From Pontibacter sp. G13 (GTDB taxonomy: Bacteria > Bacteroidota > Bacteroidia > J057), in assembly GCF_031851795.1 (NCBI RefSeq), contig NZ_CP134696.1:806001-870000 (forward strand): 64,000 bases of DNA. Reading direction: 5' to 3'. A program made the translations under genes and the position numbers. This document shows positions 1 to 64,000 of the stretch, piece by piece. The stretch's first letter is position 1. Each line of letters starts with the position of its first letter. The notes beneath the pieces were generated by a model. It saw nothing but the letters and a program-made list of their open reading frames with translations. It was not told the origin of the DNA and ran no database searches.

Positions 1-801
1 GGCGTGCGTGGACTGAGTCAACAGATCGCCTCCCTTTGCCGAGGTGCGGCCAAAGAAATTGTGTTGAATGATGAATCCATCGTTCGCATTTCTGAGAAAA
101 ACCTCAAAGATTTTCTCGGAATCCACAAATTCGAAAATGAGCAGTACCAAGCGCAAGATGTGCCGGGCGTAGCGGTCGGACTGGCCTGGACCTCAGTGGG
201 CGGTGAGATCTTGTTCATCGAATCCACGCTTACACCGGGAACGGGTCGATTGAGCATGACGGGACAACTGGGCGATGTCATGAAGGAGTCTGCCACATTG
301 GCATACACCTATCTCAAGTCCAATTGCGACCAATTCGGCATTCCATTCGAGACCTTCAAGCGTTGGGATGTACATCTTCATATTCCTGCCGGCGCTATCC
401 CAAAAGACGGCCCAAGTGCAGGTATCACCATGCTTTCATCCTTGGCATCGCTCTTTTCGCAGCGATTGATGAAGCCCTCCTTGGCCATGACTGGTGAGAT
501 CACCCTGCGTGGAAAGGTACTCCCAGTTGGTGGAATTCAGGAGAAAGTCCTGGCCGCCAAGCGTGCAGGGATCAATACGCTCATCATGTGCCACGAAAAC
601 AAAAAGGATGTATCCGAGATCAATCCCGAATACATCAAGGATGTCAAAATCCATTTCGTGAAAAAGATGAGCGAGGTGATCCGATTGGCACTGGAACCCA
701 AACCGGTGTCCAATGCGCTCAATCTCATCCCTGACTTGTCAGAAGACCAAAAGGGCATGCGTGAATTGGAGCAAATCCGAAAAATCGTGGCGCGCGCATA
801 G
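1..801 (+). CDS. lon: ATP-dependent protease Lon, C-terminal part (5' end outside window)
   Basis: This is the C-terminal end of the AAA+ part and the whole serine-protease domain of Lon, which unfolds and degrades damaged and regulatory proteins in the cytoplasm. The frame is open to the first base of the window and begins with the helix GVRGLSQQIASLCR, typical of the AAA+ small domain, so the gene is truncated by the window edge. The catalytic Ser lies in PKDGPSAG (residue 138 counted from the Val codon at base 4) and the Lys in GGIQEKVLAAK (residue 181). Their 43-residue spacing equals that of the Ser679/Lys722 dyad of E. coli Lon. A strong terminator follows the stop codon. Family assignment is essentially certain. 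Confidence 0.97.
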   Translation, partial: GVRGLSQQIASLCRGAAKEIVLNDESIVRISEKNLKDFLGIHKFENEQYQAQDVPGVAVGLAWTSVGGEILFIESTLTPGTGRLSMTGQLGDVMKESATLAYTYLKSNCDQFGIPFETFKRWDVHLHIPAGAIPKDGPSAGITMLSSLASLFSQRLMKPSLAMTGEITLRGKVLPVGGIQEKVLAAKRAGINTLIMCHENKKDVSEINPEYIKDVKIHFVKKMSEVIRLALEPKPVSNALNLIPDLSEDQKGMRELEQIRKIVARA

Positions 802-823
802 CAAACCACCAAATTATACCCCA

Positions 824-854
824 TAAGGCTGCCGTTTGGCAGCCTTATTTTTTT
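824..854 (+). terminator. Rho-independent terminator of lon
   Basis: A perfect 10-bp stem (taaggctgcc / ggcagcctta) with a GTTT loop is followed by seven T. It lies 23 bp after the lon stop codon and just before the convergent gene. Confidence 0.9.
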
Positions 855-866
855 GTCAAACTCATC

Positions 867-2462
867 TCAATAGCCCGCTTGGCGAGGATCATCCTCTGAA
901 TTCGAGGACACCTCCACGGCATGGGGCGGTGGGGAATCAGCCTGCGCGCGATGGGCTTCTGCGAACGATTTGGATTCGACTTGAGCAATCAGCCAAGTCC
1001 GGGAATCGAAATACTCCAATGATTTGCGCTCGAAGGGATCGATCAGCAATTGATCCAGCTCCGCCAACACCTTTTGTAGCCATTCCTCTGTCTCCCGAGG
1101 GGACCACCCTTCCATTTTTCCCAATCGCTTGAACATCCGAAACAGCAATTTCTCTACTCGATATCCCGGGTACTTCTTGCTAAGAAATCGCATGGCCGAA
1201 TCGGCTGCATAGACCAACACCGAGTAGTTTTTGAGTTCGTAGTGAATGACCAGATTCAGCAATCGCGAATAAATCTGCATCACAGGACGGACTGTATTCG
1301 GGAAATCATTGAGCAGTTCATTGATGGGCGGTAACCCCGACCGAGGGTCTCCCAAGGCGATATAGTAGTAGGCATGGAGGTACAAATACGTCACAACCTG
1401 CGAGTGCGGCATAGCAGGACGATATTGTTCGAAAACCCGCTGAAACTCAGGAAAGATCGCTTTGGCTCGGCTCAGCTCGCCCCGGTAGAGCAATCGTGCC
1501 ATTTCGATGGCGCCGCTGTCTGTTTCCACCTGCTGCACAACCTGAGGCGGGGCATTTTTGAGTTTACCCGGAAATTCGCGAAACGCCTTGAGGGTTGCCT
1601 GAAAGGAATGATCGGACTCTTGGGCATGGAGCAGGAGTAAACGACTGAGCACCGCCAGCATTTCCTGGGGATTCTCTTGCCGATAGGTGGGATGACCTTC
1701 CATGACCTTGAGCAAAGCTCGATTCGCGGCTGCTTCATTGCCTGCATGGCTGACAATGTGATGATACATTGCCCATATTCGCCAGTAGTACAAACAGGCA
1801 TGAAATCCTTCTGGTGGTCGATGGCAGGCCAAACTGGGATGTTGCATGATGTCCTCCAGCTGGGCCAACTCCTTCTCCGTCCTGACTTTGGAAATGCTCC
1901 TGCGTATCTCCGCCACGGATTGGTACAAGGCCAAAAAAGACAGTGTCTGTCCCAGCAACCGGGTCTCGTTCTGCGCATGGGACAAGTTGGCCCGAATCGC
2001 AGCAGAATCTCTCCGATACCCGAAGACCTTGCGCTCCAAGCGATCCAGCTCTACCATGAGGCCGTGAAGCTCGAGTTTTTCGATCCGGGGCCGGGTCTTT
2101 TTCAATAAGTTTTCGCAGTGATCATACAAGCCCCTATCCAGTAGGATTTCCGCCTGATGGAGCTCCTCCTTGATTTGGAGGCTGGTCTTTTTGCCGGCAT
2201 GATAAGCCGAAAGGCCTTTGAGAATCAGCTTGTACAGATAATTCTTGTCCGAAGCTAGATGCTTGGACGATATACCAGCCTGCTCCACCGATTCCTGTAG
2301 ATCATGCGGATCATACTCCGAAAGCTGATCCACGGCATCAAACAGGATGAGGTAGTTATTTTTTTCTCCAATGGTATGACGACCCGCAAACAGCTTGAAA
2401 TACCGTTTCTCGGACATCGACATGGACTTCACCAATTCAAACAACTTATCCGGTCGCTTCAT
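867..2462 (-). CDS. Unknown alpha-helical protein, possibly TPR-like
   Basis: A 531-residue protein with no signal peptide. It is mostly amphipathic helix (many L, E, K, R) with helix pairs such as RGLYDHCENLLKKTRPRIEK that suggest degenerate tetratricopeptide-like repeats. The frame opens further upstream (to 2585), but I chose the Met at 2462 because the sequence from there (MKRPDKLFELVKSMSMSEKR) is soluble and charged, whereas the upstream extension is hydrophobic and unlike the rest. The N-terminal block with SMSMSEKRYFKLFA looks like a distinct conserved motif. It is convergent with lon. No enzymatic motif was seen; a scaffold or regulatory role would be a guess. Confidence 0.75.
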   Translation of the reverse strand: MKRPDKLFELVKSMSMSEKRYFKLFAGRHTIGEKNNYLILFDAVDQLSEYDPHDLQESVEQAGISSKHLASDKNYLYKLILKGLSAYHAGKKTSLQIKEELHQAEILLDRGLYDHCENLLKKTRPRIEKLELHGLMVELDRLERKVFGYRRDSAAIRANLSHAQNETRLLGQTLSFLALYQSVAEIRRSISKVRTEKELAQLEDIMQHPSLACHRPPEGFHACLYYWRIWAMYHHIVSHAGNEAAANRALLKVMEGHPTYRQENPQEMLAVLSRLLLLHAQESDHSFQATLKAFREFPGKLKNAPPQVVQQVETDSGAIEMARLLYRGELSRAKAIFPEFQRVFEQYRPAMPHSQVVTYLYLHAYYYIALGDPRSGLPPINELLNDFPNTVRPVMQIYSRLLNLVIHYELKNYSVLVYAADSAMRFLSKKYPGYRVEKLLFRMFKRLGKMEGWSPRETEEWLQKVLAELDQLLIDPFERKSLEYFDSRTWLIAQVESKSFAEAHRAQADSPPPHAVEVSSNSEDDPRQAGY

Positions 2463-2835
2463 AAAAAGTGCAGTGATTCCAGTGGGAGGGAATGACGACA
2501 CAGCAGCTAGCTCTCCGAAGATAAACAAGAATCTATAAGGTACGACAGACAGATTATCCAACAAAATAATTTCACGAAACCCCAAAAGAACCCCATCTTC
2601 AAAAGCGATAAGCCTCAGATTTCCCTATCTTTCAGGGAGGGAATCTGGCCAAATCATACATCATTCATTGCCTCCCGACTTGAACCGCCGTTATGTAGAT
2701 AGCATCTCAGGCATGCACCTTTTGGGGATTTCTGAAAGATTTGGACGAAATATGCCGAATTGACATTCCTTTCTTTCAGGTTTTGTAATTGTGTGCTTTT
2801 TTTGCCTATTCCATTCAACATAGACAACATACCCT

Positions 2836-3546
2836 ATGAACCGGATCTTGACCTGCTGCAGTTTGCTTTTGCTGTTGGGAATGAGTCAGATGTCTTTCGC
2901 CCAACGATCCCTGTACAAACCGCAGGTACACGAGATTGGCTTGCAATTCGCCAGCATTGACCAGATTCCGTCTTTCACGTCGGAATATGACGGCATGCCC
3001 TTTTCCGCCAATTTCATCAACGGTATCCGCTACAAATACCATCTCACCAACCGTGGTGGGATCCGTCTGGGCGTACAATATCTACGGTCCCAGTTTGACC
3101 AATCCTCCGACACTTCCGCTTCATTCTTCCGACCAGCCAGCCGCAACCGGGTTCAGGTGGATTTGGGTTACGAGTGGAAGCTTCCCAAAGGTCCTCACCA
3201 GTATTTCTGGGGATTGGAAGGAACGTACGTCCAAGGGCATGTCAACGACCTCAGCGACCGCCTAGATGTTCCTCCGGGCTCTAGCGTCAAAACCGCCCTC
3301 CCCTTCCGTGGATTTGGCGGAAGTGCGTTCGTCGGCTATCGCTATTTCTTCAATACCCACTTCTCTCTCGCAGCGGAAGCGCATATTTCCTACACCCGGA
3401 ATAGCTACGAAGATGACCCGAGCATTCTTCCAGCAGCTCCGAACTACGTGTTTCAAGAGGACATCGTGGCTTTTCAGGGATTGGTCTACCTGAGCTACCA
3501 TTTCGTCAAAATGAAGAAACGTTGTGCCTGCCCAAGATTCAAGTAG
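2836..3546 (+). CDS. Outer-membrane beta-barrel protein
   Basis: A 236-residue exported protein. The signal peptide MNRILTCCSLLLLLGMSQM ends at SFAQ. The mature part alternates polar and aromatic/hydrophobic residues in short strands (GIRLGVQYLRSQF, VQVDLGYEWKL, FGGSAFVGYRYFF, FSLAAEAHISY), the pattern of an 8- to 10-stranded barrel of the OmpA/OmpX-like type found widely in Bacteroidota. The last strand LVYLSYHFV is followed by a short basic, Cys-containing tail (KMKKRCACPRFK), which is unusual because barrels normally end on the aromatic residue of the last strand. It is followed by a strong terminator, so it is probably monocistronic. Specific function unknown. Confidence 0.85.
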   Translation: MNRILTCCSLLLLLGMSQMSFAQRSLYKPQVHEIGLQFASIDQIPSFTSEYDGMPFSANFINGIRYKYHLTNRGGIRLGVQYLRSQFDQSSDTSASFFRPASRNRVQVDLGYEWKLPKGPHQYFWGLEGTYVQGHVNDLSDRLDVPPGSSVKTALPFRGFGGSAFVGYRYFFNTHFSLAAEAHISYTRNSYEDDPSILPAAPNYVFQEDIVAFQGLVYLSYHFVKMKKRCACPRFK

Positions 3547-3565
3547 CATTATCCCACTTGATCTA

Positions 3566-3604
3566 CGCCGGACTCTCCCACAGGAGGGTCCGGCGTTTTT
3601 TTTG
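3566..3604 (+). terminator. Rho-independent terminator
   Basis: A GC-rich stem (cgccggactctccc / ggagggtccggcg, one G-T pair) is followed by eight T, 20 bp after the stop codon of the barrel gene ending at 3546. Confidence 0.9.
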
Positions 3605-3774
3605 AAAAAAATTTCCGTGTTCGGATCAATGAATTGCACGAATGCATGATGAATTTCCGTGATCATCCATTGAATAGCTGTGAAATCGGCCAAAACAGGC
3701 TCAAAAACCCGTTTTCAAAGTCCCCGTAACTCCATCCAGCTATTGACATTTTCAACAAACAAACCGTATCACGC

Positions 3775-4500
3775 ATGAAAAAAGTCCTCTACGCATTCGC
3801 CCTGATGCTCTTTGTCTCTGCTTCTAGCGTCCAAGCCCAAGAGCATGTCGTCAAGCTTCGCCCCTTCAATTTGCTAGGCAAAAAGCTGACGGTTTCCTAC
3901 GAGCAAATGATCACCGAACGCTCCTCATTCATGGTCGAAGGGGGCCTCAAACTCAACTCCGGATTCACGATGTATGAATCTCAATTGGACACTGACGATG
4001 TATCCATGGGAGGGGACGCCTACAAGCAACGGGGAGCCCGCATCGCAGCAGAATACCGCTTCTACCCCGGCGCAAGCTTTTCGCCTGATGGCTTTTACTT
4101 TGGCCCCTATCTGAACGCCAACCACTCTTCCCTCTCCATCGAAAACGCTGAAATCTCCGCTAATGGAAATACCATCATCGCAGACGGCACAGGCGGCTTC
4201 ACACACTTTGGCGCGGGCATCCAGTTGGGCTACCAGTGGGTATTCGGCAATGGATTCACACTCGACTGGACGATCCTCGGATTGGGTATCAACCAATACC
4301 GCCTCGACATGAGCATGACTCCTCAAAACCCCGGTGAAGATTGGGCAACTGTGATCAGCGATATCGACCAAGCTTACCAAGATCACCCTGTACTCGGCGC
4401 ACACTCCAACATCTACACAGAAGGAGAGGACCTCAAGGCTGACTTTGGCTTCCCATTCTTGCACCTCCGAAGCGCCATCCGAATTGGATATGCATTCTAA
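3775..4500 (+). CDS. Outer-membrane beta-barrel protein
   Basis: A 241-residue exported protein. The signal peptide MKKVLYAFALMLFVSASSV is cleaved after VQAQ. The mature protein shows strand pairs such as KLTVSYEQMITERSSFMVEG, RIAAEYRFYPG, DGFYFGPYLNANHSS, GAGIQLGYQWVF and a C-terminal strand RSAIRIGYAF ending on Phe, the usual barrel-assembly signal. It resembles the small DUF3575-like or OmpW-like barrels common in Bacteroidota. It follows another barrel gene, but a terminator and 228 bp separate them, so the two are probably transcribed separately. Ligand or role is unknown. Confidence 0.85.
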   Translation: MKKVLYAFALMLFVSASSVQAQEHVVKLRPFNLLGKKLTVSYEQMITERSSFMVEGGLKLNSGFTMYESQLDTDDVSMGGDAYKQRGARIAAEYRFYPGASFSPDGFYFGPYLNANHSSLSIENAEISANGNTIIADGTGGFTHFGAGIQLGYQWVFGNGFTLDWTILGLGINQYRLDMSMTPQNPGEDWATVISDIDQAYQDHPVLGAHSNIYTEGEDLKADFGFPFLHLRSAIRIGYAF

Positions 4501-4549
4501 AATATACCTCAACCCCTACCAGGGCCTTTCAGCAGGCCCCACCGAGCGA

Positions 4550-4581
4550 GGAGCTGTCCCATTCCGGGATGGCTCCTTTTT
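4550..4581 (+). terminator. Rho-independent terminator
   Basis: An 11-bp stem (ggagctgtccc / gggatggctcc) with an ATTCC loop is followed by five T, 50 bp after the stop codon at 4500. Confidence 0.85.
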
Positions 4582-4600
4582 GCATGGATGGCCGATAATG

Positions 4601-4827
4601 ATTTGGGGGTGCCTCGGCGTGCTGGGCATTTGATTGTGCGCAACCAAGATCGGTCGCCGAGTCGGGCTGATCCATGGGGTCGTTGCACTCCGTCCTCGCA
4701 AGGTCTTAATCTCTGGCAGGTTTCTTTTCCCTACCCTATTTGAAGGCCATTCATCGGTCCTCTGCCGCTCGGACCTCGCCAAAGGCTCGCCATTCCCATC
4801 CCTCACCCCGCACGAGCCAGCCAGCAC
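4601..4827 (-). repeat. Dispersed intergenic element, copy A
   Basis: One of five related elements in the window (A 4601, B 15127, C 26439, D 33987, E 60195). Read on the minus strand it begins GTGCTGGCTGGCTCGTGCGG, continues with GTGAGGGATGGGAATGG, carries the core GAGGACGGAGTGCAACGA followed by CCCATGGATCAGCCCGA, and ends with GGCACCCCCAAAT. It lies between two convergent genes and fills most of the 400-bp gap. No credible open reading frame crosses it. Confidence 0.8.
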
Positions 4828-4843
4828 TTTCCATGTATGATGC

Positions 4844-4878
4844 AAAAAGCAAAAGGGCCACCCTCGGGCAGCCCTTTT
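4844..4878 (-). terminator. Rho-independent terminator of the gene at 4901-5668
   Basis: On the minus strand an AAAAGGGC / GCCCTTTT stem closes a GC-rich loop and is followed by GCTTTTT, 23 bp beyond the stop codon. Confidence 0.8.
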
Positions 4879-4900
4879 GATCGATCTTTTATGGATCCGT

Positions 4901-5668
4901 CTAGAGATCGCGGAATGGGTCCGGCTGATCCGGAAGGAGCGCCTTCAGGGTAGCAGCGCCCTGAATATTGGCAATAGGAATCTCCAAGCCGCCAGAGCCC
5001 TTGTGAGCCCCTGCTATCCATGCACCGGTTTCCAATTGCATCCAGTCCTCCCAAGAAACTTCTACGCCTCCTACAGGGATTATTCCCACCCACATCTGCC
5101 AAGCAGTAGGGCGATTGTTTTCATCCAACAACCAGAGGTATGAATCTCCGGGAGTGGCACCTCCAGAGCTGTAGGAGACCATCACCCCTTGGCGACCGTC
5201 TTCCAATTGGACCGTGGAACGTGAAGTCCCCCCATCGAATGCCTTGCAGACGGCATTGAGCCAGAAGGAGTCGTTCACCCAAGCTTTCCAGGCCTGATCG
5301 ATGAGTTTGGCAGCTTCCTCCCCCATGACCTGTTGGCCCTGATGATAGGCAAGTCCTGTTCGTTCATTGATATTGACAAGTACGAGGTATTCTCCCCAGA
5401 CCACCTGTGCCAGATGGCGCTCGCGATCCCAGAGATGATGATTGTCGCGAAATTGCCAGGAGACCGCACCGGTGGTATCCCAAGCCTCACAATTCACCGA
5501 GGTCATCATTGCACGGGCAAGGTCATCCGCAGCTGGACCGGTTTTTCCCTCTGGAAGTGGCTTGCTGGCCAACCAGCCCAGAAAGAACAGGATTCCTACG
5601 ATTCCTGCCAGCCCCAAAAATATCCATTTGATCCATCCAAATCTGGATTTCTTACTGGTTTGTGTCAT
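4901..5668 (-). CDS. Membrane-anchored protein of unknown function
   Basis: A 255-residue protein with a basic N-terminus (MTQTSKKSRFGWIK), one transmembrane helix at about residues 13-34 (WIFLGLAGIVGILFFLGWLA) and a soluble domain predicted outside the cytoplasmic membrane. There is no lipobox or clear cleavage site, so it is probably a signal-anchored periplasmic protein. The soluble domain is rich in Trp (WDTTGAVSWQFRDNHHLWD, YLWLLDENNRPTAWQMW) and has two Cys. The second half looks like a beta-sheet (GRQGVMVSYSSGG, SYLWLLDE, TAWQMWVGIIPVGGVEVSW), possibly lipocalin-like. It has its own terminator and lies in the same direction after mnmA. I do not recognise the family. Confidence 0.75.
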   Translation of the reverse strand: MTQTSKKSRFGWIKWIFLGLAGIVGILFFLGWLASKPLPEGKTGPAADDLARAMMTSVNCEAWDTTGAVSWQFRDNHHLWDRERHLAQVVWGEYLVLVNINERTGLAYHQGQQVMGEEAAKLIDQAWKAWVNDSFWLNAVCKAFDGGTSRSTVQLEDGRQGVMVSYSSGGATPGDSYLWLLDENNRPTAWQMWVGIIPVGGVEVSWEDWMQLETGAWIAGAHKGSGGLEIPIANIQGAATLKALLPDQPDPFRDL

Positions 5669-5744
5669 CTGTGTCGAAGTATGGAAAGGTTTGCCGAATG
5701 TATCGAGAGATTTCGCTTCGATTCATCAAACCTTAAACAAATTC

Positions 5745-5781
5745 AAAAAAAGAACTTCAGGAAAAATAATCCCTGAAGTTC
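5745..5781 (-). terminator. Rho-independent terminator of mnmA
   Basis: On the minus strand the 10-bp stem GAACTTCAGG / CCTGAAGTTC is followed by seven T. It lies about 40 bp after the mnmA stop codon. Confidence 0.85.
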
Positions 5782-5818
5782 CAAATTGTTTCAAAAAACC
5801 GCAAAAATATGAGCCGGG

Positions 5819-7012
5819 CTATTGAATCACGCCTGACCCTAGCAGTTCCTCTGCTTCATACCAAGCGACAAACTGTCCGGGCGTAACGCCGCGTTGTTTG
5901 TTTTGGAAGATCACATACAAGCCTTCCTCCCGCTGGTACAGGGTCCCAGGTTCCAAGGGCTGACGATATCTGATTCTTGCCATGACCTCCCGGGATTCTC
6001 CAGGCGCCAATCTCAGATCATCGCGTACCCAATGCACATCCGGCTGTGGGACGAACAATCCAGGCCGATTGAGACCGGGATGTTCATCGCCCATCCCTAC
6101 GTACACCACATTTTGGGTCGTATCAGTGGCGATCACAAACAAGGGCTCGGGTTTTCCGCCTACGTGCAGGCCTTTTCTTTGGCCTACGGTGAAGTAATGC
6201 GCACCGTGATGGTCTCCCACCACCTCCCCATCTTCCGGAAGATAGGACACGGCCGTGGTCAATTGCTTGAGTTGCCCCTGAATATCAGGCACTCCACCAG
6301 CTGGCACCAATGCTTGATATTTGGGAGAATTGGCAGCAATCTCGATGATATGGCCGTCTTTGGGTTTGAGTTTCTGTTGTAGGAATACCGGGAGCTTGAC
6401 CTTACCGATGAAGCACAATCCCTGCGAATCCTTCTTTTCCGCGGTCAACAATCCTTGAGCTCGGGCAATCTCCCGTACTTCGGATTTCTGCAAATGTCCA
6501 ATCGGGAACATGGCATGAGCCAATTGCGCCTGATTGAGCTGACAGAGGAAGTAGCTCTGATCCTTGTTGCCATCGGCTCCGGCAATCAGTCGATGAACAG
6601 GCTTGCCATCCACCTCGATCGTTTCCTTTTGGCAGTAATGCCCAGTCGCCACAAAGTCCGCGTTGAGTTTGAGCGCCTTATCGAGAAAAATATCGAATTT
6701 GATTTCGCGATTGCAGAGCACGTCCGGATTGGGAGTACGTCCCGCCTCGTATTCTGCAAACATATAATCCACGATCCGGGCCTTGTACTCTACGCTGAGG
6801 TCAATGGCCTGAAACGGAATCCCCAGACTCTCGGCAATCGCCAAGGCATCATTGCTGTCTTCCAGCCAGGGACACTCGTCTGATATGGTGACAGAGTCGT
6901 CGTGCCAGTTCTTCATGAACAGCCCGATCACCTCATACCCCTGCTCTTTGAGGAGGTATGCCGCTACACTGGAATCCACGCCGCCTGACAATCCGACTAC
7001 GACTCGTTTCAT
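5819..7012 (-). CDS. mnmA: tRNA-specific 2-thiouridylase MnmA
   Basis: MnmA adenylates and thiolates U34 of tRNA-Glu, -Gln and -Lys in the cytoplasm, giving 2-thiouridine. The 397-residue protein opens with the PP-loop [15 protein letters not shown] (residues 7-21). The two catalytic cysteines lie in [12 protein letters not shown] (Cys100) and GLCFIGKV (Cys200), matching the Cys102/Cys199 pair of E. coli. GHYCQ and the central [12 protein letters not shown] segment are also typical. Length is slightly above the usual 360-370 residues because of small insertions, for example around residues 40-50. It is divergent from the acetyltransferase gene and followed by a terminator. Assignment is certain. 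Confidence 0.97.
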
Positions 7013-7103
7013 GTTTTTTCTTTATTTGCTTGTGCAAAGGTACAAAAAAGGCGTCATTCGCAGGTACGCCTTGCCAAGATGATTGTTTGAACACTGATTT
7101 GTC

Positions 7104-7625
7104 ATGCAGCCGCTCATCCGCCCTGAACTCCCTGAAGATCTCCCGCAAGTCCACGAATTGCTTCTCCAAGCTTTTGGCCAATCTGAAGAATCCCTACTCG
7201 TAGACAGCCTGAGGAAATCCCGCTCTCATATTCCCGAACTCACATTTGTCGCAGAACAAGACGGAAAAATCGTCGGTTTTCTCATGTTGACGCATGCTAC
7301 AGTCGTCAGCCGAAAAAGCCAGTTTCTCTGCTTGTTACTCTCCCCGATGGCCGTTCGCCCAGAGGTACAGAAAACGGGGATCGGCCGAGCACTTGTCGCT
7401 CACGCCATTCAGTCTGCTACCGAACTCGGATTCCCAGCCATTGCAGTGTTGGGGCATCCTACGTATTACCCCAAATTCGGTTTCCAGCCCGCCAGCAATT
7501 GGGGGATTTATCCCTCTATTGACGCGCCGGAGGAAGCATTCATGCTCCTACCGCTCAAGCAGGGTGCGATGGAGGGAATCCATGGAATGCTCAAATGGGA
7601 TCATGCATTCGATTCGGTAACCTGA
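7104..7625 (+). CDS. GNAT family N-acetyltransferase (YhbS-like)
   Basis: A 173-residue GNAT-fold acetyltransferase, which transfers the acetyl group of acetyl-CoA to an amine on an unidentified substrate. The acetyl-CoA binding motif A is VRPEVQKTGIGRALVAHAI (residues 84-102, Q-x-x-G-x-G). It is followed by the beta5 region AIAVLGHPTYYPKFGFQPAS, which is the hallmark of the YhbS-type subgroup (GHP-YY-rFGF). It starts 91 bp from the divergent mnmA start; the two share a short promoter region. Substrate cannot be deduced. Confidence 0.93.
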   Translation: MQPLIRPELPEDLPQVHELLLQAFGQSEESLLVDSLRKSRSHIPELTFVAEQDGKIVGFLMLTHATVVSRKSQFLCLLLSPMAVRPEVQKTGIGRALVAHAIQSATELGFPAIAVLGHPTYYPKFGFQPASNWGIYPSIDAPEEAFMLLPLKQGAMEGIHGMLKWDHAFDSVT

Positions 7626-7730
7626 CATTCATCCTCCACCCCGATGATCTGAACAGGCAAGACTTTCCAAGATAACGTCTTTCGAATGGGAGTTGAATGA
7701 TTCATTTTTCGAATCATTCAACTCCCCGAT

Positions 7731-8471
7731 ATGCGTGTCACTTCTCTATTATTATTTCTGATAGCGCCCGTATTCGTATGTGCCCAATCGGACACCATTC
7801 GAAGCAAAAACGCCGGATTGGACTGGACGGACTATTATGATGAGGATTTTCGCCCCTTTTCGAAGGGAGGCGGGCTCATCGTCCTTTCCTTCAACCTGTC
7901 CTCTTCAGAAATCGAAAATCAACCCTTCCTTTTCCAAAACGCCATTGAGCGGGATGAATTCAGCTACAACCTCACCCTGACTGGCGGCTATTTCTTCCAA
8001 GACTATTCCAATATTGGCCTCAAGTTTCAATCCTCCTACCGGGAAGTTACGGGGACATTTGACAGTAGCGGAGATACAACTCTACAAGAACTGGCCGAAA
8101 ACAACTATCAAATCGCCCCCTATCTTCGGACCTACATCCCGTTGGGACGACGCCAGCGATTCGCCCTATTCAATGAAGTCGTACTTGGGGTTGGGTTTGG
8201 CAGATCGCTATACCGTCAGACCAAAACCGCAGACGATATCACCAAGACCTATACCAAATCGGTAGGCTTTGGGCTGGGGTTATCGCCAGGGATTGTGGCA
8301 TTCGCAGTCGAAAAATTTGCCTTCGAAATATCCATCGACCTCATCGGGGTAACGCTCTCGGTCGAGGAATCAGAGCGTGATGAGGAAGAATCAGGCCGCC
8401 GTGTACAGAGCGATATTGACTTCCAGATCAACCTATTGAGCTTAGATTTTGGATTGGCCTATTACTTCTGA
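7731..8471 (+). CDS. Outer-membrane beta-barrel protein
   Basis: A 246-residue exported protein with signal peptide MRVTSLLLFLIAPVFVCAQ. The mature part has repeated strands such as GGLIVLSFNLSSSE, FSYNLTLTGGYFFQDYSNIGLKF, QRFALFNEVVLGVGFGRSLY, SVGFGLGLSPGIVAFAVEKF and ends LSLDFGLAYYF, with the C-terminal Phe expected of outer-membrane barrels. It stands 3 bp before the next gene, a PCMD lipoprotein, so the two are almost surely cotranscribed. This suggests a surface complex in which the lipoprotein associates with or is exported near the barrel. The precise role is unknown. Confidence 0.85.
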   Translation: MRVTSLLLFLIAPVFVCAQSDTIRSKNAGLDWTDYYDEDFRPFSKGGGLIVLSFNLSSSEIENQPFLFQNAIERDEFSYNLTLTGGYFFQDYSNIGLKFQSSYREVTGTFDSSGDTTLQELAENNYQIAPYLRTYIPLGRRQRFALFNEVVLGVGFGRSLYRQTKTADDITKTYTKSVGFGLGLSPGIVAFAVEKFAFEISIDLIGVTLSVEESERDEEESGRRVQSDIDFQINLLSLDFGLAYYF

Positions 8472-8474
8472 CCT

Positions 8475-9539
8475 ATGCGAACCCTCCTGACAATCTCTAT
8501 CCTGTGCGCCATCGCATGGACCGGCTGTGTCAATGAAGAAACCTTTGGCCTCAGCAGTGCCGGAAATATTCTCAATATCCAACTCACCAACCAGAACGGT
8601 GGTGCCTTGATCAATCGCGACTCCCTGTTGGTCGATATCGAGGTGGCCAATGGTACCGATCTGGAATCGCTTCGAATCTTGACGCTCCAGATCTCCGCAT
8701 TTGCGACCAGTGTCCCTACGCAAGGGGATCTGGTGGATGCCTCTTCGGGTGCTTTCCCCATTGATATCACCGCAGAAGACGGAACCAATCGCGCTTGGAC
8801 GATCCGGATCTCTTCTATCGGAGAAAACCCCCAACTTCCCAATTCGGACTTCAATGATTGGTACGAGGCAGATGGATATTTAGAACCGGGGGTAGATGCA
8901 AGCTCGACCATCTGGGGAACCGGCAACCCCGGGGTCATTCTCAGTGGGCTCAGTGCCAATACCGAGCAGGAATTCATCGCAGCAGATGATTTCGCCATGA
9001 AAATGACCACGAGATTCACGACGCTTGGCGCCATTCTCAACAAACCCATCGCTGCAGGATCAGGGTTTACGGGGGTCTTCAACACCGAAGACATCGACCT
9101 CAATGATCCGGAAGCAGCCATCGACTTTGGCACTCCTTTCACCGCTAGCCCTACGGGATTTCGCATCGAATACAGCTATGTACCGGGACCGGACAATATC
9201 GATGCTTCCGGCAACAGCTTGGGTTTTCCCGATATGTGCGACATCTATGTATTGCTTGAAAGACGGTTGGGAGATGAACCCAGAAGACTCGCCACGGGAT
9301 GGTTTAGAAGCGACAGTGTGGTATCTGACCTCTCTGTGCTGGAAGTGCCATTGACCTATGGTACACTCCCCCCCGATGCACCTGATTATACCCTTCCCGA
9401 CAATGGGCTCTACGCTGAAGCCTCTGAATCTCCGACCCATATCATTGTGGTATTCTCCAGCTCTGCTTTGGGCAATGAATTTCAGGGCGCAGAAAACTCC
9501 GTCCTGATCGTGGACAATTTGGAATTGCTCTATGAATAA
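8475..9539 (+). CDS. PCMD-domain surface lipoprotein
   Basis: A 354-residue lipoprotein. The signal peptide ends in a lipobox (IAWTGC, Cys18). Residues about 30-115 form an Ig-like N-terminal domain with repeated strands and the typical phrase GTNRAWTIRIS. The C-terminal two thirds (NSDFNDWYEADGYLEPG, STIWGTGNPGV, FNTEDIDLNDPEAAIDFGTPF, and near the end ILIV-like VLIVDNLELLYE) match the putative carbohydrate metabolism domain PCMD, a jelly-roll-like fold found in Bacteroidota surface proteins and thought to bind glycans. It is coupled to the barrel gene 3 bp upstream. Sugar specificity is not visible. Confidence 0.85.
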   Translation: MRTLLTISILCAIAWTGCVNEETFGLSSAGNILNIQLTNQNGGALINRDSLLVDIEVANGTDLESLRILTLQISAFATSVPTQGDLVDASSGAFPIDITAEDGTNRAWTIRISSIGENPQLPNSDFNDWYEADGYLEPGVDASSTIWGTGNPGVILSGLSANTEQEFIAADDFAMKMTTRFTTLGAILNKPIAAGSGFTGVFNTEDIDLNDPEAAIDFGTPFTASPTGFRIEYSYVPGPDNIDASGNSLGFPDMCDIYVLLERRLGDEPRRLATGWFRSDSVVSDLSVLEVPLTYGTLPPDAPDYTLPDNGLYAEASESPTHIIVVFSSSALGNEFQGAENSVLIVDNLELLYE

Positions 9540-9612
9540 TCCAGCCTGACCATTTCCGAAGAAGGGGGTGGTTGGCATCATTTTTACGATGAGAAGGGAA
9601 ATATCCCTGCTC

Positions 9613-10182
9613 ATGAAATTCCACATTGGCACCTATATTTTGGCATTGGGATGGTTTTCCATTTGTGGGTGCTCCACTGTTCCCGATCCACAACACACTT
9701 CCCCCAAGGCTTCTCCGAATCTTCAACAAGTTTTGCAGATTCATCACGCCGAACGCACACTATTCATGTTGGAGGTGATAGACGAGAACGGCCTGGGCCA
9801 TTCCTACCGGATCGACCTATCCCAATTCCCCATTTCCATACACGACCAACTCCTCTCCGAGCTTCCCAAACAGGCTCACATCCACACGCATGCCGAATCC
9901 GACACCCTGCTTGTGGACCTTCAGAGAGATTCCAGCAGTCTATTTTCCGAAGCTATTCCTCCCCGTGAAAACTGGCAAGTGGAGCGAGGTTTTTTGATCC
10001 TTCCGACTCTGGAACCCACAGATGCCCGCCAACCCATCCAATTGCAAGGAGCAGAAGGGGACACCTTCGAGTTTCAGAGCTTTATCACAGCTGATATGAT
10101 CAAGGCTCAAGGCCAGTGGGTCTCTGCGTTTTGGGTGGAAGAAGAAGTGCCAGTTGTGGATAGTTTGGACATTCTCCCGTGA
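9613..10182 (+). CDS. Small lipoprotein of unknown function
   Basis: A 189-residue predicted lipoprotein. The frame is open from 9568, but the Met at 9613 begins a normal lipoprotein signal (MKFHIGTYILALGWFSICGC) so I take that as the start. The mature part is rich in His, Gln and acidic residues with phrases such as HAERTLFMLEVIDENGLGHS and IHTHAESDTLLVDL. It lies 73 bp after the PCMD gene and 73 bp before the DUF1254 gene, all on the same strand, probably one surface-protein operon. I do not recognise the family. Confidence 0.7.
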   Translation: MKFHIGTYILALGWFSICGCSTVPDPQHTSPKASPNLQQVLQIHHAERTLFMLEVIDENGLGHSYRIDLSQFPISIHDQLLSELPKQAHIHTHAESDTLLVDLQRDSSSLFSEAIPPRENWQVERGFLILPTLEPTDARQPIQLQGAEGDTFEFQSFITADMIKAQGQWVSAFWVEEEVPVVDSLDILP

Positions 10183-10255
10183 GTTCAGGTAAGATCAGCG
10201 TCCCTATTGCCCAATCATTTTTCCAGCAGAAGAGTTCGTTGGGAAAAGGTTCTCC

Positions 10256-11704
10256 ATGAACATATTTTCCGGAAAGGGTATCCTGATCATTTCCAGCCTT
10301 TGGGCGACCATGCTGCTGGGGACGTCTTGCTCCCATGAGCCGACTCAAGCCGAACTCAGGGATCAACGTCTATTCGAGCGGGCCAAGGAAGCCTATGAGT
10401 TCTGCTATCCCATGCTGGCGAATTATCGGACGCTATTCACCTCTGCATTGGACCCCAAACGACATGCAGCCTTTGATCCGGCGATCAACCAACTGTGGAT
10501 CTCCCCTCCGGATTCCATGTGGACTACGCCTCCCTTTTTGGATCAAAATCACGACACCCCCTATTCGGGTGCCTGGCTGTTTCTGGGCAATGAGCCTATG
10601 GTGCTGAAACTACCCAAGATGGAACCCAACCGGTACTTTAGCTGCCAACTGATAGATTTCTTCACGTACAATTTTGCCTATTTGGGGACACGCGAATCAG
10701 GTAATCAAGGAGGCACGTACCTCATTACTGGTCCGGGGCAATCCGTAGACGACCCCCAAAATTACGACCGGATTATTCGTTGCGAGACGCTGTTTGCTTT
10801 TTTGATCATCCGGACTGAGGCCTTTTCAGACGAGGATCTGTCCCGGGTACAGACCCTACAATCCAGTGTGGAACTCCTCCCCTACTCCACCTTCACCCGA
10901 AGCGAAAAGCCCGTCGCAACCCGGACCCTCCTGGAAAAGGTGCTTCCTTATGACGAAAAGCTTTCTCAATCCCCAGCTTTCATACGATACGCCAATGCCA
11001 TGATCAGCTGGCAGCCCATACATCCGGATGACCAACCCGTCATAGACTCGATGGCAGCAATCGGTATTGGCCCAGAACAGCCCTTTTTGTTGGAACCAGA
11101 CGACCCCGATTGGAAGACCATTCAGTTAGGGATCGATAGCGCAATGGCCTCAATACGTGAAAAAGCCGCGCTGGTAGATCAGCGGATCAATGGCTGGGAC
11201 ATTCCATTCAGTCAAGGGCCAAGATCTAATTTTGGAAAAAACTACCTCCTTCGAAGCGCACTCGCCTATGAGGATCTCTATGGCACCAATCATCAGGATG
11301 CCATGTCTCCAACGGCCTTGGTGGACAAAGATGGGAAGCCGCTTACGGGTAGATACTCCTACCAAATCGTCTTGGATAGCCTCACCACCCCCCCTGTCGA
11401 CTATTTCTGGTCTATCTCTGCCTACCGAGCCTCAGATGGTCAGATGGAGGACAACCCGATCCATCGGTTCCGGATCTCCTCACGGGATGCACTTGAGCCC
11501 TCCAAAGACGGCCGAATCCGGATTCTCTTGCAGCACGCAACTCCACCACCAGCCCTCCTCCAGAATTGGCTGCCGATCCCCGAAGGGAGCTTCTTCATCA
11601 CCATGCGGTTATATGGGCCTGATCGACCAGCGCTGGATGGCCGATGGCAGCCTGCGCCAATTGCCAAGGTAAAACCCTCAAAAACTGACCCCAATCCCCG
11701 ATAA
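10256..11704 (+). CDS. DUF1254/DUF1214-domain lipoprotein
   Basis: A 482-residue protein with a lipoprotein signal (lipobox LLGTSC, Cys25). Residues about 40-175 match DUF1254: an Ala/Tyr-rich helix (AKEAYEFCYPMLANYRTLF), then DQNHDTPYSGAWLFLGNEPMV and RYFSCQLIDFFTYNFAYLGTR. Residues about 350-465 match DUF1214 (GRYSYQIVLDSLTTPPVDYF, FWSISAYR, and the C-terminal FFITMRLYGPDRPALDGRW). This two-domain architecture is common in exported bacterial proteins of unknown biochemical role. The internal MDAM-type spacer between the domains is helical. No catalytic residues are established for the family. Confidence 0.88.
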   Translation: MNIFSGKGILIISSLWATMLLGTSCSHEPTQAELRDQRLFERAKEAYEFCYPMLANYRTLFTSALDPKRHAAFDPAINQLWISPPDSMWTTPPFLDQNHDTPYSGAWLFLGNEPMVLKLPKMEPNRYFSCQLIDFFTYNFAYLGTRESGNQGGTYLITGPGQSVDDPQNYDRIIRCETLFAFLIIRTEAFSDEDLSRVQTLQSSVELLPYSTFTRSEKPVATRTLLEKVLPYDEKLSQSPAFIRYANAMISWQPIHPDDQPVIDSMAAIGIGPEQPFLLEPDDPDWKTIQLGIDSAMASIREKAALVDQRINGWDIPFSQGPRSNFGKNYLLRSALAYEDLYGTNHQDAMSPTALVDKDGKPLTGRYSYQIVLDSLTTPPVDYFWSISAYRASDGQMEDNPIHRFRISSRDALEPSKDGRIRILLQHATPPPALLQNWLPIPEGSFFITMRLYGPDRPALDGRWQPAPIAKVKPSKTDPNPR

Positions 11705-11770
11705 GCACTCCGATTTTCGGGCAAGAATCCGTAGTTTCAGCCGTACGCCAAACCTTTTAGAATCGCATTC

Positions 11771-12760
11771 ATGAAAGTTGCCTTCTTCAGCTCCAAACCC
11801 TACGACGAATCCTACTTTGAGGAATACAATACCGGCAATCGGCACACCATCACCTACCTTGAGACCCGCCTGAATCCAGACACCGCAGAACTAGCCAGAA
11901 ACCATGATGCAGTATGCGCCTTCGTCAATGATGAGTTACATGGAGAGACGCTTCGAATTCTTCACCAACTGGGAATCAAACTTCTGGCAATGCGTTGTGC
12001 GGGATACAACAATGTAGATCTGGGGGTCGCCAAAGAATTGGGGATCAAAGTCGCCCGAGTTCCTGCATACTCTCCGGCTGCGGTGGCCGAACATGCAGTG
12101 GCATTGATCCTCACCCTCAATCGAAAAACCCACAAGGCCTACAACCGAGTCCGCGAGGGAAATTTCTCCCTCAATCGGCTGGAGGGATTCACCTTGCAGG
12201 GCAAAACCGTCGGCTGCATCGGTACGGGAAAAATCGGCACAGTCTTTTGCCGGATCATGCTGGGTTTTGGGTGTAGAGTGGTCGCTTATGACAAATACCC
12301 CAATCACGATCTCGAACGTGCAGGGGTGGAGTATTTGGAGCAATCAGACCTATTCCGGACCTCAGACATCATCGCCCTGAATTGCCCCCTTCTGCCGGAT
12401 ACGCATCACCTCATCCGCGAGGAAACCATCAAACAAATGAAGCCGGGGGTCATGATCATCAACACCAGTCGCGGTGGATTGGTCAATACCCCAGATGCTT
12501 TGACCTACCTTTCCAATCATCATATTGGGTCTTTGGGGATCGATGTCTACGAACAGGAAGGCTCCTATTTCTTCGAAGACTTTTCGGAGAATGTATTGGA
12601 AGACGAGATCCTCATGCGGTTGATCAGCTTCCCTAATGTCCTCATCACCTCGCATCAGGGCTTTTTCACGCAGGAAGCTTTGGAGGAAATCACCAAGACT
12701 ACCTTGGCCAATCTGGATATGTTTGAGGACGGCGCTCCCCTTGTCAATGAAGTGAGATAA
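11771..12760 (+). CDS. ldhA: D-lactate dehydrogenase (D-2-hydroxyacid dehydrogenase)
   Basis: A 329-residue NAD-dependent enzyme reducing pyruvate to D-lactate in the cytoplasm. The nucleotide-binding motif is CIGTGKIGTVF (residues 149-159, G-x-G-x-x-G). The catalytic triad of the D-2-hydroxyacid dehydrogenase family is present: Arg234 in NTSRGGLVNT, Glu263 in DVYEQEG and His295 in TSHQGFFT. The N-terminal MRCAGYNNVDL and the C-terminal EEIT-KTTLANL are characteristic of the LdhA branch rather than of phosphoglycerate dehydrogenase. It shares a convergent hairpin terminator with the next gene. The exact substrate is inferred from the subfamily motifs. Confidence 0.93.
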   Translation: MKVAFFSSKPYDESYFEEYNTGNRHTITYLETRLNPDTAELARNHDAVCAFVNDELHGETLRILHQLGIKLLAMRCAGYNNVDLGVAKELGIKVARVPAYSPAAVAEHAVALILTLNRKTHKAYNRVREGNFSLNRLEGFTLQGKTVGCIGTGKIGTVFCRIMLGFGCRVVAYDKYPNHDLERAGVEYLEQSDLFRTSDIIALNCPLLPDTHHLIREETIKQMKPGVMIINTSRGGLVNTPDALTYLSNHHIGSLGIDVYEQEGSYFFEDFSENVLEDEILMRLISFPNVLITSHQGFFTQEALEEITKTTLANLDMFEDGAPLVNEVR

Positions 12761-12776
12761 AGCTCCTGTCACTTAC

Positions 12777-12818
12777 CACAAAAGGCTTGCTTGATGATTC
12801 AAGCAAGCCTTTTGTGGT
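12777..12818. terminator. Bidirectional hairpin terminator between convergent genes
   Basis: A 19-bp perfect inverted repeat (ccacaaaaggcttgcttga and complement) with a 4-nt loop. It carries A-runs on one arm and T-runs on the other, so it can stop transcription from both directions. It lies 16 bp after ldhA and 14 bp after the hydroxylase gene. Confidence 0.85.
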
Positions 12819-12832
12819 GTATGCTGGGCTGA

Positions 12833-14152
12833 TTAGGCGGCGACGGGGACGCCGACGATCTCAGATTGGGGCAAATCGCGATAGTTGAGCCAAGCCACCA
12901 TCAGCGGCGAGATGACCAGATATGCCATGAATGCCTGCAGCAAGAAAGGATTGGATTCTCCCAGCAGGAACCAATCCCCTGTAATGCCGATCACTGCGAA
13001 TCCCAAAGCAGATTTCAACATCTCTACCCAAAGGCTGTATCGCTTGAGATCCATGAGTGCCGTCAAAGCAAAAATGGATAGGTAGAGGAATAAGCCAAAT
13101 ACGATCAATCCGGAGAGGTCGAAGACATCCTTGATCGCACCGATCGACAGGAACATGTGGAACATGATCGCCACCGTCGTCAAAAATTGGAACCAAGACC
13201 AAAGGTGAACGGCACGGGTAGTCTTTACTTCATACTTTTCGAGGGTGTACACGTCTTCCACTGCGAATACCGGGTAGCGTTCGACCACATCCGCTGGGCG
13301 CCATCCAGTTGGCATGAACCAGATTCGGAGCTTATCCCACCAGCTCCGGGTACGCCACGCATCCTGCATCAGCAACCAAAGATGCTGATAACCAATCAGG
13401 ATGGGATTCCATGTTCTGACAGGGCGCTTGACTCCATATACCGGAGGCTGATCATCGAGTTCTTCCTGAAAGGTGCCGAACATCCGATCCCAGATGATGA
13501 AAATCTGGCCGAAGTTCTTGTCCATGTATTCAGGGTTGATGGCGTGGTGAACGCGGTGCTGAGAAGGCGTGACAATGATCCATTCAAGAAGTCCGAGTTT
13601 GCCGATGTATTGCGTGTGGTACCAGAACTGGAGGAACAGGTGAATGGGAGCAATGACGGCAATCACATTGGAAGGCACCCCGAGGAGTGCGGCAGGCAGG
13701 AGGAAAAAGGTATACAAGGAAAAAATCTCGGAGATGGACTGGCGCAGGGCACAGGCGAGATTGAATTCTTCGGAGGAATGGTGGACGATGTGATGGTTCC
13801 AGAAGTAGTTGACCTTGTGATTGAGGTAATGACTCCAGTACCCTGCAAAGTCCTTGGCAATAAAGGCAATCAGGACAATCCAGAGGTTTTCGAGGGTAAA
13901 CATCTCTGAGAGCGTGAGTTCTTTCACTTCAAAAAGGGAGATATGGTGGACCACCCAATCATAGGAGAGGATCACAAAAGTGAGTCCCAGCACATCTTTG
14001 ATAATGTTGGTAACGCCAGAACTCAGGCTAGAAATCGTGTCTAGACTCTTGATCTTCTGGTCTTTCTTGGCGTAGCCGTAGACAAATTCGATCAACAGCA
14101 ACACCATGAACCCGGGGATCGCATAAATCAGGGCTTGGGCATAAGTTTCCAT
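12833..14152 (-). CDS. Sterol desaturase / fatty acid hydroxylase family membrane protein
   Basis: A 439-residue integral membrane di-iron oxygenase. Hydrophobic segments occur near residues 8-25, 55-70, 90-104, 145-180 and in a C-terminal block (residues 335-425) that adds about four more helices beyond the core domain. The histidine clusters that bind iron are HYLNH (108-112), HHIVHH (120-125), HTQY (179) and HRVHHA (199-204). The phrase NPEYMDKNFGQIFIIWDRMFGTF is diagnostic of the bacterial branch that includes alkylglycerol monooxygenase-like proteins. The probable role is hydroxylation or desaturation of a membrane lipid or hopanoid/carotenoid; the substrate is not determined. It is convergent with ldhA. 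Confidence 0.93.
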   Translation of the reverse strand: METYAQALIYAIPGFMVLLLIEFVYGYAKKDQKIKSLDTISSLSSGVTNIIKDVLGLTFVILSYDWVVHHISLFEVKELTLSEMFTLENLWIVLIAFIAKDFAGYWSHYLNHKVNYFWNHHIVHHSSEEFNLACALRQSISEIFSLYTFFLLPAALLGVPSNVIAVIAPIHLFLQFWYHTQYIGKLGLLEWIIVTPSQHRVHHAINPEYMDKNFGQIFIIWDRMFGTFQEELDDQPPVYGVKRPVRTWNPILIGYQHLWLLMQDAWRTRSWWDKLRIWFMPTGWRPADVVERYPVFAVEDVYTLEKYEVKTTRAVHLWSWFQFLTTVAIMFHMFLSIGAIKDVFDLSGLIVFGLFLYLSIFALTALMDLKRYSLWVEMLKSALGFAVIGITGDWFLLGESNPFLLQAFMAYLVISPLMVAWLNYRDLPQSEIVGVPVAA

Positions 14153-14548
14153 AAAGCAGTAGTAATCAATTTATTGGCTATAAAAAGCACAAATCCGCCA
14201 ATCAAATATATCTCATTTTTGGGAGGCCCTCAATAGGAAATGGGAAAATTCTACCTACCATGAATATACAAGTGGAAATATATCGCCATGCATACCATTG
14301 GGTCAGGATTTCGCATGTTCTCAACATTCCTCTAGCGGATATATTTGGAGATTAATGGTATCAATGTTAAATTAGTGTTAAGAAATGAATAAGTTTTATT
14401 CATTCTAGGATTCGTAGCTCGCTGTAGGAGATAGAAAATGGCTGAATTTACCCAGGTGGTTTTCAGCAAGTGGCATTGGATAAAAAGCGGCTACCATTAG
14501 CTGTCCAAGTCTGGGCGGTATGTTTTCTTTCACCCTTAAATTTTCTGA
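14153..14548. other. Gene-free AT-rich spacer between divergent genes
   Basis: This 396-bp region separates the hydroxylase and the next plus-strand gene. It is AT-rich and must hold both promoters. I see no open frame with coding character, hairpin terminator or repeat in it. Confidence 0.5.
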
Positions 14549-15031
14549 ATGCTGATAAAAACTATGATGCTGGTCGCGATGGCGGTTGGCCAATTGCAAT
14601 TCAACTCCCCTGCTATCACTTCTGGCAATCTGCCTTTCGATCCCTCCACGGCCTTTTCAGAGGAAGTGGACATCCCGGAGCTCACCCGCGTACAGATGGA
14701 AGAGCTACAGGCTCCAGCCCCGGGCACGCTGCTTTTCCAAGCCGATCAGGAAACCGGTTATTATCTCTATGATGGAGAAGGCTGGATGAACATGGAAGCG
14801 GTGGTCTTGCTGCTGGAAGAAAATCCCAAGGCGCTCTGCTCTCACCGAGTAGTCGCTACAGCAGTGGCATGGAGAATTGCTTCAGCCAATCCGCAGTTTA
14901 TCGTGGATAATCTACAGCTCATAGAGCACAACAGCACTTCTGTTTCCGAATACACCTGGATGCTTCACGAAACTGTGTTGAATCCCCGGGTAGAACAAGC
15001 AAAAAACCTCATGGCAACGCTCGTTGAATAA
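14549..15031 (+). CDS. Small exported protein of unknown function
   Basis: A 160-residue protein with a weak N-terminal signal-like segment (MLIKTMMLVAMAVGQLQ). Residues about 45-80 (MEELQAPAPGTLLFQADQETGYYLYDGEGWMNM) resemble the phrase seen in many Bacteroidota surface proteins in which a 'GTLVY-TD-GYYYYDG-W' segment links two domains. The C-terminal half is helical, with CSHRVVATAVAWRIASANPQF. No catalytic signature is seen. It has its own terminator, followed by dispersed element B. The start is uncertain because a usable Met occurs at several positions. Confidence 0.6.
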   Translation: MLIKTMMLVAMAVGQLQFNSPAITSGNLPFDPSTAFSEEVDIPELTRVQMEELQAPAPGTLLFQADQETGYYLYDGEGWMNMEAVVLLLEENPKALCSHRVVATAVAWRIASANPQFIVDNLQLIEHNSTSVSEYTWMLHETVLNPRVEQAKNLMATLVE

Positions 15032-15071
15032 TTTGAAGCTAATTATTGATGACAGTGTTTGTGTGAAACAT

Positions 15072-15105
15072 GGGTCGGTTCCAATCTTGGAGTCGACCTT
15101 TTTTT
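15072..15105 (+). terminator. Rho-independent terminator
   Basis: An interrupted stem (ggtcg / cgacc outside, tcca / tgga inside) is followed by seven T, 41 bp after the stop codon at 15031. Confidence 0.7.
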
Positions 15106-15126
15106 GTGTGGGGGAAAGCATGTAAT

Positions 15127-15359
15127 GTGCGGCTGGCTGGTGTGGGGTGAGGTGCCTGAAGGATTCAGTCGGTGGTATACGGGACCTATCTTAGTGGAGA
15201 TCGTCGGCTGCGGCCCTTGTGGTCGCCCTTCATCACGCATGCGGGAGTTGACCTCACCTTTCCACCGACCGAGCGTCCAGCGAGTCCGGAAGGGACCGAC
15301 CTCGCGACCTGCATGCTCGGGAGAAAAGACTGCCTCAGCACGCGAGGGCACCCCCTAAT
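15127..15359 (+). repeat. Dispersed intergenic element, copy B
   Basis: It begins GTGCGGCTGGCTGGTGTGGG and ends CGCGAGGGCACCCCCTAAT; the central block is more divergent, with CGAGCGTCCAGCGAGTCC and CCTCGCGACC still recognisable. It lies between two convergent genes, like copies A and D. Confidence 0.75.
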
Positions 15360-15374
15360 CATCCTCCTTTCCGG

Positions 15375-15408
15375 AAAAGAAATAGGGCCTCTGGAGTAGA
15401 AGCCCTAT
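15375..15408 (-). terminator. Probable terminator of the MerR-family gene
   Basis: On the minus strand the stem ATAGGGC / GCCCTAT is followed by TTTCTTTT. It lies 26 bp after the stop codon. The 13-nt loop makes it weaker than the others. Confidence 0.55.
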
Positions 15409-15433
15409 ATGGTGAAATCTATGTATGATAGCC

Positions 15434-15772
15434 CTAGTCAATAAATGACTGGATGGTTTCCTTCATTTTCATCAACTGCCGGATCTTGCTATCGATCAAG
15501 GACAGTTTCTCTTCGAGTCTTTCTTTGGCCAAAGAACTTGGGCGCTCGCCACATTCCATCAATTCGAGCATGGCGGCGGTTTCAGAAAGGGAAAATCCCA
15601 TCTCCTTGAGGCGATCGATCCATTTGAGGCGCTCGAGGTTCTCTGCGGGATACTCCTTGGCATCGGTGGGATCGGTAGCAGAGGCCACCCGCTTCAACAA
15701 ATTGAGGCGTTCGTAGTACCTGATGGTGTCCATGGACAAACCCGAGCGATGAACTAATTCACCAATTCTCAT
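15434..15772 (-). CDS. MerR-family transcriptional regulator
   Basis: A 112-residue DNA-binding regulator. The start at 15772 gives the classical MerR opening MRIGELVHRSGLSMDTIRYY; the frame extends 13 codons upstream but without family similarity. The winged helix-turn-helix occupies residues 1-70 (IRYYERLNLLKR, then EYPAENLERLKWIDRLKEMG), and a dimerisation coiled coil follows (LEEKLSLIDSKIRQLMKMKETIQSF). A single Cys (ELMECGERP) lies at the position where metal-sensing MerR proteins bind their ligand, but the CxxC-type loops of MerR/ZntR/CueR are absent, so metal sensing is not supported. The target gene is unknown. Confidence 0.92.
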   Translation of the reverse strand: MRIGELVHRSGLSMDTIRYYERLNLLKRVASATDPTDAKEYPAENLERLKWIDRLKEMGFSLSETAAMLELMECGERPSSLAKERLEEKLSLIDSKIRQLMKMKETIQSFID

Positions 15773-16065
15773 AAGATGTAAGTTTGATATTCCGAAGGAT
15801 GACTGGACCATATTGGTGACTTGCCAAATAATGGAATGTCCACCAGAAAACGGACGACAAACCCCCGAAAATCAAACACAAATCCTTGAATGTTGTGGGC
15901 ACTCCCCATTTCAAGCGACCATTCAGCCCCAGCAAGGGCACCAATCAGGCACCGGTTTCCGCCAGTCTCGTTAGACCTTATGCGAAATTCGAGGGGAGGT
16001 GATTAGTTTTACAGAACCATGAAATCCCATCTGCTCTGAACATGCCTGCTTTGGATTGCTAACAC

Positions 16066-16431
16066 ATGCGTCCACTTCACGAAATCCCTACGCCCCCCGA
16101 CACCGATACCTATGATCGTCCTCGGGGCATGTACCTGCTCTGCCTCGCTGGAATCCTTGCCATCGCATGGGATCTCCACTTGGCGTTTACGGCCGAATTC
16201 CATCCGGAAGAGCGCTGGTTCTCCATGTTCATGCTGATCAGCAGCGGCGTAAGCGCCTACAGTTTGTCAGGAATGTATCTCGGAAAGAAATGGGCCGCCT
16301 TCACCTACCCCACCGTCGTATTCGTCAACCAGATTGCCTGGCTGATGACCGAAGAATGGACCTCCACGGGGATGATTTTACCCGCGATCGTGTCCCTAAT
16401 GGGCCTTTGGTATTCCAAGGACATGAAATAG
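16066..16431 (+). CDS. Small integral membrane protein
   Basis: A 121-residue protein with four predicted membrane helices: about residues 21-41 (GMYLLCLAGILAIAWDLHLA), 51-72 (WFSMFMLISSGVSAYSLSGM), 76-95 (WAAFTYPTVVFVNQIAWLMT) and 101-116 (GMILPAIVSLMGLWY). The N-terminus is Pro/Asp-rich and hydrophilic. The stop codon lies 2 bp from the stop codon of the convergent DUF1990 gene, with no room for a separate terminator. Family not recognised. Confidence 0.75.
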   Translation: MRPLHEIPTPPDTDTYDRPRGMYLLCLAGILAIAWDLHLAFTAEFHPEERWFSMFMLISSGVSAYSLSGMYLGKKWAAFTYPTVVFVNQIAWLMTEEWTSTGMILPAIVSLMGLWYSKDMK

Positions 16432-16433
16432 CC

Positions 16434-17042
16434 CTACACCGCTTGTAGCTCCTCTTGCTTGAGGCTTCTTCTGCGTTTGCGGCTAAAGAGGCTCTTCATC
16501 CCTTGCTTGGACTCCCGGACGAAGGCTCGTTGCTTTCTGCGGGCAAATCCTTTGAGGAGTTTGGCTCCCCAAAACTTGGGTCTACTGAATGCCTCGATGT
16601 GATACCAAACGCTTCCATCGGGTTTCCATTCCACCCAGAACACCTCTTCCCCATGTTCGATGTGGTCCACCGTACCATAGGCAAATCCAAATCTGCGCGG
16701 TTCATCGATCACATAGATGACACGACAGCTATTTTTCCACCACAACCCCCACAGCCGGAACATCACTATGACATCCATCCCAGGCTCGATATCTGAGTGC
16801 TTGGTCATGATGCGGGTCCATTGGGCGGGAAACATCCGCCAAGACCGGATGGCTTGCCGAGCTCTGACGAAATCGGCCTTGCCATCTCCCAGGTGGCAAG
16901 AGTTTCGGTCATGGTCGTATCCCGCTGGGAAAGTTCGATATTGTGTACCTCCGATCTCGGGATAAGAGGGGTTCAGGGCTTCGCGATCTTGCAGCCAATT
17001 CATCGCTTCGTGGGTACCGGGGAGGTATGGCGTTGGATTCAT
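16434..17042 (-). CDS. DUF1990-family protein
   Basis: A 202-residue cytoplasmic protein. The family phrases are visible: NPSYPEIGGT near the start, then HLGDGKADFVRARQAIRSWRMF, and RVIYVIDEPRRFGFAYGT followed by HGEEVFWVEW and WYHIEAFSRPKFWGAKLLKG. DUF1990 proteins are widespread in bacteria and plants, with no established reaction; a lipid- or START-like fold has been proposed for related proteins, which I cannot confirm here. The C-terminus is a basic tail (SRKRRRSLKQEE). It is nearly overlapping the convergent small membrane protein. Confidence 0.85.
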   Translation of the reverse strand: MNPTPYLPGTHEAMNWLQDREALNPSYPEIGGTQYRTFPAGYDHDRNSCHLGDGKADFVRARQAIRSWRMFPAQWTRIMTKHSDIEPGMDVIVMFRLWGLWWKNSCRVIYVIDEPRRFGFAYGTVDHIEHGEEVFWVEWKPDGSVWYHIEAFSRPKFWGAKLLKGFARRKQRAFVRESKQGMKSLFSRKRRRSLKQEELQAV

Positions 17043-17151
17043 ATCGGGCGTATGACGATTATGTTCAATACTTTCAATCTTCAGTGAAACTTATACGGGT
17101 ACCAGGTTGAAAGTTGCGCCGATCAGGCATCGAAATCAGGGGATTCAACCA

Positions 17152-17185
17152 CAAAACCGGCCCCCTACGAGGTAAGGAGCCGGTG
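17152..17185 (-). terminator. Rho-independent terminator of the beta-helix lipoprotein gene
   Basis: On the minus strand ACCGGCTCC / GGGGCCGGT forms a GC-rich stem followed by TTTTG. It lies about 45 bp after the stop codon. Confidence 0.75.
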
Positions 17186-17226
17186 TCTAAGAACTTATCC
17201 AGATTGTATCGATTGAGTATCAATGC

Positions 17227-19257
17227 CTACTGGCACATATCCCCATCGGTATTGTTTTCAAACGTATTGCCAGACTCGGTGAGGGTGACCGCTGCCCGGG
17301 TGAAGATTCCGCAACCTCCACTGTCGTAGAATCGAGAATTGGTGACAGAGAACTTCCCAGATTTGAGGAACAAGTTGGCAGGATCATTACAGCAATAGAC
17401 GTAGTTGGAGCCGGCGTGGCCTACCTCTACATATTCAAAGACATTGCTCAGGGAATTGGTCTCTACGTGAATTCCTCTCCAGTATCCAGTAGTAGCTTCC
17501 TTACCGGTCATGGTGATTTTCTTGGAGGACGTCCCTTCGGCGTTCAGGAAGCCATCATTGTAGATTCCGAGACCTCCATTCTCCTTGAAGACGAAAGCGA
17601 CTCCAGGGTCAAGCGTCAAGCCCTCGACGATATCGTAGACTTCCCCATCAAAGAGGAAAGGAACATTGGCTTCCTGAATTTGGATGGCGTTTTCCAAGGT
17701 TCTTCGCTCGATCCCAACGTAATCCTCCTCATTTCCTGTGTAATCCGACCCCAGTCCGTCAAGCTCGCCGGCATTGGCCAACTCGATGTAGAGTGGTACT
17801 TCGTCATGTGTAGTGACCGTATTTTCGGCATAGTCCACCAATTCAGCCTCGCTATTCACATGGAGACCAACCCCAGAACCGTTGCTCAGGGTAGTGTTTT
17901 GCAACTTGAGTTTTCCACCCTTTTGGTAAATGGTGGCCGCGAGGTTACAACAGTATACATAGTTGGCACCAGCATCGGAGATTTGGGCGTAACGTATGTC
18001 ATTGAAGATGGAATTGGTCTCGATGTGAATTCCTCTCCAGTATCCTTTCACGGCTTCTTTTCCACGGATGATCACCGGCTGGCTGCTGGTACCTTCCATC
18101 GCCAGGCTTCCCTGATCGTAAACGCCGATTCCTGCGTTGGCTTCCATCACAATTTCGACTCCAGCTTCGAAGGTCACCCGATCAACGATATCGAACACTT
18201 CTCCTTCAAACAGGTAGGGAATATTCATGGCAGGGATACTCACTTCATCCTCTGTGATCACATCGTATACTTTGACGTAATCCTCTTCATTGCCAGAAAG
18301 ATCATTTCCACTTCCCAAATCAGCAGCCTGTGTCAGCGTGATCAACATTGCTTCCGCTTCATGAGATTGGATGCGGACATTGGAGAACGCTGTGAAATTT
18401 GCGTTGGAACCAGTTGCTACCCCAAAGGCAGCACCTTCAGATATTTCGACATGGTTGAAGGAAGCTTTCCCGTCATGGAGCATCACGGAAGCAGCTTCAC
18501 GGCAGCAGTAAACATAGTTAGAACCTGCATGCTGAATCTCTACATACTCAAGCTTGTTGGAGATGGAGTTGGACTCGATGGAGATTCCACGCCAGTAGCC
18601 TGGAATTCCTCCTTCACCACGGATGATAATAGGATCAGTGGATGTACCGATCGCCTGAAACGTACCATTGTCATACACGCCAAATCCAGCGTCAGCACCC
18701 ATCTCGATGATCACACCCGGCTCGATCACGAGATCAGAAGTGATGTCCAACACACAGCCGTCAGGCACCATGTAATCGACCACTGCGCCTGTATTTTCCA
18801 GCGTGCCGCCTGCAAATCCACAATCAAGCATGACCGTATTGTCGTAGGTTCCATTGTCGCGCTTCCAAGTCTGGACATTCCCATTGGCATCTTCCAACAC
18901 CACAATTTCCAAGGTATTGGCGTCCACTACGGTCATGAGGGCTGGGTAGTACAAACCGTCATCACCCAGTTCTTCATATTCGATGGTGGTGGCGGTGGCG
19001 GGGGTAAGGCCTTTCCATTTGATGTCTCCTGCTGAAAAGGGGCTTTGATTTGGGAAAATTACCCGGCCAGAGCTTCCGGATACTTCCACTTTCATGCGGT
19101 CATAGGTTGGGGCATTGGATTCGATCCGTACCCAAGTATCGGCGATGGTGGCCAAATCGACTACCTCACCTGGTCCATTCCCTCCATTGCCAAAGCAGCC
19201 TGCCAAGAAAAGGCTAGCTACGATGGTGATTTTAAGGATGATTGCGTTTGTTTTCAT
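17227..19257 (-). CDS. Surface lipoprotein with three beta-helix repeats
   Basis: A 676-residue lipoprotein (signal peptide, lipobox FLAGC). Residues about 35-130 are a Bacteroidota-type N-terminal sandwich. From about residue 155 to the end, three repeats of about 170 residues follow. Each has GVYDNGTFQA-like coils, GYWRGI(H/S)(I/V)E(T/S)NS, then HAGSNYVYCC or DAGANYVYCC, then a run of short strands and a 'TGNEEDYV' segment. This is the pattern of a right-handed parallel beta-helix, as in pectate-lyase-like and polysaccharide-binding proteins. The adjacent Cys pair in each repeat is striking. No catalytic Asp triad is obvious, so binding rather than lysis is more likely. It has no sorting domain. 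Confidence 0.85.
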   Translation of the reverse strand: MKTNAIILKITIVASLFLAGCFGNGGNGPGEVVDLATIADTWVRIESNAPTYDRMKVEVSGSSGRVIFPNQSPFSAGDIKWKGLTPATATTIEYEELGDDGLYYPALMTVVDANTLEIVVLEDANGNVQTWKRDNGTYDNTVMLDCGFAGGTLENTGAVVDYMVPDGCVLDITSDLVIEPGVIIEMGADAGFGVYDNGTFQAIGTSTDPIIIRGEGGIPGYWRGISIESNSISNKLEYVEIQHAGSNYVYCCREAASVMLHDGKASFNHVEISEGAAFGVATGSNANFTAFSNVRIQSHEAEAMLITLTQAADLGSGNDLSGNEEDYVKVYDVITEDEVSIPAMNIPYLFEGEVFDIVDRVTFEAGVEIVMEANAGIGVYDQGSLAMEGTSSQPVIIRGKEAVKGYWRGIHIETNSIFNDIRYAQISDAGANYVYCCNLAATIYQKGGKLKLQNTTLSNGSGVGLHVNSEAELVDYAENTVTTHDEVPLYIELANAGELDGLGSDYTGNEEDYVGIERRTLENAIQIQEANVPFLFDGEVYDIVEGLTLDPGVAFVFKENGGLGIYNDGFLNAEGTSSKKITMTGKEATTGYWRGIHVETNSLSNVFEYVEVGHAGSNYVYCCNDPANLFLKSGKFSVTNSRFYDSGGCGIFTRAAVTLTESGNTFENNTDGDMCQ

Positions 19258-19793
19258 ATCGTAGGAATATCAATGATTCTGGGGATAGGTGAAGCTCCGG
19301 TTGAATAGGTAAACCCCTTTCCCAGATTTTTTTTCAGCGCGATCAATGCGCCGATTTGATATTCCCCGACTTCCTCGAAGAACTGCGGATTAGATCAGTG
19401 GTATTTGGCGAAAAATATACGGGATAGCTTGTTATTCTGAATCCCAACTTACATATTTCGAAACATTCCGAATGTTCCTTGTCGCAGCCTTCCATGAATC
19501 TGTTTTGTGAGCCGATCGCCCAAGCGATTTTCTCCCATTGAACACCTCAAGAGTAACTCAATTATTAACCACTATGATTGGCGGGTATGGTTTTCCATAC
19601 CCGTTTTTTCATGGGACTCCATTTTCAATCAATTGCGAAATCGGCCTCTCATGACCAGAAAGGCTATTTTTCAGGTCATGGGCGCATATTCTCCAACTCG
19701 AATCCTAGAGACGGCCAATAGGTATGGGTGCATATAGTTTGCCTAGCAGATCATTTCATTTCTTGACTTTTTTTAGTCAATTGATAATACCTA
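19258..19793. other. Long gene-free region, possible small RNA
   Basis: This 536-bp gap lies upstream of the beta-helix gene and downstream of the acyltransferase gene, both minus. It has no convincing protein gene. It holds a perfect odd-centred palindrome AACATTC-C-GAATGTT (19462-19476), a small hairpin ATCGC-CCAA-GCGAT followed by TTTTC (about 19519) and the strong plus-strand terminator at 19582-19609. A short transcript ending there, on the plus strand, would be compatible with a small RNA. Confidence 0.35.
19582..19609 (+). terminator. Orphan Rho-independent terminator
   Basis: A perfect 9-bp stem cgggtatgg / ccatacccg with TTTT loop and six T. The nearest plus-strand gene upstream ends at 16431, on the far side of two minus-strand genes, so this terminator serves no annotated gene. 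Confidence 0.8.
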
Positions 19794-20996
19794 TTATACT
19801 TTGCTTCCCAGCCATTGCTTGACGGTTTTCCGGCCTTTCAATCCTTTGTAGAGAATGGGGACCCAACCGATCAGGGGTAAGAAGAACGCGAGTACAATGG
19901 GGTTTTTCCGGACGATCTTCCAAAACCGGAACCACCCTCGAATGATCCCCTTTGGGGGCTCGTCTTCTTTGCGATATAGGCGATCGTATTCGATGAACAA
20001 AGCGGGCCATCCAATCGGAGTCCAATACGGGAGGTCGCGCCAATTCTTTCGGGCAGTGCGGAGAAATTCGCCCATTCTGTAGGGGTGCTTGCCATAGACC
20101 TGATGGTGATGAGATAGCTCTGCCTGCATGGACGCCTGGATCTCATCACGGATCTGTTTGATCTCCTCGATAGAGACCTCTTCCAACGGTCGATTTCCCA
20201 CCATTTCATACGGCTTGTAGCGATTGCCTCGAACATAGGTGAGCTTGGCAGGCATGGCATAATAGAAGATCCAAGGCTGTAATAAAAGCAGCAGCGTGTG
20301 AGGAGCCATGGGCAAATAGGGAATTCCCACCTTGCTCACTTGACGATTCAGCCACTTGGAAGCATAGGAATAGGGATTGATATACTCCCCATTAATACAG
20401 CTGATCCAAACGATATCTGTCCGGTATTTGATGGACATTCGGATCATGGAAGTAGAAAACTTCTGGAGCTGGTATTTTCGGTTGAATCCTTTTCCTATGC
20501 CCGGAACGCCTTCGGGATACACCAAGACATTCGTGTCTTCCTGGTTCATCATCATCTCGAAATTGATGCTGGTGGCATCAATGGCTCCCGCACGCTTCCA
20601 GAGGCCCGGAATCATGAATGGGTTCATCAAGATGGAGGCAGAAAGCGCTGGTGCCGCCAGCGGCCGGAACAGCTTGCTGAAATCGTAGTCAAATCGATCC
20701 AGCATCATCGCGTACAGGATGATGGCATCCCAAGGAAAAGCCATCCCAGAATGATTACAGGCAAAAATCAGCGGAGCCTCTGGACGGTTTCTTTCCGGCA
20801 TCTCTTCAAACCCCACGAACTTGGGCCGGAAATACGTTCTCAGCGGGCCGACCACCTCCTCATTCAAGTTGCGAAGAAACTTCAGGTCGATCTCATCTTG
20901 ATAAAGTGCCTTGTAGGTCTGCACGGCATGGAACACTTCTTCCGGATTCATCTCACGGAAGGGTTTGTCCGGAAAAACCGAAGCTGGCTTATTCAT
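19794..20996 (-). CDS. Membrane-associated acyltransferase (PlsC/LPLAT family)
   Basis: A 400-residue lysophospholipid-acyltransferase-like protein that would esterify a lysolipid with a fatty acyl group at the inner membrane. The catalytic NH-x6-D box is NHSGMAFPWD (residues 81-90) and the substrate-binding YPEG box is VLVYPEGVPG (about 158-167). A hydrophobic region near the C-terminus (IVLAFFLPLIGWVPILYKG) may anchor it. The start at 20996 gives the hydrophilic N-terminus MNKPASVFPDKPF; the open frame continues to 21068 without coding character. The long N- and C-terminal extensions place it in a branch distinct from the canonical PlsC of about 250 residues. Substrate unknown. Confidence 0.9.
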   Translation of the reverse strand: MNKPASVFPDKPFREMNPEEVFHAVQTYKALYQDEIDLKFLRNLNEEVVGPLRTYFRPKFVGFEEMPERNRPEAPLIFACNHSGMAFPWDAIILYAMMLDRFDYDFSKLFRPLAAPALSASILMNPFMIPGLWKRAGAIDATSINFEMMMNQEDTNVLVYPEGVPGIGKGFNRKYQLQKFSTSMIRMSIKYRTDIVWISCINGEYINPYSYASKWLNRQVSKVGIPYLPMAPHTLLLLLQPWIFYYAMPAKLTYVRGNRYKPYEMVGNRPLEEVSIEEIKQIRDEIQASMQAELSHHHQVYGKHPYRMGEFLRTARKNWRDLPYWTPIGWPALFIEYDRLYRKEDEPPKGIIRGWFRFWKIVRKNPIVLAFFLPLIGWVPILYKGLKGRKTVKQWLGSKV

Positions 20997-21105
20997 ATTC
21001 AGGCAATTGAAAACATGCCACTGAGCTAAAGAAGGCTCTGTGACCTCCCTAAAGTATCCATCCCACACCGATATTCGAGGACAGGTATCTCAAAATTCGA
21101 GCATC

Positions 21106-21140
21106 AAAAATCCCTTCCCAGCGGAACCGCCGAGAAGGGA
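21106..21140 (-). terminator. Rho-independent terminator of the TPR-protein gene
   Basis: On the minus strand the stem TCCCTTCTCGGCGG / CCGCTGGGAAGGGA is followed by five T, 22 bp after the stop codon. Confidence 0.85.
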
Positions 21141-21162
21141 ACCGTTATGTATGGAATCGGTA

Positions 21163-21942
21163 TTATTCAGCTTGTTTCAGTTTGGCAGCGGGGAGCAATT
21201 CATCTCTCACCCACGCGAATTCGGGCGCAATCTCCAAAATTCGCTCGTAGGTGGCAACCGCATCATCCCATTTTTCAAGGGCCTCGTAGCTCTTTCCCAC
21301 CCAAGCATAGGCATGCATATACATCCACGAGTTAGCAGCTCTAGTTGGATTCTCCTCAAATTGAGCGACCGCTTTCTTGTAGGCTCTCAATGCGGCTTTT
21401 TTATCCCCCCCAAAAAGACTTGGTGAATGGAAGCGCATGTTGCCGTTCTCTACCCATCCGATGGGTTCAAGTGTATCTTGCTTGGTAGCAATGTCCAAAT
21501 ATTTCATGGCGCGAGGTCCGAGAAAAATCGCTTTCGCGGGAGAGAGTCCCATTTTAAGCCCTAGCAGACCTCCCATAATGCCGTTGCCAGCACCTGAGGT
21601 TGGGCGTTTTTTGAGCAGCTTATCGAGCGTCTTTTCAGTCTCGTCGATGAGTTTTCCGGCTTTATCTCCTCCGCAATCATTGGCGATGCAGCCTCCACTC
21701 AATCCGTATTGAGCGATCGCAAGCTCTTGGAGGATCTGGACATCCTGATATCCGGATTCTGCATAGAGCATTTTCAATTGACTCACGGCTTCTTCCCATC
21801 CTGCTGGATTATTTTCCAGATAGGACTGGTAGAATAGATCTCTGGCTTGGACCACCGCTGGGTCCATCACCTGAGTCTGAGCTTTCGTTCGAAGGAAAAT
21901 CGCCATACTGACCAATATTAACACGTACCTCAACATCTGCAT
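21163..21942 (-). CDS. Exported TPR-repeat protein
   Basis: A 259-residue protein with signal peptide MQMLRYVLILVSMAIFLRTK ending at AQ. The mature protein is helical with tetratricopeptide-like units: AVVQARDLFYQSYLENNPAGW near the N-terminus and MYMHAYAWVGKSYEALEKW then DDAVATYERILEIAP near the C-terminus. A central segment has an unusual Cys pair (GGCIANDCGGD). TPR proteins mediate protein-protein contacts, and periplasmic ones in Bacteroidota often serve secretion or envelope complexes; here no partner is evident. It has its own terminator and is divergent from the SDR gene. Confidence 0.8.
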   Translation of the reverse strand: MQMLRYVLILVSMAIFLRTKAQTQVMDPAVVQARDLFYQSYLENNPAGWEEAVSQLKMLYAESGYQDVQILQELAIAQYGLSGGCIANDCGGDKAGKLIDETEKTLDKLLKKRPTSGAGNGIMGGLLGLKMGLSPAKAIFLGPRAMKYLDIATKQDTLEPIGWVENGNMRFHSPSLFGGDKKAALRAYKKAVAQFEENPTRAANSWMYMHAYAWVGKSYEALEKWDDAVATYERILEIAPEFAWVRDELLPAAKLKQAE

Positions 21943-22139
21943 AGGGGTATTTTGTTTAATCTATTGCCCCTAACTTTAAACAATAAGTCGATTAGTCACG
22001 AGAAAGTCAAGTCTTTGTAAAATTCCTTCTTTGAATTTCTACGCAAAGAATCACATAGTCGCATTGACTTTAAGCACTTGTTTGGGGCAAAAAATCTGGG
22101 CAATTTGTAGGAAGCCATAATCTCCAATAATCCGAAGAG

Positions 22140-22958
22140 ATGCAATCATTGAAAGGAAAAACAGCTTTCATTACCGGCGCCAGTAGAGGCATCGGAGAAG
22201 CCATAGCCGTCAAACTCGGGTCTCTGGGTGCCCAAGTGGTAGTAGCTGCCAAGACCGACCAACCCCATCCCAAATTGCCCGGCACCATCCATACCGCCGT
22301 GACAAATATCGAATCAGCTGGAGGAGCAGGGCTCGGGGTGGTGATGGATGTGCGTAGTGAAGAGGCTGTCAAGTCTGCCATCGGTCAAGCCGTGGAAGTG
22401 TTTGGGGGAATCGACATACTCATCAACAATGCCAGCGCCATCCAATTGACGGATACCCTTTCTACTTCCATGAAGCGATTCGACCTGATGCATCAAGTCA
22501 ATTTCCGGGGAACCTTCATGGTTTCTCAGGCGTGCATCCCTCATCTCAAGCGTGCCGAAAACCCCCATATCCTCAATATCTCCCCGCCGTTGAATCTGGA
22601 TCAGAAGTGGTTTGCCCCTCATTTGGCCTATACCATGGCCAAGTATGGGATGAGTTTCTGTGTGCACGGTATGTCCACAGAATTCAAGAAGGATGGAATC
22701 GCGGTGAATGCCCTCTGGCCTGCCACGACCATTGCCACCGCTGCGGTCAACATGCTGGGCGGGGAGGCAATGATGCGCCGATCTCGAAAGCCAGAAATTA
22801 TGGCAGATGCAGCTGCGGCCATTCTCCAACGAGACAGCACTCTTCATACAGGTCATTTCTACATCGATGAAGAAGTCCTCAAGGCGGAGGGAGTAGACCA
22901 GCTCGATGCCTATGCGGTGGACCCATCCCAAGAATTACTAATTGACTACTTCCTGTAA
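22140..22958 (+). CDS. Short-chain dehydrogenase/reductase (HSDL2-like)
   Basis: A 272-residue NAD(P)-dependent oxidoreductase of the SDR superfamily. The cofactor motif is TGASRGIG (residues 12-19), the NNASA motif is at 96-100, and the catalytic Ser148, Tyr164 and Lys168 (AYTMAK) are all present. The phrase VVVAAKTDQPHPKLPGTIHT is typical of the SDR subfamily of eukaryotic HSDL2 and its bacterial homologues, often linked to fatty acid or ketone metabolism. Lacking the C-terminal SCP2 domain of HSDL2, it is the catalytic part alone. A sugar kinase gene follows on the same strand after 110 bp, but no functional link is clear. Confidence 0.93.
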   Translation: MQSLKGKTAFITGASRGIGEAIAVKLGSLGAQVVVAAKTDQPHPKLPGTIHTAVTNIESAGGAGLGVVMDVRSEEAVKSAIGQAVEVFGGIDILINNASAIQLTDTLSTSMKRFDLMHQVNFRGTFMVSQACIPHLKRAENPHILNISPPLNLDQKWFAPHLAYTMAKYGMSFCVHGMSTEFKKDGIAVNALWPATTIATAAVNMLGGEAMMRRSRKPEIMADAAAAILQRDSTLHTGHFYIDEEVLKAEGVDQLDAYAVDPSQELLIDYFL

Positions 22959-23068
22959 AATCGACACTCTCTAGGGAGGCAAGATCGAAGGTGAATGGGA
23001 AGGAACCTTTTGGGGGAATATGGGTTGATTGCAGAGGCAACCAAGAGGTTTCCATTCAACCCACATCT

Positions 23069-23992
23069 ATGACCGAATCTGTCCACTCCCATGATCTGGT
23101 GGCAGTTGGTGAAGTCTTCATGGACTTTGTCAGCTCAGAAGCCGTCAATTCCCTCTCCGAGGTGGAATCCTATGTCCCATCTCCTGGAGGGTCTCCTGCA
23201 CGATTGTGCAAGCACCTTGCAGCCCTCGGCCACCCAGTCAGTCTCGTCGCCTCTGTTGGGCTCGATTTTTTCGGAAATAGAATTCGGGAAGATCTGCGCG
23301 AGCACGGCGTGGATGCGAGTTTTGTCAGGGCAAAACCGCAGGCCCATACTTCTTTGGCTTTTTTTGCACCGAAAGCAGGAAAGCCCAACCAGATGGAGGT
23401 AATGGAAACCAGTATGGTCCGTCAGGCGGATTACCAAATCATGGATATCACTTGGGAGGAACTTGCCCAAACCAAGATCTTTCACACTACAGCTTTTGCT
23501 TTGGGGCGCCAACCTGCCAGGGCTTCCATCTGGGAGGGGGTATCCAAAGCTCGGCAGCGTGGGGCACTTCTGAGCATGGATTTCAATTTTTCCATCGAGC
23601 AGTGGCCCAATCTGGATGAAGCTCGTTCCGTCCTGAAGACCTTTTGCTTTTTCCGTCCCATCATCAAAATGAACAACGAGGAGTTCAAGAACATCTGGAG
23701 CGGAACCTCTTACACTTCGGCACAGGTCATCGATTCCTTGATGGAAGCGGGGGCAGAAGCAGTGGTATTCACCGATCGGATTCAAGGCAATCGTGTGTAT
23801 TCGCAGTCTGAAGCAACCCAAGTATTTGACCCCATCCCTCCTGTAGAAGTTTCCAATCCACGTGCCTCTGGGGACGCATTTTGGGCTGGGTTTCTTTCCG
23901 CCAAACTTGCAGGCAAGTCCTTGAGTGATTGTGTGGAATGTGCCAATCAACAGGCCTTGAGTTTGCTTCAATCTTCGGGAGCCACTTCTTGA
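23069..23992 (+). CDS. PfkB-family carbohydrate kinase (fructokinase-like)
   Basis: A 307-residue sugar kinase that phosphorylates a sugar, probably fructose or a related ketose, using ATP in the cytoplasm. The start at 23069 gives MTESVHSHDLVAVGEVFMDF, the normal beta strand opening of the family; the frame extends to 22991 without homology. PGGSPARLCKHLAALG (N-terminal substrate-binding block) and the C-terminal anion-hole motif NPRASGDAFWAGFLSAKL with the catalytic Asp in SGDAF are visible. The GD usually preceded by 'GAG' is here 'RASGD', a common fructokinase variant. Followed by a bidirectional hairpin. Substrate specificity is inferred only from the subfamily look. Confidence 0.92.
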   Translation: MTESVHSHDLVAVGEVFMDFVSSEAVNSLSEVESYVPSPGGSPARLCKHLAALGHPVSLVASVGLDFFGNRIREDLREHGVDASFVRAKPQAHTSLAFFAPKAGKPNQMEVMETSMVRQADYQIMDITWEELAQTKIFHTTAFALGRQPARASIWEGVSKARQRGALLSMDFNFSIEQWPNLDEARSVLKTFCFFRPIIKMNNEEFKNIWSGTSYTSAQVIDSLMEAGAEAVVFTDRIQGNRVYSQSEATQVFDPIPPVEVSNPRASGDAFWAGFLSAKLAGKSLSDCVECANQQALSLLQSSGATS

Positions 23993-24034
23993 GGGTATTA
24001 CTAGGGATCTTCCCTTTCGATCCTTTCAAAAACG

Positions 24035-24065
24035 AGCGGCGGCCCTCCTAAGAAGAGCCGCCGCT
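24035..24065. terminator. Bidirectional hairpin terminator
   Basis: A 9-bp perfect GC stem (agcggcggc / gccgccgct) lies midway between the convergent sugar-kinase and peroxidase genes, which stop 42 bp and 21 bp away. Confidence 0.7.
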
Positions 24066-24086
24066 TGCTGAATAATATCTTGTGAA

Positions 24087-25451
24087 TTAATCACATCCAA
24101 GATCCACCCGAGATTGGGGGTCACTGTTGGGCATACAATTGCCAGACTTCACGGATGCTGGATCATACCGATCCAGTTGTGGGTCATACAGAGCGTTGGT
24201 CAGGAAGGCTGTCAAGCGATCCACTTCCAGATCTGTCAATTCCACCTCTCCAAATTTGTGATAAAGATACTCGATCGGCATCTCCTGATTTTGGATGGCG
24301 CCGTTGTTCTGAGTCTTGTATTCAACCACTTCTCGAATGGAACGGAATGTAGCACCATGCCCGAAGAAATCCACGTCCTTGAGGTTGTAGAGCTGTGGCG
24401 TTTTGAATTTGTAGTACTCTCCTTCTCTTTGGGTGAATCCTCCTCTCCCGAGGTTTTTGGTATCTCCATCAAAGTCTCCATATACGCCGGGACCATCAAG
24501 ATCTCCCATACCCAATGCATAAAACCCTTCAGAATTAAGTGCTGGGCTAGAATGGCAACTCACACAACGAGCCTTGCCAAAGAATAGCAATGCGCCTTGT
24601 TTCTCGTCTTCCTCGAGTGCATCCCAATCCCCTCTGAGCCATTCCTGAAAAGGTGCCTTGTTGGCCAAGAGAGTACGCTCATAAGCTGCAATGGCCAGAC
24701 CTGCAGTCTCAGTCGTGTATCGCTCATCCGTGGAGAAGTTGGCGAAAATAGCATCGAACTGAGCCTTGTAACCCAATTCGTCCACCAATTGGGAATCCAC
24801 ATGCATCCTGTGAACCGAGAGACCGGCAATCGCCTGGGTTTCAATCCCGAAATATCCCTTGAAATTGGTTTCCAGCGGAGTACCTCTTGTCCATAGACGG
24901 GAGGTACCGGAGTTGGCTCCTCTGGCGCCGAATGAACCATCCCACAAAGTCACCTTCTGAAAAGCTGCGTTGAGGGAAGAGGGTGTTCTGATAGGTTGAA
25001 TATCGAGGCTATCCACCTCATAATCCGGATTGGGAATCCGTCCTTCTCCAGCGACGCCAAACCCAATCCCGCCGTCTCCGATGCCTTGCTTGATGCCCGC
25101 CTGAAATCCCGCGGCGGAATGGTGGCAAGAAGCACAGGAAACCGTGTAATTGTTGCCTGTGAATTTCGAAGCATTCATCAGGCCGGTTTCGTTGTACAAT
25201 TGTCGTCCCAGCTCGACCTTGGCGGACGTGATCGGATTTCGGTTGTCTTGAGGAATTTGTCCAAAGTTGTCGGATTCAGGCAAGATGAATGCAGAAAGTC
25301 CTTTGACACCTCCTACATCTTCAATCAGGTCCTCCAATTGGAGGTCCGTCAAATCGGGTTCTGTCCCCACCGGATCGGGCCCCTCTCCCAGGCAACCTGT
25401 CAACAGGCTCCCCATCAGCAGCAAGGCTCCACAGCTAATTCTTACGGTCAT
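24087..25451 (-). CDS. Di-heme cytochrome c peroxidase-family lipoprotein
   Basis: A 454-residue c-type cytochrome of the CcpA/MauG family. A lipoprotein signal (lipobox LLTGC, Cys20) places it in the periplasm, tethered to a membrane. The two heme-binding motifs are CASCH (residues 106-110) and CVSCH (296-300). The spacing of 190 residues between the first Cys of each is larger than in the classical bacterial enzyme. The segment TPSSLNAAFQKVTLWDGS is also typical of the family. It probably reduces hydrogen peroxide or oxidises a partner protein. Both hemes and the family are clear; which electron donor is used is unknown. Confidence 0.93.
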   Translation of the reverse strand: MTVRISCGALLLMGSLLTGCLGEGPDPVGTEPDLTDLQLEDLIEDVGGVKGLSAFILPESDNFGQIPQDNRNPITSAKVELGRQLYNETGLMNASKFTGNNYTVSCASCHHSAAGFQAGIKQGIGDGGIGFGVAGEGRIPNPDYEVDSLDIQPIRTPSSLNAAFQKVTLWDGSFGARGANSGTSRLWTRGTPLETNFKGYFGIETQAIAGLSVHRMHVDSQLVDELGYKAQFDAIFANFSTDERYTTETAGLAIAAYERTLLANKAPFQEWLRGDWDALEEDEKQGALLFFGKARCVSCHSSPALNSEGFYALGMGDLDGPGVYGDFDGDTKNLGRGGFTQREGEYYKFKTPQLYNLKDVDFFGHGATFRSIREVVEYKTQNNGAIQNQEMPIEYLYHKFGEVELTDLEVDRLTAFLTNALYDPQLDRYDPASVKSGNCMPNSDPQSRVDLGCD

Positions 25452-25553
25452 GTCAATCTTGAAAAGGTTTCCATACAGTCTGGCAATAAAAATGCCATCC
25501 TATTTCGATAATCAAATTATCAAATGAATATGCATTCTTACAGATATCGTAAA

Positions 25554-26342
25554 TTACCCAAATACGCCAAACTGTTTCAGGGCGGCAGCGGCTACCACCA
25601 CGATCAATAATCGGTGAATCCACTGGTCAGCATTAGGGACACGAGAGACAAACCTCACCCCGATAACGGCTCCTATGGACTGAAAAATCGCCATCAGGAA
25701 TCCCAAGAGCCAGTTGACCTGGCCATTGTACCAAAAGGTCAGCAAAGCCGGAATACAGAAGGCAATCACTGCGAGGAGCTTCACGGCATTGGCCGAAGCG
25801 AGGTTGAATCCTGCGCGTAATACCAAGCCCGCCAAGAGCATAATTCCCACCCCAGCCTGTAAAAAGCCTCCATAAATCCCAATCAGGAACATGAGACCAA
25901 TGGTCAGCGGGTGCTTGACCTTGGCCGGATCGAAGGTCGATTCACGAATCCAGCGCTTGGGATTCAACAGAAGGACCCCCAACATGAATACCATCAGACC
26001 ACCGATGGCGTAATGCATAATCTCCTCGTTGAGATCGACTGCGATGAGCGATCCAAGGGTAGCCCCCAATGCCGACGGCACCAAGATCCACACCAACCCC
26101 TCGGTGGGAAGGTTTCCCGCCTTTTTGAAGCCGGCAACCCCAACCAGACTTTGGAGGAAAACTCCTACGCGATTGGTACCATTGGCTACCGAGGCCGGCA
26201 ATCCGCAGACGTACATAAAAATAGGCAGCGTGACCAATGATCCGCTACCTGCCAGTGTATTGATGACTCCTGTCCCGATGCCGGCTACCACAAAAATGAG
26301 CCAGCCCATGGGATCGAGTGGATTTTCGAACGCAAGATTCAT
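25554..26342 (-). CDS. TauE/SafE-family membrane exporter
   Basis: A 262-residue integral membrane protein with about eight helices, of the TauE/SafE family (sulfite, sulfoacetate or related anion export). The start at 26342 gives MNLAFENPLDPMGWLIFVVA, with the family motif VINTLAGSGSLVTLPIFMYV in the first helices and ANGTNRVGVFLQSLVGV shortly after. The second half repeats this with GGFLQAGVGIMLLAGLVLRA and ASANAVKLLAVIAFC, the internal duplication normal for this family. The open frame reaches 26549 upstream but runs into dispersed element C and is not coding there. The transported anion is not known. Confidence 0.92.
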   Translation of the reverse strand: MNLAFENPLDPMGWLIFVVAGIGTGVINTLAGSGSLVTLPIFMYVCGLPASVANGTNRVGVFLQSLVGVAGFKKAGNLPTEGLVWILVPSALGATLGSLIAVDLNEEIMHYAIGGLMVFMLGVLLLNPKRWIRESTFDPAKVKHPLTIGLMFLIGIYGGFLQAGVGIMLLAGLVLRAGFNLASANAVKLLAVIAFCIPALLTFWYNGQVNWLLGFLMAIFQSIGAVIGVRFVSRVPNADQWIHRLLIVVVAAAALKQFGVFG

Positions 26343-26438
26343 GTATCTCAAATTGAACGATTCCCCAGATTTGTTCAAGATCTGATCCGGGCAAGTTAGC
26401 CAAATAATCGAAGCAAGAAAGTCCCTCCCTGATAAGTT

Positions 26439-26643
26439 GTGCGGCTGGCACGTGTGGCGTGAGGGATCCGAAGGGGTAGTCGGAGGGGCATTATAGATCT
26501 TCTCTGGAAGGATGGACGACCCGCTCAGCTTGTTATGTCGAGGAAGCACGGATGGCCCTACGACCGTAGCCCGGAGGAGCCCGACCCCGCGACTAGCCTA
26601 CCGAGCGCTGTACGTCTTCTCAGATCGCGGGGGCACGCCCAAA
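26439..26643 (+). repeat. Dispersed intergenic element, copy C
   Basis: It begins GTGCGGCTGGCACGTGTGGC followed by GTGAGGGAT and ends CGCGGGGGCACGCCCAAA. The core is divergent (CGTAGCCCGGAGGAGCCCGA, CCCCGCGA). At 205 bp it is the shortest copy. It lies between the 5' end of the TauE gene and the 3' end of the giant surface-protein gene. Confidence 0.8.
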
Positions 26644-26664
26644 GCCGCCAAATGACCAAGCGTA

Positions 26665-26692
26665 AAAGGCCATCTCCGAAGAGACAGCCTTT
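26665..26692 (-). terminator. Terminator of the giant surface-protein gene
   Basis: On the minus strand a 12-bp stem (AAAGGCTGTCTC / GAGATGGCCTTT, one mismatch) closes a very stable TTCG tetraloop. It lies about 40 bp after the stop codon at 26734. The T-tract is short. Confidence 0.7.
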
Positions 26693-26733
26693 CTTGAATG
26701 GTGATTGATATCTACGCTATGTCATTGTATTGA

Positions 26734-29700
26734 CTATTCGACTTTCTGGAAAACGCTCGACAGCATTCCCTCCTCGGTCATCACTTGCAGATGGTAGGTG
26801 CCGCCTGCATCCACCTCGCTCAAGTCAATCTTCCAGGTAGTCTGGCCATTTCGGAGTTCAACATTCCCCGTCAATACGATTCGCCCTTGAAGATCCAAGA
26901 TGCGGAAGGTGCCTGCTCCCATTTTGGAATCGGTGATTTTGGCCGTCAGTACCGAAGCTGCTGGCACCGGATACACGGTCAATTCTGGCTCACCTGCTTG
27001 CATGGTCCGAGGCGACGTTCCTCCACTGGACTGCGGAATAAACCCGGCATCGAATTGCGTGAACACCTGGCTTCCTTGAGTAGCTTGGAAGGTCGGAGTC
27101 ATTCCATCGACCAAGGCAGCATCAGAATCCGCAGCAGGATTGGCGCCCTGGTTGGCTGGTGAACGACCATAATTGGCTGGCAATACAAATTCGAGTTTCA
27201 CCGGAATATCAGCAGGAACCCCTGTGAAGGTGGCAAACCCGGAAAGGCCGGAAACGGTCGACTGTAGCTCTTGGCCATTGGCATCCAGCAACTTCACGAG
27301 TGCCCCAAAGATCGGCGTCTCTCCGGCATCTTGCTTTCCGTCTCCATCCAGATCTTTCCAGACATAGGCCTCTACTGCGGCTGGACCAAAGAATCCGGCG
27401 TCCACGGTATCGATGGTTCCATTGCCTCTATCCAATTGGAAGGCTGCGGTTTTGCCATCCGGAAGCTCTGCATCGGAGTCACGGTTCTGATCGAAGTATG
27501 TATTTTCCGGAGCGCGTGCATGACCGGATTTCGCATCGAATTGGAGTTTCACCGGAGCATCTGCCGGAACGCCTGTAAAGGTGGCAATTCCAGAACCGTC
27601 AGATACGGTTGATTGAAGCAGCTGATCATTGTTGTCCAGCAGTTTCACTGGAGATCCAGCGATTGGGGTTTCCCCTGCATCTTGCTTGCCATTGCCGTTC
27701 AGGTCGTTCCAGACGTAGGCGAGGATGGTACCGGGTGAATAGAATCCTGCATCTACATGTTCGAAGACTTGATTTCCCTGAGTCGCTTGGAAGAGGGCAG
27801 TCCTGCCATCTGCTGGATCTGCGTCGGAGTCAATGGCCGGATTGGACACGGCCATAAGCGGCGATCTTCCGTGTCCGGTCATATCTACAAATTCCAATTG
27901 GACAGGCTGGTCCGCGGGAACATCGGAGAATGCAATCTCTCCATTGGCATCGGTGGAGAGCAATTGAAGCTGTGCTCCTCCAGCATCGAGCAATTTGACC
28001 ATCGCGCCCGGAATCCCCGGTTCTCCGGCATCTTGTTTTCCATTTCCATTGGTGTCGTCCCAAACTCGGGATTCAACCGTGCCCGGAGACAAGAACCCTG
28101 CATCGTACTGGATGAGGAATTTCTTGGCCTTGGTCGTGAAGACAATGGTTTGGCTGGTAGTTGGATCTACATCGGAGTCGTTGTAGTCGCCAAGGCTTTG
28201 GTCCAGTCCTGCGAATCCATGATCCACCGGACGCACGAATTCAAGCTTCACCTGAAGTCCTCCCTGAAGATCCACGAAGTTGATGTAGCCTTTGGAATTG
28301 GTCGTGCCTTGTTCGAGTACTTGATTGGTAGGCGAAAGGAGTTTCACCACCACGTCTGGAATGCCCGGCTCGAAGCCGTCCTGCTTTCCATTGCCATTTT
28401 GATCATCCCACACATAGGAGGTAATATGGGCCAGATTGGGATCATAGGCCAGCAAACAGTCTGCTTCTTTATCTTGGTTGATATCCAGTTCAGGGAATCC
28501 ACAGCCACAATCCCCCGGGGCGATTTTGTCCGCATCCGCTGGACAAAGGTCATCACAATCGAGTGTTCCGTCGCCATCACTGTCGACATCTGCCACCCCA
28601 CAGCCGCAAGCTCCTGCGACGATCTTGTTCGGATCGCTTGGGCATTCATCCAAACAATCTAGTGTGCCGTCACCGTCCGTGTCTGTATCCGCTACGCCAC
28701 ACCCGCAGTTTCCAGCGGCAATTTTGTTCGGGTCAGTCGGGCAGGCATCCGCGCAGTCGGCGGTGCCATCGCCGTCCGTGTCTGTATCCGCCACGCCACA
28801 GCCGCAATCTCCAGCGGCGATCTTGTTTGGATCGGCCGGACAGGCATCCGCACAATCGGCGGTCCCATCACCGTCTGAATCCGTATCAGCCACGCCACAG
28901 CCGCAATCTCCAGCGACGATCTTGTTCGGGTCGGTCGGGCAGGCGTCAGCGCAGTCGGCGGTCCCATCACCGTCTGAATCCGTATCAGCCACGCCACAGC
29001 CGCAATCTCCAGCGACGATCTTGTTCGGGTCGGTCGGGCAGGCGTCAGCGCAGTCGGCGGTCCCATCACCATCCGTGTCTGTATCCGCTACGCCACAGCC
29101 ACAGTCTCCAGCAGCGATCTTGTAAGGATCAGTCGGGCAGGCGTCAGCGCAATCGGCGGTGCCATCGCCGTCCGTATCCGTATCAGCCACGCCACAACCG
29201 CAGTCTCCAATGGCGATTTTGTTCGGGTCGGTCGGGCAGGCGTCGTTGCAGTCGGCGGTGCCATCACCGTCCGTGTCCGTATCCGCTACGCCACAGCCAC
29301 AGTCTCCAGCGGCGATCTTGTTCGGGTCAGTCGGGCAGGCATCCGCGCAGTCGGCGGTGCCATCGCCGTCCGTGTCTGTATCCGCTACGCCACAGCCACA
29401 ATCTCCAGCAGCGATTTTGTTCGGGTCAGTCGGGCAGGCGTCATTGCAGTCGGCGGTGCCATCGCCGTCCGTGTCCGTATCTGCTACGCCACAACCGCAG
29501 TCTCCAGCGGCGATTTTGTTCGGGTCAGTCGGGCAGGCATCCGCGCAGTCGGCGGTGCCATCGCCGTCCGTGTCCGTATCTGCTACGCCACAACCGCAGT
29601 CTCCAGCGGCGATTTTGTTCGGGTCAGTCGGGCAGGCATCCGCGCAGTCGGCGGCGCCATCGCCGTCCGTGTCTGTATCCGCTACGCCACAACCACAGTC

Positions 29701-31995
29701 TCCAGCGGCGATCTTGTTCGGGTCAGTTGGGCAGGCGTCCGCGCAGTCTGCGGTGCCATCGCCGTCCGTGTCCGTATCCGCTACACCACAACCGCAGTCT
29801 CCAGCGGCGATCTTGTTCGGGTCGGTCGGGCAGGCATCCGCGCAGTCGGCGGTGCCATCGCCGTCCGTGTCTGTATCTGCTACGCCACAACCGCAGTCTC
29901 CAGCGGCGATCTTGTTCGGGTCAGTCGGGCAGGCATCCGCGCAGTCTGCGGTGCCATCGCCGTCCGTGTCTGTATCCGCTACGCCACAACCGCAGTCTCC
30001 AGCGGCGATCTTGTTCGGGTCATTCGGGCAGGCATCCGCGCAGTCGGCGGTGCCATCTCCGTCGGAATCGGTATCCGCTACGCCACAACCACAGTCTCCA
30101 GCAGCGATCTTGTTCGGGTCGGTCGGGCAGCCATCGTTGCAGTCGGCGGTGCCATCGCCGTCCGTGTCCGTATCGGCTACTCCACAACCGCAAGTGCCGG
30201 GAGCTGTTTTGGCAGGATCTAATGGACATTGATCGTTGCAATCCAAGGTGCCATCGCCGTCGGAATCCGTATCCGCTACGCCACAGCCACAAGTGCCGGG
30301 AGCCGTTTTGGCAGGATCTAATGGACATAAGTCAGCACAGTCCGGTGTACCATCACCATCGGAATCCGTGGATTGGATGGTCAATGAAATCGTGTAGGTA
30401 ACCTCGCATCCATCGGAATCGGTAATCACTGCTGTGTAGGTACCAGAAGTCGTGTAGGTTTTCCCGTCGGGGGCCGTGTAGGAACCACAGGCAGATGGAG
30501 ATATACTGAAGGTTTTTGTGCAGCCACTGCTGTATTTGGCAAGGAAACCATCCTCAAAGGTACTCGTGGCAGTTTTGTTCAGGACAGTGGCAGTAGGATC
30601 GAAATCAATGGTGTTGTCGAATTGTCCAGCCACAAACAGGCTATTGGTTCCATCTATATCTATGCCGTAGCCAGCCTCAGAACTGGTCGAACCCAGGGCA
30701 TGACTCCATTGATACACACCATTGGTGGTGAAGGCATTGATGAATGCATCATTGCTCCCAGCGGTCGATTTGCTTGCAGTTCCGCTTCCCGGATCGAAAT
30801 CCACAGTTCCATTGAATCGACCGATCACATAGACATTGCCGTTTCCATCTACAGCCACGCCATATCCTCGATCGTCATTGGTGCTACTCCCAAATCCGTG
30901 TCCCCAAGCATAGGCACCGGAGGAGGTCAATTTCCCCAAGAAAACGTCGTAGGAGCCATTGGAGGTTTTCGCAGCGACGGTATAGGTGGGATCGAAATAG
31001 AAGGTTTCGCGAAATCGACCGGTATAGTAAATGGAATTGTCACTTCCCAAAGCCAGTCCATATCCTCTTTCGGTATTGGAACCGCCCATTCTGCGTCCCC
31101 AGACATAGCCACCAGATGCGGTGAGTTTCTGTACAAAGACATCATAGGACGAACCACCGGGAGGGGTAGACTTGTTGTCTGTCCCTGAATTTGGGTTCAT
31201 GTCCAGCGTCCCGCTATTGGTATCCCCAAAGATGAGCACATCCCCGTTGGAATCGACCGCCACCTCGATGGCTGCTTCTGTGCCTGTATTCCCGATTACC
31301 CTCACCCACAATTCCACCCCGGCACTTGAGACCTTCAGAACATAGACATCCGAAGAGTTACTCACAGATGAAGCCACGGATACAGAGCCAAAGGTCGTGG
31401 CTCCCTGATAGGAACCTACCACATAGATACTTCCATCAGCTGCTACGGCGATCCCGTTGGCAAATAGATTGGAGTTTCCGCCATAGTTCTGGACCCATTG
31501 GAGAACGCCAGCACTATTGAATTTCTGTAGGAACACGTTGTTGCCACTACCAGAGCTGATGGCCGAGGTTCCAGCGCCCGGATTGAAATCTACATTGGTA
31601 CCATTGAAGGTACCCATCGTGTAGACGTTTCCGGAGGCATCCACCGCCAAATGATCTCCTTGATTGGCGACATTCCCTTCCATTGCATAAGCCCAGAGCG
31701 GATTGCCATTGGAATCATATTTGATCAAAAAGCGATTGCCGTCGGTATCATAGATCGTGATGGTCCCTACTGTGAGGGTCCCTTGGAAATATCCAGTTGC
31801 GTACACATGATTATTGGCATCGGCGACTACGCTGTAAATGACAGCATCGCCGCTAGCGCTAGAGTTGGCAGGTCCAATGGTTTGAACCCATTCGGCTGGC
31901 AAAGCCGATTGAGCAGAAGCAAGTTGCAGGGACAAACAGCCCATCAGCAACAAACAGAGGCTAGCCAGGGAGCGCCTCCAAACGGTTGAGTCCAT
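26734..31995 (-). CDS. Giant T9SS-exported surface protein with TSP3 array
   Basis: A 1753-residue surface or adhesin-like protein. A signal peptide (MDSTVWRRSLASLCLLLMGC, then LSLQLASAQ) is followed by about residues 35-495 with repeated beta-propeller blades of the SBBP type (phrases such as GNVYVIGRFNGTVDFDPGSG). Next comes a Cys-containing linker (ACGSYTAPDGKTYTTSG). Residues about 543-1180 are 18 thrombospondin type-3 units of 33 residues (DTDGDGTADC-ADACPTDPNK), which bind calcium. Four SdrD-B-like domains (YVWDDQNGNGKQD and relatives) occupy about 1190-1650, and a type A sorting domain (ELTVYPVPAASV, then FRILDLQGRIV) ends the protein. It is exported through the type IX system and held on the surface. 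The YPVP form of the sorting motif differs slightly from the usual YPNP. Confidence 0.95.
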   Translation of the reverse strand: MDSTVWRRSLASLCLLLMGCLSLQLASAQSALPAEWVQTIGPANSSASGDAVIYSVVADANNHVYATGYFQGTLTVGTITIYDTDGNRFLIKYDSNGNPLWAYAMEGNVANQGDHLAVDASGNVYTMGTFNGTNVDFNPGAGTSAISSGSGNNVFLQKFNSAGVLQWVQNYGGNSNLFANGIAVAADGSIYVVGSYQGATTFGSVSVASSVSNSSDVYVLKVSSAGVELWVRVIGNTGTEAAIEVAVDSNGDVLIFGDTNSGTLDMNPNSGTDNKSTPPGGSSYDVFVQKLTASGGYVWGRRMGGSNTERGYGLALGSDNSIYYTGRFRETFYFDPTYTVAAKTSNGSYDVFLGKLTSSGAYAWGHGFGSSTNDDRGYGVAVDGNGNVYVIGRFNGTVDFDPGSGTASKSTAGSNDAFINAFTTNGVYQWSHALGSTSSEAGYGIDIDGTNSLFVAGQFDNTIDFDPTATVLNKTATSTFEDGFLAKYSSGCTKTFSISPSACGSYTAPDGKTYTTSGTYTAVITDSDGCEVTYTISLTIQSTDSDGDGTPDCADLCPLDPAKTAPGTCGCGVADTDSDGDGTLDCNDQCPLDPAKTAPGTCGCGVADTDTDGDGTADCNDGCPTDPNKIAAGDCGCGVADTDSDGDGTADCADACPNDPNKIAAGDCGCGVADTDTDGDGTADCADACPTDPNKIAAGDCGCGVADTDTDGDGTADCADACPTDPNKIAAGDCGCGVADTDTDGDGTADCADACPTDPNKIAAGDCGCGVADTDTDGDGAADCADACPTDPNKIAAGDCGCGVADTDTDGDGTADCADACPTDPNKIAAGDCGCGVADTDTDGDGTADCNDACPTDPNKIAAGDCGCGVADTDTDGDGTADCADACPTDPNKIAAGDCGCGVADTDTDGDGTADCNDACPTDPNKIAIGDCGCGVADTDTDGDGTADCADACPTDPYKIAAGDCGCGVADTDTDGDGTADCADACPTDPNKIVAGDCGCGVADTDSDGDGTADCADACPTDPNKIVAGDCGCGVADTDSDGDGTADCADACPADPNKIAAGDCGCGVADTDTDGDGTADCADACPTDPNKIAAGNCGCGVADTDTDGDGTLDCLDECPSDPNKIVAGACGCGVADVDSDGDGTLDCDDLCPADADKIAPGDCGCGFPELDINQDKEADCLLAYDPNLAHITSYVWDDQNGNGKQDGFEPGIPDVVVKLLSPTNQVLEQGTTNSKGYINFVDLQGGLQVKLEFVRPVDHGFAGLDQSLGDYNDSDVDPTTSQTIVFTTKAKKFLIQYDAGFLSPGTVESRVWDDTNGNGKQDAGEPGIPGAMVKLLDAGGAQLQLLSTDANGEIAFSDVPADQPVQLEFVDMTGHGRSPLMAVSNPAIDSDADPADGRTALFQATQGNQVFEHVDAGFYSPGTILAYVWNDLNGNGKQDAGETPIAGSPVKLLDNNDQLLQSTVSDGSGIATFTGVPADAPVKLQFDAKSGHARAPENTYFDQNRDSDAELPDGKTAAFQLDRGNGTIDTVDAGFFGPAAVEAYVWKDLDGDGKQDAGETPIFGALVKLLDANGQELQSTVSGLSGFATFTGVPADIPVKLEFVLPANYGRSPANQGANPAADSDAALVDGMTPTFQATQGSQVFTQFDAGFIPQSSGGTSPRTMQAGEPELTVYPVPAASVLTAKITDSKMGAGTFRILDLQGRIVLTGNVELRNGQTTWKIDLSEVDAGGTYHLQVMTEEGMLSSVFQKVE
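28455..30370 (-). repeat. 99-bp tandem repeat array encoding thrombospondin-3 units
   Basis: Eighteen full 33-codon units plus partial flanking units lie in tandem inside the giant surface-protein gene. Most differ by only one or two residues (A/N at the DAC position, IAA/IVA/IAI, one PYK, one DGAADC) and are nearly identical in DNA. Outer units at both ends are the most divergent, the pattern expected from unequal crossing over in the centre. The array keeps long frames open on the opposite strand. Confidence 0.95.
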
Positions 31996-32399
31996 GATAA
32001 GTGGGATGGTTTGAGGATAAGAAGCTTTTCGGCTCTGGCTCTATGGGCTATCCATTCCCCCTTTTCCAGTTTTTTGGGCGGTCTTTTGGGCATATCTATT
32101 TACTTCCACCCCCAATTGAATCCGTCAAAATCTGAATCAGGCTTCTTTCAAGTCCCGAGCACAGAACTTCCAAAACTTTCGATGATTTGTGTAATGGTCT
32201 AGGAAAATGTCATCTATAGGAAATCCATCATACAATGATATAAACATTCTGAAATAACTTTTTTTTGACATAGGTAAAATTTTCAAAACAGATATAAAGC
32301 GGGGTATCTCCCCCCACGGAAAGTATGGGTGGAGCCTAAAAATAAATGACTACCGCCGTTCGAATTGCGAACGGATGTTTACAAGCAGGAGAGATTCTT
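31996..32399. other. Gene-free region upstream of the giant gene
   Basis: This 404-bp region lies between the start of the giant surface-protein gene and the end of queG (both minus). It must hold the promoter of the giant gene. It has a run of eight T (about 32261-32268) and is AT-rich near 32200-32300. I see no gene, repeat or clear terminator for the long plus-strand frames. Confidence 0.45.
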
Positions 32400-33341
32400 T
32401 CAAGCGGAATCGTCAGGAGAGAAGCCCAAAAATTTGAGGTTGCCCTTCATCTTGTCCCATTTGACCCGGTTCATGGCGGTCTTCTTGGTGAGTTTCTTGA
32501 AGGTCTTTTCGGTGATTTCCTCCCAATCTCCGCGGGTATATCCCGCTAGTTGTAGCGGTGCAAATTCTCCTCCTTCATGCGGGATCGAGAAGCGATTCCA
32601 GGGACATACCTCTTGGCAAATATCGCACCCATACGCCCATCCATCCATCTTGCCAGCAAAAGCCTCGGGGATATCCTCTCGCAACTCAATGGTCAGGTAG
32701 GAGATGCATTTATTGGAATCGATCTGATATGGTGCCAATGCGTCGGTGGGGCAGGCATCGATACATCGTGTGCAAGTTCCGCAGTAGTCCTTGATCGGGC
32801 CATCGTACTCCAGTTCCAGATCAAGGATGATCTCTCCGATGAAAAACCAGCTTCCTTTGTGCGGAGAAATGAGGTTGGTGTGCTTGCCGATCCATCCCAA
32901 GCCACTGCGTTTGGCCCAAGCCTTGTCCATTACGGGAGCGGAATCGACAAATACCCGACCGGGAATCTCTGTTCCCATCCATGCGTGAATGTCCCGAAAC
33001 AGCTCGTACAGTTTGCGCTTGAGGACCTTGTGGTAATCCTCTCCCCAGGCATATCGAGAGACTTTTGGGGCGTCATCGGGCTGGTGGTCTTGTGGCTGAG
33101 GCAGGTAATTGTGGATGACGGAGATGACAGACTTGGCGCCTTCGACCAGCAATCTTGGATCTACCCGCTTGTCGAAATGATTGGCAAGCCAGTCCATTTT
33201 GCCGTGGCGTTCCTCTGTGAGGAATTGTTCCAAATCTCGGGCTTCTGGTTCGAGGAAGGTCGCCTCTGAAATCCCCACCAAATCAAATCCCATCTCGGTG
33301 GCCCGCGCCTTGATCTTCGCCGTGATCGCCTGCTTGTCCAT
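32400..33341 (-). CDS. queG: Epoxyqueuosine reductase QueG
   Basis: A 313-residue iron-sulfur enzyme that reduces epoxyqueuosine in tRNA to queuosine, using a cobalamin cofactor. The start at 33341 gives MDKQAITAKIKARATEMGFD, the usual opening. FVDSAPVMDKAWAKRSGLGW contains the family's catalytic Asp (Asp133). The two [4Fe-4S] sites are CGTCTRCIDACPTDAL (Cys187, 190, 193, 197) and GCDICQEVCPWNRF (Cys239, 242, 246), with an extra Cys in KCISYLTIELR. The phrase CPWNR and the YCGTC motif fix the family. The C-terminus lacks the extra HEAT-like domain found in some QueG. It follows no other queuosine gene in the window. Confidence 0.97.
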   Translation of the reverse strand: MDKQAITAKIKARATEMGFDLVGISEATFLEPEARDLEQFLTEERHGKMDWLANHFDKRVDPRLLVEGAKSVISVIHNYLPQPQDHQPDDAPKVSRYAWGEDYHKVLKRKLYELFRDIHAWMGTEIPGRVFVDSAPVMDKAWAKRSGLGWIGKHTNLISPHKGSWFFIGEIILDLELEYDGPIKDYCGTCTRCIDACPTDALAPYQIDSNKCISYLTIELREDIPEAFAGKMDGWAYGCDICQEVCPWNRFSIPHEGGEFAPLQLAGYTRGDWEEITEKTFKKLTKKTAMNRVKWDKMKGNLKFLGFSPDDSA

Positions 33342-33446
33342 ACGCCAAAATTGGGGAGGAAACACGATTATTCCTAAGATCCGCGAGGATTGGCGGTGAG
33401 AGATTGCATGCGAATCCGTACATTTCCGGAAAGGAATCCTTCATAC

Positions 33447-33974
33447 ATGCGTTCCATTTCCAGATTAATTTTTTCGCTATGCTGGCTCTTTGGCTCGATA
33501 TCGAGCCTATGGGCCCAACCCTCATTTCCGGAAGGAAGGCCAGGGGTCGACTCGATGCTCAATTATATCCTCCACCATTCCTATGAGGATGTGGAAGCCC
33601 TGAGTGATGAATTATGGCCGGACCGGGCAGATTGCGAGGCGGTCTTTGGGCCGGTTTTCGGAGAAAAGGCGTATCGGTTTCAGCGCAAGGTCAGGCGCAA
33701 AACCCAGATGGTGATCCGGCCAAGAGGGGAAGACCAGACGAGCTATTTGATCTGGGAAACTGATTCTGTGGGACTGGCGGAATATTCGGGGGATGCTCCA
33801 GCTTTTCCGGGGGGCTATCGGGAAATCGGCCATTATCTCCGAGCGGGGTATCCGATCTATCGGTTCAAATTTGTGAAGCCGGGCGAGCATCGGGGTGCAG
33901 TCTACGATGTACTCGTGTATGTCAATGGCCGTTGGAAAATGATCCATCGTCCTTGGATGATCACGGTGGAATAG
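33447..33974 (+). CDS. Secreted protein of unknown function
   Basis: A 175-residue protein. The start at 33447 gives a signal peptide (MRSISRLIFSLCWLFGSISS, cleaved near LWAQ); the frame opens 57 bp upstream in the queG intergenic region. The mature protein begins PSFPEGRPGVDSMLNYILHH, and continues with a block ending YDVLVYVNGRWKMIHRPWMI. This last segment is the style of a small periplasmic immunity- or stress-type domain with a 'vngrWk-i' beta hairpin. It is divergent from queG with 105 bp between starts. Function unknown. Confidence 0.75.
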   Translation: MRSISRLIFSLCWLFGSISSLWAQPSFPEGRPGVDSMLNYILHHSYEDVEALSDELWPDRADCEAVFGPVFGEKAYRFQRKVRRKTQMVIRPRGEDQTSYLIWETDSVGLAEYSGDAPAFPGGYREIGHYLRAGYPIYRFKFVKPGEHRGAVYDVLVYVNGRWKMIHRPWMITVE

Positions 33975-33986
33975 GGAAAATTTCGG

Positions 33987-34214
33987 GTGCGGCTGGCAGG
34001 TGTGGCGTGAGCGGGCGTAATGGCGCGACTTCAGGAGCGGTCCGAGGCATTTGGGAGGAAGAGTTGGGATTGGATGATTGTTCCGCACCAAAAGGAAATT
34101 CAGCCAAGGAATAAATCGCCGAGGACGGAGCGCAGCGAACCCATGCAGCACGCGACCCCGCGAATCATTTGCCAAGGGGAAGCCCTATTCTAAGCTCGCG
34201 GGGGCACGCCCAAA
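33987..34214 (+). repeat. Dispersed intergenic element, copy D
   Basis: The ends are GTGCGGCTGGCAGGTGTGGC and CGCGGGGGCACGCCCAAAT; the core is GAGGACGGAGCGCAGCGAAC followed by CCATG and ACCCCGCGA. It lies between convergent genes, 12 bp after a stop codon, and is followed within 32 bp by the tandem terminator array. Confidence 0.85.
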
Positions 34215-34245
34215 TGCTCCAACAATCAAGACAATAAAGAATAAC

Positions 34246-34413
34246 GGGAGCCCACAAAGGAGAGTAGGAAAAAAAATGGAAGGGAGCCCACAAGAGAGAG
34301 TAGGGAAAAAAATGGAAGGGAGCCCACAAGGGAGAGTAGGAAAAAAAAATGGAAGGGAGCCCACAAAGGAGAGTAGGGAAAAAAATGTAAGGGAGCCCAC
34401 AAGGGGCTCCCTT
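34246..34413 (-). repeat. Tandem array of a terminator half-stem, five units of 36-37 bp
   Basis: Units begin GGGAGCCCACAA at 34246, 34282, 34318, 34355 and 34391 on the plus strand. The first four continue with a purine-rich spacer and a run of seven to nine A before TGGAAG or TGTAAG. Read on the minus strand, each unit after the first is the 3' arm of the adjacent gene's terminator followed by its T-tract. Length changes in the A-run make some periods 37 bp. Confidence 0.9.
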
Positions 34414-34414
34414 A
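34384..34414 (-). terminator. Rho-independent terminator of the glycosyltransferase gene
   Basis: On the minus strand GTAAGGGAGCC / GGCTCCCTTAC form an 11-bp stem followed by an A and seven T. It lies 33 bp after the stop codon and is the first, complete unit of the array. Confidence 0.85.
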
Positions 34415-34447
34415 CACATTTGAATGGGGGAAGACGCTCCACCATCC

Positions 34448-35716
34448 TTATTTTTTCATGATGGCCTCGGCATAATTTTCCCAGGACATGGTTTCGGCGG
34501 CTTTGGCGACGTTGGCGCGGTCGATGGGATGATCGATGAATTTGAGCATCTGTTCGGCCATGGAATCGATGTTTTCGGGCTCTGCGAGGTAACCATTGAA
34601 TCCATCTTTGACAGTCTCGGGGAAGTGCCCGACATTGGTAGCCAAGACTGGCATCTCGAAGTTGTACGCCAAGGATTCCACGCCAGAAGGAGTCGCCGTG
34701 AGGTAGTAGGTCAAGATTGCGTCAGACACCTGAAAATAGCGATGCACCTCCTCGTTGGGGACAAATTCATTGACGATGACTGTGTGGTCCTGAATGCCCA
34801 GCTCGTCCACGAGTGCGAGCGGATTGTACTGGCGCTCGTCGTCGCTCTTGCGTAGGAAAAGCTTCTTGGCGGTGCCAAAAAGTGCCTGTTTGAGCTTGGT
34901 GGACCATTTGGAGCTATCGAGGGTGTTCCAGAAGGATTCGCCCACAATCAGGAGTGAAACGTCCTTGCGCTGCTCCAAGACCTTGGCAAACGCGGGTATC
35001 ACGTTGTGCAAGCCTTTGTACTTCCGGATGAACCCAAAGTACAGGAACACATTCTCCTGAAGGCCCATTTCCTTTTTCACGCCTTCGAGATCGAAGTTGG
35101 GATCAGGCTGAAACAGGTTGTAGACCGGGTGGTAAAGCTTGATGACGGACTTGGACTTGCCCGAAGCCCGATCGCCAGATTCGTTGACGACAAAATCCAG
35201 CTTAGGCAGGGTTGCCTGCAATTCTTCCGCGGTCTTGTAGGCGTGAACCACATAGGTATCCGCGGCTTCCAATCCGTAGCGCGTGAAATATTTATCCAAC
35301 ACGGAAGCCTCTTTCTGCACCAACACGTGGACATCGAAAATGACCTCAATGTCGGTGTTTTTCTTGAGCATGCGGGCAATCCGTCCCATCGGCAATCCCT
35401 GAAGCGCGATGGCCCACTGGAAGACCACCTTGTCAGGATTGAGGCTTTTGATGAACTCGTAAGTTTCCTTCCAAGTACCCGGTTTGTTGTAGTTGGTCAG
35501 GTAAGTCACCTCGATGTTGGTGCCTTCCAGAAAGCTGGATTTGCTGGATCGGTCCACAAAATCCCGTGGGATGATGGCGGGATACTGCTGGGTCCAAGAC
35601 ACGATATGCACCTCGGTATCAGGCATGTTGGCGAGTGCCTTGGCGAGTGCGGTATTGTAGTTGGCGATCCCCCCTTTGAACATGGGTCCGGGGCCAAAAC
35701 AGACAACTTTCTTCAT
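34448..35716 (-). CDS. Family 4-like glycosyltransferase
   Basis: A 422-residue GT-B fold glycosyltransferase that transfers a sugar from a nucleotide sugar, probably in the synthesis of a surface glycan. The N-terminal half begins VVCFGPGPMFKGGIANYNTA (Gly-rich loop) and the C-terminal half has YFGFIRKYKGLHNVIPAF and the donor-binding region VSDAILTYYLTATPSGVESL with EMPVLATNVGHFPETV, in which the Glu and the Pro-Ser-Gly loop match the GT4 E-x7-E region. The intervening segment is short. It is followed by the tandem terminator array. No other glycan genes are nearby, so the product is unknown. Confidence 0.9.
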   Translation of the reverse strand: MKKVVCFGPGPMFKGGIANYNTALAKALANMPDTEVHIVSWTQQYPAIIPRDFVDRSSKSSFLEGTNIEVTYLTNYNKPGTWKETYEFIKSLNPDKVVFQWAIALQGLPMGRIARMLKKNTDIEVIFDVHVLVQKEASVLDKYFTRYGLEAADTYVVHAYKTAEELQATLPKLDFVVNESGDRASGKSKSVIKLYHPVYNLFQPDPNFDLEGVKKEMGLQENVFLYFGFIRKYKGLHNVIPAFAKVLEQRKDVSLLIVGESFWNTLDSSKWSTKLKQALFGTAKKLFLRKSDDERQYNPLALVDELGIQDHTVIVNEFVPNEEVHRYFQVSDAILTYYLTATPSGVESLAYNFEMPVLATNVGHFPETVKDGFNGYLAEPENIDSMAEQMLKFIDHPIDRANVAKAAETMSWENYAEAIMKK

Positions 35717-35921
35717 GCGACTAACGCGTAAACGGGTATTGGGTAAAATCGGAATGCTGAAAGGAATCGGTCAGCCGATCGCCTTTCAGCATTCGCGGGG
35801 TGAATTTACTAAATATTCCGAGGTTTCGGATACCTTGGGCTGGTAGAAACGGCCCGAATGATGTGGGAGGTTTGTGGAAGCGCAGGCTGGATGTGTCCTA
35901 CTTGGGATGGAATCGTGTGGA

Positions 35922-36052
35922 TGGAGCCTGCAAGGGGCTCCACGGTTGGAGCCCACGAGGTGGAGGGAGCCCACAAGGGGAGGGAGCCCACAAGGGGAGG
36001 GAGCCCACAAGGGGAGGGAGCCCACAAGGGGAGGGAGCCCACAAGGGGCTCC
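35922..36052 (-). repeat. Tandem array of a terminator stem, 17-bp units
   Basis: Five exact units GGGAGCCCACAAGGGGA start at 35965, 35982, 35999, 36016 and 36033; the last ends in CTCC and so completes a hairpin. A degenerate unit precedes them at about 35947 and a related hairpin GGAGCCTGCAAGGGGCTCC starts the array at 35922. It begins 5 bp after the stop codon of the peptidase gene and contains the same GGGAGCCCACAAG core as the array at 34246. Confidence 0.9.
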
Positions 36053-36056
36053 TCTA

Positions 36057-38150
36057 CTAGTTGGTGGAATCTTCGGATTCGGTTTCAGTGGCTTCTTCGG
36101 TTGCTTCGGCGGCCATATCATCGGTTTTCAACCATTGGTCCAGCCATTCGAAGAATACGCGGTGCCAGAGCACGCCATTTTGTGGGGAAAGCACCCAATG
36201 GCCTTCGTTCGGGAAGTACAGGAATCGGGAAGGAATGTCCTGAATCTGAGCGGCATTGAACGCCTGCATGCCTTCACCTACCGGTACACGGAAGTCCTTC
36301 TCACCGTGAATCACGAGGATCGGGGAATCCCAGTTGCCCACGTACAAGTGTGGGGAGTGCAATTTGTAGGATGGATTGGGTTTCACTTCCCAGTAAGCAC
36401 CACCGATGTCTTGATTGGCGAAGAAGAGTTCTTCAGTTGTGGCATACCAGCTCTCCAAGTTGAACAAACCACAGTGGGAAATGAAGGTCTTGAATCGCTT
36501 GTCGTGATTACCAGCCAACCAGTAGACGGAGTATCCTCCATAGCTGGCACCAATCGCACCGAGGTTGTCATTGTCTACAAAGTCTTCCTCGGCAACTGCG
36601 TCAATGGCGCTCAGGTAATCTTCCATCGCTTGTCCACCCCAATCACCGGAGATTTCGTCATTCCACTTGCGACCGAAAGAAGGCAATCCACGACGGTTGG
36701 GTGCTACAATGATGTAGTCATTCGCAGCCATCAATTGGAAGTTCCAACGATAGGAGAAAAATTGGCTCACAGCGGACTGGGGACCTCCTTGGCAATACAG
36801 CAAGGTTGGGTACTTTTTCTTAGGATCGAAGTTGGGCGGATAGATCACCCACGTCAGCATCTGCTCGCCATCGGTGGTTTCGATCATGCGCTTCTCGATG
36901 TTGCCCATTTTGAGGGACTTGAGCATGGCTTCATTGGTGAAGGTGATCTGAGCGGATTCCCCCTTTTTGTCTACGAAGAACAGCTCGGTAGGCGTAGACA
37001 TATCCATGCGGCTAGCTACGAGGCCTTTTTCGGTCACTCCGAATGAGGTGTAGTTGTGGTCGCCGGAAGTCATCATGGAGAAATCAGCCGTCTCCACATT
37101 GATGGAAGCCAACTGGTAGGTAGCCTGCTCGCCTGTCAGACAGTAGATGGTCTCGCCGTCTTGGCTCCAATGTGGATGGTTGGCATCGCGGTCCAATCCT
37201 ACGGTCAATTCGCGCTTGTCGCCTCCGGAGAGGTTCATGACGAAAATGCGGTTGCGGTCAGACTCGAATCCGGGTGTCTCCATGCTATTCCAAGCGATCA
37301 GTTGACCGTTTGGAGAGAACACGGGCTCCATGTCATACCCGTCCATCCCATCGGTAAGGTTGGTCGTTTTGTCTCCCTGCACGTCGTACAGATAGATGTC
37401 GGAATCCGTAGAGGTCGCATATTCTTTGCCGGAGACCTTCTTGGAAGTATAGGCGATGAAGTATCCATTGGGGCTGAAAGCGATCTGCTCGATGCCTCCG
37501 AATGGATTCAGCGGCGCATCGAAACGCTCCCCTTCCATAATATCTTTCAATTCTCCTGTCAACTCACCGTCTTCGTAGTCAGACACGAAAATGTGGCTGT
37601 AGGAGTAGTCATGCCATTCATCCCAGTGGCGGTACATGAGATCGTCGATGATACGCGCATCTGCATGCGGCAAATCCGGGTAAATGTCTTGCACGGTCTG
37701 ATCGAGCTTGACGACTTTGGTGAAGAGCACACGGTCTCCACTAGGTGCGTATTCAAATCCGGTGACGCCTCCCTCGATGTGGGAAACCTGATGCTTGTCG
37801 GAGCCGTCGAGGTTCATTTCCCAAAGCTGGGTAGAACCTGATTCGCGGGAAAGGAATCCAATTTTGTTCCCGGCAGGGTGGATGCGGGAATTGTACTCGG
37901 AGCCTTCAAATGCAGTGATCTTGCGGACCTTACCCCCTTCAGCGGGAATGACGTAAAGATCCCGATTGCCTTTGTTTTCAGACAATTCGTAGCTGGAGAC
38001 GCCATAGATGACATGCTGGCCGTCGGCGGAAACGTCATCGAGGGACACCCGGCCCAGTTCCCACAATTTCTCGGGAGTCAGGACGTCGGAAGGCTGTGCG
38101 TGAAGCGCTCCTACAAACAGGGCACTTGCTGCGATCAGCAATCTTTTCAT
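36057..38150 (-). CDS. S9-family serine peptidase (DPP5-like)
   Basis: A 697-residue exported prolyl-oligopeptidase-family enzyme that removes dipeptides or acyl-amino acids from peptides in the periplasm. A signal peptide (MKRLLIAASALFVGALHAQP) is followed by a seven-bladed beta-propeller (residues about 30-410, repeated WDs such as VFSPNGQLIAWNS), then an alpha/beta hydrolase. The catalytic Ser536 lies in GASYGGY, Asp619 in HGEKDFRVP and His651 in NEGHW, in the right order and spacing for the family. It ends in an acidic tail (TEEATETESEDSTN). It is followed by the 17-bp array. Confidence 0.95.
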   Translation of the reverse strand: MKRLLIAASALFVGALHAQPSDVLTPEKLWELGRVSLDDVSADGQHVIYGVSSYELSENKGNRDLYVIPAEGGKVRKITAFEGSEYNSRIHPAGNKIGFLSRESGSTQLWEMNLDGSDKHQVSHIEGGVTGFEYAPSGDRVLFTKVVKLDQTVQDIYPDLPHADARIIDDLMYRHWDEWHDYSYSHIFVSDYEDGELTGELKDIMEGERFDAPLNPFGGIEQIAFSPNGYFIAYTSKKVSGKEYATSTDSDIYLYDVQGDKTTNLTDGMDGYDMEPVFSPNGQLIAWNSMETPGFESDRNRIFVMNLSGGDKRELTVGLDRDANHPHWSQDGETIYCLTGEQATYQLASINVETADFSMMTSGDHNYTSFGVTEKGLVASRMDMSTPTELFFVDKKGESAQITFTNEAMLKSLKMGNIEKRMIETTDGEQMLTWVIYPPNFDPKKKYPTLLYCQGGPQSAVSQFFSYRWNFQLMAANDYIIVAPNRRGLPSFGRKWNDEISGDWGGQAMEDYLSAIDAVAEEDFVDNDNLGAIGASYGGYSVYWLAGNHDKRFKTFISHCGLFNLESWYATTEELFFANQDIGGAYWEVKPNPSYKLHSPHLYVGNWDSPILVIHGEKDFRVPVGEGMQAFNAAQIQDIPSRFLYFPNEGHWVLSPQNGVLWHRVFFEWLDQWLKTDDMAAEATEEATETESEDSTN

Positions 38151-38366
38151 GTTAAGGTCTTATAGGTTAAACATCTAGGTATCGCTAAAAATTGGTTGCG
38201 CAATTTCTAGAGAAACTTTGCATTCCGCCGGTGGACAAGGGGCCGGAGAGAACAGCAGCTTCAAATATAGAAAAACTTGGGATCTTGAAATATGGCAAGG
38301 GCGGGATATTGGGTCTTATTTCTCCATTTTTCCACAAAATCGGGTCAGTTTGCGTACTTTGGAGTC

Positions 38367-39233
38367 ATGTGGATATTTCGAGGAAAGCTCCAACACAATG
38401 ACGAGCTAGCCGCCGACCTGCTCAATCGCAGCTTCAAATTTGGGGATGGATTGTTCGAGACCATTCGGGTGTATCATCATCAGCCGCTCTTCCTGCGGGA
38501 TCATTTTCAGCGGCTCACAGATGGGATGCGGGCACTGGGATTCGAGTTTGCGGAAGATCTGTTTCTGGCGGATGTCCAACGCGCGATCCAAACGCTGATG
38601 GATCAGGCGCAGATCGGCACGCATGGCAGATTGAGGCTTTCGGTATTTCGGGATGGCCAAGGCGCTTATGGCCCCTTGGACGACACCCCACAATTTGCCA
38701 TCGAAGGCTATAGCCTCAAGACGGATTACTACGCAGCCGAAACCTCCATGTCCTTGACCGACTATCGGGAGCTGGCCGTTTCGGAAAATACCATTTCCTC
38801 CTTCAAAACCGCCTCTGCCCTCCCCTACGTCCTCGCGGCACGGCATGCCAGAAAAGAAGGATTCGACGAGGCGCTCCTTTTTACCAAAAACGGCCTCGGC
38901 ATTTCGCACATCGCCGAAGGCGCCTCCACCAATCTCTTCCTCGTCACCGACCGGAAAATCACCACCCCTCCGCTCTCCACCGGATGCGTCTCCGGTATCA
39001 TGCGCAAACAAGTCATCGCGCTCGCCGAGCAACTCAAACTCCCCTGCTCCGAAAAGTCCCTCCGCGAGCGCGACCTCCTCAAAGCCGACGAAGTCTTCCT
39101 CACCAACGCCATCCGCGGGATTGTCCCAGTAAGCCGATACAAGGATCAGGGGTGGGATATGCGTGCGGTGCCGATTGTGCGGATGTTGCAGGGGTGCTTG
39201 GGGAAGGTGGTGAAACCAAGGCCCCCCAGATGA
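38367..39233 (+). CDS. Class IV aminotransferase (branched-chain aminotransferase/ADC lyase-like)
   Basis: A 288-residue PLP enzyme of fold type IV. The start at 38367 gives MWIFRGKLQH, then SFKFGDGLFETIRVYHHQPL, the classical N-terminal signature. The PLP Lys is in SSFKTASALPYVLAARHAR (Lys147), and the phosphate and carboxylate-binding region IAEGASTNLFLV with Glu184 is present. The motif TNAIRGIVPVSR near the end favours a 4-amino-4-deoxychorismate lyase or D-amino acid transaminase over IlvE, but I cannot separate these by eye. The last third of the gene has strongly C-ending codons, then abruptly G-rich ones. A hairpin spans the stop codon. Confidence 0.93.
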   Translation: MWIFRGKLQHNDELAADLLNRSFKFGDGLFETIRVYHHQPLFLRDHFQRLTDGMRALGFEFAEDLFLADVQRAIQTLMDQAQIGTHGRLRLSVFRDGQGAYGPLDDTPQFAIEGYSLKTDYYAAETSMSLTDYRELAVSENTISSFKTASALPYVLAARHARKEGFDEALLFTKNGLGISHIAEGASTNLFLVTDRKITTPPLSTGCVSGIMRKQVIALAEQLKLPCSEKSLRERDLLKADEVFLTNAIRGIVPVSRYKDQGWDMRAVPIVRMLQGCLGKVVKPRPPR

Positions 39234-39257
39234 CTGGAGTTGGGCCTTCTGGGGGGG
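39222..39257 (+). terminator. Hairpin overlapping the aminotransferase stop codon
   Basis: The arms ccccccaga and tctgggggg flank a 17-nt loop and the TGA stop lies just inside the first arm. The following bases are AATAAAAAA rather than T, so it may be an mRNA-stabilising hairpin instead of an intrinsic terminator. Confidence 0.45.
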
Positions 39258-39347
39258 AATAAAAAAGTGTGTCAACGTCAAATTTTCAAAAAGAAACTAT
39301 CTGCGCATTTGAAACGGGGTTTTGCCACTGGAAAATTAACACTCCCA

Positions 39348-40817
39348 CTATTTGAAAAAGTACCCAAATGATAAAAAGCTACTTATCCGCATTCTTGGAA
39401 TTAGGAAGTCATTCGGTTCGTTGCTAAAGTAGATTCCTTCTGGGTTAACAGCCTCTCGCATTTTATCTACATAGCCAATAATACCCCCGCCTTCGATGAC
39501 AAATTTATGTTTTTGACCAAAGTTGACTCCTCCCCCTAGCAGAATTCGTGGCCTGATCTTATTGGAAAAGGATATACCTGGGCCGAATGCGCCATGCCAA
39601 TGGAGCGACTTTTTCATTCCGTTCTTGTTTCCGCTTATTCTGACCAAAGAAGCTATTCCAAACTCTCCTTCTGTCCTCCCTTCATCAAACAAAGTATATT
39701 GATAACTTGAGTCGTTTGTTGGAGTACCTATTGCGGTAAAAACCTCATCTTGAAGTAATGAGTAGAAAAAGGAAGGCCCAACTGAAAATATTATTTTCCG
39801 GTTTGGTTTTAGCGCAATTTTTGCCTCAAACCCTGGAAGTGGGCTATTTTCTTGCTTTGGAAGCACCTTTATGCTTAACTCCGTTCTGTCTCCTGAAAAA
39901 TAAATAGGAAAAGAGGTATATGTATTCCCAAAACTTGCATTGTTATTAAGATCGATAAATCTCCTTAGAAATTTGTCAACCTGCTCAACTTTCAGGGAAA
40001 ATAGAATCTTGTCAATTCGCGTGATCAAGGATTTATGATCCTTCAAGACCAATTGATGGAACTCAAGTAACTCTTTGTCTTTAGGATATTTAGCTTTCAA
40101 TTCTTCAATTTCCTTCGATAGAGTATCAAGGTTGTTTATTTCTGATTTTCGAATAACTAGAACTTCCGTCCTAATTTCTTCTAATCTTCTAAATACCTTA
40201 TGGGTATCGAACATTTCGGGATCAATATCAATTGGGTTCTTAGAGATTTGGCGATGCTTATATTCAAAAACGAATAACTCACGAGTGATGTCTTCTAGTT
40301 TTTCTTCGGCAGTTGTTAGCTTTCGATCCATTTTTAATATTTGAGAGTCTTGTTTTATCCGGATTTCTTTCACCTGGTCAGCCCAAGCGAAATTCTGAAA
40401 TTGTGAATAGTTAATGTATTCAGCCTCTATAGCCATTCCATAACCTCCTGCCTTATATTGAGGTAATGGCATGGTTTCCGATAAACGACCATTCGTAAGA
40501 ACCCCAGAAAAAGACCCTATACTCTCATATAATACACTCAATTTACTAGGATCAAAATTTGTGAAACTAGGTATATCTAGCGCCTTGGTATATGAAGTAT
40601 CAGATGAATTTATCACCACCTTGTAAAGGTTATGATTTATTCCCTTTACTTTCACAGTGAAATACCCTTCATTTTGAATAGCTCCTTCGTCAATTTCATC
40701 GATACTTCTCTCACTGAAATTCACAACTATTTCATAAGGATTGCTTTGAGCAAAGCTCAATTGCAATTCGCATAATAATAATCCGAAAACAGAGAATAGT
40801 ATTATAACGTTTTTCAT
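39348..40817 (-). CDS. Exported protein of unknown function in an AT-rich island
   Basis: A 489-residue exported protein with signal peptide MKNVIILFSVFGLLLCELQL cleaved after SFAQ. The first third is a beta domain (YEIVVNFSERS, YFTVKVKGINHNLYKVVIN). Residues about 150-290 are helical and likely a coiled coil (KLTTAEEKLEDITRELFVFE, LDTLSKEIEELKAKYPKDKE). The C-terminal 170 residues look like outer-membrane beta strands (AKIALKPNRKIIFSVGPSFF, LLGGGVNFGQKHKFVIEGG) ending SSFLSFGYFFK. The gene and its surroundings are clearly richer in A+T than the rest of the window, and it uses different codons. I do not recognise the family. Transfer from another lineage is likely. Confidence 0.8.
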   Translation of the reverse strand: MKNVIILFSVFGLLLCELQLSFAQSNPYEIVVNFSERSIDEIDEGAIQNEGYFTVKVKGINHNLYKVVINSSDTSYTKALDIPSFTNFDPSKLSVLYESIGSFSGVLTNGRLSETMPLPQYKAGGYGMAIEAEYINYSQFQNFAWADQVKEIRIKQDSQILKMDRKLTTAEEKLEDITRELFVFEYKHRQISKNPIDIDPEMFDTHKVFRRLEEIRTEVLVIRKSEINNLDTLSKEIEELKAKYPKDKELLEFHQLVLKDHKSLITRIDKILFSLKVEQVDKFLRRFIDLNNNASFGNTYTSFPIYFSGDRTELSIKVLPKQENSPLPGFEAKIALKPNRKIIFSVGPSFFYSLLQDEVFTAIGTPTNDSSYQYTLFDEGRTEGEFGIASLVRISGNKNGMKKSLHWHGAFGPGISFSNKIRPRILLGGGVNFGQKHKFVIEGGGIIGYVDKMREAVNPEGIYFSNEPNDFLIPRMRISSFLSFGYFFK

Positions 40818-41140
40818 GTCAATTACTTCTTATTTATGAAACAAAAAATCCACAACCCTTTCATTGGCAATCCAACTAGATTCTGAGAACCATAATTATT
40901 AGATCTATTCTTACAGAGTCCACCAATTGAGATTTATAATTCCTCACTCTAAAAAATCAATCCTAAAATTTAAATACTGTGATTCGCCACTCCTTTTGAC
41001 TTTTTATCGCGCTAATATCTTCTTGGGGAAGTGATGTACCCCCATTTTGTCGAACCATCATTTCATCTGGTTATGGAGCAGACTTAGGTACTTCCTGAAA
41101 CATCCCTTATATGAAATAATTGGATCAAAGCGAGTTTGAT
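40818..41140. other. AT-rich gene-free spacer
   Basis: This 323-bp gap continues the AT-rich island upstream of the gene at 39348-40817. I see no open reading frame, hairpin terminator or repeat in it. The composition change ends at about 41130, near the lipoprotein gene. Confidence 0.5.
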
Positions 41141-41881
41141 TCACCTCACTCCCACCTCCAAATACTCCACTGTCGTATACACCGCCTGAATGTAGACCTC
41201 CTTGCCGGTATCGATCACAAACTCGCTGAGGCCGATGTGGTCTTGGGATTCAGGACTCCAATCATAGGTATAGCCTAGCTGGGTCCAGGGGTATTTGTCT
41301 TGAACGGAAGGCTGATAATAGCTATCGATGCGCAATTGATTGATCCAAGTGATTTGGGTTGAATCGGCATCCTCGGGAAATGAAAGCCCACAGGCAGTAT
41401 CGTCTATCTCGGCATCTGGACAGGGGCGGAAAACGTCCTGTGGCCTGACCCAAAACTCGACAAAATAAGGCATGGAAGCATTGGGTGGCATGCCCAACAA
41501 TTGTGCAATCCGGAGGTGGGAGTCCGTGTAGCGCTTGTTGCCGATCCGGTTCTGCAATTCGGAGGAGGCGGTTACCCATATATGATAATCCCCGGTGTTG
41601 TAGGTGGTGGATTCGTTGAGTTTCGGGTATTCATAATCTGTCCAAGTGACGAGCAAGACATAGGACTCCCCCTCGATCTCTCGCCAAATCAGATCGGGGG
41701 AATTTGGTTGAATGGCGATCAGGGATTGGCTGATTTCGGCTTGGGTGGGCACCATCGCATCTTCCACCGCTGCTTGATAGATCGCCCAGATATCAGGTTC
41801 CGGGGCCGTTTGAACAGTTGATAGGGGTTTGCAGCCAGCTACAAGCAGAGCTGATAATATGAGGATTTGAACTGATTTCAT
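41141..41881 (-). CDS. Lipoprotein of unknown function
   Basis: A 246-residue predicted lipoprotein. The start at 41881 (MKSVQILILSALLVAGCKPL) gives a good lipobox (LVAGC); a Met seven codons further upstream is possible. The mature part is an all-beta/helix mixture with the well-conserved phrase MPYFVEFWVRPQDVFRPCPD and LGYTYDWSPESQDHIGLSEF near the end, typical of a Bacteroidota-specific family of uncharacterised surface proteins that carry a Cys pair. It may be cotranscribed with nothing: its neighbour at 42073 runs the other way. Function unknown. Confidence 0.75.
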   Translation of the reverse strand: MKSVQILILSALLVAGCKPLSTVQTAPEPDIWAIYQAAVEDAMVPTQAEISQSLIAIQPNSPDLIWREIEGESYVLLVTWTDYEYPKLNESTTYNTGDYHIWVTASSELQNRIGNKRYTDSHLRIAQLLGMPPNASMPYFVEFWVRPQDVFRPCPDAEIDDTACGLSFPEDADSTQITWINQLRIDSYYQPSVQDKYPWTQLGYTYDWSPESQDHIGLSEFVIDTGKEVYIQAVYTTVEYLEVGVR

Positions 41882-42072
41882 CGCCGTTAATTGCTTCGAC
41901 ATTTGCGTAGGTATGGCCCTTCAAAATTAACGGAATATTCTACTTGTTTGCTCCTACAAATACAGGGAATCGGCTCCGTTTATGGAATCTCTCCAGGCTC
42001 CGGATCTTTTTGTCAAACGGGCCATGTGTCAATCCTGCATGCTCGATTTTCACACAATTCACCCACACATCT

Positions 42073-42522
42073 ATGAAACTTCTCCTGATTATCCTCACGC
42101 TGGCATGCGCCGTGCTGCCATCTTGTCGCACCAACCGCTGGGTCGAGGCCCCAAAAGCTGGTGCCATCCGTACCTTCCCGAATGACCGCCCCTTTCTACT
42201 CACAGAAATTTCTGATGATCCTACCTATGGGTACTCACAGCATAATCCCATCATGGTGGGAGGTGTGACCGAAGGGCCGAAAAATGAACGGCGATTCCTC
42301 CTAGCGCTCACCGGCCCTCAAGGTGAGAAAGTCTCCTACCATCGCGTGGGAAGTTGCTGCCCCTTCAAATCATCCAATGCTCCGCTGGGCAAGGGGTTGT
42401 TGGACATGTATGAAGTGAGTTGGGAAGGGTCCTCAGAATCAACCATGCTTTACCTCAATATGTATGATGCAGGACCATTGAAAGCGCCCAAAGGATTTGG
42501 GATCGTTGCAGCAGTTGATTGA
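42073..42522 (+). CDS. Lipoprotein related to the family often labelled KDO-8-P aldolase
   Basis: A 149-residue lipoprotein. The start at 42073 gives a signal with lipobox (AVLPSC); the frame is open 129 bp further upstream without coding character. The conserved phrases TYGYSQHNPIMVGG, NERRFLLALTGPQGE, YHRVGSCCPFKSS and LYLNMYDAG define a family of Bacteroidota lipoproteins that automatic annotation often names 2-dehydro-3-deoxyphosphooctonate aldolase. That name is not supported by the sequence: the protein is half the length, has no TIM barrel and carries an export signal. The vicinal Cys pair (SCCPF) is invariant-looking. It is best treated as unknown. Confidence 0.75.
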   Translation: MKLLLIILTLACAVLPSCRTNRWVEAPKAGAIRTFPNDRPFLLTEISDDPTYGYSQHNPIMVGGVTEGPKNERRFLLALTGPQGEKVSYHRVGSCCPFKSSNAPLGKGLLDMYEVSWEGSSESTMLYLNMYDAGPLKAPKGFGIVAAVD

Positions 42523-42608
42523 ATGGGTTGAGGGGACACTAAAACCCTACCCCCTTTCCATCGCAAGTTGGAGAGGGCTTAGGATCTTTCAAATGAGGCA
42601 AATAGCCA

Positions 42609-42893
42609 TCATTCTTCGATCTCCACTGGGAGGCCATACCTGAAAAACTCTCTGACATTACCTCCAAAATCTTCCCAGCCCACCAATACAACCTTCGTTG
42701 ATTCCACCAAGCGGACATCGATCGTTCCGTCTTCATTGACGGGAAAGGTGGCGTACTGAGCTTGAGCAAATCCAGCATGATCGGTCCTAGCGACTGCAGC
42801 CGAAATCGAATAAATCAGAAATCCAGCCGATGCCATCAACATAGAGGTGCCCATCATAAGCCTGTACCAGTTTTTCGAAAAGAAATCTTTCAT
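42609..42893 (-). CDS. Small single-pass membrane protein
   Basis: A 94-residue protein. The N-terminus (MKDFFSKNWYRLMMGTSMLM) is followed by one hydrophobic segment (ASAGFLIYSISAAVA) and a soluble tail of about 55 residues with the phrase AQYATFPVNEDGTIDVRLVE. The tail looks like two or three beta strands. Short Bacteroidota proteins with a single membrane segment and a VNEDGTI-like tail are common, but I cannot name a family. The coding character rests on codon use and a clean frame, so confidence is moderate. Confidence 0.6.
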   Translation of the reverse strand: MKDFFSKNWYRLMMGTSMLMASAGFLIYSISAAVARTDHAGFAQAQYATFPVNEDGTIDVRLVESTKVVLVGWEDFGGNVREFFRYGLPVEIEE

Positions 42894-43317
42894 ATTTAGT
42901 CTATTTCAATGGGATGAATATACAATATCCTTTTTTCCATTCATTTCTCTATCACAAGGGATTAAATACCCAACCACAGGCAGTGAGCTTTGAGTATTCT
43001 TCGTGCAGATTGTCCAGCCTCAATTTTTCTGAAATTTTCATATATTTGGAGCATACCTAATCCTCGGAATAAATCATTGGCCTTGTGCCGGTTAGATCAT
43101 TCATCTCTCAGTTCCTCCTACCATTTCAGGAAATCCCCTCATATCCAGATTCTGATTTTGACAAAATTGATGGACTTCAGCCCCTGTAAGGCCGATCTTC
43201 CAATAGCTTCCTGCTAAACATTCATTACCGATTTCGGAATGCTCCCTTTTTGGAAATCAGCCCGCTGCATGGGTTGATCCAACTCCTGTACCTTTCATCC
43301 AAAAACTCCACATCACG
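42894..43317. other. Gene-free region upstream of the S74 fibre-protein gene
   Basis: This 424-bp spacer between divergent genes should contain both promoters. It is AT-rich around 43020-43080. I see no RNA gene, repeat or terminator in it. Confidence 0.45.
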
Positions 43318-46098
43318 ATGCACGCTATCTATACTCGAATTCCGCTCCTACTGGCGCTCCTCTTATCGAGCTTCCTGACATTCGCCCAAAGCGGAGGAAT
43401 CCCCTATCAAGCTGTCCTTCGCGACAATGGGGGAAGCCTACTCGCTGATGAATTGATCGAGGTCCGGATCTCCATTCTGGACGACCAAGTCCTCGAATAC
43501 CAAGAAACCCAGACCGTTTCGACCAATAGCTATGGACTATTCACCCTGAGCATCGGCCAAGGCAATGTCCAATCCGGCACATTTGCTACCATCGATTGGA
43601 AGCACATTCAAGCCATGATTCAAGTCGAGGTTAATACGGGGAGTGGATTTGTCGATATGGGCAGCACGCCGCTGCTTCAGGTACCCTACGCCATCCGAGC
43701 TGATCGAGCAGAAATAGCGGATGGAATGGAATTGACTGACTTGATCGATGTATCGCAGACTACTCCTTCGAACAGCCAAGTTCTTCAATGGAACGGCGTA
43801 GAATGGAAGCCTGCTACCCTACCAGCCGCCACCAATTATCAAGCAGGGTCCGGTATCCAGATCAATGGCTCCACCATTTCCAACACGGGAGACACCAACG
43901 CCAATAACGATGTCCTCAAGACGACCCAGCATTCAGGCGATGTATCTGGAACCTACAACAACATCGTGGTCGAAAACATCCAAGGCCAGCCCGTTTCCAC
44001 CAATTCTCCATCCAATGGAGAAGTGCTGCAATGGAGCGGCGGCGCTTGGGAGCCCTCCACCCTTCCGGCAGCCACCAACTATCAAGCAGGGTCTGGTATC
44101 CAGATCAATGGCTCGACGATCTCTAACACAGGGGATACTGACGCCAACAACGATGTCCTCAAGACGACCCAGCATTCAGGCGATGTATCTGGAACCTACA
44201 ACAACATCGTGGTTGAAAACATCCAAGGCCAGCCCGTTTCAACCAATTCTCCATCCAATGGAGAAGTGCTGCAATGGAGTGGCGGCGCTTGGGAGCCCTC
44301 CACCCTTCCGGCAGCCACCAATTATCAAGCAGGGTCTGGTATCCAGATCAATGGCTCGACGATCTCTAACACAGGGGATACTGACGCCAACAACGATGTC
44401 CTCAAGACGACCCAGCATTCAGGCGATGTATCCGGAACCTACAACAACATCGTGGTCGAAAACATCCAAGGCCAGCCCGTTTCCACCAATTCTCCATCCA
44501 ATGGAGAAGTGCTGCAATGGAGTGGCGGCGCTTGGGAGCCCTCCACCCTTCCGGCAGCCACCAATTATCAAGCAGGGTCTGGTATCCAGATCAATGGCTC
44601 GACGATCTCTAACACAGGGGATACTGACGCCAACAACGATGTCCTCAAGACGACCCAGCATTCAGGCGATGTATCCGGAACTTACAACAACATCGTGGTC
44701 GAAAACATCCAAGGCCAGCCCGTTTCCACCAATTCTCCATCCAATGGACAGGTCCTAAAATGGAATGGAAGTGCTTGGGCACCGGGCAGTGCAGGTTCAA
44801 GCACAGTCTGGAATACCAGCGGGAGTGATATTCATTATTCTGCGGGAGGCGTGGGAATCGGAGTATCGGCGCCAATGACGGCCATCCACGTTGAAAGCGG
44901 GGAATCCGTACTTTTTGGGGCAGATACCAGCGGATCGGGAAATCGGCTGATGTGGATCGGGCACAAGGCGGCTTTTCGGGCTGGCGGGATCCCAACTTTT
45001 GGAAACATGACCAATTGGGACTCTGACAGCATTGGGATCGCTTCTTTTGCCGCAGGATTCAATACCAAGGCAAAAGGGGACTTTTCAACAGCCCTCGGAT
45101 ACTATTCCAGCGCAACTGGCCAAAGCGCATTTACAGTCGGCCTCACCAATCAAGCAAGAGGAACTGGATCTGTTGCCATGGGGGGTTCCAATATCGCTTC
45201 GGGATATTTTTCTACCTCACTAGGGTCCAATACGTTTGCGACTGCGTCCTATTCCACCTCTCTGGGATCAGGTACCCGAGCCACCGCAAATTATGCTACT
45301 GCGATGGGAGATCAGACCAAAGCATCCGGCATTCGATCGACTTCCATGGGTTCCGGAACCATTGCCAAAAGTTTTGCCTCCACGGCCATTGGGTACTTCA
45401 ACGAGGGTTTGGGGGATTCAAGTAACTGGATAGCTACCGACCCCATTTTTGAAGTGGGAATAGGCTCCTTGTCAACCCGTGCCAACGCCATGACCATTCT
45501 CAAAAACGGCAAGGTAGGTATTGGCACCACAAGTCCGAGCACTGCGCTGGATGTCAATGGCAAAATCAAACTAGGTAGCGCTGAGACTCTGGAAGACATG
45601 GGTTCCTATACAATTGGTTCCAATTCCAATATCGTCCCCATTGGAAGTGGGATTTTCGATTTGGGAAGCTCTACACATCGCTGGGGCACGGTCTACGCCA
45701 CCAACGGCACCATCAACACCTCCGATGCGCGGGACAAAATGGGCATTCAACCGCTTTCCTACGGACTCGATGCCATTGCCCAATTGAATCCGGTTTCCTT
45801 CCAATGGAAAGAAGGTCATGACCGATCTGTAAAACTAGGACTTCTTGCTCAAGACCTTCAGCAAGTCATCCCAGAGGTAGTTGTCGATACCGAAATCCGC
45901 CAAAACGAAGATGGTTCTATCGAGGAGATCCCTGCCGAACGCTTGGGCGTGTTTTACTCGGACTTGATTCCGGTGTTGATCAAGGGCGTCCAAGAACAGC
46001 AGGAACTCATCGACACGCAAGCCCAGCAGATAGAGGCACAGCAAGCACAGATTGACCAGCTTATTCAAATCGTTCAACAGCTTCAACATGAAAACTAG
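43318..46098 (+). CDS. Fibre-like surface protein with C-terminal S74 chaperone domain
   Basis: A 926-residue protein with signal peptide (MHAIYTRIPLLLALLLSSFL, cleaved near TFAQ). Residues 20-160 form a beta domain common in Bacteroidota surface proteins (GGIPYQAVLRDNGGSLL). Residues about 172-495 are four copies of an 81-residue repeat (243 bp). About residues 570-700 are trimeric-autotransporter-head-like short repeats (GYYSSATGQSAFTVGLTNQA, SLGSGTRATANYATAMGDQT). The C-terminus has SDARDKMGIQPLSYGLDAIA and GLLAQDLQQVIPEVV, the Peptidase_S74 intramolecular chaperone of endosialidase tail spikes, then a Gln-rich coiled coil. The S74 domain suggests trimer assembly and self-cleavage. Confidence 0.93.
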   Translation: MHAIYTRIPLLLALLLSSFLTFAQSGGIPYQAVLRDNGGSLLADELIEVRISILDDQVLEYQETQTVSTNSYGLFTLSIGQGNVQSGTFATIDWKHIQAMIQVEVNTGSGFVDMGSTPLLQVPYAIRADRAEIADGMELTDLIDVSQTTPSNSQVLQWNGVEWKPATLPAATNYQAGSGIQINGSTISNTGDTNANNDVLKTTQHSGDVSGTYNNIVVENIQGQPVSTNSPSNGEVLQWSGGAWEPSTLPAATNYQAGSGIQINGSTISNTGDTDANNDVLKTTQHSGDVSGTYNNIVVENIQGQPVSTNSPSNGEVLQWSGGAWEPSTLPAATNYQAGSGIQINGSTISNTGDTDANNDVLKTTQHSGDVSGTYNNIVVENIQGQPVSTNSPSNGEVLQWSGGAWEPSTLPAATNYQAGSGIQINGSTISNTGDTDANNDVLKTTQHSGDVSGTYNNIVVENIQGQPVSTNSPSNGQVLKWNGSAWAPGSAGSSTVWNTSGSDIHYSAGGVGIGVSAPMTAIHVESGESVLFGADTSGSGNRLMWIGHKAAFRAGGIPTFGNMTNWDSDSIGIASFAAGFNTKAKGDFSTALGYYSSATGQSAFTVGLTNQARGTGSVAMGGSNIASGYFSTSLGSNTFATASYSTSLGSGTRATANYATAMGDQTKASGIRSTSMGSGTIAKSFASTAIGYFNEGLGDSSNWIATDPIFEVGIGSLSTRANAMTILKNGKVGIGTTSPSTALDVNGKIKLGSAETLEDMGSYTIGSNSNIVPIGSGIFDLGSSTHRWGTVYATNGTINTSDARDKMGIQPLSYGLDAIAQLNPVSFQWKEGHDRSVKLGLLAQDLQQVIPEVVVDTEIRQNEDGSIEEIPAERLGVFYSDLIPVLIKGVQEQQELIDTQAQQIEAQQAQIDQLIQIVQQLQHEN
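43831..44802 (+). repeat. Four tandem 243-bp coding repeats
   Basis: Copies start at 43831, 44074, 44317 and 44560, each encoding an 81-residue unit with NYQAGSGIQINGSTISNTGD and NNDVLKTTQHSGDVSGTYNN. Copies 2-4 are almost identical, with only scattered third-position changes; the first and last are more different at their outer edges. The exact multiple of three keeps the frame. Confidence 0.95.
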
Positions 46099-46591
46099 GT
46101 TCTCTCTACTCCTATTGGCCTTTGGAATGATTTCCTCGTTGGCCGCTCAAACGCTGGAACGACAAGTCATTGGCGCAGCGGGTATGCATGCCACGGCTGG
46201 GAACCTCATCCTGTCCATGACCGTCGGAGAAACCGCCACTAGCACGTTGGAAGCGGGTTCGTTCGTTCTGACCCAAGGGTTTCAGCAGCCTGATGTAACC
46301 ACGGCCTCTTCCATAGATCCGCAAACGCTCGTGGATTGGAAGCTCTATCCGAACCCTGCCACAGCACACATCACCTTAGAATTATCGATGGCGCAAGCTT
46401 TTGAATTCACCTCCCAAGTGGTGGATCTGGCTGGCAGATCGATGGGTATCGAACACCCGATTTCTGGAGCCGATGGCCACTGCTTGACCGAATACCCGAT
46501 TGGTCATCTCGCAGAGGGCGTATATCTCCTACTCATTCAGGATCTGGATGGCACCCCCTTGCAGGCCATCCGATTTGAAAAGATTCACTGA
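46088..46591 (+). CDS. Short exported protein with T9SS sorting domain
   Basis: A 167-residue protein. Its start codon at 46088 lies inside the last codons of the S74 gene and overlaps it by 11 bp, so translation is probably coupled. The signal peptide (MKTRFSLLLLAFGMISSLAA) ends at AQ. The mature domain has the phrase ERQVIGAAGMHATAGNLILS followed by MTVGETATST and FVLTQGFQQPD, a small module common in front of sorting domains in Bacteroidota. The C-terminus is a type A sorting domain (DWKLYPNPATAHITLEL, then EGVYLLLIQD). The pairing with the fibre gene suggests a two-component surface structure, one part anchored through the type IX system. Confidence 0.9.
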   Translation: MKTRFSLLLLAFGMISSLAAQTLERQVIGAAGMHATAGNLILSMTVGETATSTLEAGSFVLTQGFQQPDVTTASSIDPQTLVDWKLYPNPATAHITLELSMAQAFEFTSQVVDLAGRSMGIEHPISGADGHCLTEYPIGHLAEGVYLLLIQDLDGTPLQAIRFEKIH

Positions 46592-46597
46592 TAGAAA

Positions 46598-46644
46598 ATC
46601 CCCCAGCTCAAGCGACTTGGCTTGTCTGCTGGGGGATGATTTTT
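46598..46644 (+). terminator. Rho-independent terminator of the fibre/sorting-domain pair
   Basis: A 10-bp stem atcccccagc / gctgggggat with a 20-nt loop (partly self-complementary) is followed by GATTTTT, 7 bp after the stop codon. Confidence 0.8.
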
Positions 46645-46725
46645 GGGAAGCTCCATCCCGTTCCTTTTACCCGCTTCCTGTCTCGAATCTTGGGTATCTT
46701 GAGAAAACCTCTCAAGATCAACCAC

Positions 46726-47169
46726 ATGAAACATCCATTCCTTATCACCGTTGGGATCGCCGTTATTTGCCTGTGCGGTTGTTTTCCCAAAACATTTTCC
46801 AGCCTCAATGATCGGCCAATCCTATCGATTGCTCCCCAGACAGATTGTGCTCAATTGCATATCGATCTTTGCAAGGCATATTTCCCCTTCGCAGGAGCCT
46901 GGCGCAAGGATTCGATGGGCTGCGAAGGATTTCGGGAAAAACACAGTCACCACCTCAACAAGGTTCAGGGCTATCATAGATCCTGCATTCTGGATCTACT
47001 CGGCAATCCCGATGAATACCCGATCCCTTTATATCCAGAAGATTCCCAAACCCTATGCTATGTCATCAGAGGAGGGGACTGCCCCGACAGTCCCTTTCAA
47101 AGAGACGTACTGATATACAAGATCCTGTGGTTTAATGAAGACGGGTACTGTGTCTCCGGAGGTAAATGA
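46726..47169 (+). CDS. Small lipoprotein of unknown function
   Basis: A 147-residue predicted lipoprotein; the start at 46726 gives MKHPFLITVGIAVICLCGC with a lipobox, while the frame is open 30 codons further upstream without homology. The mature protein contains the phrases DSMGCEGFREKHSHHLNKVQ and SCILDLLGNPDEYPIPLYPE and CYVIRGGDCPDSPFQRDVLI with five Cys, so disulphide bonds are likely. The C-terminal YKILWFNEDGYCVSGGK is a typical closing strand of small inhibitor-like or SmpA/OmlA-like lipoproteins ('yki-wFnedG-v'). The ILDLLGNPDE block also fits the SmpA-like fold. Role unknown. Confidence 0.75.
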   Translation: MKHPFLITVGIAVICLCGCFPKTFSSLNDRPILSIAPQTDCAQLHIDLCKAYFPFAGAWRKDSMGCEGFREKHSHHLNKVQGYHRSCILDLLGNPDEYPIPLYPEDSQTLCYVIRGGDCPDSPFQRDVLIYKILWFNEDGYCVSGGK

Positions 47170-47264
47170 GCTTCCTTTTCTCCCTTGAATCCCAATACGG
47201 ATACACAAAAACCGCCCTCCAACACGGAAGACGGAGTCTGACCGGATATGTCAATCCGAAAACC

Positions 47265-48572
47265 CTAATTCATGATCAGCACTTTGGAAACCGCCCGTTC
47301 TGTATTCGTGCGGACCTCCAAGAAGTAGAGCCCATTGGCCAGATGCTCTGTGGGCATTTGGACAGACTGTCCATTCGATTGGGTATGAGTTCGATTCGTA
47401 TTGAGGACGATGGAACCAGACGCGTTCCGCAGGACAATCTCAAAAGATTGGGCCTTGCTTGAGGAAAGCTGGATATTCATCATCCCCCGGACCGGGTTGG
47501 GATATACTTCGAATTGGTAGGATTCAGCCCAAGGATCGTTGGCTACAGAAGCCACTTCCTCGCATCCATCCCAACGGCCCACCAAGATGTGGTTGAAACC
47601 CTCATCAAAGAAATCCGTGTTCAGGGGGCCGCCATTGTAGAATGCTGAATTGGTGCCCTGCAGGACGGTGTTGTTGACGCCATCATTTCGGACCAACAGC
47701 AAATCGTCCATCCCATCTTCATTCAGATCCAGAACCAGCACATGATCAAAGCCTTCATCGAAGAAGTCATTATTAACGGTTCCTTGATCTGAAAAGACAC
47801 CGGTTGGCGATTGAGTGATATATCGGTGGATTCCATCGTTGCGGATCAGAAATAGATCATCAATCCCGTCGGCATTCCAATCGCCTCGGACAACGTGGTC
47901 ATACCCTTCATCGAAAAAGTCCGTATTGGCTGGACCTCCATTGGCATAGCTGAATCCCGGAGATTGAAGCAAGGTATTGTTGATGCCATCATTTCGGATC
48001 AAGAAGAGGTCATCCAATCCGTCATTGTTCCAATCGCCTTTCACGATATGGTTGAATCCTTCATCGAAAAAATCGGTATTCAGATTGCCTTCTGGGGAAT
48101 CCACGACTCCATTGAGTTGCTTGAGGACATTGTTGACTCCATCGTTGCGAATCATCATCAGTTCATCCAAGCCATCGGCATTCCAGTCGCCTCCCAAGAT
48201 GTGGTCGAAGCCCTCATCGAAGAAATCGGTGTTGATCCCACCTAGCGAAGTGAATGTGGTACTATCTCCTTGAATCAGTTGGTTGTTGATACCATCCTTA
48301 CGAATCAAAAAGACATCATCTTTGCCATCATTATTCCAATCCCCCACTACCAGAAAGTCATAGGTTTCGTCGAAAAAATCGGTATTCAATCCCCCGAAAG
48401 AGGTGAATGCGAGCGAAGGATCTTGCAAGAGCACATTGTTGACTCCGTCGTTGCGGACCATCATCAAATCTGAACGCACAAAAGCGGCGGTATCACAAGG
48501 CTGTGCGACCATCGTACCCACAGAAATCGTGATTCCGAGTACGAAGGAAAAAAGTAGACGAAAATTGTTCAT
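47265..48572 (-). CDS. FG-GAP/VCBS-like repeat surface protein with T9SS sorting domain
   Basis: A 435-residue exported protein with signal peptide MNNFRLLFSFVLGITISVGT ending near MVAQ. Six repeats of about 52 residues follow. Each has a strand pair (FLIRNDGINNTLLQS), a loop with TDFFDEG(F/Y)(D/N)H and the calcium-binding DWN-DG-DDLF segment. This is the pattern of FG-GAP/VCBS repeats, in which the D-x-N-x-D-G-x-D loop binds calcium and the repeats form a beta-propeller. The C-terminus is a type A sorting domain (YQFEVYPNPVRGMMNIQL, then GLYFLEVRTNTERAV). It is secreted and bound to the surface by the type IX system. The function is not clear. Confidence 0.92.
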   Translation of the reverse strand: MNNFRLLFSFVLGITISVGTMVAQPCDTAAFVRSDLMMVRNDGVNNVLLQDPSLAFTSFGGLNTDFFDETYDFLVVGDWNNDGKDDVFLIRKDGINNQLIQGDSTTFTSLGGINTDFFDEGFDHILGGDWNADGLDELMMIRNDGVNNVLKQLNGVVDSPEGNLNTDFFDEGFNHIVKGDWNNDGLDDLFLIRNDGINNTLLQSPGFSYANGGPANTDFFDEGYDHVVRGDWNADGIDDLFLIRNDGIHRYITQSPTGVFSDQGTVNNDFFDEGFDHVLVLDLNEDGMDDLLLVRNDGVNNTVLQGTNSAFYNGGPLNTDFFDEGFNHILVGRWDGCEEVASVANDPWAESYQFEVYPNPVRGMMNIQLSSSKAQSFEIVLRNASGSIVLNTNRTHTQSNGQSVQMPTEHLANGLYFLEVRTNTERAVSKVLIMN

Positions 48573-48767
48573 AGGTCTTTTGATTAAGAAGCTATTGAAT
48601 GGATGTAGGGAACAGTTCGCTGAAAACTAGAACAGTGCTTTCCGAATGAGGATATTTCCCCCAATCACCTATTCAGCAAAAAGAATTATCCTTCCCTATG
48701 CTTATTCAAGAGTTCAAATCTTTCACCCAATAACACCATCTATTTGAGGGGGTATCGAAGGAATCCT

Positions 48768-48819
48768 CCACAAAAAGAAAATCCCCTAGCCGTTTGACTG
48801 GGGGATTTTCTTTTTGTGG
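48768..48819 (-). terminator. Strong hairpin terminator of the TPR-protein gene
   Basis: A perfect 19-bp inverted repeat (ccacaaaaagaaaatcccc and its complement) with a 14-nt loop. The arm contains a T-tract on each strand, so it can act in both directions. It lies 20 bp after the stop codon at 48839. Confidence 0.85.
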
Positions 48820-48838
48820 GATCTTAGGGTCTATCGGG

Positions 48839-49738
48839 TTACTGCTCCAATTCCGCAATCTGTTCATTTGCCCAGGCAATGTCCTCTTCGGAACCAACCG
48901 CAATAAGCTTTTTGTAATACTTGATAGATTTCTTCTTGCTTCCCTTGAGCTTGTAGGCGTGGGCGATATTGTTGATGACGACAGCATCACTTGGATCAAT
49001 CTCATACGCCCTCATGAAAACTTCGATCGATCGGTCAAAGTCTCCTTCGAGCATGTAGCTAATCGCGACATTGGACAAACTGGGTACGTCATCTGGATAA
49101 AAGGCCAGCACTTGCTCTCCAATGGTCCGCATATTGGGCAACAACGAATCGTCTCCGGTATTGAATAGACGATATTGGTAATCTTGAATATTCCCCAAAA
49201 AATACGCTTGGTTCCCGGGGGTTGGTTCTCCGTGCGTCCAAGTCCATGCGTGTTCGATCGATACAGAGTATTGAATGGTTTTGAGAATTTCTTCGGTGTA
49301 AAGGTCCCATGCACCGATCTCATGAAGCACATGGATCTTTCCAAAACGCATATCCAATCGTTTGGGATAGCGCTCAATCCCCTCATCGATTTTTTGCAAG
49401 CCTAACTGAACCATTTCAGGATTATAGGCCATGCTGGAGGTAATGTACCCTACATGTTTTCCAGTACTATCTGCGAATGACAATCCTTGCCCCGTAGGAT
49501 CTTCCCCCGTCATGAGTTGCAGGACTTCCTCAGGAGCATTCCAAAAGTAAAAATTGAACCATGCTACCGACAATTCTGGATCTGTGGGATGAGTCCCTTC
49601 CCATTGATTGAGGAGCGTATGCATCTCGGCAGAATCTCCCGCCTGAAGATACTCAAAAAAACGACTTTCGAAATCTTGGGCATTTCCCAACGTAGTAATT
49701 GCTGCCAGCAAGACTACTCCCAAAATGTGTTTTTTCAT
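48839..49738 (-). CDS. Exported TPR-repeat protein
   Basis: A 299-residue protein with signal peptide MKKHILGVVLLAAITTLGNA ending at Q. The middle has GKHVGYITSSMAYNPEMVQL, GLQKIDEGIERYPKRLDMRF and WTHGEPTPGNQAYFLGNIQD, followed by two or three classic TPR units (AISYMLEGDFDRSIEVFMRA, YEIDPSDAVVINNIAHAYKL, KGSKKKSIKYYKKLIAVGSE). Together these helices may form a scaffold in the periplasm. It differs in sequence from the other TPR protein at 21163. No partner is evident. It is separated from the macro-domain gene by 203 bp of AT-rich DNA. Confidence 0.85.
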   Translation of the reverse strand: MKKHILGVVLLAAITTLGNAQDFESRFFEYLQAGDSAEMHTLLNQWEGTHPTDPELSVAWFNFYFWNAPEEVLQLMTGEDPTGQGLSFADSTGKHVGYITSSMAYNPEMVQLGLQKIDEGIERYPKRLDMRFGKIHVLHEIGAWDLYTEEILKTIQYSVSIEHAWTWTHGEPTPGNQAYFLGNIQDYQYRLFNTGDDSLLPNMRTIGEQVLAFYPDDVPSLSNVAISYMLEGDFDRSIEVFMRAYEIDPSDAVVINNIAHAYKLKGSKKKSIKYYKKLIAVGSEEDIAWANEQIAELEQ

Positions 49739-49941
49739 ATTAGTTGGTTTATTGCTGCTGAAAAATTTTCTAAAAATCTACAATTCTAAAAAGCCCCACA
49801 AGGTATTAATACGGATTTTTGAAGAGACCCAAAATAATTCTCCCTATCAACGAATCACGACAAATTCGGATAGGGAGACTAATAGGAACGCTGAGGCTCA
49901 TTTTGCCAAGACAGACTAGTATTCCTCAAATCGCCGAACGG

Positions 49942-50574
49942 CTAGGGAATATCATACTTTAGATTCCGCTTATCCGAGGTGAAAAAGTACGCCCAATTGG
50001 ACCGCATTTCTTCCCAGCCTGCTAAGGATGCATGTTTTTCGCCCATTACATCTTCGTAAGCGATGCGCATTTGGCGAGCACACACCAAGGGCGGAACCTG
50101 TCCTACCCCTGTCCCTAGACCGGGAATCGCAAGCGATGAGACCTGATCGCGAACGGGTGTTCCATCTTCGAATCGGCCATGCATGGCAAGCACCAGAATG
50201 GATTTCATGGCGAGATACACATTGGGGGTATTTCGGATCGTCATGGGAGTCCGCATCGTCGGTGCGGAAATCAGGTAGGGAAAATCGGCATGGTCGGTAG
50301 GAACGATGAGCGCTTGGCCGATGAGCAATTCACCGTAAAATTCATTCCTAATCCGTTGCTGAACACGTTTTTCGACATGCCATCCCAAGTTCTTGGAAAT
50401 TGCAAAATCGATTCCGCCATTCATAAAGCCGAAACTGTTGGCTGGACTGATGAGAGCATCGGAAGGGTGATCAAATATGGAGCCCGTATGGACTTCGACA
50501 TGGGGAACTTCTTCGAATACGCGGTTCCAAGCGTGGGTCAATTCATGATTGAGATCAATAAGGTTTATCTGCAT
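49942..50574 (-). CDS. Macro-domain protein (ADP-ribose-binding)
   Basis: A 210-residue cytoplasmic protein of the macro-domain fold, which binds or hydrolyses ADP-ribose derivatives. The N-terminal block VEVHTGSIFDHPSDALISPA then NSFGFMNGGIDFAISKNLGW corresponds to the ligand-binding loop 1 (xNxxG-M-GG-D). The second loop SSLAIPGLGTGVGQVPPLVCARQMRIAYEDV has the Gly-rich G-x-G-x-G of the family. The segment IVPTDHADFPYLISAPTMRT resembles the DUF4111- or YmdB-like branch that hydrolyses O-acetyl-ADP-ribose, but a firm subfamily is not possible by eye. It may repair or signal through ADP-ribosylation. Confidence 0.92.
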   Translation of the reverse strand: MQINLIDLNHELTHAWNRVFEEVPHVEVHTGSIFDHPSDALISPANSFGFMNGGIDFAISKNLGWHVEKRVQQRIRNEFYGELLIGQALIVPTDHADFPYLISAPTMRTPMTIRNTPNVYLAMKSILVLAMHGRFEDGTPVRDQVSSLAIPGLGTGVGQVPPLVCARQMRIAYEDVMGEKHASLAGWEEMRSNWAYFFTSDKRNLKYDIP

Positions 50575-50703
50575 ATAAAGATCGGTTGTGCGAATGAATC
50601 GCCCTAAAATTTACGCAAAAGACAGGGGCTCCCAAACGATCTTAACTCAAGTCAATGAATCTGTCCTTTCTGAAACGGAGTTTTGAGCTATTCAATCAAC
50701 TCA

Positions 50704-51132
50704 ATGAATTACCCCATGCAGATTCCTCCTCGAAAAACTTGGCTTTCGCTCCTGTGGATTTTCGTGATGTTCAACTATCTCTACTGCGATATCGCGGGAT
50801 TGATGGATCCCCAATTGCTCAATCAATATCTATCGGGATCGGTTGAGGGCATTAGCATGACACCCGAATTTCTCCTGCTGGCTGGTATATTGATGGAAAT
50901 ACCTATAGCCATGATTGTTCTTTCCCGAATCTTACCGGATCGATCCAATGCATGGTTCAACCTGGTTGCTTCTTTCATTTCCACCGCTGCTATGGTTGGA
51001 TCGCTCCTGGTGGGAATTCCGGCGATCTATTATGCCTTTTTCGCAGTCATCGAAATCACGACTACGGTGTATATTTTCACAATTTCCTTGAGGTGGCTTT
51101 CGGAAAAAAGGGTGGTAGCTTCTGTGGGATAA
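50704..51132 (+). CDS. DUF6326-family membrane protein
   Basis: A 142-residue integral membrane protein with four helices: about residues 12-28 (WLSLLWIFVMFNYLYCDIAG), 53-73 (TPEFLLLAGILMEIPIAMIV), 85-110 (FNLVASFISTAAMVGSLLVG) and 112-130 (AIYYAFFAVIEITTTVYIFT). The opening PRKTWLSLLWIFVMFNYLYC-DI is diagnostic of DUF6326, widely found in Bacteroidota and actinobacteria; no activity is known. The start is uncertain: a Met at 50716 is also reasonable. It is convergent with the five-gene operon, sharing the terminator at 51186. Confidence 0.8.
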   Translation: MNYPMQIPPRKTWLSLLWIFVMFNYLYCDIAGLMDPQLLNQYLSGSVEGISMTPEFLLLAGILMEIPIAMIVLSRILPDRSNAWFNLVASFISTAAMVGSLLVGIPAIYYAFFAVIEITTTVYIFTISLRWLSEKRVVASVG

Positions 51133-51185
51133 TTGAGCAGTATGGAAGAGCCGAAAAGCATCCTTTGCTCAAAATGCTTCATAAT

Positions 51186-51223
51186 AAAAAGCAGGGACTT
51201 GCCACCATGTGGAGAGTCCCTGC
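51186..51223 (-). terminator. Terminator of the five-gene operon
   Basis: On the minus strand a 9-bp stem GCAGGGACT / AGTCCCTGC with a 15-nt loop is followed by five T. It lies 22 bp after the GH13 stop codon. Confidence 0.85.
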
Positions 51224-51244
51224 ACTCGATATACAGCTTAAAAA

Positions 51245-53071
51245 TTACCTTGAGAGAATGACAAGCGAATAAGGTCCAATTCCGAGTGTACCTGAAAACG
51301 GCATCCCATCATAGGAAAATCCTTCCGCCTGAAGATCGAAACTGGCGGTGTTCCCAAAGTCAGGGCTGTAGCCATTCCAATCACTATTGAATCGCACCTT
51401 CCACAATCCGGACATCGGCAATCCGATGCGGTAATTCAAAAAGGTGTTGGCACTGAAATTAGCCAATACGATCACTTCATCGCCGATTCCGCCAGTATGC
51501 CACCTGTGATAACCGATCAGTTTGTCGATGTGGTTGAGGTGAAATACCCGGATGTTGCTTCCAGTCAATCCTTTGGTGGTTCCGTCGAGATTTCTGCGAA
51601 GGGCGACCAGATCTTGATGCAGCCGGACGATCCCAGCAAATCGTTCCTTCTTGTCCCAATCGATTTCCACCGTATCTCGCCAGGAACCCCATTCATAGAA
51701 CTCATCGCCTTGGAAAATCATCGGTATACCGGGAGCGGTGAAGAGAATCGCCGCAGCCAAGGTGGTCCTTTTCCGAGCATGCCATGAATCGGCATTCCCA
51801 AACCAGATACGCTCGTTCAACCGATACTTCCTCCGGTCAAACATCGTCCCGCATTCGTCGTGATTATTCACATAGATCATATTCCGTGTCATGTCCTGTC
51901 CATGCTGGAAAGTCAATGCATCACGAATCTGAAACATGTTTCGATTGGCATCATTGGGCTCAATGATATTCCGGTCGATCATGTGGAAAAAGAAACTGTT
52001 CCACTGCGAATCGAATCCAGCTCCTCCTTCTCCGGTTTCTTTGGTGATCCACTCATTGGTCTGTAGATCTTCGGCAACGCTAATCTTCCACGGGGCATGG
52101 CGTTTTATCTCTGAATTGATCCATTGCATCAATGACCACCCCTCGCCGATCGCCCCAAAGGATCCTTCATTGCCATGCGCATTCCGGATATTGACAGTCG
52201 AGTCAAATCGCAAGCCATCCACTCGGTATTCATCCAACCACATGATGGCGTTGTCGCGGATATAGCTACGAACTTGCCCCCTTCCAAAATCAGGGCGAGG
52301 ACCAAACGCCGTATTCATCTTCCAATCGTGGTAGAAATAGATGCCGTCATGGGCATCATGCATTCTCCAACCATCAAATCTCCGCAGGCTCTGATCCAGT
52401 TCCTCTGATCCGAAATGATTGAATACCACATCCAGAATGATGGCAATTCCCCTTCGGTGGGCTTCCTTGACGAATTCCTTGAAGATCAAAGGTCCCCCAT
52501 AGGCACTTTCGATATCGTAGGGAAATGCGGGATTGTAGCCCCAGGAGTTCGCTCCTTTAAACCCGAAAATCGGCAGAAGCAAAATCGCATTGAAGCCCAG
52601 CTCTTCGATGTGTCCCAGTTTCTCCATGAGCTGGACAAAATCGCCGGGCTCAGTCTCGGATCGGTTGAAGGATGCCACATGGAGCTCGTACACCACCAAC
52701 TCATTCCACGGGTCCATGACAAAGTCATCCGTCCCCCAGTCAAATGCGTCCTCCACAACCTCCGAATTCCAATTGGTTTCGTCATGGATTTTCTTGCCGC
52801 GAGGATCGGTTTTGATCATTACTTCCTTCGAATCGCGGTTGGTGATCCGGAACTTGTACTGATTTCCGATTTGGGCTTCGGGAATATCCTTGGACCAGAC
52901 GCCATCCCCCTCATCGACTAAAGCATGAGGAGCACTTGGTCGCCAATTGTTGAAATCTCCCAACACTTCCACCTGCTCTGCAAAGGGGGCCCAGACTCGA
53001 AAAGTTACGCCCGATTGCTCCTCGTCGGAAAAGGGAATCGCTCCCATTCCAGATCGGTTTGAATGGCTCAT
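51245..53071 (-). CDS. GH13 alpha-glucan branching-enzyme/isoamylase-like enzyme with CBM48
   Basis: A 608-residue cytoplasmic alpha-glucan-active enzyme of GH13. The N-terminal domain (residues 15-100; VTFRVWAPFAEQVEVLGDFN) is a CBM48. The catalytic barrel has the four conserved regions in order: DVVFNH (214-219), DGLRFDSTV (nucleophile Asp290), SVAEDL (acid/base Glu334) and NNHDECG (Asp405). The C-terminal domain has DKLIGYHRWHTGGIGDEVIV and ends LGIGPYSLVILSR. It is close to glycogen branching enzymes but somewhat shorter, and it is the last gene of the operon with GMC and cupin genes, an unusual setting. Substrate: alpha-1,4-glucan or a related oligosaccharide. Confidence 0.93.
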   Translation of the reverse strand: MSHSNRSGMGAIPFSDEEQSGVTFRVWAPFAEQVEVLGDFNNWRPSAPHALVDEGDGVWSKDIPEAQIGNQYKFRITNRDSKEVMIKTDPRGKKIHDETNWNSEVVEDAFDWGTDDFVMDPWNELVVYELHVASFNRSETEPGDFVQLMEKLGHIEELGFNAILLLPIFGFKGANSWGYNPAFPYDIESAYGGPLIFKEFVKEAHRRGIAIILDVVFNHFGSEELDQSLRRFDGWRMHDAHDGIYFYHDWKMNTAFGPRPDFGRGQVRSYIRDNAIMWLDEYRVDGLRFDSTVNIRNAHGNEGSFGAIGEGWSLMQWINSEIKRHAPWKISVAEDLQTNEWITKETGEGGAGFDSQWNSFFFHMIDRNIIEPNDANRNMFQIRDALTFQHGQDMTRNMIYVNNHDECGTMFDRRKYRLNERIWFGNADSWHARKRTTLAAAILFTAPGIPMIFQGDEFYEWGSWRDTVEIDWDKKERFAGIVRLHQDLVALRRNLDGTTKGLTGSNIRVFHLNHIDKLIGYHRWHTGGIGDEVIVLANFSANTFLNYRIGLPMSGLWKVRFNSDWNGYSPDFGNTASFDLQAEGFSYDGMPFSGTLGIGPYSLVILSR

Positions 53072-53093
53072 TGCTTATCAGAATTTTGGGTGA

Positions 53094-54356
53094 TCAATCG
53101 TAACCGCCAAACATGAAGAGTTCAATGTCCTCATCTGTGAGGTTGATGAGACTGTGTAGCATTCCATTCTTGCAAAGGACCAAATCGCCGGGTTTCATGC
53201 TTCGCGCTTCGAATGCGCGCATCCGAGTAGGAAACTGAAGCCAATCCCCAGTAATCATCAGCGCTGAACCGCGGAGCATCATGAAGATCTCCTGATTGTC
53301 CTTGTGTCGGTGAATCCCAATAGCGCAGGTGGGCTTCAGCACGTGCAAATCCATGTACTCAACAGCCATGAATTTCTCGGAAGGCTGTGCATTGAGATTC
53401 CCGTCGGCATTGAGGTTCCAAGCTTGCAGGTCGCGCCCCAATTCATTCCCGATGGTGTCAGTGTGGTTGAAATAATTCGAGAAGAGGTTCCGAAACTCCA
53501 GATACCCAACCCCGCCATGAGGATTGGGCGACACCCCTCCCTGAATGTAGCTATTCCAGCCTCGGAAAATCATGTTGAATTCCACCCGGTAATTCGCCCC
53601 ATTCAATGAATCCCACACCGAAGCATCGGCATTGGCAAAGGCCAACTGCACCGGCAATGGAAAAATCGGATGCATGGTATGATTGGGATTGATGTTGTAC
53701 ATCTGGGGCGTACCCGCCACAGCCTCCCGCGAAAACTCAAAAGCTCCACCTTGAATCAAATCTGGACTTGGTTGAATCAATCCAGCATCCAGAGATTCCT
53801 GCCCGCGAGTTCCCAACATCTCACGTAGATTGTTCCCATCATGCGCCCACAATTCCACCTCGTAGCGATGAGTTCGGGGATTGTAGGGAACGGTGATCAA
53901 TTGATTCCGCTCGGCATTTCGGACCCTCACCCACATCTGTAGGGAGGCACCAACGTTGTGGTTGGTCATCTCTGAAAGCGGGCTTTTGGTACCTCCATCG
54001 TAGGAAACCTTGAGGAATGGAAAAGTATTTCCTTCTACATTCACATATCCCCGCACAAGGAAAAAGTGCTCTAGCGTAAAGTCCTTGATGTTCTGTTTCT
54101 GGAAGTCATTCTTGTTGAATTGCTGCTCCCATGGAACGACCGGGCCGCCGTCTTTTCCAGCCTCGTTGTAGAGTTCCAAATGCTTGTAGGGAAACAGATA
54201 ATCGAGGCTCTGGGTCACGTAAAACTCCCTTCCTGCCGGCCAATCCACTTGCTGGATTTCATTGGCGAGCTTCCAGACAGGATTTTCCAAATTGTAATTG
54301 GGGGCAGTTCCGGTGGAGTTGATATAGGTTTGGTCCGATTGGACAATAGTTGCCAT
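53094..54356 (-). CDS. Cupin-domain protein, operon paralogue 2
   Basis: A 420-residue cytoplasmic protein. A long N-terminal domain (residues 1-330) is rich in aromatic residues and beta strands, with phrases such as DYLFPYKHLELYNEAG and HFFLVRGYVNVEGNTFPFLK. The C-terminal cupin (about 335-420) has the metal-binding motif GIHRHKDNQEIFMMLRGSAL (G-x-H-x-H-x4-E) and GMLHSLINL with the second His. It lies 18 bp after the paralogous cupin gene and 22 bp before the GH13 gene. Metal-dependent epimerase, isomerase or binding function is possible; nothing specific can be said. The shared layout with its neighbour indicates gene duplication. Confidence 0.85.
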   Translation of the reverse strand: MATIVQSDQTYINSTGTAPNYNLENPVWKLANEIQQVDWPAGREFYVTQSLDYLFPYKHLELYNEAGKDGGPVVPWEQQFNKNDFQKQNIKDFTLEHFFLVRGYVNVEGNTFPFLKVSYDGGTKSPLSEMTNHNVGASLQMWVRVRNAERNQLITVPYNPRTHRYEVELWAHDGNNLREMLGTRGQESLDAGLIQPSPDLIQGGAFEFSREAVAGTPQMYNINPNHTMHPIFPLPVQLAFANADASVWDSLNGANYRVEFNMIFRGWNSYIQGGVSPNPHGGVGYLEFRNLFSNYFNHTDTIGNELGRDLQAWNLNADGNLNAQPSEKFMAVEYMDLHVLKPTCAIGIHRHKDNQEIFMMLRGSALMITGDWLQFPTRMRAFEARSMKPGDLVLCKNGMLHSLINLTDEDIELFMFGGYD

Positions 54357-54374
54357 GTGGGTCTTGGTTTGGGA

Positions 54375-55520
54375 TTAAGCACTGTGATACAAAAAGGCGA
54401 CAAACCGAAGCGGCTCGTCATGCGGATTGCGGATACCATGTACCCCGCCACTTTTGGTGTAAATGACTGATCCTGGCGTCACCGGAATCTCCTTGCACTC
54501 CTTTTCATCCAATCCGAAAATGGATGCGTTCACGGTTGGGAATTGTCCCTCGAGGCTGGGGTCGTCGTTTTCGCCCATGTAGGCAAATCCTTTTCCTTCG
54601 ACGATGTAGTACAATTCCTCACTTCCGATATGACGGTGTGTTCCTTCCACGGTATTCGGAGGAATGATCACCTCATGGAAAAACACGAGATTTCCCCCTA
54701 ATTGGCGTTGGAGAATCCACTTCATCTCGATGATATTCTGATCGAATCGCTCGGGGTCATCTTCATTCATCATCGCATTTCGGTAGCGAACAGGTTTGAC
54801 ATCATCCGAATGGAGGTAATATCCCCGCTGGAAATCCACCAGATAGTTCCGTGTTTCAACGGTATTGATCTGGCTACTCGGCTCATCCGTGTGTGGCACC
54901 TGCATGCTTCTCACAAAGTTGTTGTCCCATTCGGCGTCCATTTCTGTGATCATCCATCCAAGCGGATATTGGGTTTCATTTTCCCGGAAGGCCAACTCTA
55001 CCTGCTTGATGGAGTAAATGTCCTGAATGTGCGGGGTGAATTCCTTGATCCGGGTGATCTCAGCATTATGCCCCATGAGATCAAGCACCTTGATGTGGTG
55101 AGGGCTGCTTCCGGGTGTTTCCAGTGTGTCCCAAATTTCCACCTGATAGGCTTTGACCCATTCGCAGTAATGCAGCTTGACAAAAGACTCAGGGGTCTCC
55201 TGTGAATTTTCGGGAAAGAGTCTCACCAATGCCAGCAATTCTCTTCCAAGCAATCGATCATTGGCACGGGACAATTCCAGCAGGCGTGCGCCTCGATATT
55301 CGATCCGCATGAAATTGGTCATGAACTTGCCGTCCAGATAGACTTGGCCTTTCATCACAATCATATCGGCCTTTCCCCTCACCTCGGTCACATTGTAGCG
55401 ATAGCGAGTGCTCCGCGTGGCGTTGAGGTACCGAGCATGGTAAATTCGGTCTGGATAAAATACAACTCCGAAAACCTGGTTTTCCGGTTGCGTGAATATG
55501 GTATCGAAACGTGGATCCAT
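54375..55520 (-). CDS. Cupin-domain protein, operon paralogue 1
   Basis: A 381-residue cytoplasmic protein. The start at 55520 (MDPRFDTIFTQPENQVFGVV) lies 2 bp after the stop of the GMC gene; the frame continues into that gene without homology. The N-terminal domain (1-250) is similar in layout to the paralogue that follows. The C-terminal cupin has EGTHRHIGSEELYYIVEGKG (G-x-H-x-H-x4-E) and SVIYTKSGGVHGIRNPHDEP with the third metal His. The His-His-Glu-His set is complete, so a metal ion is likely bound. Cupins of this size often act on sugar acids or lactones, which would fit the dehydrogenase next door, but this is inference. Confidence 0.85.
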   Translation of the reverse strand: MDPRFDTIFTQPENQVFGVVFYPDRIYHARYLNATRSTRYRYNVTEVRGKADMIVMKGQVYLDGKFMTNFMRIEYRGARLLELSRANDRLLGRELLALVRLFPENSQETPESFVKLHYCEWVKAYQVEIWDTLETPGSSPHHIKVLDLMGHNAEITRIKEFTPHIQDIYSIKQVELAFRENETQYPLGWMITEMDAEWDNNFVRSMQVPHTDEPSSQINTVETRNYLVDFQRGYYLHSDDVKPVRYRNAMMNEDDPERFDQNIIEMKWILQRQLGGNLVFFHEVIIPPNTVEGTHRHIGSEELYYIVEGKGFAYMGENDDPSLEGQFPTVNASIFGLDEKECKEIPVTPGSVIYTKSGGVHGIRNPHDEPLRFVAFLYHSA

Positions 55521-55522
55521 AA

Positions 55523-57361
55523 CTAGAAGGCATTGTTGATGAGGAAGTCCGCGATACGGAAAGAATTGGCCTGAATGGTGAGCGTGGGATTGGCACCACC
55601 CGAAGTCGGCATAAAGCAACCATCCGTTACGTACAGATTGTCTGCGTCCCACAAGCGGCAGTTAGGGTCCAGTACAGAATCTGTGCGATCGCTCCCAAAC
55701 CGTGCGCCGCCCAAGATGTGGTTGGCGATTCGGGCTCGGGAATTCTCAGCCAGATACACGCCCCCAGCGCCAATGGTTCCGGGATCTGCCCCTCCTTGAA
55801 CCAAGATCTCGCGGCAGACATTGGACACGACATCCATGAGGTAGCGATCGTGCGCATGCCATTCCTTGATGATGTATGCCGAAGGCCGTCCCCACTTATC
55901 TTTGATGAATGGATGCAGCTCAATCCGATTATCCTTGAGTGGTACTTGATTGGCCATAAAGCTGACCGACAGTCGGTTGCCATAGTTCCGTTGAATCCAG
56001 CCCTCCAGCTCCTCTCCCACTCCGGGCATGTCCCCGCTTTCGCCCCAATTTTGGTTGAATCCTCGCCAGATGGTGTCCAAATCCTGACTGGCATGAGTCC
56101 TAGCCAGCGAAATCGGCAAAGCTTGATCCGAAGTATTGTTGTAGATCGCGGCACCTGCCCAGAGTCTATTTTCCTCCAAAAACGCCGTACTTGAAGCAAA
56201 ATCCGTGGCGTAGTCACTGTCTAGGGAGATGGACTTATCGAACCGATCAGGCACACGTCCCTCGGCTCCTCCAAAGCAATGTGTCAGGAAATACTTACCC
56301 AGCAGGTCATTCTGGCCATTTTGGGTCAATAGACTCCCGAATCCGCCCGGATCATTTTGGCCGGACAACATGAGCAATCTCACGCTCTCGATGGCTGAGC
56401 AAGCTACCACCACGATGTCTCCGGCAACCGCTCGGGTTCGTCCACTCGCATCTATGTATTTGACTTGGGTGATTTTGCGACCCTCGCTTTCGAGTTGGAC
56501 CACATTGGCATTGCATCGAATTTCGAAATTATCTAGGTCCTGAATAGGAGCTAGCAGCGAAACCCAAGTATTGGACTTGAATCCCATAGGATCACCATAG
56601 CGGTTCACATAGCCCGTTTTGGGGCTTCCGGCCTTCCGATTGCTGGGCGCATGATCTTCGGTGATGACGGCCAGCGGGGTCCGATACCACTTCATTCCCA
56701 TCTTCTCCATGCCGGATTTGGCGAATTCACTGATTGGATTGGGATCTAGCGGCGTTTGGTATCGATCTCCGGAAGTGAAAGCCTTTTCCTGATTTTGGGA
56801 GGTGCCATTGATGCCCACCAGCTCTTCTGCTTTGGCATAGTAAGCTTCCAATTCTTCATAGGAAATCGGCCAATCTCTCGCCTCTCGTCTGACATCGCCA
56901 TTGGGGTCTGAAGCCAAAGTATAATTGGCGCCATCGTTGAAACTCTTCAATTGGAAGTCCAACTCCGGATATCTCAAGGAGACCGCTCCGTACAGCTGTG
57001 TACCGCCTCCAACGACTTGAGCCGTGTATCCTTCAATCGTCGCTCGATCTACTTCGGTGCCATCGGGTTTCGTATGGCGGTAGACGTGCGGCTCATCGTT
57101 GATGTCAGGCTCCACATGGCTAGAATAGTATGCCTCGCCTTGGTTGTCCAAGGGGTGGGAGATTCGTTTCTCAGGCCCGGTGGCATAAAGCTCATCCCTG
57201 CGAAAATCGCTGACTTTGGACTTGCTGAGGGACTGAGGCTGGAATTTGGGCCCCTTTTCCAAGACGAGGACCCGCTTGCCCGCTTTGACCAATTCATGGG
57301 CGATAGGGGCTCCGCCGGCACCACTTCCGATGATGACAGCGTCAAATGATTCGATGGACAT
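55523..57361 (-). CDS. GMC-family flavin oxidoreductase
   Basis: A 612-residue FAD enzyme of the glucose-methanol-choline oxidoreductase family. The start at 57361 gives MSIESFDAVIIGSGAGGAPI, with the dinucleotide-binding motif G-x-G-x-x-G near residues 12-17; the frame extends 28 codons into the preceding gene. FAD-contact phrases VLVLEKGPKFQPQ, YTAQVVGGGTQLYGAVSLR and VVVACSAIESVRLLMLSGQ are present. The C-terminal GMC domain ends DADNLYVTDGCFMPTSGGANPTL with the usual region before the last helix. No Tat or Sec signal is visible, so it is cytoplasmic. It probably oxidises a sugar or polyol, passing electrons through the small-subunit-like protein upstream. Confidence 0.93.
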   Translation of the reverse strand: MSIESFDAVIIGSGAGGAPIAHELVKAGKRVLVLEKGPKFQPQSLSKSKVSDFRRDELYATGPEKRISHPLDNQGEAYYSSHVEPDINDEPHVYRHTKPDGTEVDRATIEGYTAQVVGGGTQLYGAVSLRYPELDFQLKSFNDGANYTLASDPNGDVRREARDWPISYEELEAYYAKAEELVGINGTSQNQEKAFTSGDRYQTPLDPNPISEFAKSGMEKMGMKWYRTPLAVITEDHAPSNRKAGSPKTGYVNRYGDPMGFKSNTWVSLLAPIQDLDNFEIRCNANVVQLESEGRKITQVKYIDASGRTRAVAGDIVVVACSAIESVRLLMLSGQNDPGGFGSLLTQNGQNDLLGKYFLTHCFGGAEGRVPDRFDKSISLDSDYATDFASSTAFLEENRLWAGAAIYNNTSDQALPISLARTHASQDLDTIWRGFNQNWGESGDMPGVGEELEGWIQRNYGNRLSVSFMANQVPLKDNRIELHPFIKDKWGRPSAYIIKEWHAHDRYLMDVVSNVCREILVQGGADPGTIGAGGVYLAENSRARIANHILGGARFGSDRTDSVLDPNCRLWDADNLYVTDGCFMPTSGGANPTLTIQANSFRIADFLINNAF

Positions 57362-57371
57362 GATGGAGATG

Positions 57372-58418
57372 TTAGGCGTTGTATTCTGGATTGGTTCCGA
57401 GTGGCTGCTCGATGGAATTGCGCCAGTTGAATAGGGTGTTGCCATCCCGACCGAGGAATTGGCTACTCAGGTACTCCCAGCCTGCGGCTCCGACATTTCC
57501 GCCATATTTAGGATGGCAAAATGCACCGGTAAACGTGTGTCGTCTCAGCAACTCGATAAAATGCCGGGGTTTTTTATACCGATCATAATCCCAGCCGGGA
57601 ATCGGAACATTGGGATCCATCATCTGATCGTATAGTTCAGCGAAAACTGCTGCGGGCTGCTCGGCAGGCTCCACCGCCACATTGCGCTGACGTAGCACCT
57701 GATCGATGATCTCCAGACAGATCTTGTAATTCACCAAATTGTGGCGTTCCTCTCTCGCCAAAATCTTGTCAATGAAGTTTACGGCTCCCACATTCTCGTC
57801 GAGCTTCGAGGCATCTCGCTGCTCGTCGTAGTCGAGGGTGTGGTAGTAATAGTCGAGGAATCGAGCGGCATTCTTGGTGCGGAACGGCAGAATGTGCTGA
57901 CACAATCGCTGGAGCAGATCACGCTCCCATGTCTCAAAAGTCAGCGGAATGGTGCAGGCATCCGTGAAGAATCGACTCCAAGATTCGCCACCAGCATCCG
58001 TGACTCGCTGAGGGTTGATCGGGTCCAGGGTAATGGTCCCATTGACTCGGAATTGGTAGAAAAAGACCTCACCCTTGGGCACGATGAAGGTCTTGGCGTA
58101 ATATCGGGAATCTTCCACGCGGTCTAGCGGAAATGATTCGTGGAGCGCGGCAAACGATCCAAATACCTCCACCTGCTGATCTTCCAGCCGATCTTCGAAA
58201 TCACACCAGATGAATGTCACCAAATTGACTTGGTAACCTTCATCCGGAAGGCTGGGATCAAACAGGTTGTCTATTATTGGGAATTTCCATGACTCGAAAA
58301 TATGGTCAGAAATTCCATCTGCGGGGATTGCTCCATATTGGTGGAATCCTCCAAATTCGGCTCTCAATAGCGATTTCGCACAATGATTGTAGACGTAATC
58401 TGGTTCAAGCTCAAACAT
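57372..58418 (-). CDS. CBM48-like domain fused to gluconate 2-dehydrogenase subunit 3-like domain
   Basis: A 348-residue protein that opens the operon. Residues about 50-145 look like a CBM48/AMPK-type glycan-binding domain (EGYQVNLVTFIWCDFEDRLE, QQVEVFGSFAALHESFPLDR, VFFYQFRVNGTITLDPINPQ RVTDAGGE). The C-terminal 190 residues resemble gluconate 2-dehydrogenase subunit 3 (RLCQHILPFRTKNAARFLDY, then the helical run and PRHFIELLRRHTFTGAFCHP followed by KYGGNVGAAGWEYLSSQFLG). Subunit 3 normally has a Tat signal; this one has none, so the complex would be cytoplasmic. The fusion with a glycan-binding domain appears unusual. Stop and next start are 10 bp apart. Confidence 0.8.
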   Translation of the reverse strand: MFELEPDYVYNHCAKSLLRAEFGGFHQYGAIPADGISDHIFESWKFPIIDNLFDPSLPDEGYQVNLVTFIWCDFEDRLEDQQVEVFGSFAALHESFPLDRVEDSRYYAKTFIVPKGEVFFYQFRVNGTITLDPINPQRVTDAGGESWSRFFTDACTIPLTFETWERDLLQRLCQHILPFRTKNAARFLDYYYHTLDYDEQRDASKLDENVGAVNFIDKILAREERHNLVNYKICLEIIDQVLRQRNVAVEPAEQPAAVFAELYDQMMDPNVPIPGWDYDRYKKPRHFIELLRRHTFTGAFCHPKYGGNVGAAGWEYLSSQFLGRDGNTLFNWRNSIEQPLGTNPEYNA

Positions 58419-58706
58419 ATTGGGACTATGTGATAGGAGAAATTGTATGATAAACGCAACATTTCAAACCCACACATAAAGTAACATTTTATTGTACTAA
58501 TGCCGCATTTCGACTATGCGTATTTATACCTGATTTGAGGAAAAACCTGTAGATTTTTTGGAAAGAAATAGTCGATCCTCTCACCCAACTCACCAGAACT
58601 TCACATGATCAGCATCCTTCCAAGCACGCCCAAATACATCAAAGCCATCCCAATCTGGAGATAGCCCTGCATGATCGAGGCAGACCGTGCGCCCACGATG
58701 AATATT

Positions 58707-60110
58707 CTATTCCGCTACAACCGCAGATTCCTCCGCAGTCTCGAACCAATCTCGCATCGCCTGCTTCAAGCTATCGGCCAATGCTGGATACGCGTGGGAC
58801 AATCCATTCCGCTCCTCAGGATCAAGATCCAGTCGATACAACTCCACCGAGTCCCCCTCAAAATGGGTCAGTGCCTTCCAATTGCCCCAGCGCATTGCCA
58901 AATCTGGAGCAAGATCAGTGGTGTCGCTGGGATGATGCCGGTTGTTGAATCGCCCATATTCCCAAAATATCGCACGGGGTTCCTCATGTTTTCCTTCACC
59001 TATTAAGACCGAAGACAGATCCATACCATCGAGTTGCTGAGGTATATCCAATGGCGCGCCAACCAATCCTGCCAACGTAGGCAAGAGGTCAACCGCTGTC
59101 CAAACTGTCGAGGAATCGATCTGCCCCGCCTGAACTGTACCGGGCCAGTGAACGATCATGGGCATATTGATTCCGCCCTCATACAGGCTGTTTTTGCTGC
59201 CTCGAAGTCCGACCGTACGCGCGTGCCCAAACGTAGGACCCGGTCCGTTGTCGCTGGTGAAAAGGATCAGGGTTTCCTCCGTGATGCCCAGTGAGTCCAA
59301 GCCGGCAAGCAATCTACCGATTTGCAGGTCCAGCTCCTCGATCACAGGCACGAGGTTTTCTTGCGTGAAACCCAACTGCTTGTTTCCCAAATAGGCCGAT
59401 TGCGACTCTTCATCATGTACCCAAGGGCTATGCACATCATCCGGCCACAGATTGATGAAACAAGGCTGATCAGCATGTCGGCTCAGGAAATTCAAGGTTT
59501 TGTTCACGAAGTATCCTGTCCGATTCCAGCGCTGGATCTCGTCTCCCGGCCCCCAGATCCAATGGGTAGAAGTCAACGCCGGATCGGGATCGGGACTCTC
59601 CCAAGTGGAGCTGTAGGCATCAAATCCATACGCATGGATCGAGGGCGCTTGGATCTTTCGACCGCCTCCCATGTGCCATTTTCCGAAGTGCGCAGTCCGA
59701 TAGCCTGCAGCTTTCAGACTCCGTGCCATAGAGGGTGCCGCCGGGTCCAGAAATCCCGATTGATCGTACTTGTCGTTGTGCTTTTTGCCGCTCAGGAACG
59801 TGTTGATATCCCAGCGGAGTGGATACATCCCGGTCGTCAGAGCAACCCTCGACGGCGAACATACCGGAGAATTGGTGTAGTACTGCGTGAAGATTTTTCC
59901 TGCCGCGGCCATCCGGTCGATATTCGGGGTCTGAGCAAAATCACTCCCAAGATAGGACAGATCCCCAATGCCCATGTCATCCACATACAACATGATGATA
60001 TGAGGCTTGGCAGGAGGATCGACAGGAAACTCACAAGCAGCAAAGGAAAATCCCAACAGAGCGATCAGAGAGAACATGGTCCAACGGGCGTACAACATTT
60101 TTACTTGCAA
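58707..60110 (-). CDS. Sulfatase (arylsulfatase-like) lipoprotein
   Basis: A 467-residue type I sulfatase that hydrolyses sulfate esters, probably of polysaccharides such as those of algae. The lipobox (FSFAAC, Cys26) puts it on the membrane. The formylglycine motif is CSPSR in TNSPVCSPSRVALTTG (Cys84), which is modified after translation. Metal-binding Asp residues lie in MLYVDDMGIGD near residue 44, and TGMYPLRW, GKWHMGGG and TSDNGPGPTFGHAR are family motifs. No sulfatase-maturing enzyme gene is in the window. It stands alone, near dispersed element E. The 5' end could also begin at the Met five codons downstream. Confidence 0.95.
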   Translation of the reverse strand: MQVKMLYARWTMFSLIALLGFSFAACEFPVDPPAKPHIIMLYVDDMGIGDLSYLGSDFAQTPNIDRMAAAGKIFTQYYTNSPVCSPSRVALTTGMYPLRWDINTFLSGKKHNDKYDQSGFLDPAAPSMARSLKAAGYRTAHFGKWHMGGGRKIQAPSIHAYGFDAYSSTWESPDPDPALTSTHWIWGPGDEIQRWNRTGYFVNKTLNFLSRHADQPCFINLWPDDVHSPWVHDEESQSAYLGNKQLGFTQENLVPVIEELDLQIGRLLAGLDSLGITEETLILFTSDNGPGPTFGHARTVGLRGSKNSLYEGGINMPMIVHWPGTVQAGQIDSSTVWTAVDLLPTLAGLVGAPLDIPQQLDGMDLSSVLIGEGKHEEPRAIFWEYGRFNNRHHPSDTTDLAPDLAMRWGNWKALTHFEGDSVELYRLDLDPEERNGLSHAYPALADSLKQAMRDWFETAEESAVVAE

Positions 60111-60194
60111 ATTCAGCAGAATGGCCCTTTGAAGCGTCGCACATTCGTCCTGAACTTATGCGTTCCTGTCTCAATTGCATGTCCTCTTGGTTGT

Positions 60195-60420
60195 ATTTGG
60201 GCGTATCCCAGCGATCTTGGCCCCATGATGTCGCTTGGCATTCCCGTCGCTGGGCCGGGCTGATCCATGGGTTCGCTACGCTCCGTCCTCGTGTCAATGG
60301 CTGCTCAAACCTGAAAAGAACCCCAAAAAGGAAATCGACCTAAGACGCAAGATTCCCCTACTCGGACTGCTGCTGAGGCAGCACCATTCCCATCCCTTAC
60401 GCCGCACCAGCCAGCCGCAC
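60195..60420 (-). repeat. Dispersed intergenic element, copy E
   Basis: Read on the minus strand the ends are GTGCGGCTGGCTGGTGCGGC and GGATACGCCCAAAT, with GTAAGGGATGGGAATGG near the start and the core GAGGACGGAGCGTAGCGAAC followed by CCATGGATCAGCCCGG. It lies 84 bp upstream of the sulfatase start codon and 12 bp after the MscS stop codon. It is the best-preserved copy together with A. Confidence 0.85.
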
Positions 60421-60432
60421 GAGAGATTCTAC

Positions 60433-61134
60433 TCATGGGTCATGGGATTCCTCAGAGAGGATGGTCCGGATCGGATAGGGAATGACGATGCCCGCCTGAT
60501 CAAAAGATTCCTTGATGGACATGATGGCCTCGCTCTTGACTTCGAGGGCTGTGAGCTTCTCGTGAGCCTCCACCCAAAATCGCAAGATGAATTGGATGGC
60601 GCTCTCCCCGAATTCCGTGTAGTAAAATTCCACAGGCTCTTCGGGATGCGTCCCAAACCGCTTTTCGATCGCGCCAATGGCCACCTGCTTGGCCTTCGGA
60701 AGATGCGAGTCATAGGCGACTCCGCAAGAGATGGTGGTCCGGACGCGATTGGTCAGACCGTAATTTTTGAAGGGGGATTCCATGATCAGCCGATTGGGAA
60801 TGACCACGATATTGTTGTCCGCTTCCTTCAGCTTGGTGTTGCGTAGGTTGATCTCCATGACCTTGCCCGAGAATCCATTGGTCTCGATCCAGTCCCCCAT
60901 GTTGATCTCGTGCTTCACCTGTGCAAACCATCGAGAAAAACTGTGGGAAAATGGTCCCAGAAACCCGAATCCCGCCCACGAAACCATACCCGCCATCGCG
61001 AGATCAGATGCCCTCGCCCCCGAATCCACCAGCGTCAAGACCACACATGCCATTCCCAAGCCTGCCCACATCACCGCTGCCCCATGCCTTGAAACCAGTC
61101 GCCCAAACCCCTCCAAGGTAGTTCGATTGTCCAT
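60433..61134 (-). CDS. MscS-family mechanosensitive ion channel
   Basis: A 233-residue small-conductance mechanosensitive channel. The start at 61134 (MDNRTTLEGFGRLVSRHGAA) is preferred; a Met at 61197 is possible. Membrane helices: about residues 18-37 (AAVMWAGLGMACVVLTLV) and 44-80 (LAMAGMVSWAGFGFLGPFSH through to FAQVK, equivalent to the pore helix). Next comes the hallmark INMGDWIETNGFSGKVMEIN, LRNTKLKEADNNIVVIPNRL and the vestibule domain. The usual first membrane helix of MscS is absent or reduced, and the Gly/Ala-rich pore helix is shortened, so gating may differ. It protects cells against osmotic down-shock. Confidence 0.9.
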   Translation of the reverse strand: MDNRTTLEGFGRLVSRHGAAVMWAGLGMACVVLTLVDSGARASDLAMAGMVSWAGFGFLGPFSHSFSRWFAQVKHEINMGDWIETNGFSGKVMEINLRNTKLKEADNNIVVIPNRLIMESPFKNYGLTNRVRTTISCGVAYDSHLPKAKQVAIGAIEKRFGTHPEEPVEFYYTEFGESAIQFILRFWVEAHEKLTALEVKSEAIMSIKESFDQAGIVIPYPIRTILSEESHDP

Positions 61135-61298
61135 AGATCTGCCATTAACCAGAAAATAGGCAATCAATCGAATGCCCATTTTCCAGTCAACCTCCAAATG
61201 CAGATCAAGTTTACATGCAGGAGCCTACATTGCCTCAATGCCTAGGAATCAGCCGTCATCCCGATCCATTCATTTGATGGGTCTTTTATGGAAGTCCA

Positions 61299-61330
61299 AA
61301 AATAAATAGGCCCGACTGAGAGTCGGGCCT
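61299..61330 (-). terminator. Rho-independent terminator of the 3'-end gene at 61416
   Basis: A perfect 10-bp stem aggcccgact / agtcgggcct with a 3-nt loop; the minus strand continues ATTTATTTTT. It lies 86 bp after the stop codon. Confidence 0.8.
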
Positions 61331-61415
61331 GAATAATAGGAAGGTTTGTCCTGAAAATTCCTAACGGGCTTGGTCTAGCAAGAATCTCAAAGTCCTGCAT
61401 CCCAAAATCTGGGCG

Positions 61416-64000
61416 TTATTGAATTAGTACAGACTCCGTCTGAAGGTAGGAATGATCTGAACTGTGAATTTTCACGAAGTACACTCCCTGGGACAAATCC
61501 CCACAATTGATTTGGTGGGAGCCCGATTTGCCGAGTGTGCCTGACAAGACGGTTTGTCCCATGGAATTTATCACGGCATACTCCATCGGTTTTCCTACGG
61601 GCAGCTTTGTCAGATCAGATTCGATGAACATGACATCCTCCGCTGGGTTCGGATAAATCTTGAAGAGGCTTGGCACCTCCTCTTCCAAATCCTCCTCTAC
61701 AGAGGTCGGGAACGTCTTGTTGGAAGAGCCTCCGACGATTTCCACATCAATTACATACGTTGTGCTACAATTGGGATTTCCACCGTATACTGTCAATGAG
61801 AATTGATAAATACCATCTACGATCGAGTACGTAGCTGGGTCCATCAGCGCCGCGGTAGTATGAGGGTTCGTATTGTCATCGATTTGCAAATCCCCAGAAG
61901 GATCGGCCACAATGCTCCATTCGTATGCATAGGCTCCACTTGCATCCAGCACAAACTCCTCCAAGACATTATCATACTGAACTTCGAACTCTTCTTGCGT
62001 CTCACTGACAATGGCCAAGACGCTATCGGTATATGCACATCCTTGTGAAGAAACAGATGTAAAGTAGAAATACTGATCTTCATCTATCGTTATTTGAGCC
62101 TTGGTGTCATCCAATGGATCAACCACCAAATTTGGATCTGTATGCCAAGATCCAGAAATCCCATTATGAGTTGCCGACAGATCAAATGGAGTCATTGGAC
62201 ATACAACCACCACGTCCTCCAAGCTTGCATCTACATCCGGTCCAGTAACCACAATAGTCTTCGTAGTCATTAGCACCTCCACCTTGCAATTATCCCTCAC
62301 CCTCATAATCACATCGTAGGTACCCGGTTGGGAATAGCTGTGGGTGACTGTGTTTCCATACTTGATAGTCCCATCGCCGAAATACCATTCGACATCTGCA
62401 CAATTCCCTTGTCCTGAATTTAGTGAATCCGACAGAGTGAAGTCTTCATTTACACATATAGAATCTGGCAACACAAAGTCTGCCGAGGCGGTTTGATGGT
62501 ATTTCAGAGACGTATTAGAAGTGACAAGAATCTTGTCAATCTCATATCCTTCCGCATCGATGGTCAACACATAGTCCGTATCACCACAGAGAGAGAATCC
62601 TGCTTGAGTATTGGTGATCCAAGTCCATGAAGTTGATATCGTTGACAGTGTTACAACATCATTCCCAATCGTCCCAGTTAAAGCGTCCTGACCACTCGTC
62701 GCTCTTCGGCATCTCACCCATAGGCGATAATCATCACAAGGCGAAGCTTTATTCGTTCGAAAATTATATTCCATGGATTGATCAGAACTATCCGTATAAC
62801 TGGTAAATTCAGAAAAATCCGTGGAACCCAATCCAACCAAAGTTTCAGTTTTGATGTTATCTGTACTTGGGGTTGCGAAATCATATACCTCCGCATCAAA
62901 ACAAAAATCCTCACACCAGTGAGCTGGTGCCTTCCACTCATGCCAAGCATCCAGCTGATAAAACACTGGATTGGCAAGGTCATTCAGATCCAATTTGTAC
63001 GTAGAGCCTTGCAACCGAATGGGGAAAGTAATTTCCTGATTGGCGATTTCGATGGTAGCCATCTTGTCATTTCGCCCCAAGGTCTGGGCATTTGTCAGTT
63101 TCTGGGATGTACCGAAGACCAGATAATCTTCACTATTGTTCATCTTTCGAACATAGATCAAATTATTTTGACTCCCAGAGTTGTAGCGGAATGCCACAAC
63201 ATCTAGGGAGGTTTCCTCAGCGTTAGCCAAAGAAGTCGTTTTCATCATGCCCCAACGGCCGCCTTCCTCCATCAGTTCTCCATCATCCAAAAATTCCTCC
63301 CATCTACTGGTTACCGCTTGCGCATAGGCAGGCATGACCAGTTTCCAAGTCCGCCAATTAGCATCATATACAGGAGCATTGACAAATCCGACTGAATCTT
63401 TACTGTATCCGTTAAACATAAAATTGGTGTAGGTATCCGCGCCCAGCATCGCCAACCCCTTCAATATACCCAGATATTGACCGGGTCGAATGATATTTTT
63501 GTCCACCGCCTTATAATAGGTTCCATCTGAAAATCCGGGGCTTACAAATGGATTCATTCGCAAATCTTCAGACCTTAGCTCTTGAACTCGGCCTTTGGAT
63601 ACTCGTTCAAATCCGCTCAAGGCCCCCCCGTGGAAGTCCCAACGACGTGGTGATTGGGGATAATAATATGGGGTAGATCTCCGATGTCCTCCCTCAACCG
63701 TGTTGATATCTCTACCGTAGTGATAATCATCGACCAAACTTGCATTATTCCCTGAAATGGAATACCAGAAAAACTCGGTTGTTTTGGTACCGCCAGATGC
63801 AGCGAGTGTAAAGGTATTGGCATATTCCACGAATCGATCTGCATAGAATGCTCGCATCTCGGTCTGAATATCCGACATATATCCATAGATATCGCTAGCT
63901 GTATTACTCTGAAACCAGTAATCAAAGCCATCATTCAAGGATTGCTGAAAGAAGCGTAAATCACCATTACTATCCTTATAGGTCCGCAATCCTTTAGGAA
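61416..64000 (-). CDS. PKD-containing secreted protein with T9SS sorting domain (5' end outside window)
   Basis: At least 861 residues; the frame remains open through the last base of the window, so the N-terminus is missing. The visible N-terminal half (about residues 1-430) has FFQQSLNDGFDYWFQSNTAS, GADTYTNFMFNGYSKDSVGF and MPAYAQAVTSRWEEFLDDGE, of no family I recognise. Next a beta domain follows, then a PKD domain (DVEWYFGDGTIKYGNTVTHS then YSQPGTYDVIMRVRD), another Ig-like domain and the type A sorting domain (LFKIYPNPAEDVMFIES, then SQGVYFVKIHSSDHSY). Export is through the type IX system. The unknown N-terminal part is Trp/Tyr-rich and may bind or cut a polysaccharide; this is a guess. 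Confidence 0.88.
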   Translation of the reverse strand, partial: PKGLRTYKDSNGDLRFFQQSLNDGFDYWFQSNTASDIYGYMSDIQTEMRAFYADRFVEYANTFTLAASGGTKTTEFFWYSISGNNASLVDDYHYGRDINTVEGGHRRSTPYYYPQSPRRWDFHGGALSGFERVSKGRVQELRSEDLRMNPFVSPGFSDGTYYKAVDKNIIRPGQYLGILKGLAMLGADTYTNFMFNGYSKDSVGFVNAPVYDANWRTWKLVMPAYAQAVTSRWEEFLDDGELMEEGGRWGMMKTTSLANAEETSLDVVAFRYNSGSQNNLIYVRKMNNSEDYLVFGTSQKLTNAQTLGRNDKMATIEIANQEITFPIRLQGSTYKLDLNDLANPVFYQLDAWHEWKAPAHWCEDFCFDAEVYDFATPSTDNIKTETLVGLGSTDFSEFTSYTDSSDQSMEYNFRTNKASPCDDYRLWVRCRRATSGQDALTGTIGNDVVTLSTISTSWTWITNTQAGFSLCGDTDYVLTIDAEGYEIDKILVTSNTSLKYHQTASADFVLPDSICVNEDFTLSDSLNSGQGNCADVEWYFGDGTIKYGNTVTHSYSQPGTYDVIMRVRDNCKVEVLMTTKTIVVTGPDVDASLEDVVVVCPMTPFDLSATHNGISGSWHTDPNLVVDPLDDTKAQITIDEDQYFYFTSVSSQGCAYTDSVLAIVSETQEEFEVQYDNVLEEFVLDASGAYAYEWSIVADPSGDLQIDDNTNPHTTAALMDPATYSIVDGIYQFSLTVYGGNPNCSTTYVIDVEIVGGSSNKTFPTSVEEDLEEEVPSLFKIYPNPAEDVMFIESDLTKLPVGKPMEYAVINSMGQTVLSGTLGKSGSHQINCGDLSQGVYFVKIHSSDHSYLQTESVLIQ

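Follow-up and report, generated by a model that had tools for sequence, protein, structure and literature searches.

The stretch of DNA analysed here (the window, 64,000 nucleotides) carries five copies of an intergenic element (Table 1), along with a Por_Secre_tail domain that is consistent with Bacteroidetes. The initial annotation had described these copies as one family, and both the family and its coordinates proved real: a covariance model (R1; 168 positions with 35 pairs, built on 26 copies) matches all five, with E-values of 4e-36 to 3e-21, and sets their ends within one base of those first proposed. Gene calls place a gene 3′ end next to each copy and convergent genes around three of them (copies 1, 2 and 4), again as described. 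The alignment also contains the common opening, core and end blocks of that description, except that the core blocks are limited to one of two subtypes. Subtype A (copies 1, 4 and 5), in which these core blocks are real, is marked by GAGGACGGAGCGYAGCGAACCCATGGATCAGCC, whereas copies 2 and 3 belong to a second subtype, B, marked by GACCGAGCG..AGCGAGTCCGGAAGG, of which copy 3 is a divergent member.

The tail of copy 3 points to the 3′ end of the gene at 26734-31995 (minus strand). At 26342-26644, the GTG start of a 331-aa open reading frame (25554-26549, minus strand), a TauE/SafE gene, would fall inside copy 3; the gene caller sets the start of this gene at 26342.

Table 1. Element copies in the window and parts of copy 5 (bit scores and E-value from R1).
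Feature	Coordinates	Strand	Remarks
Copy 1	4601..4827	-	Arm type A, between convergent genes; 133.4 bits
Copy 2	15127..15359	+	Arm type B, between convergent genes; 104.8 bits
Copy 3	26439..26644	+	Divergent B-like arm, between tandem genes; 96.6 bits
Copy 4	33987..34215	+	Arm type A, between convergent genes; 139.7 bits
Copy 5	60195..60420	-	Arm type A, long P5 loop; 159.2 bits, E 3.7e-36
Copy 5, P1 5′ strand GGCGTA	60398..60403	-	Pairs with 60200-60205
Copy 5, P1 3′ strand TACGCC	60200..60205	-	Partner of 60398..60403
Copy 5, P5 5′ strand GTCC	60364..60367	-	Pairs with 60285-60288
Copy 5, variable P5 loop, 75 nt	60289..60363	-	
Copy 5, P5 3′ strand GGAC	60285..60288	-	Partner of 60364..60367
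Copy 5, P7 5′ strand CCCAGCGA	60247..60254	-	Pairs with 60207-60214
Copy 5, hypervariable P7 loop	60215..60246	-	TGCCAAG-type motifs
Copy 5, P7 3′ strand TCGCTGGG	60207..60214	-	Partner of 60247..60254

Fold and covariation of the element

Read from GTGCGG to CAAAT, the element consists of a 5′ tail followed by seven helices, P1 to P7. The helix P1 (GGCGTR/YACGCC) closes the whole arm and encloses the P2-P6 domain and the P7 hairpin. The P4 hairpin is specific to subtype A, P6 is tiny, and the P5 loop falls into three length classes of ~11, 34 and 74 nt. P7 is a GC-rich helix of 8 bp with a loop of ~34 nt. The complex fold also contains conserved unpaired motifs.

The initial annotation had suggested an alignment and a covariance model, and these yielded the seven-helix fold with very strong covariation, not conservation of the short ends alone. 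Among 150 copies, 88.4% of the cells in the seven helices pair, and double-sided changes number 732, whereas shuffled controls give 195 ± 10 and slid ones 38-106. This 150-copy alignment was fitted to R1; the first MAFFT alignment shows the same picture, and RNAalifold independently recovers P1, P2 and P7. In the distant genus g56, double-sided changes number 585, against 172 in shuffles. Among the copies, P1 co-varies as GGCGTA/TACGCC, GGCGTG/CACGCC and GGGGTG/CACCCC, and 91.5% of P7 pairs are formed, by several pair types. The claim that the interior varies freely does not hold, as changes mostly come in pairs across the helices and free variation is confined to the P5 loop, the P7 loop and a 5′ segment. 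Even where two copies have cores that are 95-98% identical, their P7 loops match no better than random sequence, and recent copies show a graded series; the cores thus appear to be constrained copy by copy. The intact core with saturated loops might reflect either in-place selection on the copies, or mobility that repeatedly renews them.

The hypervariable P7 loop and 5′ segment of otherwise near-identical copies would suit a guide-type RNA with programmable loops, such as a TnpB/IscB omega-RNA or an IS110 bridge RNA. Against it, comparison of the P7 loop, 5′ segment and P5 loop with the flanks revealed no complementarity or identity beyond permuted pairs, and no pairing was found between the 5′ segment and the P7 loop. 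Genome-wide matches to P5-loop 14-mers are at shuffle level; those to P7 loops are slightly above shuffles, partly owing to unmasked element remnants. Moreover, a partner search confined to TnpB (PF07282) gave no domain above the cut-off in eight element-bearing genomes. The guide-type reading is already largely refuted, and we consider it very improbable.

The pairing in the helices is unusually strict, with one-sided changes almost missing. At P1 position 31/347, the pairs are GC in 88, AT in 43, CG in 2 and TA in 2 copies, with no G-T among the 135 lettered cells, and an example pair of P4 in g56 is CG in 49, AT in 36, TA in 34 and GC in 24 copies, with one mismatch. G-T pairs occupy 2 of 1,476 cells of P1 and P5 in this genome, and 10 cells against ~4,385 Watson-Crick cells in the g56 helices. 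By comparison, the acceptor and T stems of tRNAs from the same genomes have G-T in 21 of 276 cells (7.6%, versus <0.5%; Fisher p <1e-14). Across all helices of this genome, A-C is as rare as G-T, at 33 each. Selection at the RNA level should favour G-U over A-C, so that equal rarity points to folded DNA, a two-strand structure or palindrome correction. It favours folding that is DNA-level or strand-symmetric over a strand-specific RNA. Though real, the covariation alone does not imply an RNA. A protein-bound RNA or quasipalindrome correction could also account for strict Watson-Crick pairing; we lean, with some reserve, towards folding at the level of DNA. The folded form would then act as single-stranded or cruciform DNA, as in REP/BIME, and some recombinase would recognise it.

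The initial annotation had also offered a small RNA. A structured RNA transcribed from its own promoter or by read-through, acting in trans or binding a protein, with its copies left by past mobility, would explain the complex fold, the unpaired motifs and the covariation, and Rfam gives the related Flavo-1 family (discussed below) the entry type of sRNA gene. On the other hand, G-T is tolerated no better than A-C, unlike in the tRNAs of the same genomes, the flanks contain neither a conserved promoter-like motif on the head side nor a conserved terminator on the tail side, and the loops lack both guide complementarity to the flanks and an excess of P5-loop matches elsewhere. We consequently regard such an RNA as the less likely reading.

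Copy number, placement and mobility

R1 has at least 150 matches in the genome (7.67 Mb in three contigs), including some on the small contig C3. Unselected sequence of 464 kb contains 21 copies, and the 16 copies in 400 kb outside the window extrapolate to ~307 genome-wide (95% interval 175-499); 184 copies were collected in 1.52 Mb, most of which was chosen around matches. The units are 165-250 bp long, and only 5 of 180 copies overlap a called gene. An Rfam scan of the window and copy 5 gave chance matches only, and a search of a plasmid collection gave no match. Two large non-coding intergenic arrays of this genome, with tandem repeats of ~540 bp and 114 bp, lie at L040:15652-17155 and L160:14600-15900.

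Of 176 copies, 126 point their tail at a gene 3′ end, at a median distance of 80 bp from the stop codon (interquartile range 63-142). Gaps between convergent genes hold 70 of the 176 copies, compared to 16 in the avoided divergent gaps. Outside the tail, the sequence is poor in C; on the gene-sense strand it reads GGAKG ahead of ATTTGGG. Many tails have a strong terminator-like hairpin at a distance of 10-30 nt, and these hairpins belong to the neighbouring genes. The transcription-end structure considered at the outset is thus consistent with the facing of the tails, whereas the terminators seen belong to the neighbours. In its fuller form, this reading posits a host-maintained 3′-end structure or insulator that blocks read-through or convergent transcription in both directions and is selected site by site. 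Besides the convergent bias and the short distance to the stop codon, cores that stay intact though their loops are saturated speak for it, and strand-symmetric pairing would suit a two-way structure. However, some copies are found in divergent gaps or within long non-coding arrays, copy number varies widely between genera and even within one genus, and the fold lacks its own T tract after a hairpin. We judge this explanation rather improbable.

The terminators of neighbouring genes 10-30 nt from many ends could also recall a retro-mobile RNA or a degenerate group II intron, as the 5′ GTGCGG of the element (GUGCGG as RNA) appears to resemble the group II 5′ consensus. Here, however, it tends to be the tail, rather than the head, that faces the terminator, and P1 encloses the whole element, unlike the group II wheel. 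In addition, the window has no match to group II at the gathering threshold, and no reverse transcriptase is present in the element-bearing genomes G014, G020, G059, G098 and G131. An origin of this kind is hardly credible.

Evidence for insertion comes from copies that are 95-99% identical, in which the sequence just past the CCCAAAT end is unrelated; in several near-identical pairs, the flanks past GTGCGG are unrelated as well. The tandem array at locus L160 has one unit split by a copy and sister units that are empty, which provides a paralogous empty site. The left junction of this insertion is clean, whereas the right flank has diverged and ~12 bp of the target are missing, without duplication. 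The lack of direct-repeat target duplications noticed initially was borne out across the copies, as head and tail flanks resemble each other no more than permuted pairs do (z -0.6). Joined-flank searches returned the L160 site as the only informative empty site. Orthologous empty sites could not be read in g56, where 11 conserved gene pairs had the element in neither species and gene order is too scrambled. The g56 copies are all at least 12-25% diverged, with no fresh copies. The initial annotation had listed a mobile non-coding element among its suggestions and had named many copies and an empty site as its signs. Both were found, in the form of ~300 copies (175-500) and one empty site. Together with the overwhelming covariation and the unrelated flanks of near-identical copies, they make it likely that the elements are mobile.

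In the three g56 congeners (L220-L259, L268-L279), gene order is scrambled almost cluster by cluster, and in the two g56 regions tested, the clusters on either side of the composite units map to different contigs.

Genes of the RAYT/Y1 type (PF01797) are absent from the element-bearing genomes G014, G020 and G059, and those of other genomes are not near copies, save at one Flavo-1 locus in G034. A partnership with RAYT/IS200 was rejected as a general feature, this being the single adjacent case. G034 has just one Y1 transposase gene and just one Flavo-1 match, 176 bp apart (L142/L115; G034:C3:218797-219419). Separately, the best RAYT/Y1 gene of the present genome (L129; C1:1435526-1435867, with 1.5 kb flanks) has many copies of Acido-Lenti-1 (RF01687) on both sides, in both orientations, one of which is above the gathering score; this suggests that Acido-Lenti-1 is the REP/BIME of a RAYT.

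Head-to-head pairs and the composite unit

Neighbouring copies are arranged head-to-head with tails outward in 20 of the 21 pairs less than 1 kb apart (p 1e-11 against one quarter) and in 35 of the 44 pairs less than 3 kb apart (p 5e-14 against one quarter), and most of these pairs join one A and one B arm. In this genome, placement between convergent genes could account for part of this preference. The same layout recurs in g56, where R1 matches number 40 in G059, at least 141 in G098 and at least 116 in G131. The stretches of g56 chosen for matches contain 254 copies in 689 kb, with locally about one arm per 3 kb, and all 82 close pairs are head-to-head. The gaps between the arms are near-fixed in length; they measure 93-108 bp in G131 and have a median of 320 bp in G098, giving composite units of 340-358 bp and mostly 480-640 bp, respectively. 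These units have the inverted ends TTTTGGGCGTG...CACGCCCAAAA, with the consensus TTTTTTGGGCGTG...CACGCCCAAAA, and five g56 spacers that were translated contain short open reading frames only. The spacers of G098 units (L240-L259) harbour repeated palindromes, ACCTTGTTT...TTTTCAA...ACAAGGTTAAA, which form another folded repeat within the unit.

The elements of the window are best seen as arms of such a composite unit. A full unit would comprise an A and a B arm in head-to-head orientation, the tails of which point outwards and give it inverted ends (ATTTGGGCGT...ACGCCCAAAT), and single arms would be half-units or independent insertions. Accordingly, the initial statement that inverted terminal repeats are missing applies to single copies, but not to A/B pairs. 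Head-to-head pairs were also considered as gene cassettes and this idea was rejected: gaps of short or middle length in this genome consist mostly of non-coding arrays, longer ones carry unrelated genes, and no kind of gene common to the inter-arm gaps was seen.

Relation to Flavo-1 and comparison with known repeats

Matches to R1 at E ≤0.01 occur in 7 of 60 relatives (this genome included) and, at 1e-6, in 12 of 295 members of the class, spread over several other families of it. The Rfam model of Flavo-1 (RF01705) has no match in the window or in the whole genome at its gathering cut-off of 42 bits, and it matches dozens of loci in G041, G057 and G029. Two loci in other genomes bridge the families: L085 is matched by RF01705 (E 2.2e-5) and R1 (E 0.003), and L111 by R1 (E 5.7e-6) and RF01705 (E 1.2e-5). 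Many Flavo-1 matches also sit inside the same outer shell, GCGTGAGGGAT...AGCCCGACC..GG..CACGCCCAAAT, and P1 at Flavo-1 loci co-varies between GCGTG/CACGC and GCGTT/AACGC. The bridging loci together with the shared shell place the elements in a Flavo-1 superfamily, outside RF01705 itself, and their identity as an expanded, diverged relative of Flavo-1 is secure.

With the fold, the copy number, the head-to-head layout, insertion with defined ends and the intergenic placement beside gene 3′ ends established, we read the elements as non-autonomous, non-coding mobile arms that act as folded DNA in the manner of BIMEs and form a diverged branch of the Flavo-1 superfamily, a reading to which we give a probability of about 0.5. 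More tentatively, Flavo-1 and its relatives might at large be phylum-wide bipartite mobile elements whose folded DNA is functional and whose recombinase is of an unlinked kind, instead of RNA genes. If so, covariation that has been taken as RNA structure may be DNA structure, and a major class of repeat DNA in these genomes would have gone unannotated. An orphan Rfam “RNA” thereby gains an anatomy, a range of copy numbers and a testable alternative, and the comparison of G-T with A-C would, if this is right, help to re-examine other orphan Rfam families, such as Acido-Lenti-1.

Flavo-1 (RF01705; Weinberg et al. 2010, PMC2864571), which that study lists as a probable, not cis-regulatory RNA of Bacteroidetes, is likewise multi-copy and intergenic and shares the outer shell. 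Its 76-nt Rfam model covers the inner domain only and leaves the shell out, whereas the elements here span 165-250 bp, add P1, P4, P5 and P7, have two arm subtypes and reach far higher copy numbers. Acido-Lenti-1, also filed in Rfam as an “RNA”, likewise behaves as an inverted repeat present in multiple copies, but its 46-nt model differs in sequence and fold. The composite unit resembles MITEs in its inverted ends, its lack of coding capacity and its hundreds of copies; it differs from them in the lack of a target-site duplication and in having long structured arms instead of short inverted repeats, and no parent transposon was found. REP/BIME sequences (e.g. the GTAG and CGTC REPs, PMC3733652) are also high-copy, extragenic and folded, occur singly or as inverted pairs, and share a presumed non-autonomous mobility. 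Compared to their units of 20-40 bp, the present elements are 5-10 times longer, contain multiple helices with internal domains, and have no consistent RAYT (Y1) neighbour. The elements thus differ from REP/BIME in size and in RAYT association, yet behave close to them.
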